Both the position numbers and the translations under genes were made by a program. DNA of 64,000 nucleotides, from contig NZ_CP029556.1 in assembly GCF_003293695.1 (NCBI RefSeq), positions 940,001 through 1,004,000 on the forward strand. Direction: 5' to 3'. The stretch is from Lysobacter oculi. GTDB taxonomy: Bacteria; Pseudomonadota; Gammaproteobacteria; Xanthomonadales; Xanthomonadaceae. Positions within the stretch are counted from its first letter, which is position 1, and every line of letters begins with the position of its first letter. This document shows positions 1 to 64,000 of this stretch, one piece after another. Below the pieces are notes generated by a model. That model worked only from the letters and a program-made list of their open reading frames with translations, did not search any database and had not been told where the DNA came from.

Positions 1-788
1 GCCGTCGTGGTGGCCGTCGCCGTCGTCGTGGCGCGGGTGGCGAAGGTGCCGCCGAAGGCCAGGATGCGCTCGACACGCTGGGCGGCGATGACGATGCCCC
101 GCTATTCGCCGCGCAGAGCGACCAGCCGGAGTTCGACTTCGACGGCCCGGGCCCGGTGGTGACGCCGGCCGTGCGCGCGGAGGAAGCTGCCGCCGTGGCC
201 GATGCACCGGCTGTTGAACCGGTCGCTGCCTCGAACATCGAGCCCACGCCCTCCCCGGCCGAAGTCGCCGTCGATGTCGTCGAGAAGTCGATGGCCGAAG
301 TGGCCGCGCCTGTCGAACCGGCGGTCGAGGCGCCGTCTGCACCAGCCCCGACGATGCAGGGCAGCGGCCTGACCTCGATGGCTGCGCGTGGCGGTTCCGG
401 CAATCCGCGTGCGGCCCTGCCGCTGTCGGCGGCCATCGCAGTCTCGCTGGCGGAAACCGCCTATCGCCCGGTGGCAGCCAAGCCGCAGGCGTCCAGCGAT
501 ACGGCGCAGGCCCCGGCCATCGAAGCGCAGCCGTCGCAGGTGGAAGCCGTGGCCGAACCCGGCCTGGCCGTGGCCAGCGACGCACCGGCGCCCGGCATCG
601 CCACGCCCGCCATTCAAGAAGCCGCGCCCGGCATGAGCATCGCCGATGCGCAGGGTCCGGATGGCGATGCGGCGGCCACGATGGCACCGCAGCAGGCCGA
701 TACCCTGGCCCAGGCGGCGGAAGCAGTCAGCGTGGAAGCCGAGGCGGAGACGGAAGCCAAGCGCGAAGCGCGCGACGGCCTCGCCTGA
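1..788 (+). CDS. rne: C-terminal tail of probable ribonuclease E (partial, 5' end outside window)
   Basis: The reading frame is open from base 3 to the TGA at 786-788 with no start needed inside the window, so only the C-terminus of a longer protein is present. It begins with an arginine/glycine tract (RRGGRRRRRG), then an acidic stretch, then some 200 residues rich in Ala, Pro, Glu and Val. That composition (Arg-rich RNA-binding patch followed by a disordered low-complexity tail) is typical of the non-catalytic half of RNase E/G in Xanthomonadaceae, which scaffolds the RNA degradosome. No catalytic S1 or DNase I-like domain is visible, so the identity rests on composition alone. Another Arg-rich RNA-binding protein, or a TonB-like or translocase tail, cannot be excluded. 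Confidence 0.55.
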   Translation, partial: RRGGRRRRRGAGGEGAAEGQDALDTLGGDDDAPLFAAQSDQPEFDFDGPGPVVTPAVRAEEAAAVADAPAVEPVAASNIEPTPSPAEVAVDVVEKSMAEVAAPVEPAVEAPSAPAPTMQGSGLTSMAARGGSGNPRAALPLSAAIAVSLAETAYRPVAAKPQASSDTAQAPAIEAQPSQVEAVAEPGLAVASDAPAPGIATPAIQEAAPGMSIADAQGPDGDAAATMAPQQADTLAQAAEAVSVEAEAETEAKREARDGLA

Positions 789-796
789 TCAGCCAA

Positions 797-823
797 CCAC
801 GCGGAGTCAAACGCTCCGCGTGG
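797..823. terminator. Stem-loop between converging rne and gacA
   Basis: A perfect 10-bp inverted repeat (CCACGCGGAG at 797-806, CTCCGCGTGG at 814-823) encloses a 7-nt loop. It straddles the stop codon of the response-regulator gene (807-809) and lies just after the stop of the upstream plus-strand gene. It is well placed to end both converging transcripts. Neither side has a real T tract, so it may act as a 3'-end stabiliser or a weak terminator. Confidence 0.5.
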
Positions 824-1451
824 TATCCGCCAATCCGTACTGGGTCGCCAGGCGGGCCAGTGCGATGGAGTCACGGACCTCGAGCTTCTCGAACAGCCGC
901 GCCTTGTGCGTGTGGATGGTCTTGGGGCTCAGACTGAGCCGGCGCGCGATCTCGTCCTGGCGAACGCCCTGCACCAGCAGCATCGCAACCTCAAGCTCGC
1001 GCGGCGAGAGCTTCTCGAACGGCGAGCGGTCACGTGCCAGCGTGGACAGCGCCATGCTCTGCGCGATGGAATTGCCCAGATAGCGCTTGCCCCGCGCGAC
1101 TTCGCGCACGGCGTGCACAAGCTCGGCGGCATCCCCGGCCTTGCCCATGTACCCCATCGCACCCGCATCCAGCAGGCGACGCGGCAACGGGCCGTCTTCC
1201 AGCACCGACACCACGACCACCTTGCTCACGCCGGTGCGGCTGATGCGCTCGGTGACTTCCAGGCCGCTGATGCCGGGCAGGTGCAGGTCGCAGAGGACGA
1301 CGTCAGGCTTGAGCCGGCGGATCTGCGGAATCGCTTCCTCGCCGGTATCGGCCTCGCCGACCACCGAGATGTCGACCTCCTGCTCAAGGATCAGGCGCAT
1401 GCCTGCGCGCACCAGCGCATGGTCATCCAGCAAATAGACGCGAATCGTCAT
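807..1451 (-). CDS. gacA: GacA/UvrY-family two-component response regulator (REC-LuxR HTH)
   Basis: This 214-residue protein has a receiver domain (about 1-120) and a LuxR-type helix-turn-helix (about 145-205). Visible receiver residues are the acidic pair D9/D10, phosphoacceptor D55 in VVLCDLHLPG, switch S82 and K104. The segment SPFEKLSPRELEVAMLL followed by LSPKTIHTHKARLFEKL closely resembles GacA/UvrY rather than NarL. GacA partners with the hybrid kinase GacS/BarA and activates small regulatory RNAs that titrate RsmA/CsrA; neither kinase nor RNA is in this window. The ATG at 1451 has an AGGA sequence about 8 nt upstream. In many gammaproteobacteria this gene sits directly upstream of uvrC. 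Here uvrC is about 14 kb away, so the usual pairing is broken. Confidence 0.85.
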   Translation of the reverse strand: MTIRVYLLDDHALVRAGMRLILEQEVDISVVGEADTGEEAIPQIRRLKPDVVLCDLHLPGISGLEVTERISRTGVSKVVVVSVLEDGPLPRRLLDAGAMGYMGKAGDAAELVHAVREVARGKRYLGNSIAQSMALSTLARDRSPFEKLSPRELEVAMLLVQGVRQDEIARRLSLSPKTIHTHKARLFEKLEVRDSIALARLATQYGLADTTRSV

Positions 1452-1536
1452 GGCGGCATCCTGCTACCCAAGGGAATCCGGCAGCCTAGGTTGCCGAATA
1501 CCCTGCAGCAAGTCAGGTCGCCGCCGCCGCATCCCT

Positions 1537-1548
1537 AGGAATATTCCT
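1537..1548. promoter_or_regulatory. Perfect 12-bp palindrome upstream of gacA
   Basis: AGGAATATTCCT is a perfect palindrome and an AT-rich island in a GC-rich intergenic region. It lies about 86 bp upstream of the gacA ATG and about 65 bp beyond the 3' end of galE. It could be an operator for a dimeric regulator. No matching consensus is recognised, so function is only inferred. Confidence 0.3.
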
Positions 1549-1612
1549 GCAGCGACGACGCGCGTCACGGTATGCAGGTTGACGGACAGCCTTCGTTGGC
1601 TGCCAGCAGCCT

Positions 1613-2587
1613 TCAGTAGCGTGGCGACTGGTGCCAGCGCCAGGCCGTGCCGATGATCTCATCCAGCGATGCATGCACCGGAGACCAGCCGAGTTCCGCC
1701 CGGGCACGTTCGCTGCTGGCCACCAGCGTCGCGGGGTCTCCTTCGCGACGCGGCGCGACTTCGAACGGTACTGCGCGACCCGCCACACGCGATGCGGCTT
1801 CGATCACCTCGCGCACCGAAAACCCCTGCCCGTTCCCCAGATTGAACGCATGGGCGCCTTCGTGTGCCTGCATGTAGGCCAATGCCCGTTCATGCGCCTG
1901 CGCCAGGTCATCGACATGCACGTAATCACGCACGCAGGTGCCATCGGGCGTGGGGTAGTCGGTGCCGAACAGTTTCAGCGCCGGGCCTGTGCCCAGCGCG
2001 GCACGCAGCGCATTGGGGATGAGATGGGTTTCGGGTTGATGGGATTCGCCGATGTCGCCTTCAGGGCTCGCACCGGCGGCATTGAAATAACGCAGCGCCA
2101 CCGAGCGCAGGCTATACGCCGAAGCCGCATCCTGCAGCATCCGCTCCACCATCAGCTTGCTGGCGCCGTAGGGGTTGATCGGCGCCTTCGGATGGCCCTC
2201 GTCGATGCGTTCGCTCACCGGGTTGCCGAACACCGCCGCGGTGGACGAGAAAATCAGCTTCCCCACGCCGTGCCGCCGCATCGCCTGCAGCAGGTTGAGC
2301 GTGCCGGTGACGTTGTTGGCGTAGTAGTCGTAGGGCTGGGCGACCGATTCGCCGACCAGCGAACGCGCGCAGAAATGCATCACCGCGTCGAAGTGACGCC
2401 CGCTGAAGACGCGCTCCAGCGCTGTCGGATCCAGCAGGTCGGCCTCAACCAATTCGCCCCATCGCACCGCTTCGCGGTGACCGGTGGACAAGTTGTCCAG
2501 CACGGTCACCCGGTAGCCGCGCATCGCCAACCACTTCAGCATGTGGCTGCCGATGTATCCGGCGCCGCCGCACAGCAGGATGTCCAT
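1613..2587 (-). CDS. galE: UDP-glucose 4-epimerase
   Basis: This 324-residue extended short-chain dehydrogenase interconverts UDP-glucose and UDP-galactose with tightly bound NAD. The N-terminus MDILLCGGAGYIGSH carries the GxxGxxG dinucleotide motif (residues 7-13) followed by DNLSTGH. The catalytic Ser-Tyr-Lys set is S114/S115, Y140 and K144 (NPYGASK). The frame is open back to a TTG overlapping the manC stop, but the ATG at 2587 gives the family N-terminus and has an AGGGG Shine-Dalgarno about 8 nt upstream, so it is preferred. It follows manC by 26 bp on the same strand. Together they suggest supply of activated sugars for surface polysaccharide or LPS. Confidence 0.93.
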   Translation of the reverse strand: MDILLCGGAGYIGSHMLKWLAMRGYRVTVLDNLSTGHREAVRWGELVEADLLDPTALERVFSGRHFDAVMHFCARSLVGESVAQPYDYYANNVTGTLNLLQAMRRHGVGKLIFSSTAAVFGNPVSERIDEGHPKAPINPYGASKLMVERMLQDAASAYSLRSVALRYFNAAGASPEGDIGESHQPETHLIPNALRAALGTGPALKLFGTDYPTPDGTCVRDYVHVDDLAQAHERALAYMQAHEGAHAFNLGNGQGFSVREVIEAASRVAGRAVPFEVAPRREGDPATLVASSERARAELGWSPVHASLDEIIGTAWRWHQSPRY

Positions 2588-2613
2588 TCCGGCCCCTGTT
2601 TCCACGGTCGCGC

Positions 2614-4011
2614 TCAACCGCGCCCGTAGACGTCCTCGAAGCGGACGATGTCGTCCTCGCCCAGATAGCTGCCGGACTGCACTTCGATCAACTCGAGCGG
2701 CACCACGCCCGGATTCTCCAGTCGGTGCTTCACGCCCAGCGGAATGTAGGTGCTCTGGTTCTCGGACAGGATGATCGTCTCGTCGCCACGGGTGACGCGG
2801 CCTGTGCCGCTCACGACGATCCAGTGCTCGGCACGGTGATGGTGCATCTGCAGGCTGAGCTGCGCGCCCGGCTTGACCGTGATGCGCTTGACCTGGAAAC
2901 GCTCGCCCATGTCGATGGAATCGTAATTGCCCCAGGGGCGATACACCTTGCGGTGCCAGGTGACCTCGTCACGCTCGCGCTTCTTCAGTGTGGCCACGAT
3001 GTCCTTGACGTGCTGCACCTTGTCCTTGTGCGCCACCAGCACGGCATCGGCGGTGTCGACCACCACCACGTCCTCCAGGCCCAGCAGCGCCAGCAGCCGG
3101 CCATCGCCCCAGGCCAGCGTGTTGCGGCAATCCTGCGCCAGCACATCGCCGTGGTGCGCGTTGCCTTCGCCGTCCTGTTCCGCCACCTCCCAGAGGGCGG
3201 ACCAGCTGCCGACATCGTTCCAGCCCACGTTGATGGGGAGGATGGCGGCCGCGGCAGTCTTCTCCATCACCGCGTAATCGATGGAATCCGAGGGCGAGGC
3301 CGCGAAGGCCCTCTTGTCGAGCCGCACGAAGTCCTCGTCGCGGCGGGCATTGGCCAGCGCATCGCGGCAGGCGGCGAGCATCGCCGGTTGATGCACTTCC
3401 AGCTCGCCCAGGAACGCCGAGGCGCGGAACAGGAACATGCCGCTGTTCCAGAAATAGTCGCCGGATTCGACATAGCTGCGCGCAGTCGCCGCGTCGGGCT
3501 TCTCCACGAACTGCAGCACCCGGCGCACGCCCTCGCCCGTCTCGGCACGCACGTAGCCGTAGCCGGTTTCCGGCCCGGTGGGCACGATGCCGAACGTCAC
3601 CAGCGCGCCCCTCTCGGCGGCCGCCGCGGCGGCTGAGACCGCGGCGCGGAACGCCCCGGCATCCACGATCACATGGTCGGAAGGCAGCACCAGCAGCAGA
3701 GGGTCGCCTCCGCTGCGCATCGCCTCCATCGCCGCCACGGCAATGGCGGGCGCGGTGTTCCGCGCGGCCGGCTCGAGCAACACGGTGGCATCGCGGCAAC
3801 CGGCCTCCCGCAACTGCTCGGCCACCATGAAGCGGTGCTCCTCGTTGGCCACCACGATGGGGGCCGCGGATGCCAGCTGTGCGATGCGCGCCCACGTGTC
3901 CTGCAGCATCGACCGCTCGCCCAAGAGGCCCAGGAATTGCTTGGGAAAGGCTTCGCGCGAGAGCGGCCACAGCCGCGTGCCCGAACCGCCCGACAGGATC
4001 ACCGGAATCAT
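2614..4011 (-). CDS. manC: Mannose-1-phosphate guanylyltransferase / mannose-6-phosphate isomerase (type II, bifunctional)
   Basis: This 465-residue protein (called xanB in Xanthomonas) makes GDP-mannose. The N-terminal nucleotidyltransferase shows the signature GGSGTRLWPLSR (residues 8-19) with the following PKQF, and FVEKPD further on. The C-terminal cupin carries the type II phosphomannose isomerase region with MHHHRAEHW and the zinc-site-like histidines before GVKHRLENPG. An in-frame GTG lies 10 codons upstream, but the ATG at 4011 gives the standard N-terminus MIPVILSGGSGTR. The gene heads a two-gene unit with galE. GDP-mannose would feed LPS, exopolysaccharide or GDP-rhamnose/fucose synthesis. 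Confidence 0.93.
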   Translation of the reverse strand: MIPVILSGGSGTRLWPLSREAFPKQFLGLLGERSMLQDTWARIAQLASAAPIVVANEEHRFMVAEQLREAGCRDATVLLEPAARNTAPAIAVAAMEAMRSGGDPLLLVLPSDHVIVDAGAFRAAVSAAAAAAERGALVTFGIVPTGPETGYGYVRAETGEGVRRVLQFVEKPDAATARSYVESGDYFWNSGMFLFRASAFLGELEVHQPAMLAACRDALANARRDEDFVRLDKRAFAASPSDSIDYAVMEKTAAAAILPINVGWNDVGSWSALWEVAEQDGEGNAHHGDVLAQDCRNTLAWGDGRLLALLGLEDVVVVDTADAVLVAHKDKVQHVKDIVATLKKRERDEVTWHRKVYRPWGNYDSIDMGERFQVKRITVKPGAQLSLQMHHHRAEHWIVVSGTGRVTRGDETIILSENQSTYIPLGVKHRLENPGVVPLELIEVQSGSYLGEDDIVRFEDVYGRG

Positions 4012-4132
4012 GCGTTCAACCACTCCATCTACAAGGCGCACAGGTTAACCCCGGAACGGCGCAGGGATGCCCAAAGGGTCAAGCGTGTCAACGGTTGGAC
4101 GGTCACGCAGCCGCAACCAGACAGGCTGATGT

Positions 4133-4222
4133 TGGCGGAGAGAGTGGGATTCGAACCCACGGAAGGTTTGACCCTTCGCCGGTTTTCAAGACCGGTGCCT
4201 TAAACCGCTCGGCCATCTCTCC
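4133..4222 (-). tRNA. tRNA-Ser (anticodon TGA)
   Basis: On the minus strand the 90-nt gene starts GGAGAGATGGCCGAG and ends with an encoded CCA. The seven acceptor pairs GGAGAGA/TCTCTCC match perfectly. The anticodon loop CTTGAAA gives TGA, and the long variable arm (GAAGGGTCAAACCTTC) is the class II feature expected of serine tRNAs. It lies 20 bp downstream of a LysR gene and in the same direction as seryl-tRNA synthetase. Confidence 0.97.
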
Positions 4223-4242
4223 ATGCAGGCGACGAAGCGCGC

Positions 4243-5187
4243 CTATTCTGCCATGGGCGGCAATCCGGCTTCGTTGATGTGCATGGAGCGCATCACCTTG
4301 GGCACGGTATCGGCGAGGTGGTCGATGAACACGCGCACGGCCGGGAGCATGCCCCGGCGCGAGGCGAACACCGCGTGCACCATGCCCTGCGGCAGGTGCC
4401 ATTCCGGCAGCACCACGCGCAGGTCGCCGTTGCGGACGTCTTCGGCGGAGACGATCTCCGGCAGCATGGTGATGCCCATGTCGCTCATCGCTAGGCGGCG
4501 CAGCATCGGGAAATCGAAGGCGACGACCCGCGGCTTCAGCTCCACGACCTGTACGTCCCCGTCGGGCCCATGCAGTTCCCAACGCTGCCGCGATTCGTCC
4601 TCGTTGACCATCAATACGGTGTGCGCCTTGAGGTCTTCCGGTTCGCGCGGCGTGCCGTGGCGCTCCAGGTAGCCCGGGCTGGCCAGCAGCAGTTCGCGCG
4701 ACTCACCGAAGCCGCGCAGCACCAGATTGGTGTCTTCGTCCAGCCGCGCACGCACGCGCAGCGCGACATCGAAACCCTCGTTGATGAGGTCGATGCGGCG
4801 GTTGCTCACATGCACCTGCACGCGTACTTCCGGATAGCGTTCCAGGAATTCCGGCAGCACGCGCGGCAGCACTTCCTGCGCCAGCGTGACCGGCACGCTC
4901 ACCCGCACCAGCCCGCGCGGCACGGCGGACAGCCGCTCGACCACGTCACGCGCGGCCTGCGCCGAGGTCAGCATCGCCTGCGCATGCCGGTACACGCTCT
5001 GACCGACGTCGGTCACCGCGAAGCGGCGCGTCGAGCGCTGCAGCAGCCGGACGCCCAGATCGGCCTCCAGCTGCGAGATACGCCGCGACAGCCGCGACTT
5101 CGGAATACCCAACGCGCGTTCCGCCGCGGCGTAACCGCCGTGGTCGACAACTGCCGCGAAGTAATAGAGATCGTTGAGATCGTGCAT
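4243..5187 (-). CDS. LysR-family transcriptional regulator
   Basis: This 314-residue regulator has the standard layout: a winged helix-turn-helix at residues 1-60 (FAAVVDHGGYAAAERALGIPKSRLSRRISQLEADLGVRLLQR, written here as one region) and a periplasmic-binding-protein-like effector domain from about 90 to 300. LysR regulators usually control a divergent neighbour, but here none exists. The gene lies between serS (19-bp gap) and tRNA-Ser (20-bp gap), all on the minus strand. Its target and inducer are therefore unknown. The sequence resembles the large group of LysR proteins near YafC/DmlR-like regulators, but no specific assignment is justified. Confidence 0.88.
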   Translation of the reverse strand: MHDLNDLYYFAAVVDHGGYAAAERALGIPKSRLSRRISQLEADLGVRLLQRSTRRFAVTDVGQSVYRHAQAMLTSAQAARDVVERLSAVPRGLVRVSVPVTLAQEVLPRVLPEFLERYPEVRVQVHVSNRRIDLINEGFDVALRVRARLDEDTNLVLRGFGESRELLLASPGYLERHGTPREPEDLKAHTVLMVNEDESRQRWELHGPDGDVQVVELKPRVVAFDFPMLRRLAMSDMGITMLPEIVSAEDVRNGDLRVVLPEWHLPQGMVHAVFASRRGMLPAVRVFIDHLADTVPKVMRSMHINEAGLPPMAE

Positions 5188-5205
5188 CGCCCCCCCTGTA
5201 GAGCT

Positions 5206-6525
<1,320 letters not shown>

Positions 6526-6598
6526 TCATTATGGCGTGTTTAGCGGAATGCTCACGGTTCCGGTGCAACAATCCGGACAGGTTTTCCCCCGATATGCC

Positions 6599-7261
6599 AT
6601 GAACAGCACCGTGACGCCCCCGCCCGCCCCCGCCCGCACCTCGCCCTCGAAACGCCGGATGGGCCTGATCGTGGTCGCCGCGATCGCCATCGGGCTGCTG
6701 CTTTTCTTCCTGCTGATGCTCGGGCAGGACCACAACAAGCCCTTCTTCAGCGCCGGCACCGGCGGCGGCACGCAGCAGGGCGAGGACGGCCAGGTCCAGG
6801 TCTTCCAGCCGCTCCCGGCCCCGCTGCCCGCGGGCGAACTCGGCGATGGCAGCCGCCTGCCGGAAGCCCCGGTCGATGCCGCGCCGCGCGAACAACCGCG
6901 CATCATCGAGCCCCCGCGCCCGGTGGCACCCGCACCCGTCGCCGCCCGCCCGACGCCGTCCGCGCCGGTGGCGAATACTTCCACCGCGAGCAGTTCGCCG
7001 GTGCCGACCAGCCGCCCCGCCCCGCAGTACCCGCGCGCCGCCCTGCGTGCCGGCATCGAGGGCACGGTGCGGGTGCAGGTGGATGTGGGCCCGGACGGTG
7101 TGCCGACGTCGGTCAGCCTGGACCAGGGCAGCGGCCACCGCGAGCTTGACCGCGCCGCGCTGGATGCGGTCAAACGCTGGCGCTTCCGCCCGGCGATGGC
7201 CAATGGCCAGCCGACCGTCGGCCGCCTGACCGTGCCGATCCAGTTCACCACCGGCGACTGA
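6599..7261 (+). CDS. tonB: TonB-family energy transducer
   Basis: This protein (220 residues from the ATG at 6599) has a short cytoplasmic N-terminus, one transmembrane helix (about residues 21-41, MGLIVVAAIAIGLLLFF), a Pro/Ala-rich periplasmic spacer, and a C-terminal TonB domain. The domain contains PQYPRAALRAGIEGTVRVQV and LDAVKRWRFRPA. It would span the periplasm and pass proton-motive energy to outer-membrane receptors. The frame is open back to a GTG at 6536, but the ATG at 6599 starts just before the membrane anchor and fits the family better. No exbB/exbD is adjacent; an exbB-exbD pair lies about 15 kb away in the lipid A operon. Confidence 0.85.
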   Translation: MNSTVTPPPAPARTSPSKRRMGLIVVAAIAIGLLLFFLLMLGQDHNKPFFSAGTGGGTQQGEDGQVQVFQPLPAPLPAGELGDGSRLPEAPVDAAPREQPRIIEPPRPVAPAPVAARPTPSAPVANTSTASSSPVPTSRPAPQYPRAALRAGIEGTVRVQVDVGPDGVPTSVSLDQGSGHRELDRAALDAVKRWRFRPAMANGQPTVGRLTVPIQFTTGD

Positions 7262-7263
7262 CG

Positions 7264-7383
7264 ATGCGCCGCGTCCCGCCCGACGAATCCCTGCCGCGCA
7301 AGACCGCCATGCCCGGCGTGTGGCTGGCGTTGATCGTGGTGGCGCTGGCGGTGCTGGCGGTCGCCTGGAACCTGCTGCAATAG
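7264..7383 (+). CDS. Small single-pass membrane protein (39 aa)
   Basis: An ATG 2 bp after the tonB stop opens a 39-codon frame ending TAG at 7381-7383. The product has a charged N-terminus (MRRVPPDESLPRK) followed by one hydrophobic helix (about residues 18-36, rich in Val, Ala and Leu). Tight spacing suggests translational coupling to tonB, so it may help the energy-transducing complex. I recognise no family. It ends 1 bp before the converging aroA stop. Confidence 0.55.
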   Translation: MRRVPPDESLPRKTAMPGVWLALIVVALAVLAVAWNLLQ

Positions 7384-7384
7384 C

Positions 7385-8689
7385 TCAGCCGGCGCTTTCC
7401 AGCGCAAGGCCAACACCGCACATCTGCGCTTCGAACCCCGGATAGGACGTCGCCACGTTGTCGGTGTCGCCGATCCTCACCGCGCCTTCCGCCCGTTGCG
7501 CCAAGACCGCGAACGCCATCGCGATGCGGTGGTCGCCCAGGCTGTCCACGCGCCCGCCCTGTGGCTGTCCGCCGTGGATGTCGGCGCCGTCTTCGACCTC
7601 ATCCACCCGGATGCCGAGCGCACGCAGGCCGTTGGCCATCGCCGCGATGCGGTCGGATTCCTTGACCCGCAGTTCGGCGGCCCCCCGGATCCGGGTGACG
7701 CCTTCCGCGCAGGCGGCGGCGGCAAACAGCACCGGGAACTCGTCGATCATGTCCGGCACGCAGACCATCGGCACGTCGATGCCGCGCAGCGGCGCATGGC
7801 GCACGGTGAGCGTGGCGATGTCGCCAACCGGGCCGCTGCGGATGTTCTGGATGTCGATGTCGGCGCCCATCCGTCGCAGCACATCGACCAGCCCGGTGCG
7901 GCGCGGGTCGATGCCGAGGTGGTCGATGGCCAGCGTTGACCCCGGCACCAGCGTCGCCGCGACGAGGGCGAAGGCGGCGGAAGAAAAATCGCCGGGCACC
8001 TGCACGTCGCAGGCGGTCAGCCGTTGCCCGCCGCGCAGCCGCGCGAAACCGGGGCGGTAGTCGATGTCGGCGCCGAACGCGCGCAGCATCCGCTCGGTGT
8101 AATCGCGGGTGGGATGCGGCTCGGTGACCTGCGTTTCGCCTTCGGCCTGCAGCCCGGCCAGCAAGACCGCCGACTTCACCTGCGCGCTGGCGACGGGACT
8201 GGCGTAATCGATGCCCCGCAAGCCCGCGACGGGCGCGATCCGCAACGGCGGCGTGCCGTCTTCTCCGGTGCCGATCGTCGCGCCCATCATCGCGAGCGGA
8301 TCGGTGACCCGGCGCATCGGGCGGCGCGAGAGCGAATCGTCGCCGGTCAGCTCGCAGCCGAACGACTGCCCCGCCAGCAGGCCGGCTAAAAGCCGCATCG
8401 CGGTGCCGGAATTGCCGCAGTCCAGCGGCGCGGCCGGCGCACGCAGGCCATCGATGCCGACGCCCTGCACGATGCGCGTGCCGTCCGAAGGCGCTTCGAT
8501 CAACACCCCCATCTGCCCGAAGATCCGCGCGGTCGCACGCGTGTCCTCGCCTTCCAGGAAGCCGTCGATGCGCGTCACGCCATCGGCGATCGCCGCCAGC
8601 ATGACCGCCCGGTGCGAGACCGACTTGTCGCCGGGCACTTGCAGCGTGCCGGTGACCGGCCCGCCGCGCGAGGCGATCCACTCAGCCAT
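7385..8689 (-). CDS. aroA: 3-phosphoshikimate 1-carboxyvinyltransferase (EPSP synthase)
   Basis: This 434-residue enzyme joins phosphoenolpyruvate to shikimate-3-phosphate in the sixth step of the shikimate pathway. The N-terminal binding residues are K22, S23 and R27 ([12 protein letters not shown]). The family signature [15 protein letters not shown] lies at about 89-103, and the second signature region around [16 protein letters not shown]. The ATG at 8689 lies 8 bp inside the end of serC, so the two genes are almost certainly co-transcribed and translationally coupled. The serC-aroA pair is a long-known conserved operon in gammaproteobacteria. Confidence 0.95.
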
Positions 8690-9767
8690 GGCGCTGCTGG
8701 AAATCCCGCATGAAAGAAATCAGCGCATCGACCGCCGCATCGGGCAGCGCGTTGTAGAGCGAGGCGCGCATCCCGCCGACCACCTTGTGGCCCTTCAGGC
8801 CCATCAGGTCGCGTTCGCCGGCCTGGCGGAGGAATTCGGCATCCAACGCGACATCGTGCAGGAAGAACGGCACGTTCATCCGCGAGCGCACGGCGGGCTT
8901 GACTTCATTGCGATAGAAACCGCCGGAACCGTCGATGGCCGCGTACAGCCGCGCAGCGCGGGCGGCATTGCGGGCACCGAAGGCTTCGACGCCGCCTTCG
9001 TCCAGCATCCAGCGCAGGCACAGGCCGAGCAGGTACCAGTTGAAGGTGGGCGGCGTGTTGAGCATCGAGTCGCGGGCCGCGTGCGAGGCGTAATTGAAGA
9101 TGTCGGCGCGGGGCTGGCCCGTGCGTGCCAACAGCTCGCGCCGCGCGATCAGCACGGTGATGCCCGACGGCCCCAGATTCTTCTGCGCGCCGGCGTAGAT
9201 CACGTCGTAGTCGCGGATGTCGATGGGTTCCGAAGCGATGCTGGAACTGAAGTCGGCGACCACCGGCACATCGGCCCGGATGCGTTCGCGCAGCTCGACG
9301 CCGTGGATGGTCTCGTTGGCGGTGACGTGCAGGTAGGCGGCATCGGGCGACAGCTGCCAACCGGCACGCGGCGGCACGTCACGGAAGCCGCCGGCCTGCC
9401 CGCTGGCGACGATGCGGGCATCGACATACGGCTGCGCCTGCCGGATCGCGGTCTGGCCCCAGTGCCCGGTGACCAGATAATCGGCGGCCTGACCCGGCGC
9501 GGCGAAGTTGAGCGGGATCAGCGCCTGCTGCTGCGTCGCGCCGCCCTGCAGGAACAGCACGGCATAGTCATCGGGGATGGCGAGCAGCTGGCGCAGGTCG
9601 GCTTCGGCCTGCGCGGCGATGTCGATGAAGGGGGTGCTGCGATGGCTGATCTCGGCCACCGAGGCACCCATGCCGCGCCAGTCGAGCAGTTCGGCCTGGG
9701 CCTGGCGCAGGACGGGTTCCGGCAAGGTGGCCGGGCCGGCGCTGAAATTGAAGACGCGATGCGACAT
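8682..9767 (-). CDS. serC: Phosphoserine aminotransferase
   Basis: This 361-residue PLP enzyme converts 3-phosphohydroxypyruvate to phosphoserine, and also works in pyridoxal phosphate synthesis. The N-terminus [20 protein letters not shown] is the family hallmark and fixes the start at 9767. An upstream GTG-type extension to 9824 is not family-like. The PLP lysine is K196 in [12 protein letters not shown], and RSTPFIDI and [10 protein letters not shown] mark the cofactor and substrate regions. It overlaps aroA by 8 bp. Confidence 0.95.
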
Positions 9768-9827
9768 GGCGGCGTGCGACGAAAAAGGATGCCGCATCGC
9801 AACACACGCACTCCGGCGTGGCAAGCC

Positions 9828-10622
9828 TCAGCGCACGCCGAACCAGAGCAGCCCGGCCAGCATCAATGCGCTGGCAACGGCGGCGAGCAGCATCCACGGC
9901 ACCCGCAGTTTGCGGCCTGGTCCGGCGGTGGTCGCAGACGTGTCGCCTGCACGGCTCTTCGGCGCGGCGGCGGGCACCGGCTCGTCGCCCGGCGATTCCA
10001 CCAGATAGCGGCAGCCCGGCGCGAGCAGCAACTGGTCGCCCCCCTGCAGCACGGCATCGGTCACCGGCCAGCCGTTGAGGCGGCACTCCGTGGCCGCGGC
10101 CTCCAGGCTGAGCCGCAGCGTGCCGTCATCGAGCGGTTGCAACTCGCCCAGCCGCTCATGCACGCCTTCGACCCGCAGGCCCCATTCGCCCCCCAGCTGC
10201 AGCGGTCCGTTGAGCGCCACCGATTGCCCGTGCACGCTGCCGCCATGGCCGCGCAGCAGGAGCCGCGATGGCTCGCCGGCTTGCGGACGGGCGTTGATCG
10301 CAGTCGCACGCGGCGCCGGATCGGCCAGCTGCAGTTCGATGCCTTCGCAATGGATGGTGTCGCCGACATGCAGATGCGCCAGCCGCTGCAGCGGGCGGCC
10401 GTTGAGGTGCACGCCGCGCACGCCTTCGGCGACATGCAGCCAGAGGCCGCGCGCATCCACGCAGAACTCCACCAGCGAACTCGCGCCGCCCGGCGTGATC
10501 ACCAGGCCGCGGTCGAAATCGGGGTCCCGGCACAGGCCGTTGATGCCCGGCCGCAGCGGCAGATCGGGGTGTTCATGCCCCGGAAATCGCAGGACCGGCT
10601 GGTGGGCGGGCAAGGTATTCAC
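9828..10622 (-). CDS. FHA-domain protein with C-terminal membrane anchor
   Basis: From a GTG at 10622 the protein is 264 residues (a GTG at 10640 would add six). Residues 20-100 look like a forkhead-associated fold that binds phosphothreonine peptides: GINGLCRDPDF where the usual GR..DCDI strand lies, then VHLNGRPLQRLAHLHVGDTI. A second, more degenerate FHA-like segment follows (RLNGWPVTDAVLQGGDQLLL). A Pro/Ala linker leads to one transmembrane helix at the extreme C-terminus (WMLLAAVASALMLAGLLWF), so the domains would face the cytoplasm as a tail-anchored protein. No kinase or secretion gene is adjacent, and the partner is unknown. Confidence 0.7.
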   Translation of the reverse strand: MNTLPAHQPVLRFPGHEHPDLPLRPGINGLCRDPDFDRGLVITPGGASSLVEFCVDARGLWLHVAEGVRGVHLNGRPLQRLAHLHVGDTIHCEGIELQLADPAPRATAINARPQAGEPSRLLLRGHGGSVHGQSVALNGPLQLGGEWGLRVEGVHERLGELQPLDDGTLRLSLEAAATECRLNGWPVTDAVLQGGDQLLLAPGCRYLVESPGDEPVPAAAPKSRAGDTSATTAGPGRKLRVPWMLLAAVASALMLAGLLWFGVR

Positions 10623-10701
10623 GTGGCGGGATTCTTGCACATCGCGATGGTGTTCACGGATTCACTGGCACAATTTGCGCCCCGACGAAGGCCACATCCC
10701 C

Positions 10702-10986
10702 ATGTCCCACATCGACATCCATCATCCCAATCCGCTCGGCATGGACAGGGCGCGTGCAGCACTCGACCAGGTCGCGCAGAAACTCAGCGACCAGTTCGGT
10801 CTTGAATGCAGCTGGATCGGCGACACCCTCGCCTTCGAACGCAGCGGCGTGCACGGGCAGATCGCGCTGTTGCCCGACGAAGTCCACGTCACCGCCAAGC
10901 TCGGCTTCCTGCTGGCGGCGATGAAAGGGCCCATCGAATCCGAGATCCGGCGCGTGCTGGGCGAGAAGCTCGGCCCGGCCGCCTGA
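10702..10986 (+). CDS. Polyhydroxyalkanoic acid system family protein (PHA_gran_rgn-like)
   Basis: This is a 94-residue cytoplasmic protein, MSHIDIHHPNPLGMDRARAA followed by a predicted beta-rich segment with HGQIALLPDEVHVTAKLGFLL and a helical end. Order and length match the small family named after polyhydroxyalkanoate systems (PF09650 from memory). It is found in many Xanthomonadaceae without PHA synthase genes nearby, so a role in PHA granules is not established. The ATG at 10702 was chosen because it gives the family N-terminus. A much longer upstream frame is an antisense shadow. Confidence 0.75.
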   Translation: MSHIDIHHPNPLGMDRARAALDQVAQKLSDQFGLECSWIGDTLAFERSGVHGQIALLPDEVHVTAKLGFLLAAMKGPIESEIRRVLGEKLGPAA

Positions 10987-10996
10987 GCGCGCGGGC

Positions 10997-11025
10997 TTGG
11001 CAAAACGCGGCCGCCTGCCTATACT
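10997..11025 (+). promoter_or_regulatory. Sigma-70 promoter of tRNA-Val
   Basis: TTGGCA (10997-11002) and TATACT (11020-11025) are separated by exactly 17 bp. The tRNA 5' end lies 14 bp beyond the -10 box, leaving a leader of about 7 nt. This is one of the clearest promoters in the window. Confidence 0.8.
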
Positions 11026-11038
11026 TTGCCGCCCTTCG

Positions 11039-11113
11039 GGGCAGTTAGCTCAGCGGTAGAGCATTGCCTTCACACGGCAAGGGTCACAGGTTCGATCCCT
11101 GTACTGCCCACCA
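11039..11113 (+). tRNA. tRNA-Val (anticodon CAC)
   Basis: This 75-nt gene includes an encoded CCA. The acceptor pairs GGGCAGT/ACTGCCC match, the D arm TAGCTCAGCGGTAGAGCA and T arm ACAGGTTCGATCCCTGT are canonical, and the anticodon loop TTCACAC gives CAC, reading GUG codons. It is a single-gene transcription unit with its own promoter and terminator. Confidence 0.97.
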
Positions 11114-11123
11114 GTTTTGCGAC

Positions 11124-11147
11124 AAGCCGGCCACGCGCCGGCTTTTT
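11124..11147 (+). terminator. Rho-independent terminator of tRNA-Val
   Basis: An 8-bp stem AAGCCGGC (11124-11131) / GCCGGCTT (11137-11144) with a 5-nt loop is followed by further T residues to 11147. It begins 11 nt after the tRNA CCA end. Confidence 0.8.
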
Positions 11148-11198
11148 CGTGCCCGCCGGTTTCGCCGACAATGGGGCCCGATGATTCCGGAGACCGCC

Positions 11199-11540
11199 AT
11201 GCGCTATTACCACTACCCCCGCTGCTCCAAGTCGCGCCAGGCGCTGGAACTGCTGCAGGCACGCGGCATCGAGCCGGAACTGGTGGCCTATGTCGATGAC
11301 GCGCCGGGCGTGGACACGCTGCGTGCGCTGCTCGGCAAGCTCGGCATCGGCCCGCGCGGCCTGATCCGCAGCGGCGAGCCGGTGTATGCGGAACTGGGGC
11401 TCGATGATGCTTCGCTCGGCGACGATGCGCTGATCGAAGCCATGTCGCAGCACCCCGTCCTCATCGAACGCCCGATCTTCGAGAACGGCGACCGCGCGGT
11501 GATCGGCCGCCCGCCGGAACGGGTGCTGGAGCTGCTCTGA
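11199..11540 (+). CDS. ArsC/YfgD-family thioredoxin-fold reductase
   Basis: This 113-residue protein starts MRYYHYPRCSKSRQALELLQARG. The active-site cysteine C9 in PRCSKSR is the hallmark of glutaredoxin-linked ArsC-family proteins (arsenate reductase and YfgD relatives). The C-terminal HPVLIERPIF and the arginine in VIGRPPERVLELL complete the family pattern. The SKSR form is nearer YfgD-type proteins than plasmid arsenate reductases. No ars regulator or efflux gene is nearby, so arsenate as the natural substrate is unproven. The ATG at 11199 fits the family start. Confidence 0.85.
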   Translation: MRYYHYPRCSKSRQALELLQARGIEPELVAYVDDAPGVDTLRALLGKLGIGPRGLIRSGEPVYAELGLDDASLGDDALIEAMSQHPVLIERPIFENGDRAVIGRPPERVLELL

Positions 11541-11543
11541 GCC

Positions 11544-13172
11544 TCAGCGCGACTTGCTGAGCCGCAGCGCCGCCACGCGCGACGGCGGCGAGAAACTGTC
11601 GCTGCGCGCATCCGGCCAGTAATCGCGGAACACCGCATGGTCGGGCACCTCGCCTGACAGCAGCTCGCCCGGTTTCAGATGCGCGAACAGCGCCTGGTAC
11701 GAACGGATTTCGATCGGCGACACCCGGCGCAGGATGTGTTCCGGACCCAGCTGCGTCGGGTGGGTCAGCCCTGCCGCGCACAGCAGGTCACGCAAGGCTT
11801 TCAGCGTGTTGTCGTGGAAAGCGTGCACGCGGCCGGCCTTGTCTTCGACATCCAACTGCTTCCAGCGCGTCGGGTCCTGGGTCGCGATGCCGGTCGGGCA
11901 ATGGTCGTTGTGGCAGCTCTGCGCCTGGATGCAGCCCAGCGAGAACATGAAGCCGCGCGCCGCGTTGCACCAGTCCGCGCCCAGCGCCATGGTGCGGGCG
12001 ATGTCGAAGGCGCTGACGATCTTGCCCGCCGCGCCGATGCGGATGCGGTCACGCAGGTCCAGTCCGATCAGCGTGTTGTGGACCAGCTGCAGGCCTTCGT
12101 GCATCGGCACGCCGACATGGTTGATGAACTCCGAAGGCGCCGCGCCGGTGCCACCTTCCGCGCCATCGACCACGATGAAATCCGGCAGCAGGCCGGTTTC
12201 CTGCATCGCCTTGGCAATGCCGAACCATTCCCACGGGTGGCCGATGGCCAGCTTGAAACCGGCCGGTTTGCCGCCGGACATCTCGCGCATCTTCGCGATG
12301 AACTGCAGCAGCTCGACCGGCGTGGAGAACACCGTATGCCGCGCCGGTGACACACAGTCCACGCCCATCGGCACGCCACGCGCCGCGCTGATCTCGCGCG
12401 TCACCTTGGCCGCCGGCAACATGCCGCCGTGGCCGGGCTTGGCGCCCTGCGACAGCTTCAACTCGACCATCTTGACCTGCGGGTCGCGGGCGTTGGCGGC
12501 GAAGCGCTCGGCATTGAAGCTGCCATCGTCGTTGCGGCAACCGAAATAGCCGGAGCCGATTTCCCAGATTAGGTCGCCGCCGTATTCGCGGTGGTATTCG
12601 GAGATGGAGCCTTCGCCGGTGTCATGCGCGAAGCCGCCGCGTTTCGCGCCCCAGTTGAGCGCACGGATCGCATTGGCTGACAGTGCGCCGAAGCTCATCG
12701 CCGAGATGTTGAAGGCACTGAGCGAATACGGCTGCGCGCAGCCGGCACCGATCTCGATGCGGTAGTCCGCGTCGTGATGCGCACTCGGCGCGATGGAATG
12801 GTTGATCCATTCGTAATGGTTGCCGTACACGTCCAACTCGCTGCCAAACGGCACCACGTCACTCACCGACTTCGCGCGCTGATAGACCAGCGTGCGCTGC
12901 TCGCGCGAGTACGGCACCTCCTCGGTGTCGCGTTCCACGAAGTACTGGCGCATCTCCGGGCCGATCGATTCCAGCCCGTAGCGGAAGTGCGCGAGGATCG
13001 GGTAATTGCGCCGCAGCGTGGTCTTCTTCTGCAGCAGGTCCCAGCTACCGAGCATCGACAAGCCACCGGCGATCACCAGCAGCCAGATCCAGTCACGGTG
13101 CCCGGTGACCACCAGCGCGAGTGCCAGCAGCATCAGCAACAGACTGGCGATGTAGGCGAAATAGCGCGACAT
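11544..13172 (-). CDS. FMN-binding glutamate synthase-family protein (membrane-anchored)
   Basis: This 542-residue protein has two N-terminal transmembrane helices (about 5-24 and 28-45), then a domain like the FMN/Fe-S synthase domain of glutamate synthase. Visible features are SAFNISAMSFGALS, the glycine-rich FMN strand VVDGAEGGTGAAPSEF, and a cysteine cluster CIQAQSCHNDHCPTGIATQ resembling the 3Fe-4S site. It lacks the amidotransferase domain, so it cannot use glutamine like GltB. Proteins of this size are common in Proteobacteria with unproven function. It starts 2 bp after the upstream sugar dehydrogenase gene, so the two are probably co-transcribed. Confidence 0.88.
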   Translation of the reverse strand: MSRYFAYIASLLLMLLALALVVTGHRDWIWLLVIAGGLSMLGSWDLLQKKTTLRRNYPILAHFRYGLESIGPEMRQYFVERDTEEVPYSREQRTLVYQRAKSVSDVVPFGSELDVYGNHYEWINHSIAPSAHHDADYRIEIGAGCAQPYSLSAFNISAMSFGALSANAIRALNWGAKRGGFAHDTGEGSISEYHREYGGDLIWEIGSGYFGCRNDDGSFNAERFAANARDPQVKMVELKLSQGAKPGHGGMLPAAKVTREISAARGVPMGVDCVSPARHTVFSTPVELLQFIAKMREMSGGKPAGFKLAIGHPWEWFGIAKAMQETGLLPDFIVVDGAEGGTGAAPSEFINHVGVPMHEGLQLVHNTLIGLDLRDRIRIGAAGKIVSAFDIARTMALGADWCNAARGFMFSLGCIQAQSCHNDHCPTGIATQDPTRWKQLDVEDKAGRVHAFHDNTLKALRDLLCAAGLTHPTQLGPEHILRRVSPIEIRSYQALFAHLKPGELLSGEVPDHAVFRDYWPDARSDSFSPPSRVAALRLSKSR

Positions 13173-13174
13173 GC

Positions 13175-14449
13175 TCAGAGCCTATCGTCCACCGCGTCGC
13201 GCGGCCAGACCGACTTGACGTCGTAGACCACGGCGCCGGGCTTGCCGAGCGCGCGGATCGAAGCCGCATCCATCGCACGGAACTGCGAATGCGCGACGGC
13301 CAGCACGATCGCGTCGTAGCGGCCGGCCTGCAGCGTATCGACCAGTTCCACGCCGTATTCCTCGTGCGCCAGCGCCGGGTCGGCCCACGGATCGTGCACA
13401 TCGACCGCAACGCCCATGTCGTGCAGCCCGGCCACGACATCGAGCACCTTGCTGTTGCGCAGGTCCGGGCAGTCCTCCTTGAAGGTGAGCCCCAGCACCA
13501 GCACCCGCACCGACGCCGGTTCGATGTGCTTCGCCTCCAGCATCGCCGCCACGCGCTGCGCGACATGCGCACCGACGCGGTTGTTGATCTGGCGCGCGGT
13601 GTGGATGAGCTGCGGATGGATGCCGGCCGCGTCCGCACGCTCGATCAGGTAATACGGATCGACGCCGATGCAGTGGCCACCGACCAGCCCCGGGCGGAAC
13701 GGCAGGAAATTCCATTTGGTGCCCGCCGCCTGCAGCACATCCTGGGTGTCGATGCCGAGCCGGTCGAACACCAGCGCCAGCTCGTTGACCAGCGCGATGT
13801 TGACGTCACGCTGGATGTTCTCGATGACCTTGGCCGCCTCCGCGACGCGGATGGAGGGCGCTCGATGCGTGCCGGCGCGGATGATGCGCGCATACAGCGC
13901 ATCGACGAAATCCGCCGTCGCGTCATCCGAACCCGACGTCACCTTGATGATGTCCGGCAGGCGCCGCGCGTGATCACCGGGATTCACCCGCTCCGGGCTG
14001 TAGCCGCAGTGGAAATCCTCGTTGAAACGCAGGCCCGAGCCCTGTTCGAGGATCGGCACGCAGACTTCCTCGGTGGTGCCGGGATAGACGGTCGATTCGT
14101 AGATGACGATGTCGCCGCGCTTGAGCCGCATCGCCACGAACGCGCTGGCGTTGATCAGCGGCTTCAGGTCCGGGCGCTGTTCGTCGTCGATCGGCGTCGG
14201 CACGGTGACGATGTAGATGTTGCGGTCGTCCAGCGCACCGGCTTCGGCGCTGTAGCGCAGCTGCGGCTGGGCAAGATCGGCGTCGGCGACTTCGCGCGTG
14301 CGGTCGTGGCCGGCGGCGAGCTGCGCGACGCGTCCGCCATCGATGTCATAGCCCACGGTATCGAAGTGGCGACCGAATTCCACCGCCAGCGGCAAGCCCA
14401 CGTAGCCCAGTCCGATGATGCCGATGCGGATGTCGGAGAGATCGTGCAT
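13175..14449 (-). CDS. tviB: UDP-sugar 6-dehydrogenase of the TviB/WbpO type
   Basis: This 424-residue NAD-dependent dehydrogenase oxidises a UDP-N-acetylhexosamine at C6 to the uronic acid. The N-terminal Rossmann motif is IGIIGLGYVGLPLAVEFG. ESTVYPGTTEE and GYSPERVNPGD are shared with TviB, and the catalytic cysteine lies in FRPGLVGGHCIGVDPYY. The family includes UDP-GlcNAc dehydrogenase (TviB) and UDP-GalNAc dehydrogenase (WbpO), and sequence reading alone cannot separate the substrates. The ATG at 14449 replaces an 18-codon upstream extension that would run toward tRNA-Leu. Likely role: precursor supply for O-antigen or capsule. Confidence 0.85.
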   Translation of the reverse strand: MHDLSDIRIGIIGLGYVGLPLAVEFGRHFDTVGYDIDGGRVAQLAAGHDRTREVADADLAQPQLRYSAEAGALDDRNIYIVTVPTPIDDEQRPDLKPLINASAFVAMRLKRGDIVIYESTVYPGTTEEVCVPILEQGSGLRFNEDFHCGYSPERVNPGDHARRLPDIIKVTSGSDDATADFVDALYARIIRAGTHRAPSIRVAEAAKVIENIQRDVNIALVNELALVFDRLGIDTQDVLQAAGTKWNFLPFRPGLVGGHCIGVDPYYLIERADAAGIHPQLIHTARQINNRVGAHVAQRVAAMLEAKHIEPASVRVLVLGLTFKEDCPDLRNSKVLDVVAGLHDMGVAVDVHDPWADPALAHEEYGVELVDTLQAGRYDAIVLAVAHSQFRAMDAASIRALGKPGAVVYDVKSVWPRDAVDDRL

Positions 14450-14475
14450 GGAGTCCTTCAGCGGGCGTCGGCGGG

Positions 14476-14562
14476 TGGTGCCCGGAGTGGGGATCGAACC
14501 CACATACCCTTGCGGATGAGGGATTTTAAGTCCCTTGCGTCTACCAGTTTCGCCATCCGGGC
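14476..14562 (-). tRNA. leuZ: tRNA-Leu (anticodon TAA)
   Basis: This 87-nt gene has an encoded CCA. Acceptor pairs are GCCCGGA/TCCGGGC, the anticodon loop CTTAAAA gives TAA, and the extra arm (CATCCGCAAGGGTATG) is long as required for leucine. It is the last of three tRNAs downstream of pgsA, matching E. coli glyW-cysT-leuZ. Confidence 0.97.
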
Positions 14563-14598
14563 AATCGCCGCATCATCGCATGCGGCTCCGCGGACGGT

Positions 14599-14626
14599 AA
14601 AAAAAGAAAGCGCCCGGAGGCGCTTT
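14599..14626 (-). terminator. Terminator between tRNA-Cys and tRNA-Leu
   Basis: Reading the minus strand, a perfect 8-bp stem AAAGCGCC/GGCGCTTT with a 4-nt loop is followed by CTTTTTTT. It sits 6 bp after tRNA-Cys and would separate tRNA-Leu from the upstream transcript unless there is read-through or a separate promoter. Confidence 0.8.
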
Positions 14627-14632
14627 GAAAGA

Positions 14633-14706
14633 TGGAGGCCGAGGTCGGAATCGAACCGGCGTACGCGGATTTGCAATCCGCTGCATAACCACTCTGCTAC
14701 TCGGCC
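14633..14706 (-). tRNA. cysT: tRNA-Cys (anticodon GCA)
   Basis: This 74-nt gene includes CCA. Acceptor pairs are GGCCGAG/CTCGGCC, the discriminator is U (typical of cysteine), and the anticodon loop TTGCAAA gives GCA. It is the middle gene of the conserved Gly-Cys-Leu cluster. Confidence 0.97.
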
Positions 14707-14745
14707 ATCGCAAGCATTGTTCCACAACCCGCCGGGTGGTGAAAC

Positions 14746-14768
14746 GAAAAACCCCGGCGAACCGGGGC
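14746..14768 (-). terminator. Terminator between tRNA-Gly and tRNA-Cys
   Basis: On the minus strand CCCCGG, the tetraloop TTCG and CCGGGG are followed by TTTTT. The UUCG tetraloop gives a very stable hairpin. It lies 10 bp after tRNA-Gly and so would end or attenuate the uvrC-pgsA-tRNA-Gly transcript. Confidence 0.75.
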
Positions 14769-14778
14769 TTTCAAGATC

Positions 14779-14854
14779 TGGAGCGGGAAAAGGGGCTCGA
14801 ACCCTCGACCTCAACCTTGGCAAGGTTGCGCTCTACCAACTGAGCTATTCCCGC
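14779..14854 (-). tRNA. glyW: tRNA-Gly (anticodon GCC)
   Basis: This 76-nt gene includes CCA. Acceptor pairs are GCGGGAA/TTCCCGC, the D arm TAGCTCAGTTGGTAGAGC and T arm are canonical, and the anticodon loop TTGCCAA gives GCC. Its first 10 bases overlap the end of pgsA: the pgsA stop codon TAG is made from tRNA positions 8-10. Confidence 0.97.
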
Positions 14855-15504
14855 GTTGAGCCGTGCATTCTACTGGCCGTCGGCAGGCTGTCAACACCCT
14901 GCGTGGGCAACGTGACCGCCTTGCCCTCGTCCGCCCGCAGCACCGGCCAGGCGGCCCGCAGGTACTCGAATCCGGACCAGAGCGTGAGGATGGCCGCGAC
15001 CGCCAGCAGCCAGTCGCCGATGAAGAACACTTCGCGCCCCATCCATAGCCACGGCTCGGGCTGCTTGGATGGCGAATACAGCAGGCAACCGATGGCCACC
15101 ATCTGCACGATCGTCTTGATCTTGCCCAGCGCCTGCACCTTCACGCGGGCGCGCTGACCGAGTTCGGCCATCCACTCGCGCAGCGCGGACACTGCGATCT
15201 CGCGGCCCACGATCACCGCCGCCCAGCAGGCCATCCACGGCGTGTTGTGCGATTGCACGATGAGGAACAGCGCCGTCGAGACCATCAGCTTGTCGGCCAC
15301 CGGGTCCAGGAACGCGCCGAACGCCGAATACTGGTGCCAGCGACGCGCGATCCAGCCATCCAGCCAGTCGGTGACCGAGGCCAGCGCGAACACCAGCATC
15401 GCCGTCACGCTGGTCCATTTGCCCGGCAGGTAGAACACCGCCACCAGCACCGGGATCATCAGGATCCGGGCCAGCGTGAGCATGGTGGGAATGGTCAGGG
15501 TCAT
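14845..15504 (-). CDS. pgsA: CDP-diacylglycerol--glycerol-3-phosphate 3-phosphatidyltransferase
   Basis: This 219-residue inner-membrane enzyme makes phosphatidylglycerophosphate, the committed step to phosphatidylglycerol and cardiolipin. The CDP-alcohol phosphotransferase motif D-G-x2-A-R-x8-G-x3-D-x3-D is visible as DWLDGWIARRWHQYSAFGAFLDPVADK. Several transmembrane helices follow. The ATG at 15504 lies 2 bp after the uvrC stop; a GTG two codons earlier would overlap uvrC. The C-terminal tail of about 25 residues is hydrophilic, and its stop codon falls inside tRNA-Gly, so RNase P cleavage to free the tRNA would cut the pgsA message at its very end. Confidence 0.95.
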   Translation of the reverse strand: MTLTIPTMLTLARILMIPVLVAVFYLPGKWTSVTAMLVFALASVTDWLDGWIARRWHQYSAFGAFLDPVADKLMVSTALFLIVQSHNTPWMACWAAVIVGREIAVSALREWMAELGQRARVKVQALGKIKTIVQMVAIGCLLYSPSKQPEPWLWMGREVFFIGDWLLAVAAILTLWSGFEYLRAAWPVLRADEGKAVTLPTQGVDSLPTASRMHGSTRE

Positions 15505-15506
15505 TT

Positions 15507-17351
15507 TCACGATGCGGCATTCTCGCCCAAACCGTGCAAGGCCGCGTAGATGCGTTCCGCGAGGGCATGGTTGATGCCGTCCACCCGCGCGATTTCGTCC
15601 ACGCCGGCGGACTTCAGGCCGGCCAGTCCTCCGAAATGCTTGAGCAGGCTGGCACGGCGACGCGGACCGATGCCCGGAATGTCTTCGACCCGGCTGGTGC
15701 TGCGCGCCTTCTGCCGCCGCCCGCGATGCCCGGTGATGGCGAAACGGTGGGCTTCGTCGCGCACCTGCTGGATCAGCTGCAGGCCGGGCGACTGCACGCC
15801 GGGATGGAGTTCACGGCCATCGGGCAGCACCAGCGTCTCGTGGCCGGCCTTGCGCTCGACGCCCTTGGCCACGCCGACCAGCTGGACGCCATCGATGCCG
15901 AGATCGGCCAGCACCTGCCTCGCGCGACCGAGCTGGCCGCCACCGCCATCGATCAGCAGCAGGTCGGGCAGCACGCCGCCCTCCTCCGCCGCGCGGCGGA
16001 AGCGTCGCTCCAGCGCCTGCTGCATGGCGGCGTAGTCGTCGCCCGGTTCGATGCCGGCGATGTTGTAGCGGCGGTACTGGCTGCGCACCGGGCCTTCGCC
16101 GTCGAACACCACGCAGGACGCGACGGTCGCCTCGCCCATGGTGTGGCTGATATCGAAACACTCGATGCGCGACGGCGGCGCGTCCAGCGACAGCATCTGT
16201 TGCAGATCGGCCAGTCGCGCGGCCTGCGCGGCGCGGCTCGACAGCTCGGTCGCCAGCGCGACCTGCGCATTGCGGCGCACCAGCTCGACGTAACCCGCGC
16301 GTTCGCCGCGCACGCTGTGCTTGATCTGCACGCGCCGGCCGGCGGCGCTGCTGAAGGCTTCTTCCAGCAGATCGGTGTCGGGGATGTCGCGGTCCAGCAC
16401 GATCTCGCGCGGGGCCGGCTGCTCGGCGTAGTACTGCGACACGAAGGCGCCCAGCACTTCCTCGGCGCTGTCGGCGCCATTGAGCTTGGGGAAATAGCTG
16501 CGCGTGCCGAGGTTGCGGCCATCGCGGAAGGACAGCACGGTGACGCAGGCGCGACCGGCCTCCAGCGCGCAGGCCAGCACGTCGAGCTCGGCGGCATTGC
16601 CATCGACGAACTGCCGCGCCTGCACCGAGCGGATCGAGGTCAGCAGGTCGCGGATGCGTGCCGCGCGTTCGAACTGCAACGCGGCGCTGGCCGCCTCCAT
16701 GTCGCTGGCGAGTTCGCGGGTCAGGTCTTCGCTGCGGCCTTCCAGGAACATGCCCGCGCGACGCACCGCGTCGCTGTATTCGGTTTCTTCCACCAGCCCC
16801 ACGCAGGGCGCGCTGCAACGGCCGATCTGGTACTGCAGGCAGGGCCGCGAACGGTTGCGGAATACGCTGTCCTCGCAATTGCGCAGCTGGAACAGCTTGT
16901 GCATGACGTTGAGCGTCTCGCGCACGGCGCCCATGCTCGGGTACGGGCCGAAGTAACGCCCCGGCTGCGAACGCGCCCCGCGTTGCGCGGCGATCCGCGG
17001 AAACTGCTCGCGCGTGATCAGCACGTACGGGTAGCTCTTGTCGTCGCGCAGCATCACGTTGTAACGCGGCTTGAGCGTCTTGATCAGCTGGTTTTCCAGC
17101 AGCAGCGCCTCGCCCGGCGTGCGGGTGACGGTGATTTCCATCCGTGCGATCTGCGCGACCATCGTCGCGGTGCGATGCGTCAGTGCCTTGCTGAAATAGC
17201 TGGCGACGCGCTTCTTCAGCGAGGCCGCCTTGCCGACGTAGAGCAGGCCGTCGTCGGCACCGTACATGCGATAGACGCCGGGCGCCGCGGTCAGGCCACG
17301 TGCGTAGGCCTTGCCGTCGAAAGCGTCGTCGGGGGCTTGTTTTGCGGGCAC
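15507..17351 (-). CDS. uvrC: UvrABC nucleotide excision repair endonuclease subunit C
   Basis: This 614-residue subunit makes both incisions during nucleotide excision repair. It has an N-terminal GIY-YIG nuclease (APGVYRMYG and LLYVGKA, residues about 22-45) for the 3' cut, then a cysteine-containing region (CLQYQIGRCSAPC). A UVR domain around EAASAALQFERAARIRDLL contacts UvrB. The RNase H-like 5' nuclease contains ECFDISH and LLLIDGGGGQL, and tandem helix-hairpin-helix motifs lie at the C-terminus (EDIPGIGPRRRASLLKHFGG). It precedes pgsA as in E. coli, but the usual upstream partner uvrY/gacA is not adjacent. Confidence 0.97.
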   Translation of the reverse strand: MPAKQAPDDAFDGKAYARGLTAAPGVYRMYGADDGLLYVGKAASLKKRVASYFSKALTHRTATMVAQIARMEITVTRTPGEALLLENQLIKTLKPRYNVMLRDDKSYPYVLITREQFPRIAAQRGARSQPGRYFGPYPSMGAVRETLNVMHKLFQLRNCEDSVFRNRSRPCLQYQIGRCSAPCVGLVEETEYSDAVRRAGMFLEGRSEDLTRELASDMEAASAALQFERAARIRDLLTSIRSVQARQFVDGNAAELDVLACALEAGRACVTVLSFRDGRNLGTRSYFPKLNGADSAEEVLGAFVSQYYAEQPAPREIVLDRDIPDTDLLEEAFSSAAGRRVQIKHSVRGERAGYVELVRRNAQVALATELSSRAAQAARLADLQQMLSLDAPPSRIECFDISHTMGEATVASCVVFDGEGPVRSQYRRYNIAGIEPGDDYAAMQQALERRFRRAAEEGGVLPDLLLIDGGGGQLGRARQVLADLGIDGVQLVGVAKGVERKAGHETLVLPDGRELHPGVQSPGLQLIQQVRDEAHRFAITGHRGRRQKARSTSRVEDIPGIGPRRRASLLKHFGGLAGLKSAGVDEIARVDGINHALAERIYAALHGLGENAAS

Positions 17352-17358
17352 GCCGGGA

Positions 17359-17835
17359 TTATGCCGCGCCCTCGCGCAGCAGTCGTCGCATCACGCCTTC
17401 GCCGCCTTCGACCACGCGCCGCCACACGGCTTCGAAGCCAGCCTCATCGCCGTAGTACGGATCGGCGAGGTCGAGCGCACCGTCCACGTCGGCCCACGCG
17501 AGATAACGATCGGATGTCGCATCCCCATGCCCGCCCGCGAGCGCACGGCCATCGCGCAGGGTGTCGGCATCGGCGAACAGCAGCAGGTCGAAACCGCTGA
17601 AATCCCCGCGGCGCAGTTGTCGCGCACGTTGCGTGGCGACGTCGATGCCGTGGCGCGCGGCGGTGGCGATGGCACGCGGATCCGGCGGATGGCCGACATG
17701 CCATGCGCCGATGGCCGCCGAATCGACCTGCACCTTGCCGGCGAGTCGCGGCTCACGCGCGATGGCATCAGCCAGCCAGCCTTCCATCATCGGCGAGCGG
17801 CAGATGTTGCCCATGCAGACCATCAGGATCTTCAT
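17359..17835 (-). CDS. Low-molecular-weight protein tyrosine phosphatase family
   Basis: This 158-residue phosphatase has the P-loop C7-x5-R13-S14 in [10 protein letters not shown] and the general acid Asp in the DPYYG motif ([13 protein letters not shown]). Bacterial members dephosphorylate tyrosine kinases of polysaccharide export or other targets. Here no Wzc-type kinase is adjacent. The ATG at 17835 overlaps the kdsB stop (ATGA), so it is translationally coupled to the Kdo pathway genes. Seven bases separate its stop from uvrC. Confidence 0.93.
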
Positions 17836-18593
17836 GCGCCGGCCGCCAGGTGCGCCTCCGCGCGGGCCAGGTCTTCGGGGGTATCGACGCCGGGCGGGAA
17901 GCTGTCCGGCGTGACCGCGACAGCGATGCGGAAGCCCGCCTCCAGCACGCGCAGCTGTTCCAGCTTCTCCAGCTGTTCCAGCCTGCCCGGCGGCATCTGC
18001 GCGAACTGGCGCAGGAAGCCGGCGCGATACGCATAGATGCCGATGTGCCGCAGCCATTCGCCTTCGGGCATGGCGTCGCCGGCCTGCGCGAAGGCATCGC
18101 GGTCCCACGGGATCGGCGCGCGGCTGAAATACAGCGCGCGTTCGTGCGCGTCGGCAACGACCTTGACCGCGTTCGGGTCGAACAGGGTTTCGCGGTCGCC
18201 GATCGGCACGGCCAGCGTCGCCATCTCACAGCCGCTGCGTGCCAGCAATCCGGCCACCGCGCGGATGCCGCTGGCCGGCGCGAAGGGCTCGTCGCCCTGC
18301 AGGTTCACCACCAAGGTGTCGTCGCCCCAGCCGGCGAGCGCGGCGCATTCGGCCAGGCGGTCGGTGCCCGAGGCGTGGTCCGGCGAAGTCATCGCCACCT
18401 GCACGCCCTCGCCCTGCACCGCCTCGATGATGCGCGGGTCATCCGCCGCCACCCAGACTTCGCGCGCACCGGCGGCGAGCGCACGTTGCGCGACGTGCCA
18501 GACCAGCGGCCTGCCGCCGAGCAGGCGCAGGGGCTTGCCCGGCAGGCGCGAAGCCGCGTAACGGGCGGGAATGGCGACGACGAAATCAGGCAT
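17832..18593 (-). CDS. kdsB: 3-deoxy-manno-octulosonate cytidylyltransferase
   Basis: This 253-residue cytoplasmic enzyme activates Kdo with CTP to give CMP-Kdo for the LPS inner core. The N-terminus [19 protein letters not shown] is the CTP-binding signature, NLQGDEPF is the metal and substrate site, and [14 protein letters not shown] is family-specific. There is a curious Leu-Glu-Gln run ([17 protein letters not shown]), which is the normal EQLRVLE segment with a short duplication. It overlaps lpxK by 8 bp and the phosphatase by 4 bp. Confidence 0.96.
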
Positions 18594-19605
18594 CGGGCGA
18601 CTTCCTCAGCGGGGCCAGCTTGTCTTCGAGCGCCAGCCAGAACGCATCCGGCAGGCGCGCCTCGATCGCCACACACCAGCTGTCGGCGGGCGCGAAGGCG
18701 GCGCACTTCACCGCATCCTTCTCGGTCATGAAGATCGGCAACTCGCTGTTGAACTGCAGGTCTTCCGGCACGTAGGCGTGGTGGTCGGGAAACGGGTGCG
18801 GCACCACACCGAGTTTCTGCGCGCGCAGCAGGTCGAAGAAGCGCTCGGGGTGGCCGATGCCGGCAATCGCATGCACGCGCGATCCGCGGAAATCCGCGAA
18901 CGGCCGCGCCCGCTTGCCCTTGAGCGGGAACGGGTGCCCGAAGGCCTGCCGCAGCGGCCATTCGCCGAGTGCATCCTCCGGCACTTCGGCGGTGACGCCG
19001 TGGTTGACCACGCGGAAGTCGGGCGAGGCGGCTTCGTCCGGGTTTTCGCGCAGCGGGCCCGCCGGCAGCAACCGGCCATTGCCGTAACGGCGCGCACCAT
19101 CGATCACCTCGATGGCGATATCGCGATGCAGGCGCAGGTGCTGCAGGCCGTCATCGCAGACGATGACATCGCAACCGGCATCGGCCAACGCGCGTGCGGC
19201 AGCGACGCGGTCGGCATCGACACGCACCTTGGCGCCGGTACGCCGGGCGATCAGCACGGCTTCGTCGCCATGGGTGCGCGGATCGCTGGATTTCTCGACC
19301 CAGCGCGGCGTCTTCGCGTTCTCGCGGCCATAGCCACGGCTGGCGACGCCGGGGTTCCAGCCCGCCTGCTTGAGCTGGTTGACCAGCGCGATCACCAGCG
19401 GCGTCTTGCCGCTGCCGCCGGCGGTGAAATTGCCGACCACGATGACCGGCACGCCCACCCGCTGCGTACGCAACCAACCACGCCGGTAGAGTCCGCGCCG
19501 CAGCCGGATCATCGCGCCATAGACGCCTTCAAGAAGCCGCGCGTGCAGCGGGATCGCCGCCTCGCCCTGCCACCACGCCGGGGTGGCGTGCTTCGGCCCG
19601 CTCAC
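18586..19605 (-). CDS. lpxK: Tetraacyldisaccharide 4'-kinase
   Basis: This 339-residue membrane-associated kinase phosphorylates the lipid A disaccharide at the 4' position. The Walker A region reads [15 protein letters not shown], after an N-terminal amphipathic/hydrophobic segment. [20 protein letters not shown] and the C-terminal [10 protein letters not shown] are family landmarks. The start is a GTG overlapping the msbA stop (GTGA). The msbA-lpxK order is widely conserved. Confidence 0.95.
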
Positions 19606-21344
19606 GAGGCCTCGCGGAACTGCATGCGGTGCAGGTGCGCGTACAGGCCTTCGCGAGCGATCAGTTCGGCATGCGTGCCCTGCTCCACCAGCCGGCCCTG
19701 GTCGAGCACCAGCACCTGGTCGGCGTGTTCGATGGTGGACAGCCGGTGCGCGATGACCAGCGTGGTGCGGTCCGGCATCAACTGTTCCAGCGCGTCCTGC
19801 ACCAGCCGCTCGGATTCGTTGTCGAGCGCGGCGGTGGCTTCATCGAGGATGAGGATCGGCGCGTCCTTCAACATCGCGCGGGCGATGGCGAGACGCTGGC
19901 GCTGGCCACCGGACAGACGGCCGCCACGTTCACCCACTTCGCTGTCAATGCCGTTCGGCAGGCGCTCGACGAATTCCATCGCGTTGGCATTGCGGATGGC
20001 GGTGTCGATGCGCGATGCGTCCGCGTCCTGCATCTCGCCGTAGGCGATGTTCTCGGCGATGCTGCCGTCGAACAGCATCACCTGCTGGCCGACCATGGCG
20101 ATCTGCCGGCGCAGGTCGTCGAGGCGGTAGTCGTCGAGCGGTGCGCCGTCGAGCAGGATCTCGCCGGACTCCGGCGCGTAGAAGCGCGGAATCAGCTTGA
20201 TCAGCGTGGACTTGCCGCTGCCCGAGCGCCCGACGATGGCGGTGACCGTGCCGGGTCGCGCGGTGAAACTGAGGTCGTGCAGCGCCGGGACATCCTGCCC
20301 CTCGTAACGGGCGCTGACATGGCGGAACTCCAGCAGGCCCTGCGCGCGATCGAGCGTGCGCGTGCCTGCATCGGGTTCGTCCGGGCCATCGAGGATGGCG
20401 AAGACGCGATCGGCGGAATTGATACCGCGGTTCAACATGCTCTGCACGTTGGTGAGCTGGCGCAGCGCCGGCACCAGGCTGACCATCGCCGTCATCACCG
20501 CCATGAAGCCACCGGCGGACAACCGGCCCGCCGCCGCCTCGCGCCCGGCCACAATCAGCATCGCCGCCATGCCGATGGCACCGAGCACCTGCACGAACAT
20601 CGACAGCGAGCCGCGCGTGACCTCCACCTTCAACGCCAGCCGCACGTTGCGCGCGGTCTGCCCGCCATAGCGCTCCATTTCGGATGCCTGCGCGCCGTAG
20701 GCCTTCACTTCCTGCTGTGCGTGCAGGGCCTGGTCGGCGGTCTGCAGCATTTCGGCGGATGACTGCTGGATCTCGTGATTGAGGCGGCGGTAGCGGCGCC
20801 CGACCTTGCCCATCATCCAGGCCATCGCCGGCGCCAGCACCAGCAGCACCAGCGACACCTTCCAGCTGTTCCAGAACATCACGCCCAAGAGCGCGACGAC
20901 CTGCAACGCGTTGCTGATCATCACCTTGAGCGAGTCCACCGAGGCCTGCGCCACCTGTTCGGTGTCGACGCCCAGCCGGGTCAGCATCGACGGTACCGGT
21001 TCGTGGTCGAAGCGGCTGCCGGGCATCCGCAGGTACTTGCCCATCAGCTGCAGGCGCAGGTCGCGGGCGACGTTGCGGCCGCTGCGCGCGACGGTGTAGT
21101 CGCTGACCAGGCCAAACAGGCCACGCGCCAGCAACAGCAGCACCATCATCACCGGCAGCCACCACGAGAACAGCTTGGCGACGAAGATGTCGTCGACGAT
21201 GTACTTCAGCAGCTCGACGATGCCCGCGCTCGCCGCCGCCTCCAGCGCCATCGCCAGCGCGGCCAGCACCAGCAGGCCGCGATAAGGCTTCGCGTAGCCC
21301 TGCAGGCGTTTCCAGGTTCCGCGCGTGGCGGCGCCTTCGCTCAT
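19602..21344 (-). CDS. msbA: Lipid A export ATP-binding/permease protein MsbA
   Basis: This 580-residue ABC half-transporter flips core-lipid A across the inner membrane. The N-terminal half carries six predicted transmembrane helices. The nucleotide-binding domain shows Walker [10 protein letters not shown], signature LSGGQRQR, Walker [13 protein letters not shown] and the H-loop AHRLST. It is coupled by ATGA overlaps to exbD upstream and GTGA to lpxK downstream. Confidence 0.95.
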
Positions 21345-21784
21345 TTCGCCTTGGCCGCCGGCTTGCCGCGTTGTTCGGGCGCGGTCGCGTTGGAGATGTG
21401 GCGGAAACCAAGCTGGCCCAGCGCCTCATACGCGGTGATCACCGCCTGCCATTGCGTGCGGGCGTCGGCACGGACCAGCACGGTGCGCTCGCGGTCTTCG
21501 CCGGCCACTTCGGCGATGCTGCGCTTGAGCGATTCCACATCGGTGCGCAGCACCTCGCGGTCACCGACGAAATAGCGGCCATCGGCATTGATCAGCAACG
21601 ACAGCGGCTGCGATTCGGTCTTGGCCGGCTCGCCGTCGGCACGCGGCAGCTGCAGCTTCAACACGGCGCGGCTGTCGAAGGTGGTGGTGACGACGAAGAA
21701 GATGATCAGGCACAGGATGACGTCGATCATCGGGACCAGGTTGATCTCCGGTTCGTCGTCGGCGCGGTGGTCGCGGATGCGCAT
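21341..21784 (-). CDS. exbD: ExbD/TolR-family biopolymer transport protein
   Basis: This 147-residue protein has one transmembrane helix near the N-terminus (LVPMIDVILCLIIFFVVTTTF) with the conserved aspartate in PMIDV that carries protons. A periplasmic domain follows. The DEPEINLVPMIDV start is typical of ExbD rather than TolR. An exbB-exbD pair just upstream of msbA-lpxK is a recurring arrangement in proteobacteria, though its link to lipid A export is unproven. Confidence 0.9.
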   Translation of the reverse strand: MRIRDHRADDEPEINLVPMIDVILCLIIFFVVTTTFDSRAVLKLQLPRADGEPAKTESQPLSLLINADGRYFVGDREVLRTDVESLKRSIAEVAGEDRERTVLVRADARTQWQAVITAYEALGQLGFRHISNATAPEQRGKPAAKAK

Positions 21785-21785
21785 G

Positions 21786-22397
21786 TCAGCGGGGCTCGCG
21801 CGCTTCCAGCACGTCCAGCAGCTGCATCGCCTCGTGTTCCATGTCGATGATGTTGCTGGCGATGCGGCCCCGGAAGTAACGGTGGAACATCAGCGCCGGC
21901 ACCGCCACGATCATGCCGGCCGCGGTGCAGACCAGCGCCTTGCCGATGCCGCCGGCCAGCTGGTTCACATCGCCCACGCCGTGGTCGAGGATGCCGAGGA
22001 ACATCTGGATCATGCCGACCACGGTGCCGAACAAGCCCAGCAGCGGGCCGGCCGCGGCAATGGTGCCGAGCGTGTTGAGGTATTTCTCCATGCGATGCAC
22101 GAGATGGCGGCCGGTGTCCTCGACGCGCTCGCGGATCGCCTCGCGGCTCTTGTGGCGGACGTCGAGCGCGGCGGCCAGCAGCGCGCCCAGCGGCGAAGTG
22201 CCGCGCAGCGCATCGATATGCGACTGCTCCAAGTTGCCGCGACGCGCCCAGGTGCGGACTTCCTCGCCCAGGCCCGGCGGCATGACGGCCGCGCGACGGA
22301 GGCTCCAGAATCGCTCGACGATGATCGCCAACGCAACAAAAGAGAGCAGCAGCAGCGGAATCATCGGCCAGCCACCGGCCTTCACCAGTTCGATCAT
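21786..22397 (-). CDS. exbB: MotA/TolQ/ExbB proton channel family protein
   Basis: This 203-residue protein starts MIELVKAGGWPMIPLLLLSF, with three predicted transmembrane helices. The family core TIAAAGPLLGLFGTVVGMIQMF and the third helix AAGMIVAVPALMFHRYF are visible. It forms the stator with ExbD, using proton flow to drive TonB. It is one base away from exbD and overlaps the comEC stop by 4 bp. Confidence 0.92.
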   Translation of the reverse strand: MIELVKAGGWPMIPLLLLSFVALAIIVERFWSLRRAAVMPPGLGEEVRTWARRGNLEQSHIDALRGTSPLGALLAAALDVRHKSREAIRERVEDTGRHLVHRMEKYLNTLGTIAAAGPLLGLFGTVVGMIQMFLGILDHGVGDVNQLAGGIGKALVCTAAGMIVAVPALMFHRYFRGRIASNIIDMEHEAMQLLDVLEAREPR

Positions 22398-24787
22398 CGG
22401 GGTCCTTGCGGGGGCACATCGGGAACGGGCCGATAGGATAGCCCAGCCCCGCCGCCACGCCGGGCGACCGCGTCCCAGAACCGTGGCGCGACGCGCCGTT
22501 CCGTGGCCCAGCGCAGGCCGCCACCACCGATATGCACGGTCAACGCGCCGGTGTCGGCACTGTTTTCGACCGCCGTGCCCGCGTCCTGCCAGCGTGTGAG
22601 CACCGCGGGGCGCGGGTGCCTGAAGCGGTTGGCATAGCCCGCCGAGACCAGCGCCAGCCGAGCATGGCTCGCCGCGACGAAGGCCTCGGCCGATGAACCG
22701 CCGCTGCCGTGGTGCGGCATGCCGACCACGTCGGCGCGCAGGTCGCTCGCCGCCATGCGCAGCAGGCGCGATTCGATGAGGTCGTCGATGTCACCGGTCA
22801 GCAGCACGGTGCCGTGCGGACTTTCGATCCGCAGCACGCAGGTGGACTGGTTGCGCAGGTAGGGAAAGCCGGGGGTGGGATGGAGGAAGCGGAAGCTCAC
22901 GCCATCCCAGCTCCACGCATCGCCGGCGATGCAGGGCGCGGTGTCGTCCAGCGGCGCATCGGGGGGCGCCAGCGTGTGGCTGACCGGCAGCGCCGTGGCG
23001 ATGGCCTCGCGGCCGCCGGCGTGGTCGGCATCGGCATGGCTCAGGATCATCGTGTCGATGCGCCCGACGCCGAGCGCACGGAGCGTCGGCAGCACCGCGC
23101 GTTCGCCGGCATCGAAGCCATCGGGCATGGCCGGGCCGGCGTCGTAAAGCAGGGTGTGATGCCGCGTCCGCACCAGCATCGCCAGACCCTGTCCCACATC
23201 GACCTGCACCATCTCGACTTCGCCGCGCTCCGGCAATTCGAGCGCCGGCCACAGCAGCGGCAGCAGCAGCGGCGCGGCCAGCCATCGCCCGGGCAGTCCA
23301 CGCGGCAACATCAACATGAAGGCCGCGAACAGGGCCAACGGCAAGGCCCAGACCGGCGATTGCGGAATCCAGATCAACGCCAGCGGCGAGTCCGCCAGCC
23401 ATGCGAACAAGGGCCAACTCAGGTCGAAGGCGCGTGCGGCCAGCGTCCACACCGGCGTGCCCCAACCGGCGTGCAGCATCTCCAGCGCCGTGCCGAGCAG
23501 CGACAGCGGCACCACCACCCCGCTCCACCACGGCACCGCGACCAGATTGGCGAGCGGCCCGACCATCGACGCCTGCGCGAAGAAGGCGACTGCCAGCGGC
23601 AGCAAGCCGAGGCTGGCCACGCCCTGCGCGGCGACGAACTGCCGCACATGGCCGGCGCGCATGCCCTGCAGGCACCAGGCCAGCCACGCCACACCGCCGA
23701 AACTCAGCCAGAAACCGGGGCGCATCACCGACAGCGGATCCATTGCCAACACCGCGGTCAGGGCGATGGCGAGCGACTGGGCGACGCCGGTATGCCGTCG
23801 CGCCATCGCGCCGCCGGCGACGAAGGCGATCATCAATACCGTGCGCAGCGTGGGCAGCGAGGCGCCGGTCGCCAGCAGGTAGGCGAAGGCGCCGAACGTG
23901 GCCGCGCCGGCCATCGCCACCTTGCGCGGGCAATGGCGGGCGATGCCGGGAGCCAGCCAGTAAAGCGCCCACGCCAGCGCGGCGAGTGCCAGACCGACCA
24001 GCCCGACATGGAAGCCGGAGATGGCGATGAGATGGGTCAGCCCCGACGCGCGCAGGGTTTCCCAGTCCTGCTGCGACAGGCCACGGGTATCGCCGAGCGC
24101 CAGCGCGGCGATGAAGCGCGATGAAGGCCGCGCATCGTCAGCGGTGATGCGCGTGGACATCGCCTCGCGCCAGGCGGCGATGCCACGGGGCGGCGCAAGG
24201 CGGCGGGCGGTGTCGACATCACGCACATGGCCGGTGGCGGCGATGCCGTCGAGCAGCATCTGTTTCTCGCCATCGAAGGCGCCGGGATTGCGCAGGCCGC
24301 GCGGCGCATGCAGCTTGACCCGCATCCGCCAGCGCTCACCGGCATGCAGCGCATGGCGCGGGCCGGGCGTGGCTTGGCCGCGATAGGCGTCGTACCAGGA
24401 CAGCCGCAGCAACCGGCCGCGCAGCGCGCCGGGCTGGTCCGGCGTGTCATCGACCCGCAGATCGAACCGCGTACGGCGTGTCTCGTGCAGCGGCAGTTCG
24501 GCGATGCGGCCGCTGACCGTCGCTTCCCGCAGCTCCATCGCCAACGGCAGCTGCGCCTGCATGCGCCAGGCCCCCTGCGCCATCAGCAGGCCGGCGCCAA
24601 GCAGGCACGCACCCGCCAATCGCAGCGCGAACCGGCCATGCAGCCATGCGGCCAGTCCTGTCACGCATATCAACGCGATCCAGCCCCACGCCGGCAACTG
24701 CGGCAGCCGCGTCGCCAGCAACATGCCGGCGAGCAAGGCGACCGCGGTGGGTGGGGCGAACAGCGGCGTCCTTGCCGCGTCGTGCAT
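22394..24787 (-). CDS. comEC: DNA internalization-related competence protein ComEC/Rec2
   Basis: This 797-residue polytopic inner-membrane protein is thought to form the channel for single-stranded DNA during natural transformation. It has an N-terminal DUF4131-like region, the central competence domain (LTHLIAISGFHVGLVGLALAAL region), and a C-terminal metallo-beta-lactamase-like domain. That domain carries LSHADADHAGG (metal motif HxDxDH) and MPHHGSGGSS. Length is normal for Gram-negative ComEC. It sits between lolD and exbB, with 13 bp after lolD and a 4-bp overlap with exbB. Confidence 0.94.
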   Translation of the reverse strand: MHDAARTPLFAPPTAVALLAGMLLATRLPQLPAWGWIALICVTGLAAWLHGRFALRLAGACLLGAGLLMAQGAWRMQAQLPLAMELREATVSGRIAELPLHETRRTRFDLRVDDTPDQPGALRGRLLRLSWYDAYRGQATPGPRHALHAGERWRMRVKLHAPRGLRNPGAFDGEKQMLLDGIAATGHVRDVDTARRLAPPRGIAAWREAMSTRITADDARPSSRFIAALALGDTRGLSQQDWETLRASGLTHLIAISGFHVGLVGLALAALAWALYWLAPGIARHCPRKVAMAGAATFGAFAYLLATGASLPTLRTVLMIAFVAGGAMARRHTGVAQSLAIALTAVLAMDPLSVMRPGFWLSFGGVAWLAWCLQGMRAGHVRQFVAAQGVASLGLLPLAVAFFAQASMVGPLANLVAVPWWSGVVVPLSLLGTALEMLHAGWGTPVWTLAARAFDLSWPLFAWLADSPLALIWIPQSPVWALPLALFAAFMLMLPRGLPGRWLAAPLLLPLLWPALELPERGEVEMVQVDVGQGLAMLVRTRHHTLLYDAGPAMPDGFDAGERAVLPTLRALGVGRIDTMILSHADADHAGGREAIATALPVSHTLAPPDAPLDDTAPCIAGDAWSWDGVSFRFLHPTPGFPYLRNQSTCVLRIESPHGTVLLTGDIDDLIESRLLRMAASDLRADVVGMPHHGSGGSSAEAFVAASHARLALVSAGYANRFRHPRPAVLTRWQDAGTAVENSADTGALTVHIGGGGLRWATERRVAPRFWDAVARRGGGAGLSYRPVPDVPPQGPR

Positions 24788-24800
24788 TCAGACCTCCGTG

Positions 24801-25523
24801 TCAGACCTCGTCGACGGGCACTTCCCTGAGCTTGCCTTCGTGCAGTTCCAGCACGCGGTCGAGCTGCCGAGCCAGGCGGCGGTCATGCGTGACCAGCACC
24901 AGGCTGGTGCGGTGTTCGCGGTTGAGCGCGAGCATGAGTTCGAAGACGCCGCCCGCAGTGCGGTCGTCCAGGTTGCCGGTGGGCTCGTCGCCCAGCACGC
25001 AGGCGGGTCGGTTCACCAGCGCCCGCGCGACCGCCGCGCGCTGGCGTTCGCCGCCGGAGAGTTCACCCGGCTTGTGGTCGAGGCGATGGCCGAGCCCCAC
25101 CTGCTCCAGCAACGCCGAGGCACGCCGGCTCGCATCCTCCACACCCGCCCCGCCGATCAGCACCGGCAGCATGACGTTCTCCAGCGCGGTGAATTCCGGC
25201 AGAAGGTGGTGGAACTGGTAGACGAAGCCGAGCGCCTTGTTGCGCAGGCGGCCACGCTCGGCATCCGACAGCGCGCCCATGCGCTGGCCGGCCACGAACA
25301 CCTCGCCCGAGGTCGGCGTGTCCAGCCCGCCCAGCAGATGCAGCAGCGTGCTCTTACCGGCACCGGACGCGCCGATGATCGCCACCGTCTCGCCGGTCTG
25401 CACGCTCAGGTCCAGTCCGTCGAACACCGGCGTGCGCAGCTTGCCTTCCGCATAGGTCTTGCCGAGCTGTTCGGCGCGGATCGCCTCACCTTCGACCATC
25501 TTGATATCTATCGCCTCACTCAT
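24801..25523 (-). CDS. lolD: Lipoprotein-releasing system ATP-binding protein LolD
   Basis: This 240-residue ABC ATPase has Walker [10 protein letters not shown], signature LSGGERQR, Walker [12 protein letters not shown] and the family-specific [20 protein letters not shown]. It powers extraction of outer-membrane lipoproteins from the inner membrane by the LolCE permease. It overlaps the permease gene by 8 bp. Confidence 0.95.
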
Positions 25524-26760
25524 AACGCAGCGCCTCCGCCGGCGGCGTGCGCGAGGCGCGCCAGGCCGGATACAGGGTGGCGAGGAAGGCCATCAGCAGC
25601 GCCACGCAGGCGATGATCACCACGTTGTCTGCGCGCAGGTCGGTGGGCAGGCCGGTGATGTAGTACACGTCCTCCGGCAGCAGCTGCACGCCGAGGATCG
25701 CCTCGATGACGCCGAGGATGCGCTCCAGGTTGAGCGTCAGCAGGATGCCGCCGATCACCCCCGCCACCGTGCCGATCACGCCGATCAGCGTGCCCTGCAC
25801 CATGAAGGTCTGCATCACCTGCATCGGCGTCACGCCCAGCGTGCGCTGGATGGCGATGTCGGCCTGCTTGTCGGTCACCAGCATCACCTGCGACGACACC
25901 AGGTTGAACGCGCCCATCGCGATGATCAGCGACAGCAGGATGCCCATCACCGTCTTCTCCATCTTGAGCGCGCGGAACATGTTGGCGTTCTCGTACATCC
26001 AGTCACTGACGCGGTACGGGCCCTGCAGCTTGACCGCGAGATCGGTGGCGACCTGCGCGGCATCATCCATGTTCTTCATCTTCAGGCGCACGCCGGTCAC
26101 CGCGTCGCCCATCCGCAGCACGCGCTGCAGGTCGTGGATGTTGGCCAGCGCCAGGCCCTTGTCGTATTCGTTGTAGCCGGCCTCGAAGATGCCGCTGACG
26201 GTGAAGCGCTTGGTCTGCGGCACCGCGCCGACCGGCGTGGCACTGATCTTCGACGTCATCACCACCACGCTGTCGCCGACGCCGACATCCAGCCACGCCG
26301 CCAGTTCACGCCCCAATACGATGTTGAAGCTGCCATCGGACAGCGAGTCGAGCTTGCCCTGCTTCATCTTGTCGGCGATCACCGAGACCTGCTTTTCCTG
26401 CGCCGGGTCGATGCCGCGCACCATCGAAGGCTGCTCGCGCGGGCCCTGGATCAGGCCCTGGGTGTCGATGTAGGGCGCGACGCCGGCCACGCGTGGATCG
26501 GCCTTGGCGATCTCCAGCGCATCGCGCCAGTTCACCATCGGCGCACCGTCGGCGCTGACCGTGGCATGCGCCACCATCTGCAGCATGCGGTCGCGGATCT
26601 CGCGCTGGAAGCCGCCCATCACCGCCAGCGTGGTGATCAGCACCGCCACGCCCAGCGCGATGCCGAGGATGGACGCCATCGAAATGAAGGAGATGAAGCC
26701 GTTGCGGCGTTTGGCGCGCAGGTAGCGCAGGCCGATGGCGACGGGAAGCGGTTTGAACAT
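25516..26760 (-). CDS. lolC: Lipoprotein-releasing ABC transporter permease (LolC/LolE family)
   Basis: This 414-residue protein begins [20 protein letters not shown]. It has the four-helix FtsX-type layout: helix 1 at about 24-48, a large periplasmic domain to about 260, then three helices. Only one permease gene is present, suggesting a homodimeric or LolF-like LolFD arrangement, or a second permease elsewhere. The assignment to LolC or LolE individually is not certain. The gene begins 25 bp after ygfX. Confidence 0.92.
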
Positions 26761-26784
26761 GGAGGGCGTCGTCGGGAGCAGGCG

Positions 26785-27234
26785 CTATGGTGCCATCCCC
26801 GCCGTCGACGATGTGCCGACGCTGGCCGGCGTGGCCAGCCGGAGTTCACGCCGGACATCCGCCGGAAGCGTATCGGGCCAGAACGACACGGCCCCGCGAC
26901 GGCCACCCGCATCACGCCAGCTGATGAAAGCCAGCGGGCCACGCCAGTGCAGGCGCCAGTCGGGCATCGGCACGCCGTCGACCTCCAGCGGGCCTTCGGC
27001 GTGTACCCGCAGGTAGCGTGATGGCGTATTCCGGTAGCGATGCCAGGCATGCAGCGCCACCGCACACCAGGCCGGCGCCAGCAGCCAGGCCACCCCGCGC
27101 GGCAGGTTGGAATACAGCAGGGAAAGCGGCGCGAGCACGGCGAGTGCCAGCAGCCAGGCGGCGATCAGCCGCGAGGGACGCCACTCAAGGTGGCAGGTCG
27201 CGGATGCGCTGGACGATCGATGCGATGTCGACAT
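26785..27234 (-). CDS. ygfX: YgfX (CptA)-like membrane protein
   Basis: This 149-residue protein has two adjacent N-terminal transmembrane helices (about 24-43 and 47-63) after [14 protein letters not shown], then a cytoplasmic part with [12 protein letters not shown] and [12 protein letters not shown]. This pattern and the position directly after sdhE match the ygfY-ygfX (sdhE-cptA) pair. YgfX was described in E. coli as a toxin acting on MreB/FtsZ, but that role is disputed. The only good start (ATG 27234) overlaps sdhE by 50 bp, which is large. No later in-frame start precedes the conserved WRPSR. Confidence 0.75.
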
Positions 27235-27439
27235 CGGCGGCGGCCTCGTAGCCCATGAACCAGCGCCACAGCTTGTCGTCTTCGCAATCCAGCAGCCGTA
27301 GGAACAACGCGCGCTGCGCCTCGGTTTCCTCCGCCCAGCAGCGGTCCAGGTAGCGCTCGAACAACTGGTCGAGTTCGCGCATGCCGCGCCGGCAGCGCCA
27401 GCGGACGCGGCGGAGTTCGGCCTGTTCCTCCGGCGTCAT
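27185..27439 (-). CDS. sdhE: FAD assembly factor SdhE (succinate dehydrogenase assembly factor 2)
   Basis: This 84-residue protein starts [23 protein letters not shown] and contains the RGxxE motif needed for covalent attachment of FAD to SdhA. The C-terminal [14 protein letters not shown] is a family landmark. An upstream start at 27481 is possible, but the ATG at 27439 overlaps the preceding MAPEG stop (ATGA) and gives the normal length. Confidence 0.93.
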
Positions 27440-27858
27440 CGCGACAGCAGCCGCCAGCCGATCAGCGCCCACATCGCCCACAACACCCAGCCACCGGCGG
27501 CGTAGGCATAGAAGCGGTGCATGACCTTGTTGTAGCCGCAGTGGATCACGCTGTGCGCCACGCGCAGCGCGACGAACAGCCAGGCCAGCAGCAGGAACGC
27601 CGGGGAATCGATGGCCAGCCAGCCGCCGAACAGCAGCGCCGCATAGAACAGCACCGGCAGTTCGAACAGGTTGCGGAAGTTGTCGGCCGCGCGGGTATCG
27701 CTCAACCGCGTCGCCGCCTGCGCGGACAACGCGATCGATTGCGGGTGGATGCGCTCGCGCTTCATCTCCGGGATGCGGGTGAAGAACAGGCGCAGCCAGA
27801 CCGCAAACGTCAGCAGCGCCATCGCCAGCGCGGGCAGCGCGTAGGCGCGTGCGTCCAT
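27436..27858 (-). CDS. MAPEG-family membrane protein
   Basis: This 140-residue protein has about four predicted transmembrane helices. [19 protein letters not shown] contains the N-x2-N/F-E-x2-P segment typical of the MAPEG superfamily (membrane glutathione transferases and relatives), and [22 protein letters not shown] is the other conserved region. It lies inside the sdh operon between sdhB and sdhE, sharing one base with the sdhB stop and four with the sdhE start. Its biochemical role is unknown; glutathione- or lipid-peroxide-related activity would be a family-based guess. Confidence 0.85.
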
Positions 27859-28640
27859 TACATCGTGCGCGCCAGCATGAGCTGCTTGATCTCGCCGATC
27901 GCCTTGGCCGGGTTGAGGCCCTTGGGACAGGTGCGCGCGCAGTTCATGATGGTGTGGCAGCGATACAGCTTGAACGGATCTTCAAGGTCGTCGAGGCGGC
28001 TGCCGGTGTCTTCGTCACGCGAATCGACGATCCAGCGGTAGGCCTGCAGCAGGATGGCCGGGCCGAGGTAGCGGTCGCCGTTCCACCAGTAGCTCGGGCA
28101 GCTGGTGCTGCAGCAGGCGCAGAGGATGCACTCGTACAGGCCGTCGAGCTTCTCGCGGTCTTCCTTCGACTGCAAGCGCTCGCGGGTCGGGGCCGGGCTC
28201 TGGGTGCGCAGCCACGGGCGGATGCTGGCGTACTGCGCGTAGAAATGCGTCAGGTCCGGCACCAGGTCCTTCACCACCGGCATATGCGGCAGCGGGTAGA
28301 TCGGCACTTCGCCCTTGCCGCAGTCGTCGATGGCCTTGGTGCAGGCCAGCGTGTTGGTGCCGTCGATGTTCATCGCGCACGAGCCGCAGATGCCCTCGCG
28401 GCAGGAACGGCGGAGCGTCAGCGTCGGGTCGATCTCGTTCTTGATCTTGAGCAGCGCGTCCAGGACCATCGGGCCGCAGTTCGCGGTATCAACTTCGTAG
28501 GTGTCGGTGCGCGGGTTCTGGCCGTCGTCCGGGTTCCAGCGGTAGACCTTGAAGGTGCGCACGGTCTTCGCGCCGGCCGGCGCGGCGAAGTGCTTGCCCT
28601 TCTTGACCTGGGAGTTCTTGGGTAGCGTGAATTGAGCCAT
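27858..28640 (-). CDS. sdhB: Succinate dehydrogenase iron-sulfur subunit
   Basis: This 260-residue subunit carries electrons from FAD to ubiquinone. The 2Fe-2S cysteines lie in [16 protein letters not shown] and LACTKAI. The 4Fe-4S and 3Fe-4S cysteines lie in [16 protein letters not shown] and [17 protein letters not shown]. The quinone-site tryptophan/serine region [11 protein letters not shown] is intact. A GGGAG Shine-Dalgarno lies before the ATG, 15 bp after sdhA. Confidence 0.97.
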
Positions 28641-28655
28641 CTTGGTTCTCCCGGA

Positions 28656-30446
28656 TCAGTAAACGCGCGGCTTCGGCGGCACGACTTCGACATCGTCGGT
28701 GAGCGTGTACATGTGCACCGGGCGGTAGTCGATGTGGGTCTTGCCGGCGTCGTCGACCGAGCAGACGGTGTGCTTCTGCCACTGGGCGTCATCGCGGTCC
28801 GGGTAGTCCTCGCGGGCATGCGCGCCGCGCGACTCGGTGCGGTTCTCGGCGGAGGTGATCGTCACCAGCGCCTGGCCCAGCAGGTTCTGCAGTTCCAGCG
28901 TCTCGATGAGGTCGGAGTTCCACACCAGCGAGCGGTCGGAGACGCCGACATCGGAGAACGACTGGTAGATCTCGTTGACCTTGCGCACGCCTTCGCTGAG
29001 CGTTTCGCCGGTGCGGAACACGGCGGCATCGGCCTGCATGGTGCGCTGCATGTTGTCGCGGATCTTCGCGGTCGGCAGCGAGCCCTTGGCGTTGCGCAGG
29101 CGGTCCAGGTTGGCCAGCGAGCGGTCGGTGGCGTCACCGGTGAGCTTGGGATGCAGGCTGCCGGGCTTGATGGTCTCCGCCGCGCGGTTGGCCACCGCGC
29201 GACCGAACACCACCAGGTCGAGCAGCGAGTTGGAACCGAGGCGGTTGGCACCGTGCACCGACACGCAGGCGGCCTCGCCGATGGCGTACAGGCCCGGCAC
29301 CACGTAGTCGGGGTTGCCGTTCTTCAGCTGCACCACTTCGCCGTGGTAGTTGGTGGGGATGCCGCCCATGTTGTAGTGCACGGTCGGGATCACCGGGATC
29401 GGCGACTTCTCCACGTCCACGCCGGCGAAGATCTTCGCGCTCTCGGCGATGCCGGGCAGCTTGGCGTGGATGTCCTTGGGGTCGAGGTGGGTGAGGTCGA
29501 GGAAGATGTGGTCCTTGTGCTCGCCCACGCCACGGCCTTCGCGGATCTCGATGGTCATCGAACGCGACACCACGTCGCGCGACGCCAGGTCCTTCGCGTT
29601 CGGCGCATAGCGCTCCATGAAGCGCTCGCCGTTGCTGTTGCGCAGGATGCCGCCTTCGCCACGCACGCCTTCGGTGATCAGGCAGCCCGCGCCGTAGATG
29701 CCGGTCGGGTGGAACTGCACGAATTCCATGTCCTGCATCGCCAGGCCCGCGCGCAGCGCCATGCCGCCGCCGTCGCCGGTGCAGGTATGGGCGGAAGTCG
29801 CGGAGAAGTAGGCGCGGCCGTAGCCCCCCGTGGCCAGCACGGTGCCCTGCGCGCGGAACAGGTGCAGCGTGCCCTCGGCCATGTCCAGCGCCAGCACGCC
29901 GCGGCAGACGCCGTCCGCGTCCATGATCAGGTCCAGCGCGAAGTACTCGATGAAGAACTCCGCGTCATGCGCCAGCGACTGCTGGTACAGCGTGTGCAGG
30001 ATGGCGTGGCCGGTGCGGTCGGCGGCGGCGCAGGTGCGCTGGGCGGCCGGGCCGCGGCCGTAGTCGGTGGTCATGCCGCCGAAGGGGCGCTGGTAGATCT
30101 TGCCCTCGTCGGTGCGCGAGAACGGCACGCCCTGGTGTTCCAGTTCGATGACCGCCGGGATCGCCTCGCGGCACATGTACTCGATGGCGTCCTGGTCGCC
30201 CAGCCAGTCCGAGCCCTTGATGGTGTCGTAGAAGTGCCAGCGCCAGTCGTCCTCGCCCATGTTGGCGAGTGCCGCCGAGATGCCGCCCTGCGCCGCTACC
30301 GTGTGCGAGCGGGTCGGGAACACCTTGGTGATGCAGGCGGTCTTCAGGCCCTTCTGGGCCAGGCCGAAGGTGGCACGCAGGCCCGCGCCACCGGCGCCGA
30401 CCACGACCATGTCGTATTTGTGTTCGGTGATCTTGTAGTCGGTCAT
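28656..30446 (-). CDS. sdhA: Succinate dehydrogenase flavoprotein subunit
   Basis: This 596-residue catalytic subunit oxidises succinate to fumarate. The N-terminal dinucleotide motif is [12 protein letters not shown], and the covalent-FAD histidine lies in [10 protein letters not shown] (about residue 46). Active-site regions include [17 protein letters not shown] and [19 protein letters not shown]. The ATG at 30446 gives the usual N-terminus [17 protein letters not shown]. The gene is followed by sdhB and preceded by sdhD (5-bp gap). Confidence 0.97.
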
Positions 30447-30451
30447 GGTGC

Positions 30452-30838
30452 TCAGGCCGTCATGGCGATGCGGGCGATGGCATAGATGGCGCTCAACACG
30501 CCAACCAGGCTGCCCAGGATGAGAAGGATGCGCAGCGCCAGGTGCATGGCGCGGTCGTGGATGTAATCCTCGATCACCACCTGCAGGCCCAGCTTGGCGT
30601 GCCAGAACAGCGCGATGGCGAACACGCTGAAGATGATCGCGTTCCAAGGCTTGGCCACCAGTGCGCGGATGCCTTCGGCGTCGTGGCCGGTGGCGCTGGC
30701 CAGCAGGAACACGATGTACGGCACCAGCAGCGCCAGGATCACCGCGGTGACGCGCTGCCACCAGAAGTGGCCGGTGCCGGACTTGGCCGAACCCCAGCCC
30801 TTGGCCTGGTGCAGCGGCGAACGGAATTTAGCGCTCAT
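30452..30838 (-). CDS. sdhD: Succinate dehydrogenase membrane anchor subunit SdhD
   Basis: This 128-residue protein has three predicted transmembrane helices. [16 protein letters not shown] holds the heme-b histidine and the tyrosine of the quinone site (DY). [15 protein letters not shown] opens helix 1. The ATG at 30838 overlaps the sdhC stop by 4 bp. Confidence 0.93.
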
Positions 30839-31236
30839 GCGGCACCTCCCGACATCGCCACGAACCAGAGGATCAGCGTCGACACCACAGTCAGCGCCAG
30901 CACTGTGTAGCCCGATGCGTAGACCTGCGGGATCCTGAAGCCGAAGCCGGCATCCCAGGCCAGGTGGCGGATGCCGTTGAACAGGTGGTACATCAGCGCC
31001 AGCGAGATTAGGAACAGCACGATCTTGCCGGGCAGCGAGGACGTCACCGCCGTGGCGCATTCGGCGTAACCGCCGCCGAGCGCCATCGACATGATCCACC
31101 AGGAGAAACCGAAGGCCGCCAGCGCCAGCACGACGCCGGTCATGCGGTGCAGCAGGGACATCACCGAGGTGATCTGGAAGCGGTACGTCTGCCCCAGCAT
31201 GAACGGTGAAAGAGGTCGTTTATCGAGGTTTGCCAT
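30835..31236 (-). CDS. sdhC: Succinate dehydrogenase cytochrome b556 subunit SdhC
   Basis: This 133-residue protein has three transmembrane helices. The N-terminus RPLSPFMLGQTYRFQITSVM and SLLHRMTGV carries the conserved Ser/Arg of the quinone pocket. The heme ligand His lies in MYHLFNGIRHLAWD. It is the first structural gene of the sdhCDAB cluster, 57 bp after a small assembly-factor gene. Confidence 0.95.
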   Translation of the reverse strand: MANLDKRPLSPFMLGQTYRFQITSVMSLLHRMTGVVLALAAFGFSWWIMSMALGGGYAECATAVTSSLPGKIVLFLISLALMYHLFNGIRHLAWDAGFGFRIPQVYASGYTVLALTVVSTLILWFVAMSGGAA

Positions 31237-31293
31237 GGACAGGCAGTCTCCGGGCTGGGCGGCACGCGCCGCGTGGCGGGATGGCGGGTGCGC

Positions 31294-31473
31294 TCAGAAA
31301 TCGATGCAGCGGCCGTTCTTTTCCCAATCGCCGTAGCGCGTCGGGTCCGGGCCCTTGCGGCCACCCACTTCCACCGGCGCCGTGTCGGGGCGCTGCTCGG
31401 TGTCGTTGCGGGGGTCGGCTTCCGCGGGGGAAGCAGGCTCGGGAACGGTTTCGCCTAGAATCGATTTCTTCAC
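31294..31473 (-). CDS. DUF1674 / SDHAF4-like succinate dehydrogenase assembly factor (59 aa)
   Basis: A GTG at 31473 opens a 59-codon frame ending TGA at 31294-31296. The second half reads GGRKGPDPTRYGDWEKNGRC followed by IDF, the diagnostic C-terminus of DUF1674/SDHAF4 (Sdh8) proteins. The first half is Pro/Glu/Asp-rich and disordered. SDHAF4 binds FAD-loaded SdhA in mitochondria before SdhAB assembly. Its place directly upstream of sdhC strongly supports the same role here. It is short enough to be missed by length-filtered gene finders. Confidence 0.85.
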   Translation of the reverse strand: MKKSILGETVPEPASPAEADPRNDTEQRPDTAPVEVGGRKGPDPTRYGDWEKNGRCIDF

Positions 31474-31501
31474 AATCCATTTAGTTTACGGCGCTGCAGC
31501 A

Positions 31502-32332
31502 ATGCCCGACAACCCGACGCCGCACGGCGCCCCCGCCATCGCCCTCCCCGACCATCAGGTTCTTGCCCTTTCCGGGCCGGATGCGGCTGCCTTCGCGCAG
31601 GCGCAATTCATGAACGACGTCAGCGCGCTGGGCGACGGCGACTGGCAATGGAACGGCTGGCTGACCCCGAAAGGCCGGCTGGTCGCGCTGTTCGCCCTGC
31701 TCCGCATCGACGCCGGCACCTTCTGGCTGCTGCTGCCCGACCACCCCGCCGACACCCTCGCCGAGGCGCTGCGGCGCTACGTATTCCGCAGCAAGGTCAA
31801 GCTGGAAGCCCGCACCGACCTGCACGTGTCGGGACATGGGGATGTCGCTTCGGAGCCCGACGTGCGCCGTTTCGACACCGATGCGGCGGACGGCCTGTCG
31901 CTGGCATGGCCGGGCAGCCGCCGCATCGACATCACCCCGACCGCAGCCGCCGCGCCCGACTCCGACGCGCAGCTGCGCTGGCGCGAAGCCGACCTGCGCG
32001 CCGGCATCCCGCGCCTGGTGCCCGGGCAGTCATCGCAGTGGACGCCGCAACAGCTCTCGCTGGAACGGCTGCAGGCCTTCAGCGTGAAAAAGGGCTGCTA
32101 TCCGGGCCAGGAAATCGTCGCGCGGACCCATTTCCTCGGGCAGGCCAAGCGCGGGCTGGTGTTGCTGGAAGCCGCCTCGCCGCTGGCACCCGGCGCCGAG
32201 ATCTCCGACGGCCAGCGCGCCATCGGCCAGGTCATCGCGGTCGCCGGCCATCTCGCGCAAGGCGTCGCCAGCGCGGAAACGCCGCTCGAAGCGGGCGGCG
32301 TTCCGGTCAAGGCGCTGGATTTAGCGGGCTGA
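31502..32332 (+). CDS. ygfZ: Folate-binding protein YgfZ
   Basis: This 276-residue protein has the GcvT-like fold with the signature KGCYPGQEIVART (about residues 198-210), including the conserved cysteine. YgfZ uses tetrahydrofolate to help assemble or repair some iron-sulfur enzymes and affects tRNA modification. It is divergent from the SDHAF4/sdh genes with only 28 bp between start codons. Fe-S support next to Fe-S-rich complex II is a sensible neighbourhood. The ATG at 31502 gives the expected length. Confidence 0.93.
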   Translation: MPDNPTPHGAPAIALPDHQVLALSGPDAAAFAQAQFMNDVSALGDGDWQWNGWLTPKGRLVALFALLRIDAGTFWLLLPDHPADTLAEALRRYVFRSKVKLEARTDLHVSGHGDVASEPDVRRFDTDAADGLSLAWPGSRRIDITPTAAAAPDSDAQLRWREADLRAGIPRLVPGQSSQWTPQQLSLERLQAFSVKKGCYPGQEIVARTHFLGQAKRGLVLLEAASPLAPGAEISDGQRAIGQVIAVAGHLAQGVASAETPLEAGGVPVKALDLAG

Positions 32333-32352
32333 TCCCCGCGATCTGATCAGCC
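32327..32352. terminator. Hairpin holding both stop codons of ygfZ and the facing reductase gene
   Basis: The perfect 8-bp arms GGCTGATC (32327-32334) and GATCAGCC (32345-32352) have a 10-nt loop. The ygfZ TGA is in the left arm and the opposing TGA in the right arm. No T tract follows on either side, so this is likely a bidirectional 3'-end hairpin or weak terminator. Confidence 0.45.
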
Positions 32353-32901
32353 GGCCTCGCGCGCGATCCACGCCACGAAGGCATCGACGAAACCGGACAG
32401 GAACTTCTTCGTGCCCTCGTCGGCGATATGGCCGTCCGCGTCGATGGTCTTGTCATCCATCTTCAGGAACACCTCGGGCTGGCCCATCAGGCGGGTGTCG
32501 AGGTAGAGCATCACGTTGTCGACGTGCGCCTGCGCCAATGCGCTGCCGATCGCGCCGATCGACGCGCCGATCACAGCCGCCGGCTTGCCCTTGAACGAAT
32601 TGGTGCCCCACGGCCGCGACGCGATGTCGAGGGCGTTCTTCAGCACGCCGGGCATCGAGCGGTTGTATTCGGGCGTCACCACCAGCACGGCGTCGGCGGA
32701 CTCGATGTCCTGCTTGAGCCGCTTGCAGTTGGCCGGGTAATCGCCGTCCATGTCCTGGTTGTAGAGCGGCAGGTCGTCGATGCGGGCCATGTGCAGCGAC
32801 AGCCGGTCACCGGCGAGCTGGCCGATCGCCTTGGCCAGACGCTTGTTGTACGAGCCTTCGCGCAGGCTGCCGACCAGTACGGCGACTTTGGGTGCACTCA
32901 T
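32347..32901 (-). CDS. NAD(P)H-dependent FMN reductase (ChrR/YieF-like)
   Basis: This 184-residue flavodoxin-fold protein begins MSAPKVAVLVGSLREGSYNKRLAKA. The FMN phosphate loop is GSLREGSYNK, and TPEYNRSMPGVLKNALDIASRP is the characteristic flavin-contact loop. Such enzymes reduce quinones, chromate and other electrophiles by two-electron transfer and protect against oxidative stress. The ATG at 32901 has AAGGAG about 6 nt upstream, so it is preferred over the in-frame start 10 codons earlier. Confidence 0.9.
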   Translation of the reverse strand: MSAPKVAVLVGSLREGSYNKRLAKAIGQLAGDRLSLHMARIDDLPLYNQDMDGDYPANCKRLKQDIESADAVLVVTPEYNRSMPGVLKNALDIASRPWGTNSFKGKPAAVIGASIGAIGSALAQAHVDNVMLYLDTRLMGQPEVFLKMDDKTIDADGHIADEGTKKFLSGFVDAFVAWIAREAG

Positions 32902-33030
32902 CGCGGAACTCCTTCTTGGGGAAGGCCGCATTCTGGCCCGCTCAATGGCAACGGTGCGTCATCGAAAAGCGCAACGGCATGGCACGCACCGTTCCGCCCA
33001 TGTCGTCACGCGTTTCCCCGACGCTTCCCG

Positions 33031-33804
33031 TTACTTCGCGGGCGCCGGCGCGGGCGGGGCTGGCGGGGCCGGCGGTGCGGGCAACGGCGCCACGGCCCCG
33101 GCATTGGCACGCTGGAAAGCCACCAGCGCGGCATCCAGCACGCCACGGATCGTGTCCGAGCCCTGCTCGTTCCCGCCACGGCTGCGGTAGGCATAGACCG
33201 CGAGCATCCGCTTGCGCACCGGAAGAATGGCGATGCCGGCATCCTGCAGGTACTCACCCTTGCGGTCGGCCAGCTGCATCTGGCTGGGCATCACCGCGGT
33301 CATCCGCACGCTGCCATCGGCCGCCACCCACACCACCTGCTTCTCCGACAGCTTGCCGCTGATGTCGACCTTCGCGCCGAGCTGGTCGCTGAGCGCCTTG
33401 CTGCCGTTGTCCAGCATCGGCTTGGCCATGGCGTCGAGGTCAAGCGTGCGCAGCTGGGCCTCGATCATCGGCCGCGCCACCGTCCACGTGCTGTCCTCCA
33501 GATCCATGGACTGCACGTTCACCGGCACCGCATAGAAGAAGTATGGGTGCTTTTCGGCGGCCATCAGGTCGGCCTCGATGTCCTCCTTGTGCATCGACAC
33601 CGCCAGCAGGCGCAGCCCGGGCGGCAGGAACTTCGCCAGCGCCCCCATGAAGACCGGGTTGTCACTGATCAGCTCGTAGCCCTGCTCCACCGGCACCACG
33701 ATCGCGCGCCCGCCGACATCCACGGTGCGCTCCTCCGCCACGGCCAGCCCGCTCCACAACAGGCCCGCCACCAGCATGCCGCCGATCCATCCCCTTGCCT
33801 TCAT
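33031..33804 (-). CDS. Exported protein of unknown function with proline-rich tail
   Basis: This 257-residue protein has a clear signal peptide (MKARGWIGGMLVAGLLWSGLAVA, cleavage near AVA-EE). The body is mixed alpha/beta with no motif I recognise; KFLPPGLRLLAVSMHKEDIEADL and HPYFFYAVPVNVQSMDLEDS are the most distinctive parts. It ends in a Pro/Ala repeat (PAPPAPPAPPAPAPAK) typical of cell-wall-spanning or disordered tails. The ATG has GGGAG upstream. It follows the E1 gene on the same strand after 79 bp. Function is unknown. Confidence 0.75.
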   Translation of the reverse strand: MKARGWIGGMLVAGLLWSGLAVAEERTVDVGGRAIVVPVEQGYELISDNPVFMGALAKFLPPGLRLLAVSMHKEDIEADLMAAEKHPYFFYAVPVNVQSMDLEDSTWTVARPMIEAQLRTLDLDAMAKPMLDNGSKALSDQLGAKVDISGKLSEKQVVWVAADGSVRMTAVMPSQMQLADRKGEYLQDAGIAILPVRKRMLAVYAYRSRGGNEQGSDTIRGVLDAALVAFQRANAGAVAPLPAPPAPPAPPAPAPAK

Positions 33805-33883
33805 GCCCCACTCCCCTTGCTTGAATTTGGAAGATGTCGATGTCGATGCGCACGCACCCCGGCATGCGCACCGATGTGGATGC

Positions 33884-36157
33884 TCAGGCCAACCGGTCCG
33901 CCGCGGCGACGATGTCCTCGTCCTTCGGAATGACCAGGAAGGCGGCGCCGGCCAGCGGCGTGTAGGTATCCGCGCCCACCACGCGCTGCAGCGGCTTGCC
34001 GCCGTGGCCGGCCTCGGTGATCGCGGTGATCACGCCTTCGCCGATGCCGGCGCTGAAGCGGCCTTCGTCCACCACCAGGATGCGTTTGCACGCCCCGGCA
34101 TGCCTGGCGATGGCCGCATGGTTGAGCGGCACCAGCCAGCGCAGGTCGATGACGCGCACCTTCCAGCCATGCTTCTTCTCGATCTCGCGGGCGGCGCGCA
34201 GGCTCATCGGCATGCCGTTGCCGTAGCTGAAGATCACGCAATCGGTCGCATCGGGGTTGTAGATGCGTTCCTCGCCCGGCACCAGTGCCTGGTCGGGCGC
34301 GGGATAGTCGGTGAGCCACTGGCCATCGCCGGCTTCGTACAGATCCTTGGTCATGTACAGCGCGATGGGCTCCAGGAAGACCGTCACCCGCCCGTCCACC
34401 TTCGCCATCGCCGCCAGCGTGCGCAGCATCATCGCCGCGTCATCGCCCCGGCTCGCGCAGCCGACCACGATGCCCGGGATGTCGCGCAGCGCCGTCACCG
34501 AGTTGTCGTTGTGGAAGTGGCCGCCGAAGCCGCGCTGGTAACCGAGCCCGGCGATGCGCACGACCATCGGGTTGGCGAACTGGTTGTTGCTGAAGAACTG
34601 CAACGAAGCCGCCTCGCCACGGATCTGGTCGATGGCGTTGTGCAGATAGGCCAGGTACTGGATTTCCGGTATCGGCAGCATCCCCATGTTGGCGAAGCCC
34701 TGCGCCATGCCCAGGATCATCGTCTCGTCGAGCAGCGTGTTGAACACGCGACGGTTGCCGAACGCCTTGTGCAGGCCCTTGCTGACCGTGTACACGCCGC
34801 CCTTCTGCGCGACGTCCTCGCCGAACAGCAAGGTCTCCGGGTACTTCGCCATCAGGTCGTGCAGCGCGTTGTTGATCTGGATGGCGAGATGGCGCGGCGG
34901 CAGCGCTTCCGGCAGCTTCTCCTCGCCGCCGAACACCTGCTCGCGGGTCGCGCCGAAATCGGCACGCGTGGCTTCGGCCATCACCTTGTCCGGCGTGTAC
35001 GGCGCCAGCGGGCGCATCACTTCCTCCAGCGTTTCGATGCGCGGGCGGCGGTCGGCGTCCTCGGCGGCGGCGAAGCATTTCTGCCGGGTTTCCTCGTACA
35101 GCGCGAGGATTTCCATCTTCGACATCGCCCCCGATTCCAGCGCGATGGCCGCGCTGCGCAGCAGGGGGTCGGTCGCCTCCACCGCACAGAGTTCGTCGAT
35201 GCTGCGCCACTCGATCTCGAAGTCGGTGCCGGCGTGACCCATGATCCGCGTCGTGCGCAGATGCAGGAAGGTCGGCCGGCGCGTGCTGCGGCAATGTTCG
35301 ACCGCGCGCAGCACGTCGGCATAGCCGTTGGCGAGGTCGAGGCCGTCGGCGAAGAAGTAGTCGAGGTCGGGGCGGTTGCGGAACGACTCGGCGATCCAGC
35401 CACCCGGCGTCTTCACCGAAATGCCGATGCCGTTGTCCTCGCAGACGTAGAGCACCGGCGCCGGCAGCTTCTGGTACGCGGTCCAGCTGGCGGCGTTGAA
35501 CGCGGTCTGCGCGGTGGCGTGGTTGGCGCTGGCATCACCGAAGGAACAGATGGCGATGCTGTCGTCGGGCACCGGCAGCGTGCTGTGCAGGCGCTTGCCG
35601 GCCTCGATGGCGATCGCCGTGCCGAGCGCCTTCGGCAGGTGCGAGGCGATGGTCGAGGTCTGCGGCAGCACCCACAACGGCTTCGAGCCCCAGACCTTGT
35701 GACGGCCGCCGCTGGCCGGGTCATCCGCGCTCGCCGCGAACGACAGCGCCGAATCCATGATCGGGTCCATGCCCGGCAGCTTGCGGAAACGCTCGGCCAT
35801 GAAGCCGCCGCTGCGGTAATGCAGGAACGCGGGGTCGGTGTGGCGGGCAGCGCGGGCGACCATCGCGTTGCCTTCGTGGCCGCTGGAGCCGATGGTGTAG
35901 AAGACCTTGTTCTGCACGCGCAGCACGCGCGCCATCAGGTCCAGATGCCGGCTGATCAGCTGCGATTCGAACAGTTCGCGGAAGCCCTGCGCGTCGAGCG
36001 CGCTGCCGTCCAGGATCGCTTCGTGCGGGGCCGGTTTCGCCTGCTTCTCGCCCTCCCACTGCTTGACGAATTCGACGAAGTTGACGTCGCAGATCTCGGC
36101 GCGGTTGAGGCCGCGCATGCGTGCGGGGATGGGATTCGGAACGGTGGCGAAGGTCAT
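33884..36157 (-). CDS. Fused alpha-beta E1 component of a 2-oxoacid dehydrogenase (thiamine diphosphate)
   Basis: This 757-residue protein joins an E1-alpha domain (about 45-370) to an E1-beta domain (about 405-757) that are separate in most bacteria. The alpha part has the ThDP motif as SFGDASANHATAQ to VCEDNGIGIS, i.e. GDA...DN rather than GDG...NN. The beta part shows LLFGEDVAQKGGVYTVSKGL, EIQYLAYLHNAIDQIRGEA and the C-terminal LVPLNHAAIARHAG. It most resembles branched-chain 2-oxoacid dehydrogenase E1. No E2 (lipoyl acyltransferase) or E3 is next to it, so it would need partners encoded elsewhere. A GNAT and a GCDH-type acyl-CoA dehydrogenase gene lie upstream on the same strand. Confidence 0.88.
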   Translation of the reverse strand: MTFATVPNPIPARMRGLNRAEICDVNFVEFVKQWEGEKQAKPAPHEAILDGSALDAQGFRELFESQLISRHLDLMARVLRVQNKVFYTIGSSGHEGNAMVARAARHTDPAFLHYRSGGFMAERFRKLPGMDPIMDSALSFAASADDPASGGRHKVWGSKPLWVLPQTSTIASHLPKALGTAIAIEAGKRLHSTLPVPDDSIAICSFGDASANHATAQTAFNAASWTAYQKLPAPVLYVCEDNGIGISVKTPGGWIAESFRNRPDLDYFFADGLDLANGYADVLRAVEHCRSTRRPTFLHLRTTRIMGHAGTDFEIEWRSIDELCAVEATDPLLRSAAIALESGAMSKMEILALYEETRQKCFAAAEDADRRPRIETLEEVMRPLAPYTPDKVMAEATRADFGATREQVFGGEEKLPEALPPRHLAIQINNALHDLMAKYPETLLFGEDVAQKGGVYTVSKGLHKAFGNRRVFNTLLDETMILGMAQGFANMGMLPIPEIQYLAYLHNAIDQIRGEAASLQFFSNNQFANPMVVRIAGLGYQRGFGGHFHNDNSVTALRDIPGIVVGCASRGDDAAMMLRTLAAMAKVDGRVTVFLEPIALYMTKDLYEAGDGQWLTDYPAPDQALVPGEERIYNPDATDCVIFSYGNGMPMSLRAAREIEKKHGWKVRVIDLRWLVPLNHAAIARHAGACKRILVVDEGRFSAGIGEGVITAITEAGHGGKPLQRVVGADTYTPLAGAAFLVIPKDEDIVAAADRLA

Positions 36158-36169
36158 GGCGTCAGGGTT

Positions 36170-36697
36170 TCAGGAAAGTTGTCGATGGGCGAACCACTCT
36201 TCGCGGGTCTGGCCCCAGATGTCGATGGCGTGCGTGTCCAGCGGCGGCGGGTAGCGGCCCGGCCCGCGGTTGCGCGCCCCGAGCCGGATCGCCAGCTGCT
36301 GCGAGGCGGTGTTGGCGGCGTCGATGGACTGGATCACCTCGTCCCAGCCGAGCGCATCGAAGGCCCAGTCGATGGCCGCCGTGCAGGCTTCGGTGGCATA
36401 GCCCTTGCCGCGTCCGTCGGCATGCATCGCGTAGCCGACTTCGGTGCCCGGCCAGCCATCGGGCTGCCACGGTCCGGCCTGGCCGACGAACAGGCCGCTG
36501 GATTTCTCGATGATCGAGAACATCCCGAACCCCTGCATGAACCACGCGCCCGGCATCTGCAGGAAGCGTCGCCAGGCATCGCCACGGGTCAGCGGCCCGC
36601 CGATGTGGTGGGTGGCCGGGTCGGCAAACATCTCGGCAAAGCGGTCGAAGTCCGCGATCTGCGGCACCTGCAGGCGCAGGCGTGCGGTGTCGAGCAC
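36170..36697 (-). CDS. GNAT-family N-acetyltransferase (RimJ/RimL-like)
   Basis: From a GTG at 36697 the protein is 175 residues, beginning LDTARLRLQVPQIADFDRF, the usual RimJ/RimL-type start. A GAAGG Shine-Dalgarno lies 7 nt upstream. A GTG at 36754 would add 19 residues. The acetyl-CoA-binding motif A is visible around VGYAMHADGRGKGYATEAC (R/Q-x2-G-x-G/A). AIDWAFDALGWDEVIQSIDAANTASQQLAIRLG is also typical. The acceptor substrate is unknown. It lies between the acyl-CoA dehydrogenase and E1 genes, same strand. Confidence 0.85.
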   Translation of the reverse strand: MLDTARLRLQVPQIADFDRFAEMFADPATHHIGGPLTRGDAWRRFLQMPGAWFMQGFGMFSIIEKSSGLFVGQAGPWQPDGWPGTEVGYAMHADGRGKGYATEACTAAIDWAFDALGWDEVIQSIDAANTASQQLAIRLGARNRGPGRYPPPLDTHAIDIWGQTREEWFAHRQLS

Positions 36698-36765
36698 GGG
36701 TGCGCCTTCGCGCAGGCGCGCGAACCAGGCGGCGTGGGCATTCGCGCAGTCCACGCCGCGCCCGG

Positions 36766-37929
36766 TCAGAATGCGTTGATGCCGGTGAGCTCGCGGCCCA
36801 CCACCAGCTGGTGCACGGTCTCCGTGCCTTCGTAGGTGATGACCGATTCCAGGTTCAGCGCGTGGCGGATCGCCGCGTGCTCGGTGGTGATGCCGGCGCC
36901 GCCCAGCAGGTCGCGGCACTCACGCGCGATGTCGATCGCCATGCGGCAGTTGTTCCACTTGGCCAGGCTGACCTGGGTCGGCTGCATGTTGCCGGCATCC
37001 TTCAGCCGGCCCAGCTGCAGCGAGAGCAGCTGCGCGGTGGTGATGCGGCGGGCCATGTCGGACATCTTCAGCTGCGCGCTCTGCGTCGCCGCCACCGGGC
37101 GCCCGAACAGGATGCGCTCCTTGGTGTAGCCGATCACTTCATCCAGACAGGCGATGGCGGCACCGATCGGGCCCCAGGTGATGCCGTAGCGGGCCTGCGT
37201 CAGGCAGCCCAGCGGCCCCTTCAGGCCCTTCACGTTCGGCAGGCGGCTGCTGTCCGGCACGCGCAGGTTGTCGAAGAACAACGCGCTGGTGACGGAGGCG
37301 CGCAGGCTCATCTTGTGCTTGATGACCTGGGCGGTGAAGCCCCGCATGTCCTTCTCCACGATGAAGCCCTGGATGCCGTCATCGGTCTGCGCCCAGACGA
37401 TGGCGATGTCGGCCAGGTTGCCGTTGGTGATCCACATCTTGGAACCGTTGATCACCCAGTCGCCGCCATCCTTCTTCGCGTGCGTCTTCATGTTGGCCGG
37501 GTCGGAACCACCGTGCGGCTCGGTCAGGCCGAAGCAGCCGATCACCTTGCCGGCGGCCATGTCCGGCAGCCAGCGGCGCTTCTGTTCCTCGTTGCCGTAG
37601 GCGTAGATCGGATACATGCACAGCGAGCTCTGCACGGAGGCAAAGCTGCGGATGCCCGAGTCGCCGCGTTCCAGTTCCTGGCAGATCAGGCCGTAGCTGA
37701 CGCCGTTGAGGCCGGCACAGCCGTATTCCTCCGGCAGCGAGCTGCCCAGCAGGCCCAGCTCGGCCATTTCCGGGATCAGTTCACGCGGGAATTCACCCTT
37801 GTCGAAGCAGTCGCCGATGACCGGCAGCACGCGTTCGTCGGTGAAGCGCGCCACGGTGTCCTGTACCGCGCGTTCCTCCTCGGTCAGCAGGGAGCGAACG
37901 TCGTAGAGGTCATAGGGATGCAGGGCCAT
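36766..37929 (-). CDS. gcdH: Acyl-CoA dehydrogenase, glutaryl-CoA dehydrogenase type
   Basis: This 387-residue flavoenzyme has the acyl-CoA dehydrogenase pattern: FGLTEPHGGSDPANM (FAD/substrate), WITNGNLADIAIVWAQ, and the catalytic base E367 in ITYEGTETVHQLVVGR. The Glu in YEGT at the C-terminus and the length are typical of glutaryl-CoA dehydrogenase, which oxidatively decarboxylates glutaryl-CoA to crotonyl-CoA in lysine/tryptophan breakdown. The decarboxylating arginine is plausible but not individually proven here. No other glutarate genes are adjacent. Confidence 0.88.
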   Translation of the reverse strand: MALHPYDLYDVRSLLTEEERAVQDTVARFTDERVLPVIGDCFDKGEFPRELIPEMAELGLLGSSLPEEYGCAGLNGVSYGLICQELERGDSGIRSFASVQSSLCMYPIYAYGNEEQKRRWLPDMAAGKVIGCFGLTEPHGGSDPANMKTHAKKDGGDWVINGSKMWITNGNLADIAIVWAQTDDGIQGFIVEKDMRGFTAQVIKHKMSLRASVTSALFFDNLRVPDSSRLPNVKGLKGPLGCLTQARYGITWGPIGAAIACLDEVIGYTKERILFGRPVAATQSAQLKMSDMARRITTAQLLSLQLGRLKDAGNMQPTQVSLAKWNNCRMAIDIARECRDLLGGAGITTEHAAIRHALNLESVITYEGTETVHQLVVGRELTGINAF

Positions 37930-37979
37930 GGCGGATACGGGTTGTGGTTGAACAAGCCCGCCATTCTAGCGGCGCGGGC

Positions 37980-38009
37980 AAAAGAAACGGGAGCCGTCGC
38001 CGGCTCCCG
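37980..38009 (-). terminator. Rho-independent terminator after the glycine-zipper gene
   Basis: A perfect 9-bp stem CGGGAGCCG/CGGCTCCCG with a 4-nt loop is followed on the minus strand by TTTCTTTT. It starts 24 bp past the stop of the gene at 38034 and insulates it from gcdH. Confidence 0.85.
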
Positions 38010-38033
38010 CTCCATTCGCAGGCCGATGGTGGA

Positions 38034-38831
38034 TCAGCCCTTGGTGATGACCTGGCCGTCCACGATGCGGAAGCGGTCCACGGTTGGGCGATCCTCCATC
38101 CGCACCACCTTCTGCTCGCCATTGACCTCGTAAGTCACGTCGTAGCCGGTGGTCGTGGTCGCCTTGCCCAGGCTGATGCGCGAACCCGGGCGGCTGGTCA
38201 TCCGCTTCATGCCGGTGCTGCCATCCGGGTTGCGGAAGGTCACGTCATAGCCGATCACCTTGTCGCGGTTCACGGTATCGCTGACGGTATGGCACTGGCG
38301 TTCGGTGCCCTGCACCACCCGGCCACCCACATGGCGACGGTCGATGCGGTTGCCGACAAAGCCACCGGCCACCGCACCCGCGGCGGTCGCGACCTTGCGG
38401 CCATCGCCGCCCCCGACCTGGTTGCCCAGCAGGCCGCCGATCACCGCGCCGGCCACCGTGCCGCCCACGTTGCCGTCACGTTCCGGCAGGCGCTGGGCCA
38501 CCGCGACATCGCGGCATTCCTGGCGCGGCTGCGACTGCGCCACCGAGCGCGTCACCGGATCCACATCCAGCACCTGCGCGTACTGGGCCGACGAGGACTT
38601 CACTTCCTTGACCCCGACGATCGGCGCATAGCTCACCGCCGGGCCGGCGGCCAGGTTCAACGGCGCGATTTCAGGACCGGCCTGGCTGGCCGTATTCGGC
38701 TGCGCGGTCACCATCGATTCGACGCCCGTGCGTGCGGGCTCGGATTGCAGCGTGTGGTAGGCCGCCACGGCGCCACCGCCCACCAGCAGGGAACCCAGAG
38801 CCACGGCAAGTATCTTGTTGTCCACGTACAT
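38034..38831 (-). CDS. Glycine-zipper 2TM-domain envelope protein
   Basis: This 265-residue protein starts MYVDNKILAVALGSLLVGGGAVAAYH, an N-terminal signal-anchor helix. After a low-complexity linker it has the glycine-zipper segment VAGAVIGGLLGNQVGGGDG and VATAAGAVAGGFVGNRIDRR (about residues 135-175). A beta-rich C-terminal domain follows with conserved CHTVSDTVNRDKVIGYDV and tyrosine/glycine strands. Such proteins resemble PcP/SlyB/YMGG-type proteins thought to stabilise the envelope. The ATG at 38831 has GAAGGAG upstream, overruling a longer frame. Function is inferred from family only. Confidence 0.85.
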   Translation of the reverse strand: MYVDNKILAVALGSLLVGGGAVAAYHTLQSEPARTGVESMVTAQPNTASQAGPEIAPLNLAAGPAVSYAPIVGVKEVKSSSAQYAQVLDVDPVTRSVAQSQPRQECRDVAVAQRLPERDGNVGGTVAGAVIGGLLGNQVGGGDGRKVATAAGAVAGGFVGNRIDRRHVGGRVVQGTERQCHTVSDTVNRDKVIGYDVTFRNPDGSTGMKRMTSRPGSRISLGKATTTTGYDVTYEVNGEQKVVRMEDRPTVDRFRIVDGQVITKG

Positions 38832-39005
38832 GCTCTTCTCCTTCGGCGGAACTTCGCCTGCGTGCATGGCTGCATTCAAGCCTTTCGCGGCTGAACCCCG
38901 CCACGCCAGCGGCCCCTGAGCGTGACGCCCGCCTGAATTGGGCGCCTCCGCGCATCCGGGCCAACGCCTTGCGGTCAACGCGCTGCGTGCTAGTTTTCCG
39001 GCGTA

Positions 39006-39022
39006 GGCAGCACGGTGCTGCC
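39006..39022. promoter_or_regulatory. Hairpin in the leader of the 39,037 gene
   Basis: GGCAGCA, CGG and TGCTGCC form a perfect 7-bp stem with a 3-nt loop that ends 14 bp before the ATG at 39037. It may shape translation initiation of that small membrane protein. No regulator or ligand is known. Confidence 0.3.
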
Positions 39023-39036
39023 GGGATCAAAGACAC

Positions 39037-39270
39037 ATGAGCCGACTTCTCATCGCGCCGTTCCTCAACTGGGCACGCAAGCTTCGGCACCCCACCCTGT
39101 TCAAGCTGGTCGCGGCCCTGTTCGTGCTGGACATGTTCATCCCGGATTTCATTCCGTTCGCCGATGAAATCCTGCTCGGCCTCGGCACCCTGGTGCTGGC
39201 CAACTGGAAGAACCGCAAGCAGCCGCCCGACACCACCGACGCCATCGATGGTTCCGCGCGCCGCGAATAA
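39037..39270 (+). CDS. DUF6116-like small membrane protein
   Basis: This 77-residue protein is MSRLLIAPFLNWARKLRHPTL followed by a hydrophobic region FKLVAALFVLDMFIPDFIP and DEILLGLGTLVLANW. The DxxIPDFIPFADE pattern is like the short YkvA/DUF1232 motif. I recall such a family in Xanthomonadaceae as DUF6116, without known function. It sits 12 bp upstream of tatD on the same strand. Confidence 0.75.
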   Translation: MSRLLIAPFLNWARKLRHPTLFKLVAALFVLDMFIPDFIPFADEILLGLGTLVLANWKNRKQPPDTTDAIDGSARRE

Positions 39271-39282
39271 ACCGGCGGCGTG

Positions 39283-40053
39283 ATGCGCCTCGTCGACACC
39301 CACAGCCATTTCGATGTCGATGCGTTCGACATCGACCGCGCGCAGACCCTGCAGCGTGCGAAGGACGAGGGCGTGGTCGCGCAGATCGTCCCGGCCATCG
39401 ATGCCGCCGGCTGGCCCCGGCTCCGCGAGGTCTGCGCGGAAGACGCCGGCCTCCACGCCGCCTATGGACTGCACCCGATCTATCTGCCCCAGCATCGCCC
39501 CGAACACCTGCTCGCCCTGCGTGCCCAGCTTGAACAGGAACGCTGCGTGGCGGTCGGCGAAATCGGCCTCGACTACTTCATCGAGGACCTAGACCGCGAA
39601 CGGCAACAGCATTATTTCGAAGCGCAACTTGAGCTCGCGCGGGAATTCGAGCTGCCGGTGATCGTGCATGGCCGCCGCGCCTTCGATGCCGTCATCGCCA
39701 CCCTGCGCCGCTTCATGCCGCTGCACGGCGTGGTCCACAGCTTCGCCGGCAGCGAGGAACAGGCCGAACAGCTCTACAAACTCGGCTTCATGCTCGGCAT
39801 CGGCGGGCCGGTGACCTATGAGCGTGCGCAACGGCTGCGCCGGCTGGTGGCCGCCATGCCCATCGAACACCTGTTGCTGGAAACCGATTCCCCCGACCAG
39901 CCCGATTCGCAGTGGCGCGGCCAGCGCAACGAACCGGTACGGCTGCCGGTGGTGCTGGAGGCCATCGCGGAACTGCGCGGCGAGTCGCCCGAAACCATCG
40001 CCCAGGCGACCACGGCGAACGCCGAGCGCCTGTTCGGCATCGTCGCCGGCTAG
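39283..40053 (+). CDS. tatD: TatD-family metal-dependent deoxyribonuclease
   Basis: This 256-residue TIM-barrel hydrolase shows the family metal ligands in order: LVDTHSHFD, GEIGLDYF, VIVHGRRA, HSFAGS and LLETDSP. TatD-family proteins are 3'-5' exonucleases linked to DNA repair; the shorter YjjV/YcfH types are not individually resolved here. The ATG at 39283 is preferred to the GTG one codon earlier. It ends in a TAG interlocked with the TAG of the converging tcdA. Confidence 0.92.
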   Translation: MRLVDTHSHFDVDAFDIDRAQTLQRAKDEGVVAQIVPAIDAAGWPRLREVCAEDAGLHAAYGLHPIYLPQHRPEHLLALRAQLEQERCVAVGEIGLDYFIEDLDRERQQHYFEAQLELAREFELPVIVHGRRAFDAVIATLRRFMPLHGVVHSFAGSEEQAEQLYKLGFMLGIGGPVTYERAQRLRRLVAAMPIEHLLLETDSPDQPDSQWRGQRNEPVRLPVVLEAIAELRGESPETIAQATTANAERLFGIVAG

Positions 40054-40844
40054 GACGCCTTCGGTTTCAGCAGCATCTCCAGCGCCTTGCCGACCGCGGC
40101 AAAGGCGAAGGTGCCGGTGATATGGGTCGCGGCACCAAGCCCGGCGCCACAGTCGAGCTTCAGCGCCTCGTCCGGCCCCATGCTCGGGCGCACGCCACAG
40201 ACGCTGCCATCGGCCTGCGGGTAGCGCACGTTCTCCAGCGAATACACCGCCGGCACGCCGAAATAACGCGCGTGGTTCTTGGGGAAATTGAACTCGCCGC
40301 GCAGCTTCTTGCGGATCAGCGAGAGCATCGCGTCGTGCTCGGTGCGCGACAGGTCACGCACGCGCACCTGGGTCACATCGGTGCGGCCACCGGCGGCGCC
40401 GACGGTGATGATCGGCTGCTTGCGGCGGCGGCAGAACGCGATCATCTCGACCTTGGCGCGGAAGCTGTCGCAGGCATCCAGCACCAGGTCGAAGCCGCCG
40501 CCCAGCAGGTCGGCCATGTTGGACGGCGTGAGGAAGGAGGTGACCGCGAGGATGTCGATGCCGGGATTGATGGCACGGCAGCGTTCGGCCATCGCGTCCA
40601 CCTTGTTGCGCCCGAACTGGCCGTCGAGCGCGGGCAGCTGGCGGTTGGCGTTGGAGACGCAGATGTCGTCCGCATCGATCAGCGTGAGCTTGCCGACACC
40701 GCTGCGCGCCAAGGCCTCGACTGCCCACGAGCCCACCCCGCCGATCCCGACCACGGCGACGTGCATGCCCGCCAGACGCTCGAGCGCCCCCTGCCCATAC
40801 AACCGCTCGATGCCGCCGAAGCGAGCCTTGGCCTCCGTAGTCAT
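40050..40844 (-). CDS. tcdA: tRNA threonylcarbamoyladenosine dehydratase
   Basis: This 264-residue E1-like adenylating enzyme (also CsdL) cyclises t6A37 of tRNA to ct6A. The ATP-binding loop VVGIGGVGSWAVEALARSG, ADDICVSNANRQ and the C-terminal GTFAFAAVGKALEML are visible. It normally works with the CsdA/CsdE sulfur acceptor system, which is not in this window. Confidence 0.94.
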   Translation of the reverse strand: MTTEAKARFGGIERLYGQGALERLAGMHVAVVGIGGVGSWAVEALARSGVGKLTLIDADDICVSNANRQLPALDGQFGRNKVDAMAERCRAINPGIDILAVTSFLTPSNMADLLGGGFDLVLDACDSFRAKVEMIAFCRRRKQPIITVGAAGGRTDVTQVRVRDLSRTEHDAMLSLIRKKLRGEFNFPKNHARYFGVPAVYSLENVRYPQADGSVCGVRPSMGPDEALKLDCGAGLGAATHITGTFAFAAVGKALEMLLKPKAS

Positions 40845-40911
40845 GGCGCGATTCTACCGGCACGACCGGCGTGCTAAGGTGCGGCCGACCCTCGGAAACC
40901 AGTGAATACCC

Positions 40912-41361
40912 ATGTCGAGCCCGATCGAATCCACCCCGCGCAAGTCTTCGGCCGCCGGCCGCTACTTCTTCATGCTGCTGCTCGGCCTGGTGCTGGGTGC
41001 GATCGGCGCGGTGATGCTCTTGAACACCTGGCGGGCCAAGCAGGACCACTTCCCGGACAGCGTGATGACCGTGCAGGGCTGGCACATGGGCCAGCTCAAG
41101 AAGAACATCGAGCTCAACCGCTGCACCGCCAACGACACCATCCCGCACATCCAGACCCTGCGCCGCATGGCCGATGACATCGAACCGGCCTTCGGCGAAG
41201 ACGCCAAGGACGAACGCTTCGTCAAGCACACCGCCAACTTCCGCGCCGCGCTGGATGCCGCCCAGTCCAACCCGCCGCTCAGCTGCGAAAGCCTGAAGGC
41301 GACCATGGGCGAGGTCGGTGGCCAGTGCAAGGCCTGCCACGACGACTTCAAGAAGTCCTGA
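40912..41361 (+). CDS. Membrane-anchored c'-type cytochrome
   Basis: This 149-residue protein has a short cytoplasmic head (MSSPIESTPRKSSAAGRY) and a single transmembrane helix (about 19-38). A helical periplasmic domain follows, ending with the heme-attachment motif CKACHDDFKK (CxxCH) at the extreme C-terminus. A C-terminal CxxCH after a four-helix bundle is the cytochrome c'/c-556 pattern. Two further cysteines (NRCTAND and LSCESL) precede the heme motif. The N-terminal anchor instead of a cleaved signal is notable. The role (electron transfer, NO binding or redox sensing) cannot be told from sequence. Confidence 0.7.
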   Translation: MSSPIESTPRKSSAAGRYFFMLLLGLVLGAIGAVMLLNTWRAKQDHFPDSVMTVQGWHMGQLKKNIELNRCTANDTIPHIQTLRRMADDIEPAFGEDAKDERFVKHTANFRAALDAAQSNPPLSCESLKATMGEVGGQCKACHDDFKKS

Positions 41362-41383
41362 TCGCAGCCTGCATCACATACAC

Positions 41384-41413
41384 AAAGCCCCGGGAAACCG
41401 GGGCTTTTCTTTT
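41384..41413 (+). terminator. Rho-independent terminator after the cytochrome gene
   Basis: A perfect 10-bp stem AAAGCCCCGG/CCGGGGCTTT with a GAAA tetraloop is followed by TCTTTT. It begins 23 bp past the stop codon. Confidence 0.9.
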
Positions 41414-41562
41414 GCGCGATAAACGATGCCGCCCCTTCACCTCATCCGCTCGTCGGTGAATCGGCGCTGACGCCAGGCTCCCGATCTGGCCGCATTGACG
41501 ACGGATTCAGACGCCTGCGCCTAGCGTGGCCCGTGGCATCCGCCTACACGCAGGAGAGAGGC

Positions 41563-42036
41563 ATGAACATCCGCAACCTCGCACTGACCACGCTCGCGGC
41601 TTCGACGGTGGCACTGGCCTCCGGCTGCGCCACCTCGCCTTACGGCTCCACCTATGGCGGCGCACCGCCGCCGGCCAGCGCCAACTGCTATGACTGCGGC
41701 ACCGTGACGCGCATCGAGATGGTCGCCGGTTCGTCCAGCGTGCCCAACCGCACCGGCGCGGTCGTCGGCGGCATCGTGGGTGCGGTCGCCGGGCGCGAGA
41801 TCGCCAAGAACCAGACCGACAGCGAAGGCCGCCAGAACACCGCCACCGTCGCCGGTGCCGTGGCCGGCGCCGTGGCCGGCAATGCCATCCAGAACCGCAC
41901 CGGCGCGGGTGGCAGCTACAACGTGTACGTCCGCATGAGCGATGGCCGCGAAACCGTGGTGACCCAGAGCGATCTGGGCGGCATCCGTCAGGGCTCGTAT
42001 GTCCGCGTCTACAACGGCCGCGCCTGGCCGCGTTGA
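41563..42036 (+). CDS. Glycine-zipper lipoprotein (SlyB/PcP-like)
   Basis: This 157-residue protein has a lipoprotein signal ending ALASGC (lipid attachment at C21). A Gly/Ala-rich glycine zipper GAVVGGIVGAVAGREIAKNQ and ATVAGAVAGAVAGNAIQNR follows (about 66-113), then a small beta domain VYVRMSDGRETVVTQ. SlyB-family lipoproteins are outer-membrane stress proteins controlled by PhoP in enterics. The ATG has an AGGAGAG Shine-Dalgarno. The gene stands alone with terminators on both sides. A similar glycine-zipper protein is encoded about 3 kb away. Confidence 0.88.
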   Translation: MNIRNLALTTLAASTVALASGCATSPYGSTYGGAPPPASANCYDCGTVTRIEMVAGSSSVPNRTGAVVGGIVGAVAGREIAKNQTDSEGRQNTATVAGAVAGAVAGNAIQNRTGAGGSYNVYVRMSDGRETVVTQSDLGGIRQGSYVRVYNGRAWPR

Positions 42037-42060
42037 TCGCGCAACCCGCACCTCAACGGA

Positions 42061-42096
42061 ATCAAGCAACGGCCCGCCTTCGCGGGCCGTCTGCTT
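42061..42096 (+). terminator. Stem-loop terminator after the SlyB-like gene
   Basis: A perfect 9-bp stem ACGGCCCGC (42069-42077) / GCGGGCCGT (42082-42090) with a 4-nt loop is extended by AAGCA/TGCTT outside a one-base bulge. Only a short T stretch follows. Confidence 0.65.
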
Positions 42097-42151
42097 TCCG
42101 GGCGAAGATGCCCGGGGCGCCACGACCGACCGGCCACGACAGACCCCAGGC

Positions 42152-42180
42152 AAAAAAGAAGCCCCGCATCGCGGGGCTTC
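42152..42180 (-). terminator. Rho-independent terminator of the cold-shock gene
   Basis: A perfect 10-bp stem GAAGCCCCGC/GCGGGGCTTC with a 3-nt loop is followed on the minus strand by TTTTTTG. It lies 25 bp beyond the csp stop codon. Confidence 0.92.
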
Positions 42181-42204
42181 CTCATTGCACATGATCGCGT
42201 TGGG

Positions 42205-42414
42205 TCACATCGGCTCGACGGCGTCGGCCTGCAGGCCCTTCTGGCCCTGGACCACGGTGAAGGTGACCTTCTGGCCTTCCTTCAGCGACTTGAAGCCCTG
42301 GCTCTGGATCGCGCGGAAATGGACGAAGACGTCATCGCCATTCTCGCGGCTGATGAAACCAAAACCCTTGGCATCGTTGAACCACTTCACGGTACCGGTC
42401 TCACGGTTCGACAT
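42205..42414 (-). CDS. CspA-family cold-shock / RNA chaperone protein
   Basis: This 69-residue OB-fold protein is [20 protein letters not shown] followed by ISRE. It carries RNP1 (KGFGFI) and RNP2 (VFVHF) single-strand binding motifs and the [13 protein letters not shown] end. It melts RNA secondary structure and helps adaptation to cold or stationary phase. The ATG at 42414 has AAGGAG 8 nt upstream. The gene has its own promoter, a leader of about 130 nt and a strong terminator, so it is monocistronic. Which Csp paralogue it is cannot be told. Confidence 0.95.
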
Positions 42415-42550
42415 CGAACTGACTCCTTGGACATTGCAGGAAGACAACGAGCGGCGCTGGTCACAAGGAGGACACGTGCAACAACGGTGCAGCAGGTGGA
42501 GCCACCACGCAGGTCACGATCCACGGTGACCCTTGGAACCCAGCGGGGAA

Positions 42551-42579
42551 AACTTAGCCCCGGCATTGTGAAATTGCAA
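42551..42579 (-). promoter_or_regulatory. Probable promoter of the cold-shock gene
   Basis: On the minus strand TTGCAA (42579-42574) and TAAGTT (42556-42551) are 17 bp apart. Transcription starting near 42544 would give a 5' untranslated leader of about 130 nt. A long structured leader is a known feature of cspA-type mRNAs, where it controls stability and translation in the cold. Confidence 0.5.
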
Positions 42580-42613
42580 TCGGCGTTCCGGGTGAGAATC
42601 AGGGCCCCCGGAC

Positions 42614-43129
42614 ATGGACTTTGCGATGGAAAACACCACCCTGTTCTACGTGGTCGCCGGTGTGCTGGTGGTGGCCGGCGTCATCGGCACGGTGCTGCCC
42701 GCGCTGCCCGGCCTGCCGCTGGTCTTCGTGGGCCTGGCGCTGGCGGCCTGGAACGATGGTTTCCAGCATGTGCACTGGGGCTGGATGATCCCGCTCGGGC
42801 TGTTGACGATCATCTCGATGGTGGTCGATTTCTGGGCCACCGGCGTCGGCGCGAAACGCGTGGGTGCGAGCAAGCTGGCGGTGGCCGGCGCGATGCTCGG
42901 CATGCTGGTCGGCATCTTTTTGGGGCCCATCGGCATCATCGCCGGGCCCTTCGTGGGGGCGCTGGGTGGTGAACTCATCCACCGCCGCAGTGTGCAGAGC
43001 GCGGACCTGGGCGATGCCGCCAAGATCGGCGTCGGCACCTGGATGGGCATCGTGCTCGGCATCGTGCTCAAGCTGGCGCTGGCCTTCACCATGATCGGAC
43101 TGTTCGCGCTGGTCTGGTTCATCCCCTGA
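42614..43129 (+). CDS. DUF456-family membrane protein
   Basis: This 171-residue protein has about five hydrophobic helices. The region VIGTVLPALPGLPLVFVGLALAAW and the glycine-rich GMLVGIFLGPIGIIAGPFVGALGGEL are the DUF456 hallmarks. Glycine-zipper-like helices suggest a tightly packed integral membrane protein. Function is unknown across the family. It is divergent from the cold-shock gene, starting 35 bp from the proposed csp -35 box. Confidence 0.85.
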   Translation: MDFAMENTTLFYVVAGVLVVAGVIGTVLPALPGLPLVFVGLALAAWNDGFQHVHWGWMIPLGLLTIISMVVDFWATGVGAKRVGASKLAVAGAMLGMLVGIFLGPIGIIAGPFVGALGGELIHRRSVQSADLGDAAKIGVGTWMGIVLGIVLKLALAFTMIGLFALVWFIP

Positions 43130-43143
43130 GCCCGCATTTTTTT

Positions 43144-43168
43144 CTTCACCCGGCTGCCGCGGGTGAAG
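43144..43168 (+). promoter_or_regulatory. Hairpin covering the start region of the phospholipase D gene
   Basis: CTTCACCCG (43144-43152) and CGGGTGAAG (43160-43168) form a perfect 9-bp stem with a 7-nt loop. It ends 4 bp before the upstream ATG candidate at 43173, so it would hide any ribosome-binding site there. A T tract lies 5' of the stem rather than 3', so it is not a conventional terminator. Confidence 0.4.
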
Positions 43169-43172
43169 CTTC

Positions 43173-44498
43173 ATGCTGCCGCTTCCGCCACACCGAGCAC
43201 CGCCCGTGCCGTTCAACTGGAGCAAGCGACGCATGATCTGGACCGTGCTGGTCACCGCGCTGGTGACCGTGATCCTGGTGGTGCTGGCGATGAACTTCGC
43301 CACGCCGGAAAAGAAACTCGAACGCAAGATCGAGCACCGCTACGCCGCCGCCGATCCGCAGTTCCGGCGCGAGATGGGCGTGCTGCTGGGGCCCGGCATC
43401 ATGGCCGGCAACCACGTCACCGACCTGGAAAACGGCAAGGAAATCTTCCCGTCCATGCTGGAGGCGATCCACGGCGCCCAGCGCAACATCGTCTTCGAGA
43501 CCTACATCTACTGGTCGGGTGACATCGGCAAGAAGTTCGCCGATGCATTGTCGGAACGCGCCCGGGCGGGGGTGAAAGTGCGGATGCTGGTGGACTGGGT
43601 GGGCAGCATCAAGATGGACCAGGCCCTGCTGGACGAGATGAAAGATGCCGGCGTGGACATCCAGCAGTACCGGCCGCTCAAGTGGTACAACATCGGCCGC
43701 CTCAACAACCGCACGCACCGCAAGATCCTGGTGGTGGATGGCAAGGTCGGCTTCACCGGCGGCGTCGGCATCGCCGACCAGTGGGAAGGCAACGCGGAAG
43801 ACCCGGACCACTGGCGCGACCTGCACTTCAAGGTCGAAGGCCCGGTGGTGAACCAGTTCGTGGCCGCCTTCAACGACAACTGGATCAAGACCACCGGCGT
43901 GGTGCTCAACGGCGAGGAATTCCTGCCGGCCATTCCCAAGGCCGGCGACATGGACGCGCACATGTTCCTGGCCTCGCCCGCCGGCGGCAGCGAGAGCATG
44001 CACCTGATGTACCTGCTGGCGATCGCCGCCGCCGAACACAGCATCGACCTGGAAGCCGCCTACTTCGTGCCCGACGAGCTGATCATGAAGGCGCTCATCG
44101 CCGCGCGGCACCGGGGCGTGCGGATCCGGGTGATCGTGCCGGGCAAGCACATCGACTCCGAGACCGTGCGGCTCGCCTCCAAGGCGCACTGGGGCGAGCT
44201 GCTGATGGCCGGCGTGGAGGTCTACGAGTACCAGCCCACGATGATGCACAACAAGCTGCTGATCGTGGACGGGATCATGGTCAGCGTGGGCTCGACCAAT
44301 TTCGATGTGCGCAGCTTCCGGCTCAACGACGAGGCCAGCCTCAACGTGTACGACGCCGCCTTTGCAGCCCGCATGACCCGGGTCTTCGAGCAGGACCTGA
44401 TTCCGACGAAGCGCTACACCTACGACATCTGGCTCAAGCGCCCGTGGAAGGAAAAGTTCATGGAGAAGTTCGTGCTGCCGCTCAAGTCGCAGCTGTGA
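43173..44498 (+). CDS. Phospholipase D-family protein, cardiolipin synthase-like (ClsB type)
   Basis: This 441-residue protein has one N-terminal transmembrane helix (about 22-41) and two HKD catalytic motifs: HRKILVVDGKVGFTGG with G-G-x2-I (first) and MHNKLLIVDGIMVSVGSTNFD (second). It likely condenses phosphatidylglycerol into cardiolipin or transfers phosphatidyl groups. The start is uncertain. The ATG at 43173 lies behind a hairpin without a clear Shine-Dalgarno, whereas the ATG at 43233 has GGAG about 10 nt upstream and begins directly at the membrane helix. pgsA, which makes the precursor lipid, lies elsewhere in the window. Confidence 0.88.
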   Translation: MLPLPPHRAPPVPFNWSKRRMIWTVLVTALVTVILVVLAMNFATPEKKLERKIEHRYAAADPQFRREMGVLLGPGIMAGNHVTDLENGKEIFPSMLEAIHGAQRNIVFETYIYWSGDIGKKFADALSERARAGVKVRMLVDWVGSIKMDQALLDEMKDAGVDIQQYRPLKWYNIGRLNNRTHRKILVVDGKVGFTGGVGIADQWEGNAEDPDHWRDLHFKVEGPVVNQFVAAFNDNWIKTTGVVLNGEEFLPAIPKAGDMDAHMFLASPAGGSESMHLMYLLAIAAAEHSIDLEAAYFVPDELIMKALIAARHRGVRIRVIVPGKHIDSETVRLASKAHWGELLMAGVEVYEYQPTMMHNKLLIVDGIMVSVGSTNFDVRSFRLNDEASLNVYDAAFAARMTRVFEQDLIPTKRYTYDIWLKRPWKEKFMEKFVLPLKSQL

Positions 44499-44558
44499 AC
44501 CGCGGAGTCAGCCGGCATCGGTGACAATGCCGGCCTGTCCCGCCACGCCCCTTCCCCC

Positions 44559-45857
44559 ATGCGTCTGGATGCTCTGAAGTCCCTCGCCCTGTTCTTCCTG
44601 CTGGCCCTGCCCGCCAGCGCGCAGGTGCCGCTCCCTTCTACCGATGCCACCCCGGCGCCGACCGCCACCGACCTGCAGGCCGAGCGCCACGTCGAGCAGA
44701 AGCTGGACGCGCAGCCCGCGCTGAAAAAAGTGGAGGCCGATGTCACCGGCGGCGTGGCCACGCTCTCCGGCGAAGTGCCGACCCCGCCCGACCGCCAGCA
44801 GGCCGGCAAGCTCGCCGCCGCCGTGAAGGGCGTCGAGAAGGTCGACAACCGGACCCAGCTCGATCCCGACCTGCAGGTGCGCTTCGCCTCCGCGCTGTCG
44901 GAGGTCAAGGGCAAGCTGGTGCGGCTGGTCGCCAACCTGCCGCTGCTGCTGGTGGCATTGCTGATCGTCGCCATCGCGGTCTGGCTGGGCGGTGTGGTCA
45001 GCCGCCGCCTGCACCTCCTCAAGCGCATCAGCAACCGCAACCCCTACATGGACGGGCTGCTGCGCGGCATCGTGCAGGCGCTGATCGTGCTGGGCGGCGT
45101 GCTGATCGCGCTCGACCTGCTGGGCGCGACCTCACTGGTGGGCGCGGTGCTCGGCTCGGCCGGCGTGGTCGGCCTGGTGCTGGGTTTCGCGTTCAAGGAC
45201 ATCGCCGAAAACTACATCTCCGGCGTGCTGCTCAGCGTGCGCCAGCCATTCCGCCCCGGTGACTCGGTGCGCATCGATTCGCACGAAGGCCGCGTGGTCG
45301 CCCTGACCTCCCGCGCCACCCAGCTGATGACCTTCGACGGCAACCAGCTGCAGCTGCCCAACGCGCTGGTGTTCAAGTCGGTGCTGCTCAACTACAGCCG
45401 CAACCCGCGCCGCCGCTTCGACTTCACCACCAATGTCTCGGTCGGCCAGTCCTGGCACGACGCCATGGACATCGGCGTGCGTGCGCTGGGCAAGGTGGAT
45501 GGCGTACTCGACACCCCCGCGCCGTCCGCATTGATCAAGGACCTGGCCGATGGCAGCGCCACGCTGCAGTTCTACGGCTGGATCGACCAGACCCGCAACG
45601 ACCTGCAGAAGACCCGCTCGGAGGCGATGCGCAACGTGCGCCGCAGCCTGCGTGCTTCCGGCATCGTGCCGCCCGATGGCGTGCAGAAGGTCATCCTGAT
45701 GCGCGATGACGGCAGCGGACACGCCATGGACACCGAATCCACCGCGCCGCGCGATACCTCCGTGGACCACACGCTGGACCACCAGCTGGCCGCCGCCCAG
45801 GACGCGGACGAAGCCGTCAACCTGCTCGACGACCAGGCCAAGCCGCAGCCGCAATAA
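44559..45857 (+). CDS. MscS-family mechanosensitive channel with signal peptide and BON domain
   Basis: This 432-residue protein has a signal peptide (MRLDALKSLALFFLLALPASA). A periplasmic BON domain (about 42-102, VEADVTGGVATLSGEVP) follows, then three transmembrane helices. The pore helix is GAVLGSAGVVGLVLGFAFKDIAENYISG, and the MscS beta domain starts QPFRPGDSVRI. The Ala/Gly pattern of the pore helix and its glycine hinge match small-conductance channels that open under osmotic downshock. The BON domain suggests contact with the membrane or envelope. The C-terminus is a disordered acidic tail. It follows the PLD gene by 60 bp on the same strand. Confidence 0.9.
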   Translation: MRLDALKSLALFFLLALPASAQVPLPSTDATPAPTATDLQAERHVEQKLDAQPALKKVEADVTGGVATLSGEVPTPPDRQQAGKLAAAVKGVEKVDNRTQLDPDLQVRFASALSEVKGKLVRLVANLPLLLVALLIVAIAVWLGGVVSRRLHLLKRISNRNPYMDGLLRGIVQALIVLGGVLIALDLLGATSLVGAVLGSAGVVGLVLGFAFKDIAENYISGVLLSVRQPFRPGDSVRIDSHEGRVVALTSRATQLMTFDGNQLQLPNALVFKSVLLNYSRNPRRRFDFTTNVSVGQSWHDAMDIGVRALGKVDGVLDTPAPSALIKDLADGSATLQFYGWIDQTRNDLQKTRSEAMRNVRRSLRASGIVPPDGVQKVILMRDDGSGHAMDTESTAPRDTSVDHTLDHQLAAAQDADEAVNLLDDQAKPQPQ

Positions 45858-45875
45858 CCGGCTGCGCCCGGGCGG

Positions 45876-47444
45876 TCAGTCTTCGATGACCGCCAGCGGA
45901 ATCCCGGCGATTTTGGCCGCCCATTCCTTCGGGCCGGTCTGGTGTACCGAGGTGCCGCGTGCATCGACCGCCACGGTCACCGGCATGTCCTGCACTTCGA
46001 ACTCGTAGATCGCTTCCATGCCCAGGTCTTCGAAGGCCAGCACGCGGGCCGCCTTGATCGCCTTCGACACCAGATAGGCGCTGCCGCCCACCGCCATCAG
46101 ATAGGCGGCGCCGTGGTCGCGGATCGCCTCGATCGCCGCCGGGCCGCGCTCGGCCTTGCCGACCATGCCCAGCAGGCCGGTCTGCTCCAGCATCTGCCGG
46201 GTGAACTTGTCCATGCGGGTCGCCGTGGTCGGGCCGGCCGGGCCCACCACTTCATCGCGCACCGGATCGACCGGGCCCACGTAATAGATGAAGCGCCCGG
46301 CCAGATCGACCGGCAGCTTCTCGCCGGCATCCAGCATCTGGGTCATGCGCTTGTGCGCGGCGTCGCGGCCGGTCAGCAGCTTGCCGTTGAGCAGCAGCAC
46401 TTCGCCCGGCTGCCAGCTGGCGACGTCGTCCCTGGTGATCGTGTCCAGATCGACGCGGCGGCCCTTGCTGGCGTCGTAGGTCAGCTCCGGCCAGTCGGAA
46501 ATCGACGGCGGGTCCAGCATCACCGGGCCCGAGCCATCCAGGGTGAAGTGCGCATGGCGGGTGGCCGCGCAGTTGGGGATCATCGCCACCGGCAGGTTGG
46601 CGGCGTGGGTGGGGAAATCCTTGACCTTGATGTCGAGCACGGTGGTCAGGCCGCCCAGCCCCTGCGCACCGATGCCGAGCGCGTTGACCTTGTCGAACAG
46701 TTCCAGCCGCAGTTCCTCCGCGCGGTTGGATGCGCCTCGGGCCTTCAGGTCGACGATGTCGATGGGCTCCATCAGCGATTCCTTCGCCAGCAGCATCGCC
46801 TTCTCGGCGGTGCCGCCGATGCCGATGCCGAGCATGCCCGGCGGGCACCAGCCGGCGCCCATCGTCGGCACCGTCTTCAGCACCCAGTCCACGATGGAGT
46901 CGGACGGATTCAACATCGCGAACTTGGATTTCGCCTCCGAGCCGCCGCCCTTGGCCGCGACGATCACGTCCACCGTGTTGCCGGGGACCATCTTCATGTT
47001 GACCACCGACGGCGTGTTGTCGCCGGTGTTGCGGCGCTTGCCGGCCGGGTCGGCCAGTACCGAGGCGCGCAGCTTGTTGTCCGGGTCGTTGTAGGCGCGG
47101 CGTACGCCCTCGTTGGCCATGTCCTCGATGGACATGGTCGCGTCATCCCAGCGCACGTTCATGCCGATCTCGAGGAAGACGGTGACGATGCCGGTGTCCT
47201 GGCAGATCGGGCGGTGGCCCTCGTAGCACATGCGCGAGTTGATGAGGATCTGCGCCATGGCGTCTTTCGCCGCCGGGGATTCCTCGCGCTCGTAGGCGGC
47301 GGCCAGGTTCCGGATGTAGTCCGTCGGGTGGTAGTAGCTGATGTACTGCAGCGCGTCCGCGACGGACTGGATGAAGTCTTCCTGCCTGATCGACACGGGC
47401 GGGAAATCGGCGGGGTGGCGGGCAACGCTGGAAGTGACGGACAC
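45876..47444 (-). CDS. fumA: Class I (iron-sulfur) fumarate hydratase
   Basis: This 522-residue enzyme interconverts fumarate and malate using a 4Fe-4S cluster. Three candidate cluster cysteines are in ICQDTG, GAGWCPPGML and IPNCAATRHAHF. The N-terminal alpha domain and the C-terminal beta domain (GPTTATRMDKFTRQMLEQTG) are fused as in FumA/FumB. The start is a GTG at 47444 with a weak ribosome site. It converges on the mscS-like gene with an 18-bp gap. With complex II in the same window, it supplies the next TCA-cycle step. Confidence 0.94.
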   Translation of the reverse strand: MSVTSSVARHPADFPPVSIRQEDFIQSVADALQYISYYHPTDYIRNLAAAYEREESPAAKDAMAQILINSRMCYEGHRPICQDTGIVTVFLEIGMNVRWDDATMSIEDMANEGVRRAYNDPDNKLRASVLADPAGKRRNTGDNTPSVVNMKMVPGNTVDVIVAAKGGGSEAKSKFAMLNPSDSIVDWVLKTVPTMGAGWCPPGMLGIGIGGTAEKAMLLAKESLMEPIDIVDLKARGASNRAEELRLELFDKVNALGIGAQGLGGLTTVLDIKVKDFPTHAANLPVAMIPNCAATRHAHFTLDGSGPVMLDPPSISDWPELTYDASKGRRVDLDTITRDDVASWQPGEVLLLNGKLLTGRDAAHKRMTQMLDAGEKLPVDLAGRFIYYVGPVDPVRDEVVGPAGPTTATRMDKFTRQMLEQTGLLGMVGKAERGPAAIEAIRDHGAAYLMAVGGSAYLVSKAIKAARVLAFEDLGMEAIYEFEVQDMPVTVAVDARGTSVHQTGPKEWAAKIAGIPLAVIED

Positions 47445-47515
47445 GGCGGGCTTCGGCTGGCGGCGGGGCCCGCATTTTAGCCCCCGGCACCCGGCGCTTG
47501 GCCGAGAATACCGGC

Positions 47516-48145
47516 ATGGACAGCCTGATCACCCTGCTCGACCTCATCGGCACCTTTGTCTTTGCCCTCAGCGGCGCGGTGCTGGCCGCCCGCGCCCGGC
47601 TGGACCTGTTTGGCGTGCTGGTCTGCGCCTTCGCCACGGCCAGCGCAGGCGGCATCGCGCGGGATGTGCTGATCGGCGCGATTCCGCCCGCGGCGCTCAG
47701 CAACTGGCGCTATGCCGGCATTTGGCTGGTGGCCGGGGGTCTGGGCTTTTTCTGGAGTGGGCGGATCGAGCGTTTCGGCCAGCCGGTGCGCATCCTGGAT
47801 GCGATGGGTCTGGCGGTCTTCGCGGTGACCGGCGCGGCCAAGGCGCTGGATGCGGGCATCAGCCCGTGGATGGCCCCGGCGCTGGGCGTGCTGTCAGGCG
47901 TGGGCGGCGGCATGTTGCGCGACATGCTGCTCAACCAGGTGCCGCTGGTGCTGCGGTCCGAACTCTATGCCGTGGCCGCCTTGACCGGCGCCGGCGTGGT
48001 GGCCCTGGGCCATGTGCTGGGCTGGCCGCTGCAACCCACCCTGGTGGCCGGTGCGCTGGCCTGTTTCGCCCTGCGCATCGCGGCCCTGCGTTACGGCTGG
48101 CACCTGCCCCGCGCCCTGCAGGGGCGCGAGGCCGGGCGCGACTGA
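47516..48145 (+). CDS. TRIC-family (UPF0126/YicG-like) cation channel protein
   Basis: This 209-residue membrane protein has two repeated three-helix domains. LIGTFVFALSGAVLAARARLDLFGVLV and GGIARDVLIG in the first repeat correspond to AMGLAVFAVTGAAKALDAG and GGMLRDMLLN in the second. The kinked GG-x2-RD motif in each repeat lines the pore of trimeric intracellular cation channels. The natural ion in bacteria is unsettled. The ATG at 47516 fits the family; an upstream TTG is less likely. Confidence 0.9.
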   Translation: MDSLITLLDLIGTFVFALSGAVLAARARLDLFGVLVCAFATASAGGIARDVLIGAIPPAALSNWRYAGIWLVAGGLGFFWSGRIERFGQPVRILDAMGLAVFAVTGAAKALDAGISPWMAPALGVLSGVGGGMLRDMLLNQVPLVLRSELYAVAALTGAGVVALGHVLGWPLQPTLVAGALACFALRIAALRYGWHLPRALQGREAGRD

Positions 48146-48169
48146 GCGCGCGGTGCCCTAATACAACAA

Positions 48170-48415
48170 TCAGCCGCCGCAACCACCACAGCAGGTGCTG
48201 CCTTCGCCGGAATGCGGCGGGGCCTCGACGGCGATATGGCCGGCGGCGCTGATGGCCTGCAGCACGTCGTCCTCGCTCAGCTCGCCGCCCTGCACCTTCA
48301 CCCGGCGGTTGGCCAGTTGCACGGTGATCTGGGCGGCGGGATCGCGGGCCAGGATGGCCTGGGCGATGGCACCGGCGGCGGCTTCGTCCTTGAGGGTGGC
48401 GATGTCGAACAACAT
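48170..48415 (-). CDS. Small HMA-like protein with CCGGCGG tail
   Basis: This 81-residue protein is MLFDIATLKDEAAAGAIAQA followed by a ferredoxin-like HMA segment (QITVQLANRRVKVQGGELSEDDVLQAISAAGH) in place of a copper chaperone fold, but without its CxxC. Instead the extreme C-terminus is STCCGGCGG, a possible metal-binding tail. The ATG at 48415 has CGGAG 8 nt upstream. Metal binding or a scaffold role is inferred only from fold and cysteines. Confidence 0.65.
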   Translation of the reverse strand: MLFDIATLKDEAAAGAIAQAILARDPAAQITVQLANRRVKVQGGELSEDDVLQAISAAGHIAVEAPPHSGEGSTCCGGCGG

Positions 48416-48539
48416 GTCGTGACTCCGGGGTGAGCCGGCGGGCGCCGGCAGGTGGCCCATGGTGGTCAAGCGCGGGCATGGCTGCCTTGACCGGGGTCAT
48501 GGGGGTGGCAGGCGTGGTTGGAAGGCCCCATCCCCCCAT

Positions 48540-48564
48540 GAAAGAGGCCCCGCATTGCGGGGCC
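48540..48564 (-). terminator. Stem-loop terminator after the 48,591 gene
   Basis: GGCCCCGC (48546-48553), ATT and GCGGGGCC (48557-48564) form a perfect 8-bp stem, followed on the minus strand by CTCTTTC. It lies 27 bp past the stop of the downstream-facing gene. Confidence 0.6.
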
Positions 48565-48590
48565 CCGCGCAGCAACATCCACACATCCAA

Positions 48591-49085
48591 TCAGGTGATC
48601 GGCACCGCCTTCGGGCTCGGCAGCGGGGCCTGCGGCCGCTTGCCCTGCCCGTCGAACCGCCGCCCCAGTTCCCGGCGCAGCCCGTTCAGGCCCTCGCCCT
48701 TGCCGGCGATCTTGAGGAAGGCATAGCCCTCCAGCGCGCTCACCATCACATCGCTGCCCAGTGCCAGCTCGGTATCGCGCACGCGCTCCAGCAGCCGGCT
48801 CAGGCGCACCATCCGCACGCCGAAGGCGTCATGCGCGTCCAGGTCCCGGCGCATCTCCACCACATCGAAATCGCGCGGCAGGATGCCTGTGTTCTGGCTC
48901 ATCACGTCCAGCGCCTTGCGGCAGAACGCTTCCGAGCCGTCGCCCATCTTGGGCAGCCGCTTGCGCTCGTCCGGGCTGAGTTTCACGGTGGAAGGCAGCA
49001 ACGCCTGTTCGATCGCCTCCAGCGCGCTGTCCACGGCCGCCCACTGCTGGGCATCGGGGTGCACGGTTGCCAGGTTCTGACTCAT
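48591..49085 (-). CDS. Conserved protein of unknown function (164 aa)
   Basis: This 164-residue soluble, mostly helical protein starts MSQNLATVHPDAQQWAAVDSA. SDERKRLPKMGDGSEAFCRKAL-like wording (KLSPDERKRLPKMGDGSE) and LPRDFDVVEMRRDLDAHDAF are its most conserved-looking parts. I recall similar hypothetical proteins in diverse bacteria (often 150-170 aa) but know of no function. Its 5' side faces the tandem-repeat array, with two hairpins/palindromes between. A Pro/Lys-rich tail ends the protein. Confidence 0.7.
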   Translation of the reverse strand: MSQNLATVHPDAQQWAAVDSALEAIEQALLPSTVKLSPDERKRLPKMGDGSEAFCRKALDVMSQNTGILPRDFDVVEMRRDLDAHDAFGVRMVRLSRLLERVRDTELALGSDVMVSALEGYAFLKIAGKGEGLNGLRRELGRRFDGQGKRPQAPLPSPKAVPIT

Positions 49086-49171
49086 CGTCCTTGTTTCCTT
49101 GTCTTGGGGTTTGGGGGATGCCGGCCCCCTTGGCCGGCACTGGACGCTAAGCGAAGCGCTCCGGCTCGGGT

Positions 49172-49187
49172 ATCGGACTAGTCCGAT
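49172..49187. promoter_or_regulatory. Perfect 16-bp palindrome at the border of the repeat array
   Basis: ATCGGACTAGTCCGAT is a perfect 16-bp palindrome, 87-102 bp upstream of the unknown gene at 49085 and about 20 bp before the tandem repeats begin. It could be an operator, a recombination or resolution site, or an insertion scar. A second stem (GCCGGCC/GGCCGGC, 49120-49138) lies between it and the gene. Confidence 0.5.
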
Positions 49188-49208
49188 GCGCGGACGGACG
49201 GACGGGGT

Positions 49209-49755
49209 GAGTGGAGGTCTGGAGCTCAGTGGGCGGAGCTCTGAGCTCAGTGAACGGAGCTAGGGAGCTCGGTGGACGGAGCTCCGGGCTCAGTGAGCGG
49301 AGCTCTGGAGCTCGGTGGACGGAGCTCCGGGCTCAGTGAGCGGAGCTCTGGAGCTCGGTGGACGGAGCTCTGGGCTCGGTGAGCGGAGCTCTTGAGCTCG
49401 GTTGAGTGAGCTCTGGGCTCAGTGTACGGAGCTCTGAGCTCGGTGGACGGAGCTCTGAGCTCAGTGAGCGGACCTGGGGAGCTCGGTTGACTGAGCTCTG
49501 GGCTCAGTGGGCGGAGCTCCGGGCTCGGTGCGTGGAGGTCTGGAGCTCGGTGGGCGGAGCTTTGGGCTCGGTCGGTGGAGGTGTTGGGCTCGGTCGGTGG
49601 AGGTGTTGGGCTCGGTCGGTGGAGGTGTTGGGCTCGGTGTACGGAGGTCTGGGCTCGGCGAACCTAGGTCTGGACCGAACTGGCGGAGGTGGCGAGCTCG
49701 GTGGGCGGAGGTCCAGGCTGAACCGACCGAGGTGTCGGGCTCGGTGGACGGAGTT
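49209..49755. repeat. Degenerate 21/22-bp tandem repeat array (about 25 units)
   Basis: The unit consensus is about GCTCGGTGGACGGAGCTCTGG. Starts of successive GCTC motifs fall at 49224, 49245, 49267, 49288, 49310, 49331, 49353, 49374, 49396, 49417, 49438, 49459, 49481, 49502, 49523, 49545, 49566, 49588, 49610, 49632 and 49653, so spacing is 21 or 22 bp throughout. A 43-bp double unit is repeated exactly at 49267-49309 and 49310-49352, and a 22-bp unit three times exactly from 49566 to 49631. Most units contain the palindrome GAGCTC. Mixing 21- and 22-bp units breaks any reading frame, so it is not a coding repeat. The remaining 49,756-49,953 shows no gene I can support. Confidence 0.93.
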
Positions 49756-49953
49756 CCTGACCTCCGCCGGTCCGGCCCCGGGCTGCACGCGTTCGGATGT
49801 GGGGTGCGGACGGTGGGGTTGGTACGTCATCTCCATCCCAAGCCCCTGCCCGCAAGCCCCATGCGATACGCGCCACGGCCACGGTGCCCTATCTCCGCCA
49901 ATGAGACCCGTCCATGGCACGCTGCAACCTCACCACCTGGGGGAGGTTTCGTG

Positions 49954-50306
49954 ATGACCATTGAACAGGACGATTTCTGGACGATCGATAGCGACGACGT
50001 CGAGCACTACCATGGCGGACTATCCAGACCAAGGGCCTGGCAGCCCTCATTCAGCTCAACCATACGGACCGCGACGACTGCGAGTTCCGTGGCCCGCTCA
50101 AGGCGGTGCGTCAGTTGGAACACCGTGTGTTCGGACAGCCCGCCTGGCTCGTCACCGTGACTGTATTGCGGGATACGGATGCGGACGATGAAGACGTGGA
50201 CATTGATGTCGTGCTGACCGAGATCGTTCTGGGCAATCACCCGCTGCCGCAGGTCAGCGACGACGTACAGGGCACGGGCTGGGTGCAGGGGTGGATGGCG
50301 GGGTGA
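49954..50306 (+). pseudogene. Small gene disrupted by a frameshift
   Basis: A strong Shine-Dalgarno (GGGAGG, 7 nt before ATG 49954) opens MTIEQDDFWTIDSDDVEHYH, which loses sense near 50020-50030. A second frame then continues from about 50028 as TKGLAALIQLNHTDRDDCEF, through VRQLEHRVFGQPAWLVTVTV and the acidic RDTDADDEDVDIDVVL, to TGA at 50304. Both halves have protein-like composition and abut. Together they would make about 115 residues. A single-base indel (in the genome or in the assembly) best explains this. I recognise no family. Neighbouring are the repeat array and the restriction genes. Confidence 0.55.
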
Positions 50307-50334
50307 GGGAAGCTGAAAAGTCTTCTGCGGATAG

Positions 50335-50350
50335 ACTGTCGAACGACAGT
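50335..50350. promoter_or_regulatory. Inverted repeat upstream of the restriction-modification operon
   Basis: ACTGTCG and CGACAGT (7-bp arms, AA between) lie 26 bp before the ATG of the res gene and 29 bp past the frameshifted gene. Position fits an operator for autoregulation of the restriction genes. No C-protein gene is present. Confidence 0.35.
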
Positions 50351-50375
50351 TAGCACGGGCAATAAAGCCTAAGGG

Positions 50376-53024
50376 ATGCCAGGCATATCGATGGAACTTA
50401 CGCAAGAGATTGTTGGGAAGGTCCGTAGTTGGCGTGAGGTGGGATATCCACATTCGGACTTTCCCGCTGTTGCAGAAATCCTTGACTGGCTTTCGGGTCG
50501 CGATGCCGGGCAGCCGCCGTTCCTGCGCATCCCGCAGGTGCGCGCGCTTGAAACCTACTGGTATTTGCGGCTGGTCGAAGGCACACCCGGTATTTTCGAT
50601 CTGTACCAAAGCTTGATTCAAAGCAAGGTAGAGCTGCGCAAGACGCTGGGTTTGAACAGTGAAATCCTTCGCGAATATGCCGAAGAACATGGCTTCGATG
50701 CGTTGATTGAACACATCCGCAACGATGACGCTTTCGTCAAACAGCACAAGCTCGAATCCCTGCGCGAAACACTGACCCTCGACTACCCGAGCTACATCCT
50801 TGCGCTGGCCATGGGTGCCGGCAAGACGATGCTGATCGGCGCAATCATCGCCACCGAGTTCGCCATGGCGCAGGAGTACCCGGACGAAAATTTCGTGCAC
50901 AACGCGCTGGTGTTCGCGCCTGGCAAGACCATCATCGAGTCGCTGCGCGAGCTGGCGACGATGCCCTTCGATGGCATCCTGCCGCCGCGCATGCACAAGC
51001 CGTTCGCCGCCAGCGTCAAGCTTACTTTTACTCGTGACGGCAGCCCGGACATCGACGTGATCCCCGGTTCGCATTACAACATCGTCGTCACCAACACAGA
51101 GAAAATCCGCATCCAGAAGGCGTCCATTCGCAAGGGCGACCTGGGCAGCCTGTTTGCCGGCGCGGGTGATGCTGATGCGCTGAAGCAGGACGTGGCCAAC
51201 CGTCGTCTGCAGCGGCTGGCACAGTTGCCGCATCTGGGCGTGTTCTCCGACGAGGCGCACCACACCTACGGACAATCGATGGATACCGAACTGAAGAAGG
51301 TGCGCAAGACCGTGGACTACCTGGCCAGCGAGACGAACGTCGTCTGCGTGGTCAACACCACCGGCACGCCCTACTACAACAAGCAGCCGCTGCTGGACGT
51401 CGTGTACTGGTACGGCCTGTCGCAGGGTATCGAGGACGGCTACCTCAAGCCTGTGTCCGGCAATATCGAAGCCTACGATTTCGGCGACGACATCAAGCCT
51501 TACGTCACCGAAGTCGTCGGTGATTTCCTCAAGCGGTACGGCGATGTATCGCTGCCCAATGGCGCCAAGGCCAAACTGGCAATTTATTTCCCGCAAACCG
51601 ACGACCTGGAAGCCATGCGCCCGGTAGTGGAAGCCGCGCTCGCCGCCAACGGCCACGCGCCGTCCGAATGCCTGGCCAATCACTCGCACAGCCCGCAAGC
51701 CGACGTGGATGCCTTCAACCGGCTCAACGATCCCGCGTCAACGCACCGCGCCATCCTGCTGGTGAACCGTGGCACCGAGGGCTGGAATTGCCCCAGCCTG
51801 TTTGCCTGCGCGCTGGCCCGCAACCTGCAGTCCTCCAACAATTTCGTGCTGCAGGCGGCCACCCGCTGCCTGCGCCAGGTGCCCGGCAACTCGCACAAGG
51901 CCAAGATCTACCTGTCTCAGGACAATTACGCAGTGCTGGATCGCCAGCTGCAGGAGACCTACGGCGAATCGCTGGCCGACCTCAAACAAGAACGCGAGAA
52001 CCTTCACCACGCAAAGATCGTGCTGCTCAAGGAGAACATTCCGCCGCTGGTGCTCAAGCGGCAGGTTGTCCGCGTGCGCCGGGTGGAGGCGAAGATTCCG
52101 GAAATACTTGAACTACAGCGCCCGGATGACAACGATCCCGCGCTGACCGTGCAGCGTTACGAACTGGCTGCGCAGGCCAGCAGCACAAAGGTCATGCGCG
52201 AACTGGGCGACGCGTTGCCAGTTGAAGCCGCCATCGAAGTGGCCGACACCCGCACCGTCGCCGCAGACCTCGGCGCACGCTATCGCTTGCCGTTGTTTGC
52301 GGTACTGGACGCGCTATGTGGCGCCTATGGTGACGATGACGTGCCGTTGCGCCACCTGGATGCCTTGGCAAGCCAGCTGGAAGACCAGGTGCGCCATTAC
52401 GAAACCGAATCCGAGGAAATCGAAGTCGCGCTGGCGCTGGTGCGGCCCGAAGGCTTCAACGAGGAACAGGATGCAGACGGCAAGCCCATCCGCACCGCCG
52501 AAATCACTTACCGCAAGGATCGCGAGAAGTTGCTCTGGAACGTGAAGGACGCACGCGCCGATTACGGCGGCGGTTTTGGCTTCCACTACAGCCCATACAA
52601 CTTCGACTCGCTGCCGGAGAAGGACTTTCTTGCGAAAGTGCTCGCCACGCTGCAATTGGATGCCGCAGACATCGAAGACGTGTACTTCACCGGCGCGCTG
52701 GGCCGCGACAAGACCGACTTCGTGGTCGAGTACAAGGGCGTGGACGGGCGCTGGCATCCGTATTCGCCGGACTTCCTGATCCGCCAGAAGCCGAAGGACG
52801 GCGGGATCCCAGGCAGCGGCAGGCTGCTGATCGTGGAGATCAAGCAGGAACGCCTGCGCAAGGACGAGACCGATGGCGAGAGTGGCCGCAAGGCGATGGC
52901 CGTGCACGAATGGGCCAGGCTCAACCCCGACCGCATCGACTACGAAATTCTTTTCACCGACACCGATACCGTGGCGAACAATGACTTCGCCCGGGTGCGT
53001 ACATTCCTGGGGGGCAAGTCATGA
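50376..53024 (+). CDS. res: Type III restriction enzyme Res subunit (SF2 helicase plus nuclease)
   Basis: This 882-residue protein has Walker A at ALAMGAGKTMLIG (about 143-155) and the DEAD-box-type motif II as FSDEAHHTYG. Motif III is NTTGTPYY, and the C-terminal helicase half includes VNRGTEGWNC and QAATRCLRQVPG (motif VI region). A C-terminal PD-(D/E)xK nuclease follows with YSPDFLIRQ and LLIVEIKQE. This is the layout of Type III Res, which translocates or slides and cuts away from the recognition site in complex with Mod. It precedes mod with an ATGA overlap; the usual order is mod-res. A start at 50391 is also possible. Confidence 0.88.
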   Translation: MPGISMELTQEIVGKVRSWREVGYPHSDFPAVAEILDWLSGRDAGQPPFLRIPQVRALETYWYLRLVEGTPGIFDLYQSLIQSKVELRKTLGLNSEILREYAEEHGFDALIEHIRNDDAFVKQHKLESLRETLTLDYPSYILALAMGAGKTMLIGAIIATEFAMAQEYPDENFVHNALVFAPGKTIIESLRELATMPFDGILPPRMHKPFAASVKLTFTRDGSPDIDVIPGSHYNIVVTNTEKIRIQKASIRKGDLGSLFAGAGDADALKQDVANRRLQRLAQLPHLGVFSDEAHHTYGQSMDTELKKVRKTVDYLASETNVVCVVNTTGTPYYNKQPLLDVVYWYGLSQGIEDGYLKPVSGNIEAYDFGDDIKPYVTEVVGDFLKRYGDVSLPNGAKAKLAIYFPQTDDLEAMRPVVEAALAANGHAPSECLANHSHSPQADVDAFNRLNDPASTHRAILLVNRGTEGWNCPSLFACALARNLQSSNNFVLQAATRCLRQVPGNSHKAKIYLSQDNYAVLDRQLQETYGESLADLKQERENLHHAKIVLLKENIPPLVLKRQVVRVRRVEAKIPEILELQRPDDNDPALTVQRYELAAQASSTKVMRELGDALPVEAAIEVADTRTVAADLGARYRLPLFAVLDALCGAYGDDDVPLRHLDALASQLEDQVRHYETESEEIEVALALVRPEGFNEEQDADGKPIRTAEITYRKDREKLLWNVKDARADYGGGFGFHYSPYNFDSLPEKDFLAKVLATLQLDAADIEDVYFTGALGRDKTDFVVEYKGVDGRWHPYSPDFLIRQKPKDGGIPGSGRLLIVEIKQERLRKDETDGESGRKAMAVHEWARLNPDRIDYEILFTDTDTVANNDFARVRTFLGGKS

Positions 53025-54994
53025 GCGCGCGCAAGGCCGCAAAGAAAGCATCAAAAGCACTGGTTCAGTCGGCTGCGAAGAAGGTTGCGAAGAAGGCGAC
53101 CCGGAAGGCGGCGGCCAAGGCCGCTCCTGCGGCCGGTGCCGACGTGCTGACCCGCGTGCGTGGCGCGCAGCAGACCGTGACCATCGGCAAGGCGGGTGGC
53201 CGACCGATGTTGAGTTGGGTGGGCAAGCGCGCCCCGGCGAGCGTGCAGGCGTTCCCGGCGCAGCTGGTCGAGACCTACGGCGAGCAAGCGGCGAGCGGTG
53301 TGCCGTGGAAACGCTGGCCCGACGACCTGCGCCGCGGTGGCCTGCTGTACCACGGCGACAACAAGGAGGTGCTGGCGCGCCTGCTGGCCAACGGCTTCCG
53401 CGGCCAGGTCAAGCTGATCTACATCGACCCGCCGTTCGACTCCGGCGCCGACTACGTGCGCAAGGTCGAGCTGCGCGGCCCCAAGGGCAAGGTGAAGCTG
53501 GACGGCGAAGGCTACACGCTTGGCGAGCAGATCCAGTACACCGATATCTGGGCCAACGACAACTACCTGCAGTTCATGTATGAGCGGTTGTTGTTGCTCA
53601 AAGAGCTGCTGGCAGATGGTGGCGCCATCTTCTTGCATTGTGACGCATCTAAGGGAGCGTTTCTTAGGTTGCTTATGGATGAAGTATTTGGCGCCGATCG
53701 TTTCGTGAATGAAATCGTTTGGAGCTACCGGCGCTGGCCTTCCGATGTCTCTGCGTTCCAGTCGATGCATGACACGATTTACTATTACGTGCTCAAGGGC
53801 AAAGACAAGCACACGTTCCACAAACAGTACGAGGATGCTTCCGAAAGTTACCTGAAGCGTTTTGGTGGCAAGACGCAAATACTCGATGCCGAAAGCGGAA
53901 CTCGAAAAATCACAAGCGATGAAGAGACAAAAGGCATGCCTCTTCGCGACGTATGGGATCTATCGATACTCGCAGGCGTGAAGGCAGAGCGCGTCGGCTA
54001 CCCCACACAGAAGCCAGAAGAGCTGGTTGCGCGGATAATCGAAGTCTGTTCGAACCCCGGCGACCTCGTGCTCGACTGCTTTATCGGTTCCGGCACCACC
54101 GCTGCCGTTGCTCAGAAGCTTGGCCGCCGCTGGATCGGCTGCGACATCAACAAGGGCGCCATCCAGACCACGGCCAAACGGCTGCAGCTGGTCATGGCGG
54201 ACCAGTCCGGTGAAAACGGCAAGCCGGCTCAAGGCAAGCTGCTGGGCGAGGGCGATGCACCCTTGCCGGCACAGCTCGGCTTCACCCACTGGCGCGTCAA
54301 CGACTACGACCTGGCCATCCAGCACAACGAGGCGGTGAACCTGGCCTGCGAGTACCTGGGCGTGGAGCGGTTGCGCAGCGATGCCTACTTCGACGGCCTG
54401 CTGGGCAAGCGTCTGGTCAAGATCATCCCCTTCGGCCATCCGCTGTCACCGATGGACCTGGAGGCGATACGGAACGAGTTGGAGGCCCGCCCCGACGAGG
54501 ACCGTGCCATCACCGTGGTCTGCCTGGGCAAGGAGCTGGCCAGCGACACCTGGCTCACAGAGTGGAATCGCCTGCGCAAGAAGAAGACCGACCCGCATCA
54601 CATCGAGGTTATCGAACTTCGCAACGACCCGAAGTACGGCGGTTTCATCCAGCATGAGCGGGCGCAGGTCCGCATTGATGTGAAGCGCAAGGGCGGCAAG
54701 CTGTACGTCGAGATCAAGGATTTCGTCTCCCCCTGCATCCTGCAACGCCTGGCACAACAGTCAGGCGTGGTGCAGCCCAAGGTCGCCGACTGGCGCGCGA
54801 TGGTGGACAGCGTAATGATCGACACGGCTTACGACGGAACCGTCTTCAACGTGGTCCACGCCGACGTGCCCGCCCGAAAGACCGATTTCGTCGCCGGCAG
54901 TTACGAGTTGGATGCCCAGGACGGCGAAACGACGGTCGCGGTGAAGATCACTGACATGTTGGGGGAAGAAGTGTTGGTAACGGCGGAAGCATAA
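53021..54994 (+). CDS. mod: Type III-like DNA methyltransferase (Mod), beta class, with lysine-rich N-terminus
   Basis: This 657-residue adenine (N6) or cytosine (N4) methyltransferase has motif IV DPPF at 136-139 (YIDPPFDSGADY). AdoMet motif I comes later, at about 352-360 (DCFIGSGTT), which is beta-class order. The region between (about 190-347) should hold target recognition. The first 40 residues are a Lys/Ala-rich, histone H1-like tail (KKASKALVQSAAKK, KKATRKAAAKAAPAA) not typical of Mod proteins. The C-terminal 250 residues are the Res-interaction type region. DNA at 53,641-53,760 is about 51% G+C by hand count, against about 67% at 53,401-53,460, suggesting a mosaic gene. It overlaps res by 4 bp. 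Confidence 0.88.
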   Translation: MSARKAAKKASKALVQSAAKKVAKKATRKAAAKAAPAAGADVLTRVRGAQQTVTIGKAGGRPMLSWVGKRAPASVQAFPAQLVETYGEQAASGVPWKRWPDDLRRGGLLYHGDNKEVLARLLANGFRGQVKLIYIDPPFDSGADYVRKVELRGPKGKVKLDGEGYTLGEQIQYTDIWANDNYLQFMYERLLLLKELLADGGAIFLHCDASKGAFLRLLMDEVFGADRFVNEIVWSYRRWPSDVSAFQSMHDTIYYYVLKGKDKHTFHKQYEDASESYLKRFGGKTQILDAESGTRKITSDEETKGMPLRDVWDLSILAGVKAERVGYPTQKPEELVARIIEVCSNPGDLVLDCFIGSGTTAAVAQKLGRRWIGCDINKGAIQTTAKRLQLVMADQSGENGKPAQGKLLGEGDAPLPAQLGFTHWRVNDYDLAIQHNEAVNLACEYLGVERLRSDAYFDGLLGKRLVKIIPFGHPLSPMDLEAIRNELEARPDEDRAITVVCLGKELASDTWLTEWNRLRKKKTDPHHIEVIELRNDPKYGGFIQHERAQVRIDVKRKGGKLYVEIKDFVSPCILQRLAQQSGVVQPKVADWRAMVDSVMIDTAYDGTVFNVVHADVPARKTDFVAGSYELDAQDGETTVAVKITDMLGEEVLVTAEA

Positions 54995-55075
54995 CGTCTG
55001 GAGCGCTGGCTGATGGGGAAAGATCGGGCCTATATGCTCACTCTGTTCTGACCCCGTGATCGCCAGACTTCCCCC

Positions 55076-56929
55076 ATGCCGCCCCCCCTCCCCCCGCAAC
55101 AACTCGACTTCCGCCAGCGCGTCAGCGCGATGCGCAACATCCCGCCCTTTCTGCGGGAGATCTGGGGCACCAGCAAGCCGCTGACCGTCGCCAGCATCGG
55201 CATCCGGGTGATCCGCGCGCTGCTGCCGGTGGTGACGCTCTACATCGGTAAGCTGATCATCGACGAGGCGGTGCGGCTGGTCGCGTTGGATGTACCGGCC
55301 AACCTGCAGGACGCCTGGGCAAGCGGCCAGCTCAACCACCTGCTCACGCTGATCGGCGCGGAGTTCGGGCTGGCGATCGTCTCCGACCTGCTGGGGCGCA
55401 TCGTCGGCTACGTGGACAGCCTGCTGTCCGAGCGCTTCACCAACGCGACATCGATCCGCCTGATGGAGCACGCGGCCACGCTCGATCTGGAGGATTTCGA
55501 AGACGCCGACCTGCAGGACAAGCTGGACCGCGCGCGCCGCCAGACCATGGGGCGGATGAACCTGCTCTCGCAGTTGTTCGGGCAGGCGCAGGACGTGATC
55601 ACCGTGGTGAGTTTCGCCGCCGGCCTGCTGGTCTATGCGCCGTGGCTGATGGTGCTGCTGGCGGTGGCGCTGATCCCGGCCTTCGTCGGCGAGTCGCATT
55701 TCAACGCGATGAACTATTCGCTCAATTTCCAGTGGACGCCGGAGCGCCGCCAGCTGGAATACCTGCGGCAGATGGGCGCGAGCGTGGAGACGGCGAAGGA
55801 GGTCAAGATCTTCGGCCTCAACCGCTTTTTCATCGAGCGCTTCCGCACGCTGTCGGACAAGTTCTACGCGGCCAACGCCAAGCTGGCCGGACAGCGCGCG
55901 TTCTGGGGCACGCTGCTGGCGGCGCTGGGCACGCTGGGCTATTACGTGGCCTATGGCTATATCGCCTGGCGCACGGTGCGCGGTGATTTCTCCATCGGTG
56001 ACCTGACCTTCCTGGCCGGCAGCTTCCGCCGGTTGCGGCAGTTGCTGGAAAGCCTGCTGTCCGGTTTCTCGCAGGTGGCGAGCCAGGCGCTCTACCTGGA
56101 CGACCTGTATTCGTTCTTCGAGATCCAGCCGGAAATCGTGTCGAAGCCGGATGCCCTGCCGGTGCCGCGGCCGATCCGCACCGGGTTCGTGTTCGAAGAC
56201 GTGGGCTTCCGCTACGAAGGGTCCGAGCGCTGGGCACTGCGGCATCTCAGTTTTGAACTGCATGCCGGCGAAGTGCTGGCGCTGGTGGGCGAGAACGGCG
56301 CCGGCAAGACCACGCTGGTCAAGCTGCTGGCGCGGCTCTACGACCCGGACGAGGGCCGCATCCTGCTGGATGGCCGCGACCTGCGCGACTACGACCTGGA
56401 AGACCTGCGCGCGAACATCGGCGTCATCTTCCAGGACTTCGTGCGCTACCACCTGACCGCCGCCGAGAACATCGGCGTGGGCGACATCGCCGACATGGGC
56501 AACCTCCCCCGCATCGAATCCGCCGCCCGCAAGGGCATGGCCGACGAGGTGATCGAAGGCCTGCCGAAGGGCTACGAACAGGTCATCGGCCGCCGCTTCA
56601 AGGAAGGCATGGACCTGTCCGGCGGCCAGTGGCAGAAAGTCGCCATCGCCCGCGCCTACATGCGCGACGCGCAGGTGATGATCCTGGACGAGCCGACCGC
56701 CGCGCTTGACGCCCGCGCCGAGTACGAAGTGTTCAAGCGCTTCAAGGAACTGTCGGAGGACCGCACCGCCGTGCTGATCTCGCACCGCTTCTCCAGCGTG
56801 CGCATGGCCGACCGGATCCTGGTGCTGGCCGACGGCAAGGTGGAAGCCAGCGGCACCCACGACCAGCTGATGGCGCAGGGCGGCCGCTACGCGGAGTTGT
56901 TCGAGCTGCAGGCCGCCGGCTACCGCTAG
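55076..56929 (+). CDS. ABC exporter (fused permease-ATPase half-transporter)
   Basis: This 617-residue protein has a Pro-rich N-terminus, then about six transmembrane helices (residues 35-330) and a nucleotide-binding domain. Walker A is GENGAGKTT, signature LSGGQWQK, Walker B VMILDEPTAALD and the H-loop ISHRFSS. The LSGGQWQK signature and the EVKIFGLNRFF region resemble exporters of peptides or lipids in antibiotic-type clusters, but no biosynthetic gene is nearby. The substrate is unknown. Its stop codon is interlocked (CTAG) with that of the converging DUF488 gene. Confidence 0.88.
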   Translation: MPPPLPPQQLDFRQRVSAMRNIPPFLREIWGTSKPLTVASIGIRVIRALLPVVTLYIGKLIIDEAVRLVALDVPANLQDAWASGQLNHLLTLIGAEFGLAIVSDLLGRIVGYVDSLLSERFTNATSIRLMEHAATLDLEDFEDADLQDKLDRARRQTMGRMNLLSQLFGQAQDVITVVSFAAGLLVYAPWLMVLLAVALIPAFVGESHFNAMNYSLNFQWTPERRQLEYLRQMGASVETAKEVKIFGLNRFFIERFRTLSDKFYAANAKLAGQRAFWGTLLAALGTLGYYVAYGYIAWRTVRGDFSIGDLTFLAGSFRRLRQLLESLLSGFSQVASQALYLDDLYSFFEIQPEIVSKPDALPVPRPIRTGFVFEDVGFRYEGSERWALRHLSFELHAGEVLALVGENGAGKTTLVKLLARLYDPDEGRILLDGRDLRDYDLEDLRANIGVIFQDFVRYHLTAAENIGVGDIADMGNLPRIESAARKGMADEVIEGLPKGYEQVIGRRFKEGMDLSGGQWQKVAIARAYMRDAQVMILDEPTAALDARAEYEVFKRFKELSEDRTAVLISHRFSSVRMADRILVLADGKVEASGTHDQLMAQGGRYAELFELQAAGYR

Positions 56930-57471
56930 AGCAGTTTCCCCTGCGGCGCGGGGTATTCCAGTACGTCGCCCACCATGACCGCGTCGGCGTTGAGGACGTG
57001 GATGTCGCTGCGGCCCGGCGCCATCAGGTGCACGACTTCCCAGCCGCGCGCGGTGAAGTCGTCCGAGATCAGCCGGCGGTGGCAGCGCCACCAGACCGCC
57101 TCCGCGCACATCACGCAGGTGCGCCGCTGCGCGGCGACGCGCATCAGTCCGTCGCGGGCTTCGATGTATTCCGGGCTGGCCAGGTGGTCGGCGTAGGCGC
57201 GGAAGGCCTCGACCCGCCACGCGGTATTGGGCGAATCCGGCTCGGGCTTGCGGCGGCCGCCGAGCGCGGGCATCGGCAGGTAGTCGATGCCGGCGTCGCG
57301 CAAGGCCTGCGGCATCACGTCGCGCGAGTACTGCGGGTTGCGGCGCGAGCCGGCGAAACGCCGCACATCCACCAGCACCTCGATGCCGTCCGCCTGCAGC
57401 ATCGCCACGAATTCCTCCCACGGGCGGGTGGAATGGCCGATGGTCCAGAGCGTGTGGAGGGCGTGATTCAT
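56926..57471 (-). CDS. DUF488-family protein
   Basis: This 181-residue protein starts MNHALHTLWTIGHSTRPWEEF; the TIGHSxxxxEEF motif is the DUF488 hallmark. LVDVRRFAGSRRNPQYSRDVMP and CAEAVWWRCHRRLISDDF with the conserved C-x-E...C-H-R are also present. Family function is unknown; some members have been linked to stress or sulfur/thiol chemistry without proof. The frame extends upstream to 57798, but that part is a shadow of the next gene. Confidence 0.88.
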   Translation of the reverse strand: MNHALHTLWTIGHSTRPWEEFVAMLQADGIEVLVDVRRFAGSRRNPQYSRDVMPQALRDAGIDYLPMPALGGRRKPEPDSPNTAWRVEAFRAYADHLASPEYIEARDGLMRVAAQRRTCVMCAEAVWWRCHRRLISDDFTARGWEVVHLMAPGRSDIHVLNADAVMVGDVLEYPAPQGKLL

Positions 57472-57526
57472 CGGCCCATCATTGCGCTGCGGGCATAAAG
57501 CGGGCATCACGTCGCCAGGAACAACC

Positions 57527-59251
57527 ATGCAGGATCCCCAAACCGCCGCGCCCGTTGCCCCGGTCGCCGATGCACCGGCCAGCGGGCTGGCGCGCACGGC
57601 GCAGATCGTCCGCTTCCTGCTGAAGTACCGCAACGCCGGGGTGTTCTCGGGCCTGGATGTCGATGCCGCGACCACGCCCGAGCCGGCGGCGGGCGATGCC
57701 GACATCGAGGGCGCGCCCGAGGCCTTCGTCGACGACCTGGAGGCGCTGGGCCCGACCTTCATCAAGATCGGCCAGGCGCTGTCGACGCGCCCGGACATGG
57801 TGCCCGCGCCCTATCTGGCGGCGCTGGAGCGGATGCAGGACAAGGTCGAGCCGCTGCCCTTCGACACCGTGCGCGGCGTGGTCGAGGAAGCGTTGGGGGT
57901 CCGGATCAACCGGCTGTTCGAGCACTTCGACGAAACGCCCATCGGGGCCGCGTCGCTGGCGCAGGTGCACCGCGCGACTTTGCGTGACGGACGCCGGGTG
58001 GCGGTCAAGGTGCAGCGGCCCGGCGTGGAACCGCGCATCCGCGAGGACCTGGACGCCCTGGCCGCGCTGGCCGACAAGACCGACCGCTATACCGACCTGG
58101 GCCGGCGCGTGCGCTTCGCCGACTGGGTCAACGAGTTCAGGAAAACGCTGCTGGCCGAGCTGGACTACCGGGTGGAAGCGGAGAACCTGGACCGTTTCGG
58201 CGCCCACTTCGCGCGCTACCCCGAGGTGTTCGTGCCGGTGCCGGTCTGGGACTACACCCGCCAGCACCTGCTGGTGATGGAGCTGGTGGAAGGCATCAAG
58301 GCCACCGAGCTGTCCGGCCTGCGCCGCACCGAGCAGGACCTGGGCAAGCCGGCCGCCAGCCTGATGCGCGCCTACCTGGACCAAGTGTTCATCCACGGCG
58401 AACTGCACGCGGATCCCCATCCCGGCAACGTGCTGGTCACGCCCGATGCGCGCGTCGCCCTGCTCGACCTGGGCATGGTGGCCCACATCCCGCCACGGCG
58501 GCGCGAGCAGCTGCTCAAGCTGCTCTTCGCCGCGGTCGACGGCCGCGGCGAGGAAGTGGCGAAGGAGGCGGTCGCCATGGGCACGCGGCTGGAGGATTTC
58601 GACGCCGAACGCTACGAGCGCGAGATCGGCCAGCTGGTGACGCGCTATGCCTCCCGCAGCGGCGCGCAGACGACCTCGGAAGGACGGCTGGTGCTCGACG
58701 TGACCTTGATCGGCACCGCCTGCGGCCTGCGCACGCCGCCGGAACTGAGCCTGCTGGGCAAGACGCTGTTGAATCTGGAAGCCGTCTCCCGCGCGCTCGA
58801 CCCCGACATGGACGTCAAGAAGGTGGTCGAGGAGCATCTCGACCACGTGATGCGCGAGCGGCTGAAAAAATCGTTCTCGCCCGCCAACCTGGCCAGCGAG
58901 GCGATGGAGCTGCAGGCGCTCGTGCGTGAATCGCCGCGCAAGATCTCCGACATCCTGACCCTGCTGGCGGAAAACCGGCTGGCGGTGCGGATGAGCGGGC
59001 TGGAGGACTCCTACCTGGTCGAGAACCTGCAGAAGATCGCCAACCGCATCAGCACCGGCATCATCGTGGCGGCGCTGATCCTGGCCTCGGCCATGCTGAT
59101 GCGCAGCGAGGGCGGTCCGCGGCTGTTCGGCTACCCGGCGCTCGCCTTCCTGTTGTTCGTGGTCGCGGTGGTGCTGGGGCTGGCGATCGTGGTCAGCGCC
59201 CTGCTCCGCGACCGCAAGGCCCGGCCCACCGAGCGCCGGGGGGCGGGCTGA
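57527..59251 (+). CDS. ABC1/UbiB-family atypical kinase
   Basis: This 574-residue protein has the family KxGQ-type motif FIKIGQALSTRPDMVP (in place of a glycine-rich loop). The ATP lysine lies in VAVKVQRPGV, HADPHPGNVL is the catalytic loop and LLDLGMVAHI the metal-binding LDxG. Two C-terminal transmembrane helices anchor it. UbiB itself supports coenzyme Q synthesis beside ubiE-ubiJ, which are not here, so this may be a second, non-UbiB paralogue. The ATG at 57527 has AGGA upstream. Its TGA overlaps the next ATG (TGATG), giving tight coupling to the App1 gene. Confidence 0.88.
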   Translation: MQDPQTAAPVAPVADAPASGLARTAQIVRFLLKYRNAGVFSGLDVDAATTPEPAAGDADIEGAPEAFVDDLEALGPTFIKIGQALSTRPDMVPAPYLAALERMQDKVEPLPFDTVRGVVEEALGVRINRLFEHFDETPIGAASLAQVHRATLRDGRRVAVKVQRPGVEPRIREDLDALAALADKTDRYTDLGRRVRFADWVNEFRKTLLAELDYRVEAENLDRFGAHFARYPEVFVPVPVWDYTRQHLLVMELVEGIKATELSGLRRTEQDLGKPAASLMRAYLDQVFIHGELHADPHPGNVLVTPDARVALLDLGMVAHIPPRRREQLLKLLFAAVDGRGEEVAKEAVAMGTRLEDFDAERYEREIGQLVTRYASRSGAQTTSEGRLVLDVTLIGTACGLRTPPELSLLGKTLLNLEAVSRALDPDMDVKKVVEEHLDHVMRERLKKSFSPANLASEAMELQALVRESPRKISDILTLLAENRLAVRMSGLEDSYLVENLQKIANRISTGIIVAALILASAMLMRSEGGPRLFGYPALAFLLFVVAVVLGLAIVVSALLRDRKARPTERRGAG

Positions 59252-60441
59252 TGGCCGATGCGCCGAAGCCGGGGTGGCCCGGCCATGTGCGGGACTACCT
59301 GCAGCGGGCGGTGATCGATGCCGATGACCATCTGGATGCGATGCGGATGCGCTTCCGCGGCCGGTTCCGCGCGCAGCAACCGCGCCATATCGCGGCCTAT
59401 CGCGGGTACGGGGACGCCGCCGGCATCGAACTGACGGGCCGCGTGCTGGCCGAGAAGCCGGAGGGCGGTCCGCTGGAGGACGCCGGCTGGTGGGACAACC
59501 TGCTCGACACCTATCGCCGCTTCGAGAGCGACGAAGTGCCCGCGCAGCCGCTCGCGCTGCGCTTCGAAGGCGTGGAGCAGGCCGCCGTCACCGACCACGA
59601 GGGGTACTACGCGGCATCGCTCGTCCCCGCCCGGCCGCTGGGCGACGCGTTGTGGGAGAACGCCAGTGCCAGCCTGCCCGATGGCCGCCTCAACACGCCG
59701 CAGCCGGTGCTGCAGGTCGCGCCGGGGCCGGGCATCGGGGTGATCTCCGACATCGACGACACCGTCCTGCAGAGCGGCATCACCCACTGGAAGACCGCCG
59801 CGCAGCTGACCTTCCTGCACAACGCGCGGACCCGCAAGCCGCTCGAAGGGGTGGCCAAGCTCTACCACGCGCTGCAGGCCGGCGCCGACGGGCGCGGCCG
59901 GACGCCGATCTTCTATGTCTCGAGTTCCCCCTGGAACCTCTACGACCTGCTGGAAGACTTCATGGAACTCAACGGCATTCCCGCCGGACCGATGTTCCTG
60001 CGCGACCTGGGCACCGACGAGGGCAAGTTCCTGAAGACGCGCGGCCACGGCCACAAGCTGGAACGCGCGAACGCGCTGATCGCCCGCTTCCCCGAGCGGC
60101 GCTGGGTGCTGCTGGGCGACTCCGGCCAGGCCGATGCCGAGCTGTACGCCGAGGCCGCGCGCACGCACGGCGACCGCATCGCCGCCATCTACATCCGCGA
60201 CGTGGACCCGGATGCCGATTCCGACCGCGACCTGCGGGTGGACGGCCACATCCAGCGCGTCGGCGCGACCCGGGTGCCGATGCTGCGGGTGCGCGACAGC
60301 CGCGCCATCGCCGGACACGCGGCCTCGCTGGGGCTGATCGCCAACGCGCACCTGGACGATGTGCAGGCGGAAGTGGCGCGTGACCGTGCCCGGCCCGAAC
60401 TGGGCGAGGCGGCGCTGGACGAGGCGATATCGCCCGGCTGA
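59251..60441 (+). CDS. App1-family phosphatase (DUF2183, lipin-like)
   Basis: This 396-residue protein contains the haloacid-dehalogenase-type DxDxT/V motif VISDIDDTVLQSG (about residue 168) and the later VSSSPWNLYDLL, GHKLERANAL and LLGDSGQADAELY segments. These are the App1 (yeast actin-patch phosphatidate phosphatase) and DUF2183 hallmarks. The N-terminal part (residues 35-150) is a beta-rich domain. It likely removes phosphate from phosphatidate or a similar lipid. There is no signal peptide, so it would be cytoplasmic. It is translationally coupled to the ABC1 kinase gene. Confidence 0.85.
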   Translation: MADAPKPGWPGHVRDYLQRAVIDADDHLDAMRMRFRGRFRAQQPRHIAAYRGYGDAAGIELTGRVLAEKPEGGPLEDAGWWDNLLDTYRRFESDEVPAQPLALRFEGVEQAAVTDHEGYYAASLVPARPLGDALWENASASLPDGRLNTPQPVLQVAPGPGIGVISDIDDTVLQSGITHWKTAAQLTFLHNARTRKPLEGVAKLYHALQAGADGRGRTPIFYVSSSPWNLYDLLEDFMELNGIPAGPMFLRDLGTDEGKFLKTRGHGHKLERANALIARFPERRWVLLGDSGQADAELYAEAARTHGDRIAAIYIRDVDPDADSDRDLRVDGHIQRVGATRVPMLRVRDSRAIAGHAASLGLIANAHLDDVQAEVARDRARPELGEAALDEAISPG

Positions 60442-60520
60442 AACCGACACGGTTTGCCGGCGATCAAACCCGCGCGGCCGGGGCCGGTAAAATGGCCGGA
60501 TTGCCTATCACGCGACCCCC

Positions 60521-61333
60521 ATGTCCGAATCGCCGTACTTCACCGAGACCGTGCTCGACGTCCACCACTGGACCGATGCCTATTTCAGCTTCACCACCAC
60601 CCGCGACCCGGGCCTGCGCTTCGACAACGGCCAGTTCGTGATGATCGGCCTGCTGGTGGAGACGCCGGACGGCCGGGTCAAGCCGCTGGTGCGCGCGTAT
60701 TCGGTGGCCAGCGCCAACTGGGAAGAGACCCTGCATTTCTTCAGCATCAAGGTGCAGGACGGGCCGCTGACCTCGCGCCTGCAGCACCTGAAGCCCGGCG
60801 ACACCCTGCTGGTCAGCCGCAAGCCCACCGGCACGCTGCTGATCTCCGACCTGCACGCGGGCCGCAACCTGTACCTGCTGGGCACCGGCACCGGCATGGC
60901 GCCGTGGCTGTCGATCGTGCAGGACCCGGAAACCTACGAGCGCTTCGAGAAGGTCATCGTCTGCCACGGCGTACGCGGCGCGGAGGATCTGGCCTACCGC
61001 GAATTCTTCGAGACCACCCTGCCCAACCACGAGCTGCTGGGCGAGATCGTCCGCGACCGGCTGCTGTATTTCCCCGCCGTGTCGCGCGAGCCGTTCGAAT
61101 ACGCCGGCAACGACCACCGGGGCCGCATCACCGAGATGCTGGCCGATGGCCGCATCCCGCGATTCCTGGGCCTTGAGCCGCTGGATGCCGCCCACGACCG
61201 CGCCATGGTCTGCGGCAGCCCGGCGATGCTCGCCGACTTCCGCGAACTGCTGGATGCACGCGGCTTCACCGCCGCGCCGCGCATCGGCACGCCGGGCGAA
61301 TACGTCTTCGAGCGCGCCTTCGTCGAGAAGTAG
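60521..61333 (+). CDS. fpr: Ferredoxin--NADP reductase
   Basis: This 270-residue FAD enzyme has the FAD-binding RAYSVASANW (R-x-Y-S), the NADP pyrophosphate region LLGTGTGMAPWLSI, and MVCGSPAML. It ends EYVFERAFVEK, the C-terminus of bacterial-type reductases that lack a terminal tyrosine. It balances electrons between NADPH and ferredoxin/flavodoxin in oxidative stress and Fe-S repair. An ATG at 60521 follows an AT-rich leader. Confidence 0.93.
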   Translation: MSESPYFTETVLDVHHWTDAYFSFTTTRDPGLRFDNGQFVMIGLLVETPDGRVKPLVRAYSVASANWEETLHFFSIKVQDGPLTSRLQHLKPGDTLLVSRKPTGTLLISDLHAGRNLYLLGTGTGMAPWLSIVQDPETYERFEKVIVCHGVRGAEDLAYREFFETTLPNHELLGEIVRDRLLYFPAVSREPFEYAGNDHRGRITEMLADGRIPRFLGLEPLDAAHDRAMVCGSPAMLADFRELLDARGFTAAPRIGTPGEYVFERAFVEK

Positions 61334-61336
61334 GCC

Positions 61337-61672
61337 GTGGCGCTGCCGCCGCCCTGGCTGGCCGGTTGGGTGGGGGCGATGAGCCTGCTGGCCTTCGCCA
61401 TCTACGCCATCGACAAGCGCGCGGCGCAACGGCGCGGCGCCCGCCGCACCCCGGAACGCACCCTGCACCTGATCGCCCTGGCCGGCGGCTGGCCGGGCGC
61501 CCTGCTCGCCCAGCGCGTGCTGCGGCACAAGAACCGCAAGCCGGCGTTCCAGCGGGTGTTCTGGCTGACGGTCGTGGCCAGCCTCGCGCTCGGCTGGCTG
61601 GCGCTGCGCGCTCAGCCCAGCGCGGCCTCGATGTCCTGGGCCAGCGAGGCCGGCGCGTCGTTGGGCGCGTAG
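61337..61672 (+). CDS. DUF1294-family small membrane protein
   Basis: This 111-residue protein begins at a GTG 3 bp after fpr. Residues 8-25 and about 75-93 are hydrophobic helices. The middle carries AIYAIDKRAAQRRGARRTPE and the family-like ALAGGWPGALLAQRVLRHKNRKPAFQ. DUF1294 is a membrane family of unknown function, often fused to cold-shock domains. Its last 61 bp overlap the converging gpx gene, so its C-terminal tail is read against gpx. Confidence 0.8.
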   Translation: MALPPPWLAGWVGAMSLLAFAIYAIDKRAAQRRGARRTPERTLHLIALAGGWPGALLAQRVLRHKNRKPAFQRVFWLTVVASLALGWLALRAQPSAASMSWASEAGASLGA

Positions 61673-62094
61673 CGTTCGATCACCCGGCCATCGCGCCCGA
61701 CCAGGAACTTGCTGAAGTTCCACTTGATCGCGCCGATGCCGAGGAAGCCGCCCTTCTGCGTCTTCAGCCACGTCCACAGCAGATGCGCGTTCGCACCGTT
61801 CACATCGACCTTCGCGAACATCGGGAAGTCCACGCCGTAGTCGAGCCGGCAGAAGGACGCGATCTCCGCCTCGCTGCCCGGCTCCTGGTGGCCGAACTGG
61901 TCGCAGGGGAAGCCGAGGACCACCAGCCCGCGCTCGCGGTACGTTTCCCAGAGCTGCTGCAGGCCGGCGTATTGCGGGGTGAAGCCGCATCGGCTGGCCA
62001 CGTTGACGATCAGCAGGACCTTCCCTTCGAACTCGCGCAGGCTGCGGTCGCGGCCCTCGATGTCGAGAGCGTTGAAGTCGAACGCGGTGGTCAC
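61612..62094 (-). CDS. gpx: Glutathione peroxidase / thiol peroxidase (BtuE-like)
   Basis: This 160-residue protein has the peroxidatic cysteine in NVASRCGFTPQY, then GFPCDQFGHQEPG with the second cysteine and Gln, and the tryptophan in IKWNFSKFLVGRDG. These make the Cys-Gln-Trp triad. It reduces peroxides using thioredoxin or glutathione. The start is a GTG that overlaps the stop of the amidohydrolase (GTGA). Confidence 0.93.
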   Translation of the reverse strand: MTTAFDFNALDIEGRDRSLREFEGKVLLIVNVASRCGFTPQYAGLQQLWETYRERGLVVLGFPCDQFGHQEPGSEAEIASFCRLDYGVDFPMFAKVDVNGANAHLLWTWLKTQKGGFLGIGAIKWNFSKFLVGRDGRVIERYAPNDAPASLAQDIEAALG

Positions 62095-64000
62095 TTGGCC
62101 GCCGCCTGCGACACCGGGCGCACCGGCTCGGCGAAGGGCTTGATGCCGAGTTCGGTGTGGATCTCGCTGGGGTAGTAGATGACGTCGCCCTTGATCACCG
62201 TGGCCACCTTGCGGAGGTCGCTGATGTTCGTGGTCGGGTCGCCATCGACCAGGATCAGATCGGCGGTCTTGCCCGCTTCCACCGAACCCAGCGTCTTGTC
62301 CACGTAGGAGTACTTCGCGCCGTTGCGGGTGGCGATCTGCAGCACTTCGGCGGGGGTCAGCCCGGCCTGCACGTACAGCTCCAGCTCGCGCAGCAGCGCG
62401 AATCCGGGCACGTCGTCGGTGCCAGCCACCAGCGGCACACCGGCGCGGTACAGGCGTGCGGTGAAGTCGCCCAGTTTGTCGGTCGACTGGCGGAAGCGCG
62501 CGGCGGTGGCGTCATCCGGGATCTCCAGCTGGGCGACCTTGCCGGTGCGCACCACGCTCGGCGGCAGGTGGTCCTCCACCCCCACGAAGGAAGCCGACTG
62601 CTGGCCGTTGCGCTGGGCCAGGAACTGGAACGCGGTCAGGGTGGGATCGATGACGATCTGCTTCTTCGCCAGCATGGCGATGTAGTCCTGCACCGGCTTG
62701 GCATCGAAATCCATCCCGGCCACTTCGCGTGCCGGCAGGTAGAAGCGCTCCAGCGTGCGGGTGTCGGTATCGGGCTTGACCAGGAAGTTGAGCAGCACCT
62801 GATTGATGTGCTGGATCTCGTCGTAGCCGGCATCCACCGCGTCCTGCGCACGCAGGTACACCGGGATGTGGCCGCTGACCCGCAGGCCCTTGCCGTGCGC
62901 ATAGGCCACGGTGTCCTTGAGGATGGCCTTGGGGAAGGAGTTGTAGATCTTGATCTACGGGTAGCCGTGTTCGGCGTACCAGTCCACGGCTTTCTTCGCG
63001 CCGGCCAGGTCCTTGACGACAAAGCCGTTGCGGGCCGACATCGGGCTTTCGCCTTCAAGGAAACCGGCGGCGACGATGCGCGGCATCAGCAACGAACCGT
63101 CGCGCTCCATCCGCATGGTTTCCTGCAGGGTGGCGTTGTCGTTGCCCATGTCGCGCACGCTGGTCACGCCGGCGGCGATGTCCAGCCCGCCGCTCCAGCG
63201 GTCCATGTGCGCGTGCATGTCGAACAGGCCCGGCATCAGCACGCGGCCGCCGCCATCCAACGTCTGCTGGATGCCGAGGTGGTCGTCCATGGTCTGGCCG
63301 TGGTCGGCGCTGGACCAGTCACCGGCGCCGACGCGGACGATTTTGCCGTCGCGGATCAGCACCGAGCTGGGCGCCGAAAGCGTGGCGGTGGCGCTGTCGA
63401 ACACGCGCACGTTGTGGATCAGCGTGGCGCCGCTGATGCGATGGGCCATGCGGGTCTGCAGGTCGAGCAGCGCCTTGGACTCCGCCGCCTTCTGGCGCGT
63501 TTCCATGGCGCCGGCGTTGGCCTGCCAGCCCTCTTCCACCATCTGCATCCAGCCGGGCGCGATGAAGCCGAAGAAGCGCGGCTTGGGGTCGTCGGTGATC
63601 CAGACATAGGTGGGGGTGAAGCCGAAGCCGGTCAGCTGCATCAGCCGGACGGGCTGCGACTGGCCGTTGCGGCTGACCGGCATGCGGTCGATCTCGCGCA
63701 TCTTCAGCGTGCCGTGCGGGATCAGCGCCACGCTGCCTTCGGGGTTGGCGGCCATGGCCTGCACCAGCGCGGAGAACGTGCCGAAGCCGTCGTTGAGCGG
63801 CGCATAGAAGGCGCCCTTCACCAGCGGCTGGTCGCCGGTGTCGATGCCGGAGTTCCAGGTGGCGCGGCCATCGACCGCGTCGTAGCGCTCGTCCACCTTG
63901 GCGCCGAAGGTGGTCTTGCCGCTCACGTGGTAGTGGCGGAAGCCGCCATCGGGCAGGAAGGAGAATTCCTCCTTCAGCTCCGGCCCGCGGCCGTTGTCCT
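62091..64000 (-). pseudogene. Amidohydrolase-family gene interrupted by one in-frame amber codon (5' end outside window)
   Basis: Two frames in the same phase meet at a TAG (62955-62957). The upstream half runs past the window edge and includes VLMPGLFDMHAHMDRW (metal HxH of the amidohydrolase fold) and ends YAEHGYP. The downstream half continues IKIYNSFPKAILKDTVAYAH, SGHIPVYLRAQDAV and the C-terminal PLVAGTDDVPGFALLRELEL and GKTADLILVDGDP. Related proteins from memory read GYPQIKIYNS, so CAG to TAG is the simplest change. With the codon restored it would be a D-aminoacylase/imidazolonepropionase-like amidohydrolase. It precedes gpx with a 4-bp overlap. Read-through or sequence error is possible. 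Confidence 0.8.

Follow-up and report, generated by a model that had tools for sequence, protein, structure and literature searches.

Described Systems with Repeat Arrays

Plasmid and phage centromeres or iterons are arrays that act in cis and are bound by their own protein. In type III toxin-antitoxin systems, the repeats are RNA antitoxins of 34–48 nt. As these systems are presented in PMC5086642, the repeat RNA neutralizes the toxin; ToxIN, AbiQ, and CptIN are examples. RAYTs, described in PMC3116915 as Y1 transposases, are proposed to move or amplify REPINs. The TAACTGA repeat of Beggiatoaceae is, in the description given in PMC4679880, one fixed heptamer with a proposed role immediately upstream of start codons.

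The window, by which is meant the whole stretch of 64,000 nucleotides of Lysobacter oculi DNA that was analyzed, contains an array of palindromic units beside a gene of an uncharacterized family. The locus lacks a defining feature of RAYT-REPIN systems and one of type III toxin-antitoxin systems. As in RAYT-REPIN systems in the account of PMC3116915, a chromosomal protein gene adjoins a cluster of palindromic repeats with a flavor specific to that gene, and related repeats are dispersed in the genome. Gene-side and dispersed repeats of the same flavor can be found in the window genome (G000; 78% identity over 192 bp between the home array and a second one) and in G200, where the arms are similar. 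REPINs, however, are inverted pairs of REPs in that account, whereas here 8–25 units follow one another at a fixed period of 21/22 bp.

With type III toxin-antitoxin, as outlined in PMC5086642, the locus shares a protein gene of similar size and tandem repeats of locus-specific sequence. In loci of the 5′ type, the array also comes before the gene with a hairpin between them; the type III order has a Rho-independent terminator there, and the hairpin here shows no T-run by eye. Unlike in type III toxin-antitoxin, many arrays here lie 3′ of the gene (36 downstream and 21 upstream, of 57).

Like centromeres and iterons, the locus has helically phased sites arrayed in cis, with fast-diverging specificity, beside the gene of the presumed binder, but the units examined here lie on chromosomes and are in many cases dispersed. 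In a scan of ten reading frames of the window, no ParA/ParM-like or Rep gene and no other partner NTPase was noticed next to the array. The TAACTGA repeats, as described in PMC4679880, are likewise intergenic tandem repeats that occur across distant phyla. Unlike in that description, the sequence varies here, and what stays constant is a period of 21 bp together with the partner gene.

The Array in the Window

The first-pass annotation had described about 25 units at start spacings of 21 or 22 bp, located between divergent genes, and both statements hold (Table 1). The start spacings found by motif chaining are 21 or 22 bp, plus one double step of 43. Tandem Repeats Finder supports the array with overlapping rows over 49206–49762, at periods of 21, 22, 43, and 64. 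The unit consists of a 16-bp imperfect palindrome, GCTCrG-N4-CnGAGC, and a linker of 5–6 bp. The final units are degenerate.

Table 1. Features of the window locus and the second array of the same genome (positions in the window unless a contig is named)
Feature	Position	Strand	Description
Repeat array	49224–49776	none	25 chained units, spacing 21/22 bp (motif chaining)
Partner gene	48591–49085	minus	164-aa protein, uncharacterized family; start codon 139 bp from array
Divergent neighboring gene	50376–53024	plus	
Hairpin GCCGGCC-CCCTT-GGCCGGC	49120–49138	minus	just before partner gene
Perfect 16-bp palindrome ATCGGACTAGTCCGAT	49172–49187	none	between array and gene
Terminator-like hairpin GGCCCCGC-AAT-GCGGGGCC	48541–48564	minus	after gene, short weak TCTTT tail (by eye)
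Second, solo array	G000:C1:1316545–1316798 (L003 5546–5799)		between rnhB and dnaE

The periodicity of the array is far above chance expectation. Among lags 21, 22, and 43, the best match is 0.667, at lag 43, and 1000 dinucleotide shuffles average 0.328 and do not exceed 0.379. Matches at lags 7 and 14 are also raised (0.41 and 0.44, vs 0.25–0.27 at lags 20 and 23). Both strands fold better as RNA than shuffles do, with z about −8; the same is expected of any palindromic repeat.

An exact 43-bp higher-order copy had been reported previously. The repetition is exact, but the length named was short: the longest exact repeat is 64 bp, with copies at 49264 and 49307. A 22-bp unit does occur in three exact copies, as had been stated, at 49565, 49587, and 49609. 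These copies indicate recent expansion, which bears out the earlier description of the array as recently active. Because the mixed 21/22 spacing disrupts every reading frame, as had also been pointed out, a coding repeat is excluded. Three features go beyond the first-pass annotation: the units are palindromic, the genome has a second array, and the minus-strand neighbor belongs to an array-associated family.

The Partner Gene and Its Protein Family

The partner gene was not found in any of the 16 congeners searched. A search with its protein gave 446 relatives, and the organisms named among the 120 matches listed are Lysobacter, Luteimonas, and Agrilutibacter. The gene is present in 93 of 297 Xanthomonadaceae genomes, and a profile search extends the protein family to at least 1713 members. 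Members are hypothetical proteins by name, bar a few automatic labels, among the matches listed. The family is multicopy in some genomes (12 matches in G139, 8 in G717, and 7 in G718), and several of the copies in G717 and G718 adjoin arrays of differing sequence.

Pfam, NCBIfam, and PHROGs gave no significant match for the family members scanned. A sequence search of the PDB gave none for the window protein, with 18 relatives included, and transposase families gave none for the window protein or 18 + 10 relatives. The AlphaFold2 model of the window protein is all-helical, with one 52-residue helix (pLDDT 90.9), and that of a Spirochaetaceae relative has the same helix order (pLDDT 91.6). Foldseek matched neither model to a solved structure at E ≤ 0.001, and no recognized DNA-binding fold is present in the predicted model of the partner protein.

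Several known identities were considered and rejected. A Y1 (HuH) tyrosine transposase does not agree with the confident all-helical model, the window protein having no Pfam match and its relatives no transposase match. The ToxN endoribonuclease family was set aside on the missing Pfam and NCBIfam matches and on the PADLOC matches for the family, which include no toxin model. The window protein has a weak partial match to JetB/DUF4194 (17 bits, E 8.8e-4); a Wadjet JetB or MukE-like identity was rejected, each JetB model matching only one of the 26 members scanned.

Arrays Elsewhere in the Genome and in the Xanthomonadaceae

The window genome is a single contig of 2.59 Mb, and its second array stands alone. 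By eye, no array is present in the 520 bases before dnaE in 14 congeners, these being the ones, of 16 searched, in which the dnaE start was located. In one of them, L171, other sequence occupies the region.

GCTC-type arrays are patchy in the Xanthomonadaceae and mostly intergenic, and they also occur in a few genomes of other phyla. A degenerate array pattern matched 11 of the 297 Xanthomonadaceae genomes. A two-unit pattern, with two mismatches allowed, matched 36 of the 297, in 18 of 54 genera, and its backward control matched 20. The contrast is given by match numbers per genome rather than by genome counts: five or more matches are found in 14 genomes with the two-unit pattern vs 2 with the control, and 31 of the 36 genomes have no control match at all.

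The pattern is present in records named as L. soli, L. changpingensis, Lysobacter sp. MMG2, Lysobacter sp. Root494, and Stenotrophomonas pictorum. Single hits such as that in G313 may be due to chance, and the matches in G083 and G132 are heptamer microsatellites. Pure (GAGCTCC)n microsatellites, superficially array-like, can be found in Streptomyces, [Pseudomonas] boreopolis, and others (L013, L039, L063, L083).

Judged by a crude gene caller, 35 of 41 arrays are clear of called genes, and the flanking genes have any orientation. Information per column over 36 arrays is 1.2–1.7 bits in the arms, 0.7–0.9 in the center, and 0.6–0.8 in the linker; the arm values are partly inflated, since the arms served to detect the arrays, although every array enters the count with all of its chained units. 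Over 34 arrays, 385 spacings are 21 bp, 48 are 22, and 2 are 20, counted with a chaining score that mildly favors 21 and 22. A variable-gap search in 25 genomes gave a 4-bp center and a 5-bp linker as the recurrent geometry, judged by eye among the matches listed.

An example of gain and loss can be found upstream of prfC. Among 15 genomes, two have a GCTC array at this locus and one a diverged array (L177, L179, L183), and the remaining twelve have none by eye in 640 bp. Arrays therefore come and go, and the prfC loci of the Lysobacter group provide a natural gain/loss series. Slippage clearly shapes the arrays, as seen in the exact 64-bp and 22-bp copies and in the presence or absence at prfC.

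Co-Occurrence of Gene and Array

The gene family and palindromic arrays of period 21/22 co-occur in several phyla. Within the Xanthomonadaceae, the gene is present in 26 of the 36 array-pattern genomes vs 67 of 261 others (p = 8e-8), and in 17 of the 23 genomes with two or more pattern matches vs 76 of 274 (p = 1.5e-5), both p-values ignoring kinship. Gene and array are no more than about 300 bp apart in G113, G139, G200, G230, G075, G299, G207, G187, G117, and G247 (twice). Most arrays stand elsewhere in some of these genomes; G200 has at least four array loci that are not beside its sole gene copy. G254 and G265, of the close Lysobacter group, have many arrays, and the profile search detects no gene in them.

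The association can also be approached from the protein side. One locus was taken from each of 29 further genomes, picked by protein match alone, and periods of 12–35 were scanned in 700 bp on either side, with a threshold of z ≥ 4. At 22 of these loci the best flank lag is 21 or 22 at or above the threshold, 18 times upstream and 4 times downstream; one of the downstream signals, L196, may be periodic coding sequence. The other seven have no clear array in the 700-bp flanks. Only 2 of 30 control loci (16 rnhB, 14 prfC) have a period of 21/22, and both are previously recognized prfC arrays.

Beyond the Xanthomonadaceae, a genome-wide scan for the GCTC pattern gave 90 stretches, many of them heptamer microsatellites or short repeats. 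Two Verrucomicrobia stretches that were retrieved solely through the DNA pattern have the gene 53 and 170 bp from the array. Among the genomes of 23 hand-picked loci, 12 encode the protein family: three Verrucomicrobia, Aquabacterium, a Burkholderiales and a Proteobacteria MAG, Zoogloea, Azoarcus, a Spirochaetaceae MAG, the cyanobacterium Komarekiella, Hydrocarboniphaga, and S. pictorum, a member of the window organism's own family.

When these genomes are sorted by hand, 11 of the 12 with long non-heptamer arrays (8 or more units) encode the protein. The exception is the deltaproteobacterial MAG L060, which has arrays and no detectable gene. The protein is absent from both genomes with long heptamer arrays (L082, L086) and from eight short-hit genomes; Hydrocarboniphaga has it, though found by one short hit. 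For comparison, a coarser search found the protein encoded in 2 of 398 Pseudomonadota genomes.

In the 12 hand-picked genomes that encode the protein, all selected for having the array pattern somewhere, 21 of 30 protein loci have a period-21/22 array, always on the downstream side; the 21 include both Verrucomicrobia loci first obtained by DNA. At the loci of the Spirochaetaceae MAG and of Hydrocarboniphaga the signal stays below threshold, and the sequence at the S. pictorum locus stops too early for the flank scan. Gene and array are paired in Verrucomicrobia, Burkholderiales, Zoogloea, Azoarcus, and one cyanobacterium.

Divergence and Symmetry of the Arrays

The 57 arrays whose placement was counted above are those with lag-21/22 z ≥ 4 among 69 pooled loci, nine of which were found through DNA. 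Their arm sequences vary by locus, with GCTCGG..CCGAGC and CCTTGCG..CGCAAGG as examples. The array sequence is ACTTGAACCGGTTCAAGT in Zoogloea, CCTTGCGCGCAAGG at L218, GGCTTGCGCGCAAGCC at L206 and L208–L210, and GAGGCTCGGAGCCTC at L215, and the Azoarcus consensus is CTGGCTTCGGGCCAG. Arrays of differing sequence have a common plan, a palindrome and a linker that total 21 bp.

Dyad symmetry is significant at p < 0.05 by column permutation in 32 of 52 period-21 arrays. The 20 arrays without a significant dyad under a rigid fold at 21 include that of the window, because its mixed spacing blurs such a fold. Compensatory pairing within units was looked for, and there is none (z = −2.8).

The 6-mer similarity between arrays rises from 0.10 at 20–30% protein identity to 0.30 at 60–70%; that of the opposite flank is flat, at 0.12–0.14, up to 70% protein identity. 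Array sequence thus co-diverges with the protein, while the spacing and, in most tested arrays, the dyad symmetry persist.

Hairpins and Sites around the Gene

In 5′-type loci, the window included, the array is followed by a short region, often with a GGCCGG-type hairpin, and then by the start codon. A hairpin of this type stands at the same position in many 5′-type relatives and has no T-run, both judged by eye. A consensus scan recognized no promoter in this region. The perfect palindrome ATCGGACTAGTCCGAT between the array and the gene resembles an operator by appearance only.

A terminator-like hairpin follows the stop codon at 16 of 36 loci with 3′ arrays (0.4 expected) and at 12 of 20 loci with 5′ arrays (0.1 expected). 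The order of hairpin and array could be resolved in 13 of the 16 3′-array loci, and in those 13 the best array stretch begins no earlier than the end of the hairpin. The consensus terminator scan does not call the window hairpin that follows the gene.

A Candidate Protein-DNA Unit and Its Alternatives

The array and the adjacent gene for an all-helical protein of about 160 aa may be two halves of one unit. The protein, probably as a dimer, would recognize the palindrome as double-stranded DNA and load cooperatively along one face of the helix. Such loading would yield a compact nucleoprotein body at the protein's own locus. Solo arrays elsewhere, for instance that between rnhB and dnaE, would represent further copies of this site, to which the protein binds in trans. 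Autoregulation, local chromosome organization, or selfish spread of the arrays are possible gains.

Recognition as DNA is favored by array placement, by the two-turn spacing and dyad symmetry, and by the absence of compensatory change inside units. Judged from sequence, it is somewhat probable that the protein binds its own phased palindromes in this form and that gene and array are a candidate two-part unit. Against this reading speak the arrays of G254, G265, and L060, which have no detectable gene, the array loci of G200 away from its gene copy, the seven protein-chosen loci with no clear array, the 20 arrays with no significant dyad, and a model in which no DNA-binding fold is recognized. 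A multi-site protein-binding platform, one of three functions suggested in the first-pass annotation, fits best because two-turn spacing and dyad symmetry recur in unrelated arrays together with one protein family; the binding itself is a prediction. Another suggestion, a slippage-prone switch, is right in that slippage shapes the arrays, but a switch leaves the partner gene unexplained.

The remaining suggestion, a structured RNA, would make the array the template for a chain of 21-nt hairpins bound by the protein, much as in type III toxin-antitoxin. The palindromes could fold, as the window strands do relative to shuffles, complementary arms are kept in arrays of unrelated sequence, and the 5′-type order of array, hairpin, and gene resembles the order toxI, terminator, toxN in the type III systems as outlined in the source cited above. 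Such an RNA partner is nevertheless unlikely. It is weakened by the lack of compensatory change inside units and by the arrays 3′ of the gene, with a terminator-like hairpin after the stop codon in 16 of 36 cases. In addition, solo arrays occupy gaps of any gene orientation, and linkers of 5 or 6 bp preserve whole helical turns, which an RNA would not need.

Alternatively, the protein may move or amplify the arrays, as is proposed for RAYTs and REPINs, with DNA binding serving dispersal. A single gene that has a home array and, elsewhere in its genome, similar arrays standing alone (G000, G200), the rnhB-dnaE array not seen in 14 congeners, and the array upstream of prfC in 3 of 15 genomes are all consistent with mobility. 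However, no transposase family matches, and neither a target-site duplication nor defined ends have been established. The plasmid collection has no match for two family members and the phage collection none for one, and mobility of this kind is considered improbable. The least probable account, a very doubtful one, is a neutral satellite grown from heptamer microsatellites, with the gene as a bystander. Three GCTCSGA heptads do fit all conserved positions of the GCTC-type unit, the raised lags 7 and 14 agree with such an origin, and pure (GAGCTCC)n runs are present in other genomes. Yet a link to one protein family in several phyla is not expected of a neutral satellite, and the CCTTGCGCGCAAGG and ACTTGAACCGGTTCAAGT arrays have the same period without the heptad. 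The long-heptamer-array genomes L082 and L086 also lack the protein, and the arms hold 1.2–1.7 bits per column vs 0.6–0.9 in center and linker.

The loci may belong to an undescribed class of bacterial protein-DNA unit, for which the chances appear about even. Its members would be small helical proteins, each with its own helically phased palindrome array, with fast-drifting specificity in both partners and fixed two-turn geometry. By coating its array, the protein would form a nucleoprotein body specific to the locus, while solo arrays of related sequence would spread along the chromosome as binding platforms or selfish copies.

The libraries tested offer no annotation for this family of at least 1713 proteins, and a repeat array that is conserved in geometry and not in sequence adjoins many of the genes. 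Matched pairs of protein and DNA of this kind form a natural series for studying the co-evolution of specificity, and intergenic satellites that appear meaningless become testable candidate binding platforms. Should it be true that the protein binds or spreads the solo arrays, it would represent a dispersal or chromosome-organizing system without a recognizable transposase or partition ATPase.

Neighboring Restriction Genes

No link was found between the window array and the restriction-modification genes on its other side. These genes, at 50376–54994, encode a ResIII-type helicase and an N6/N4 methylase and form a type III-like restriction-modification pair. The helicase gene has a weak match to the BPTD_3080 restriction family. 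Before them, at 49955–50306, lies start-like and coding-like sequence with stops in the frame tried, possibly a gene remnant.
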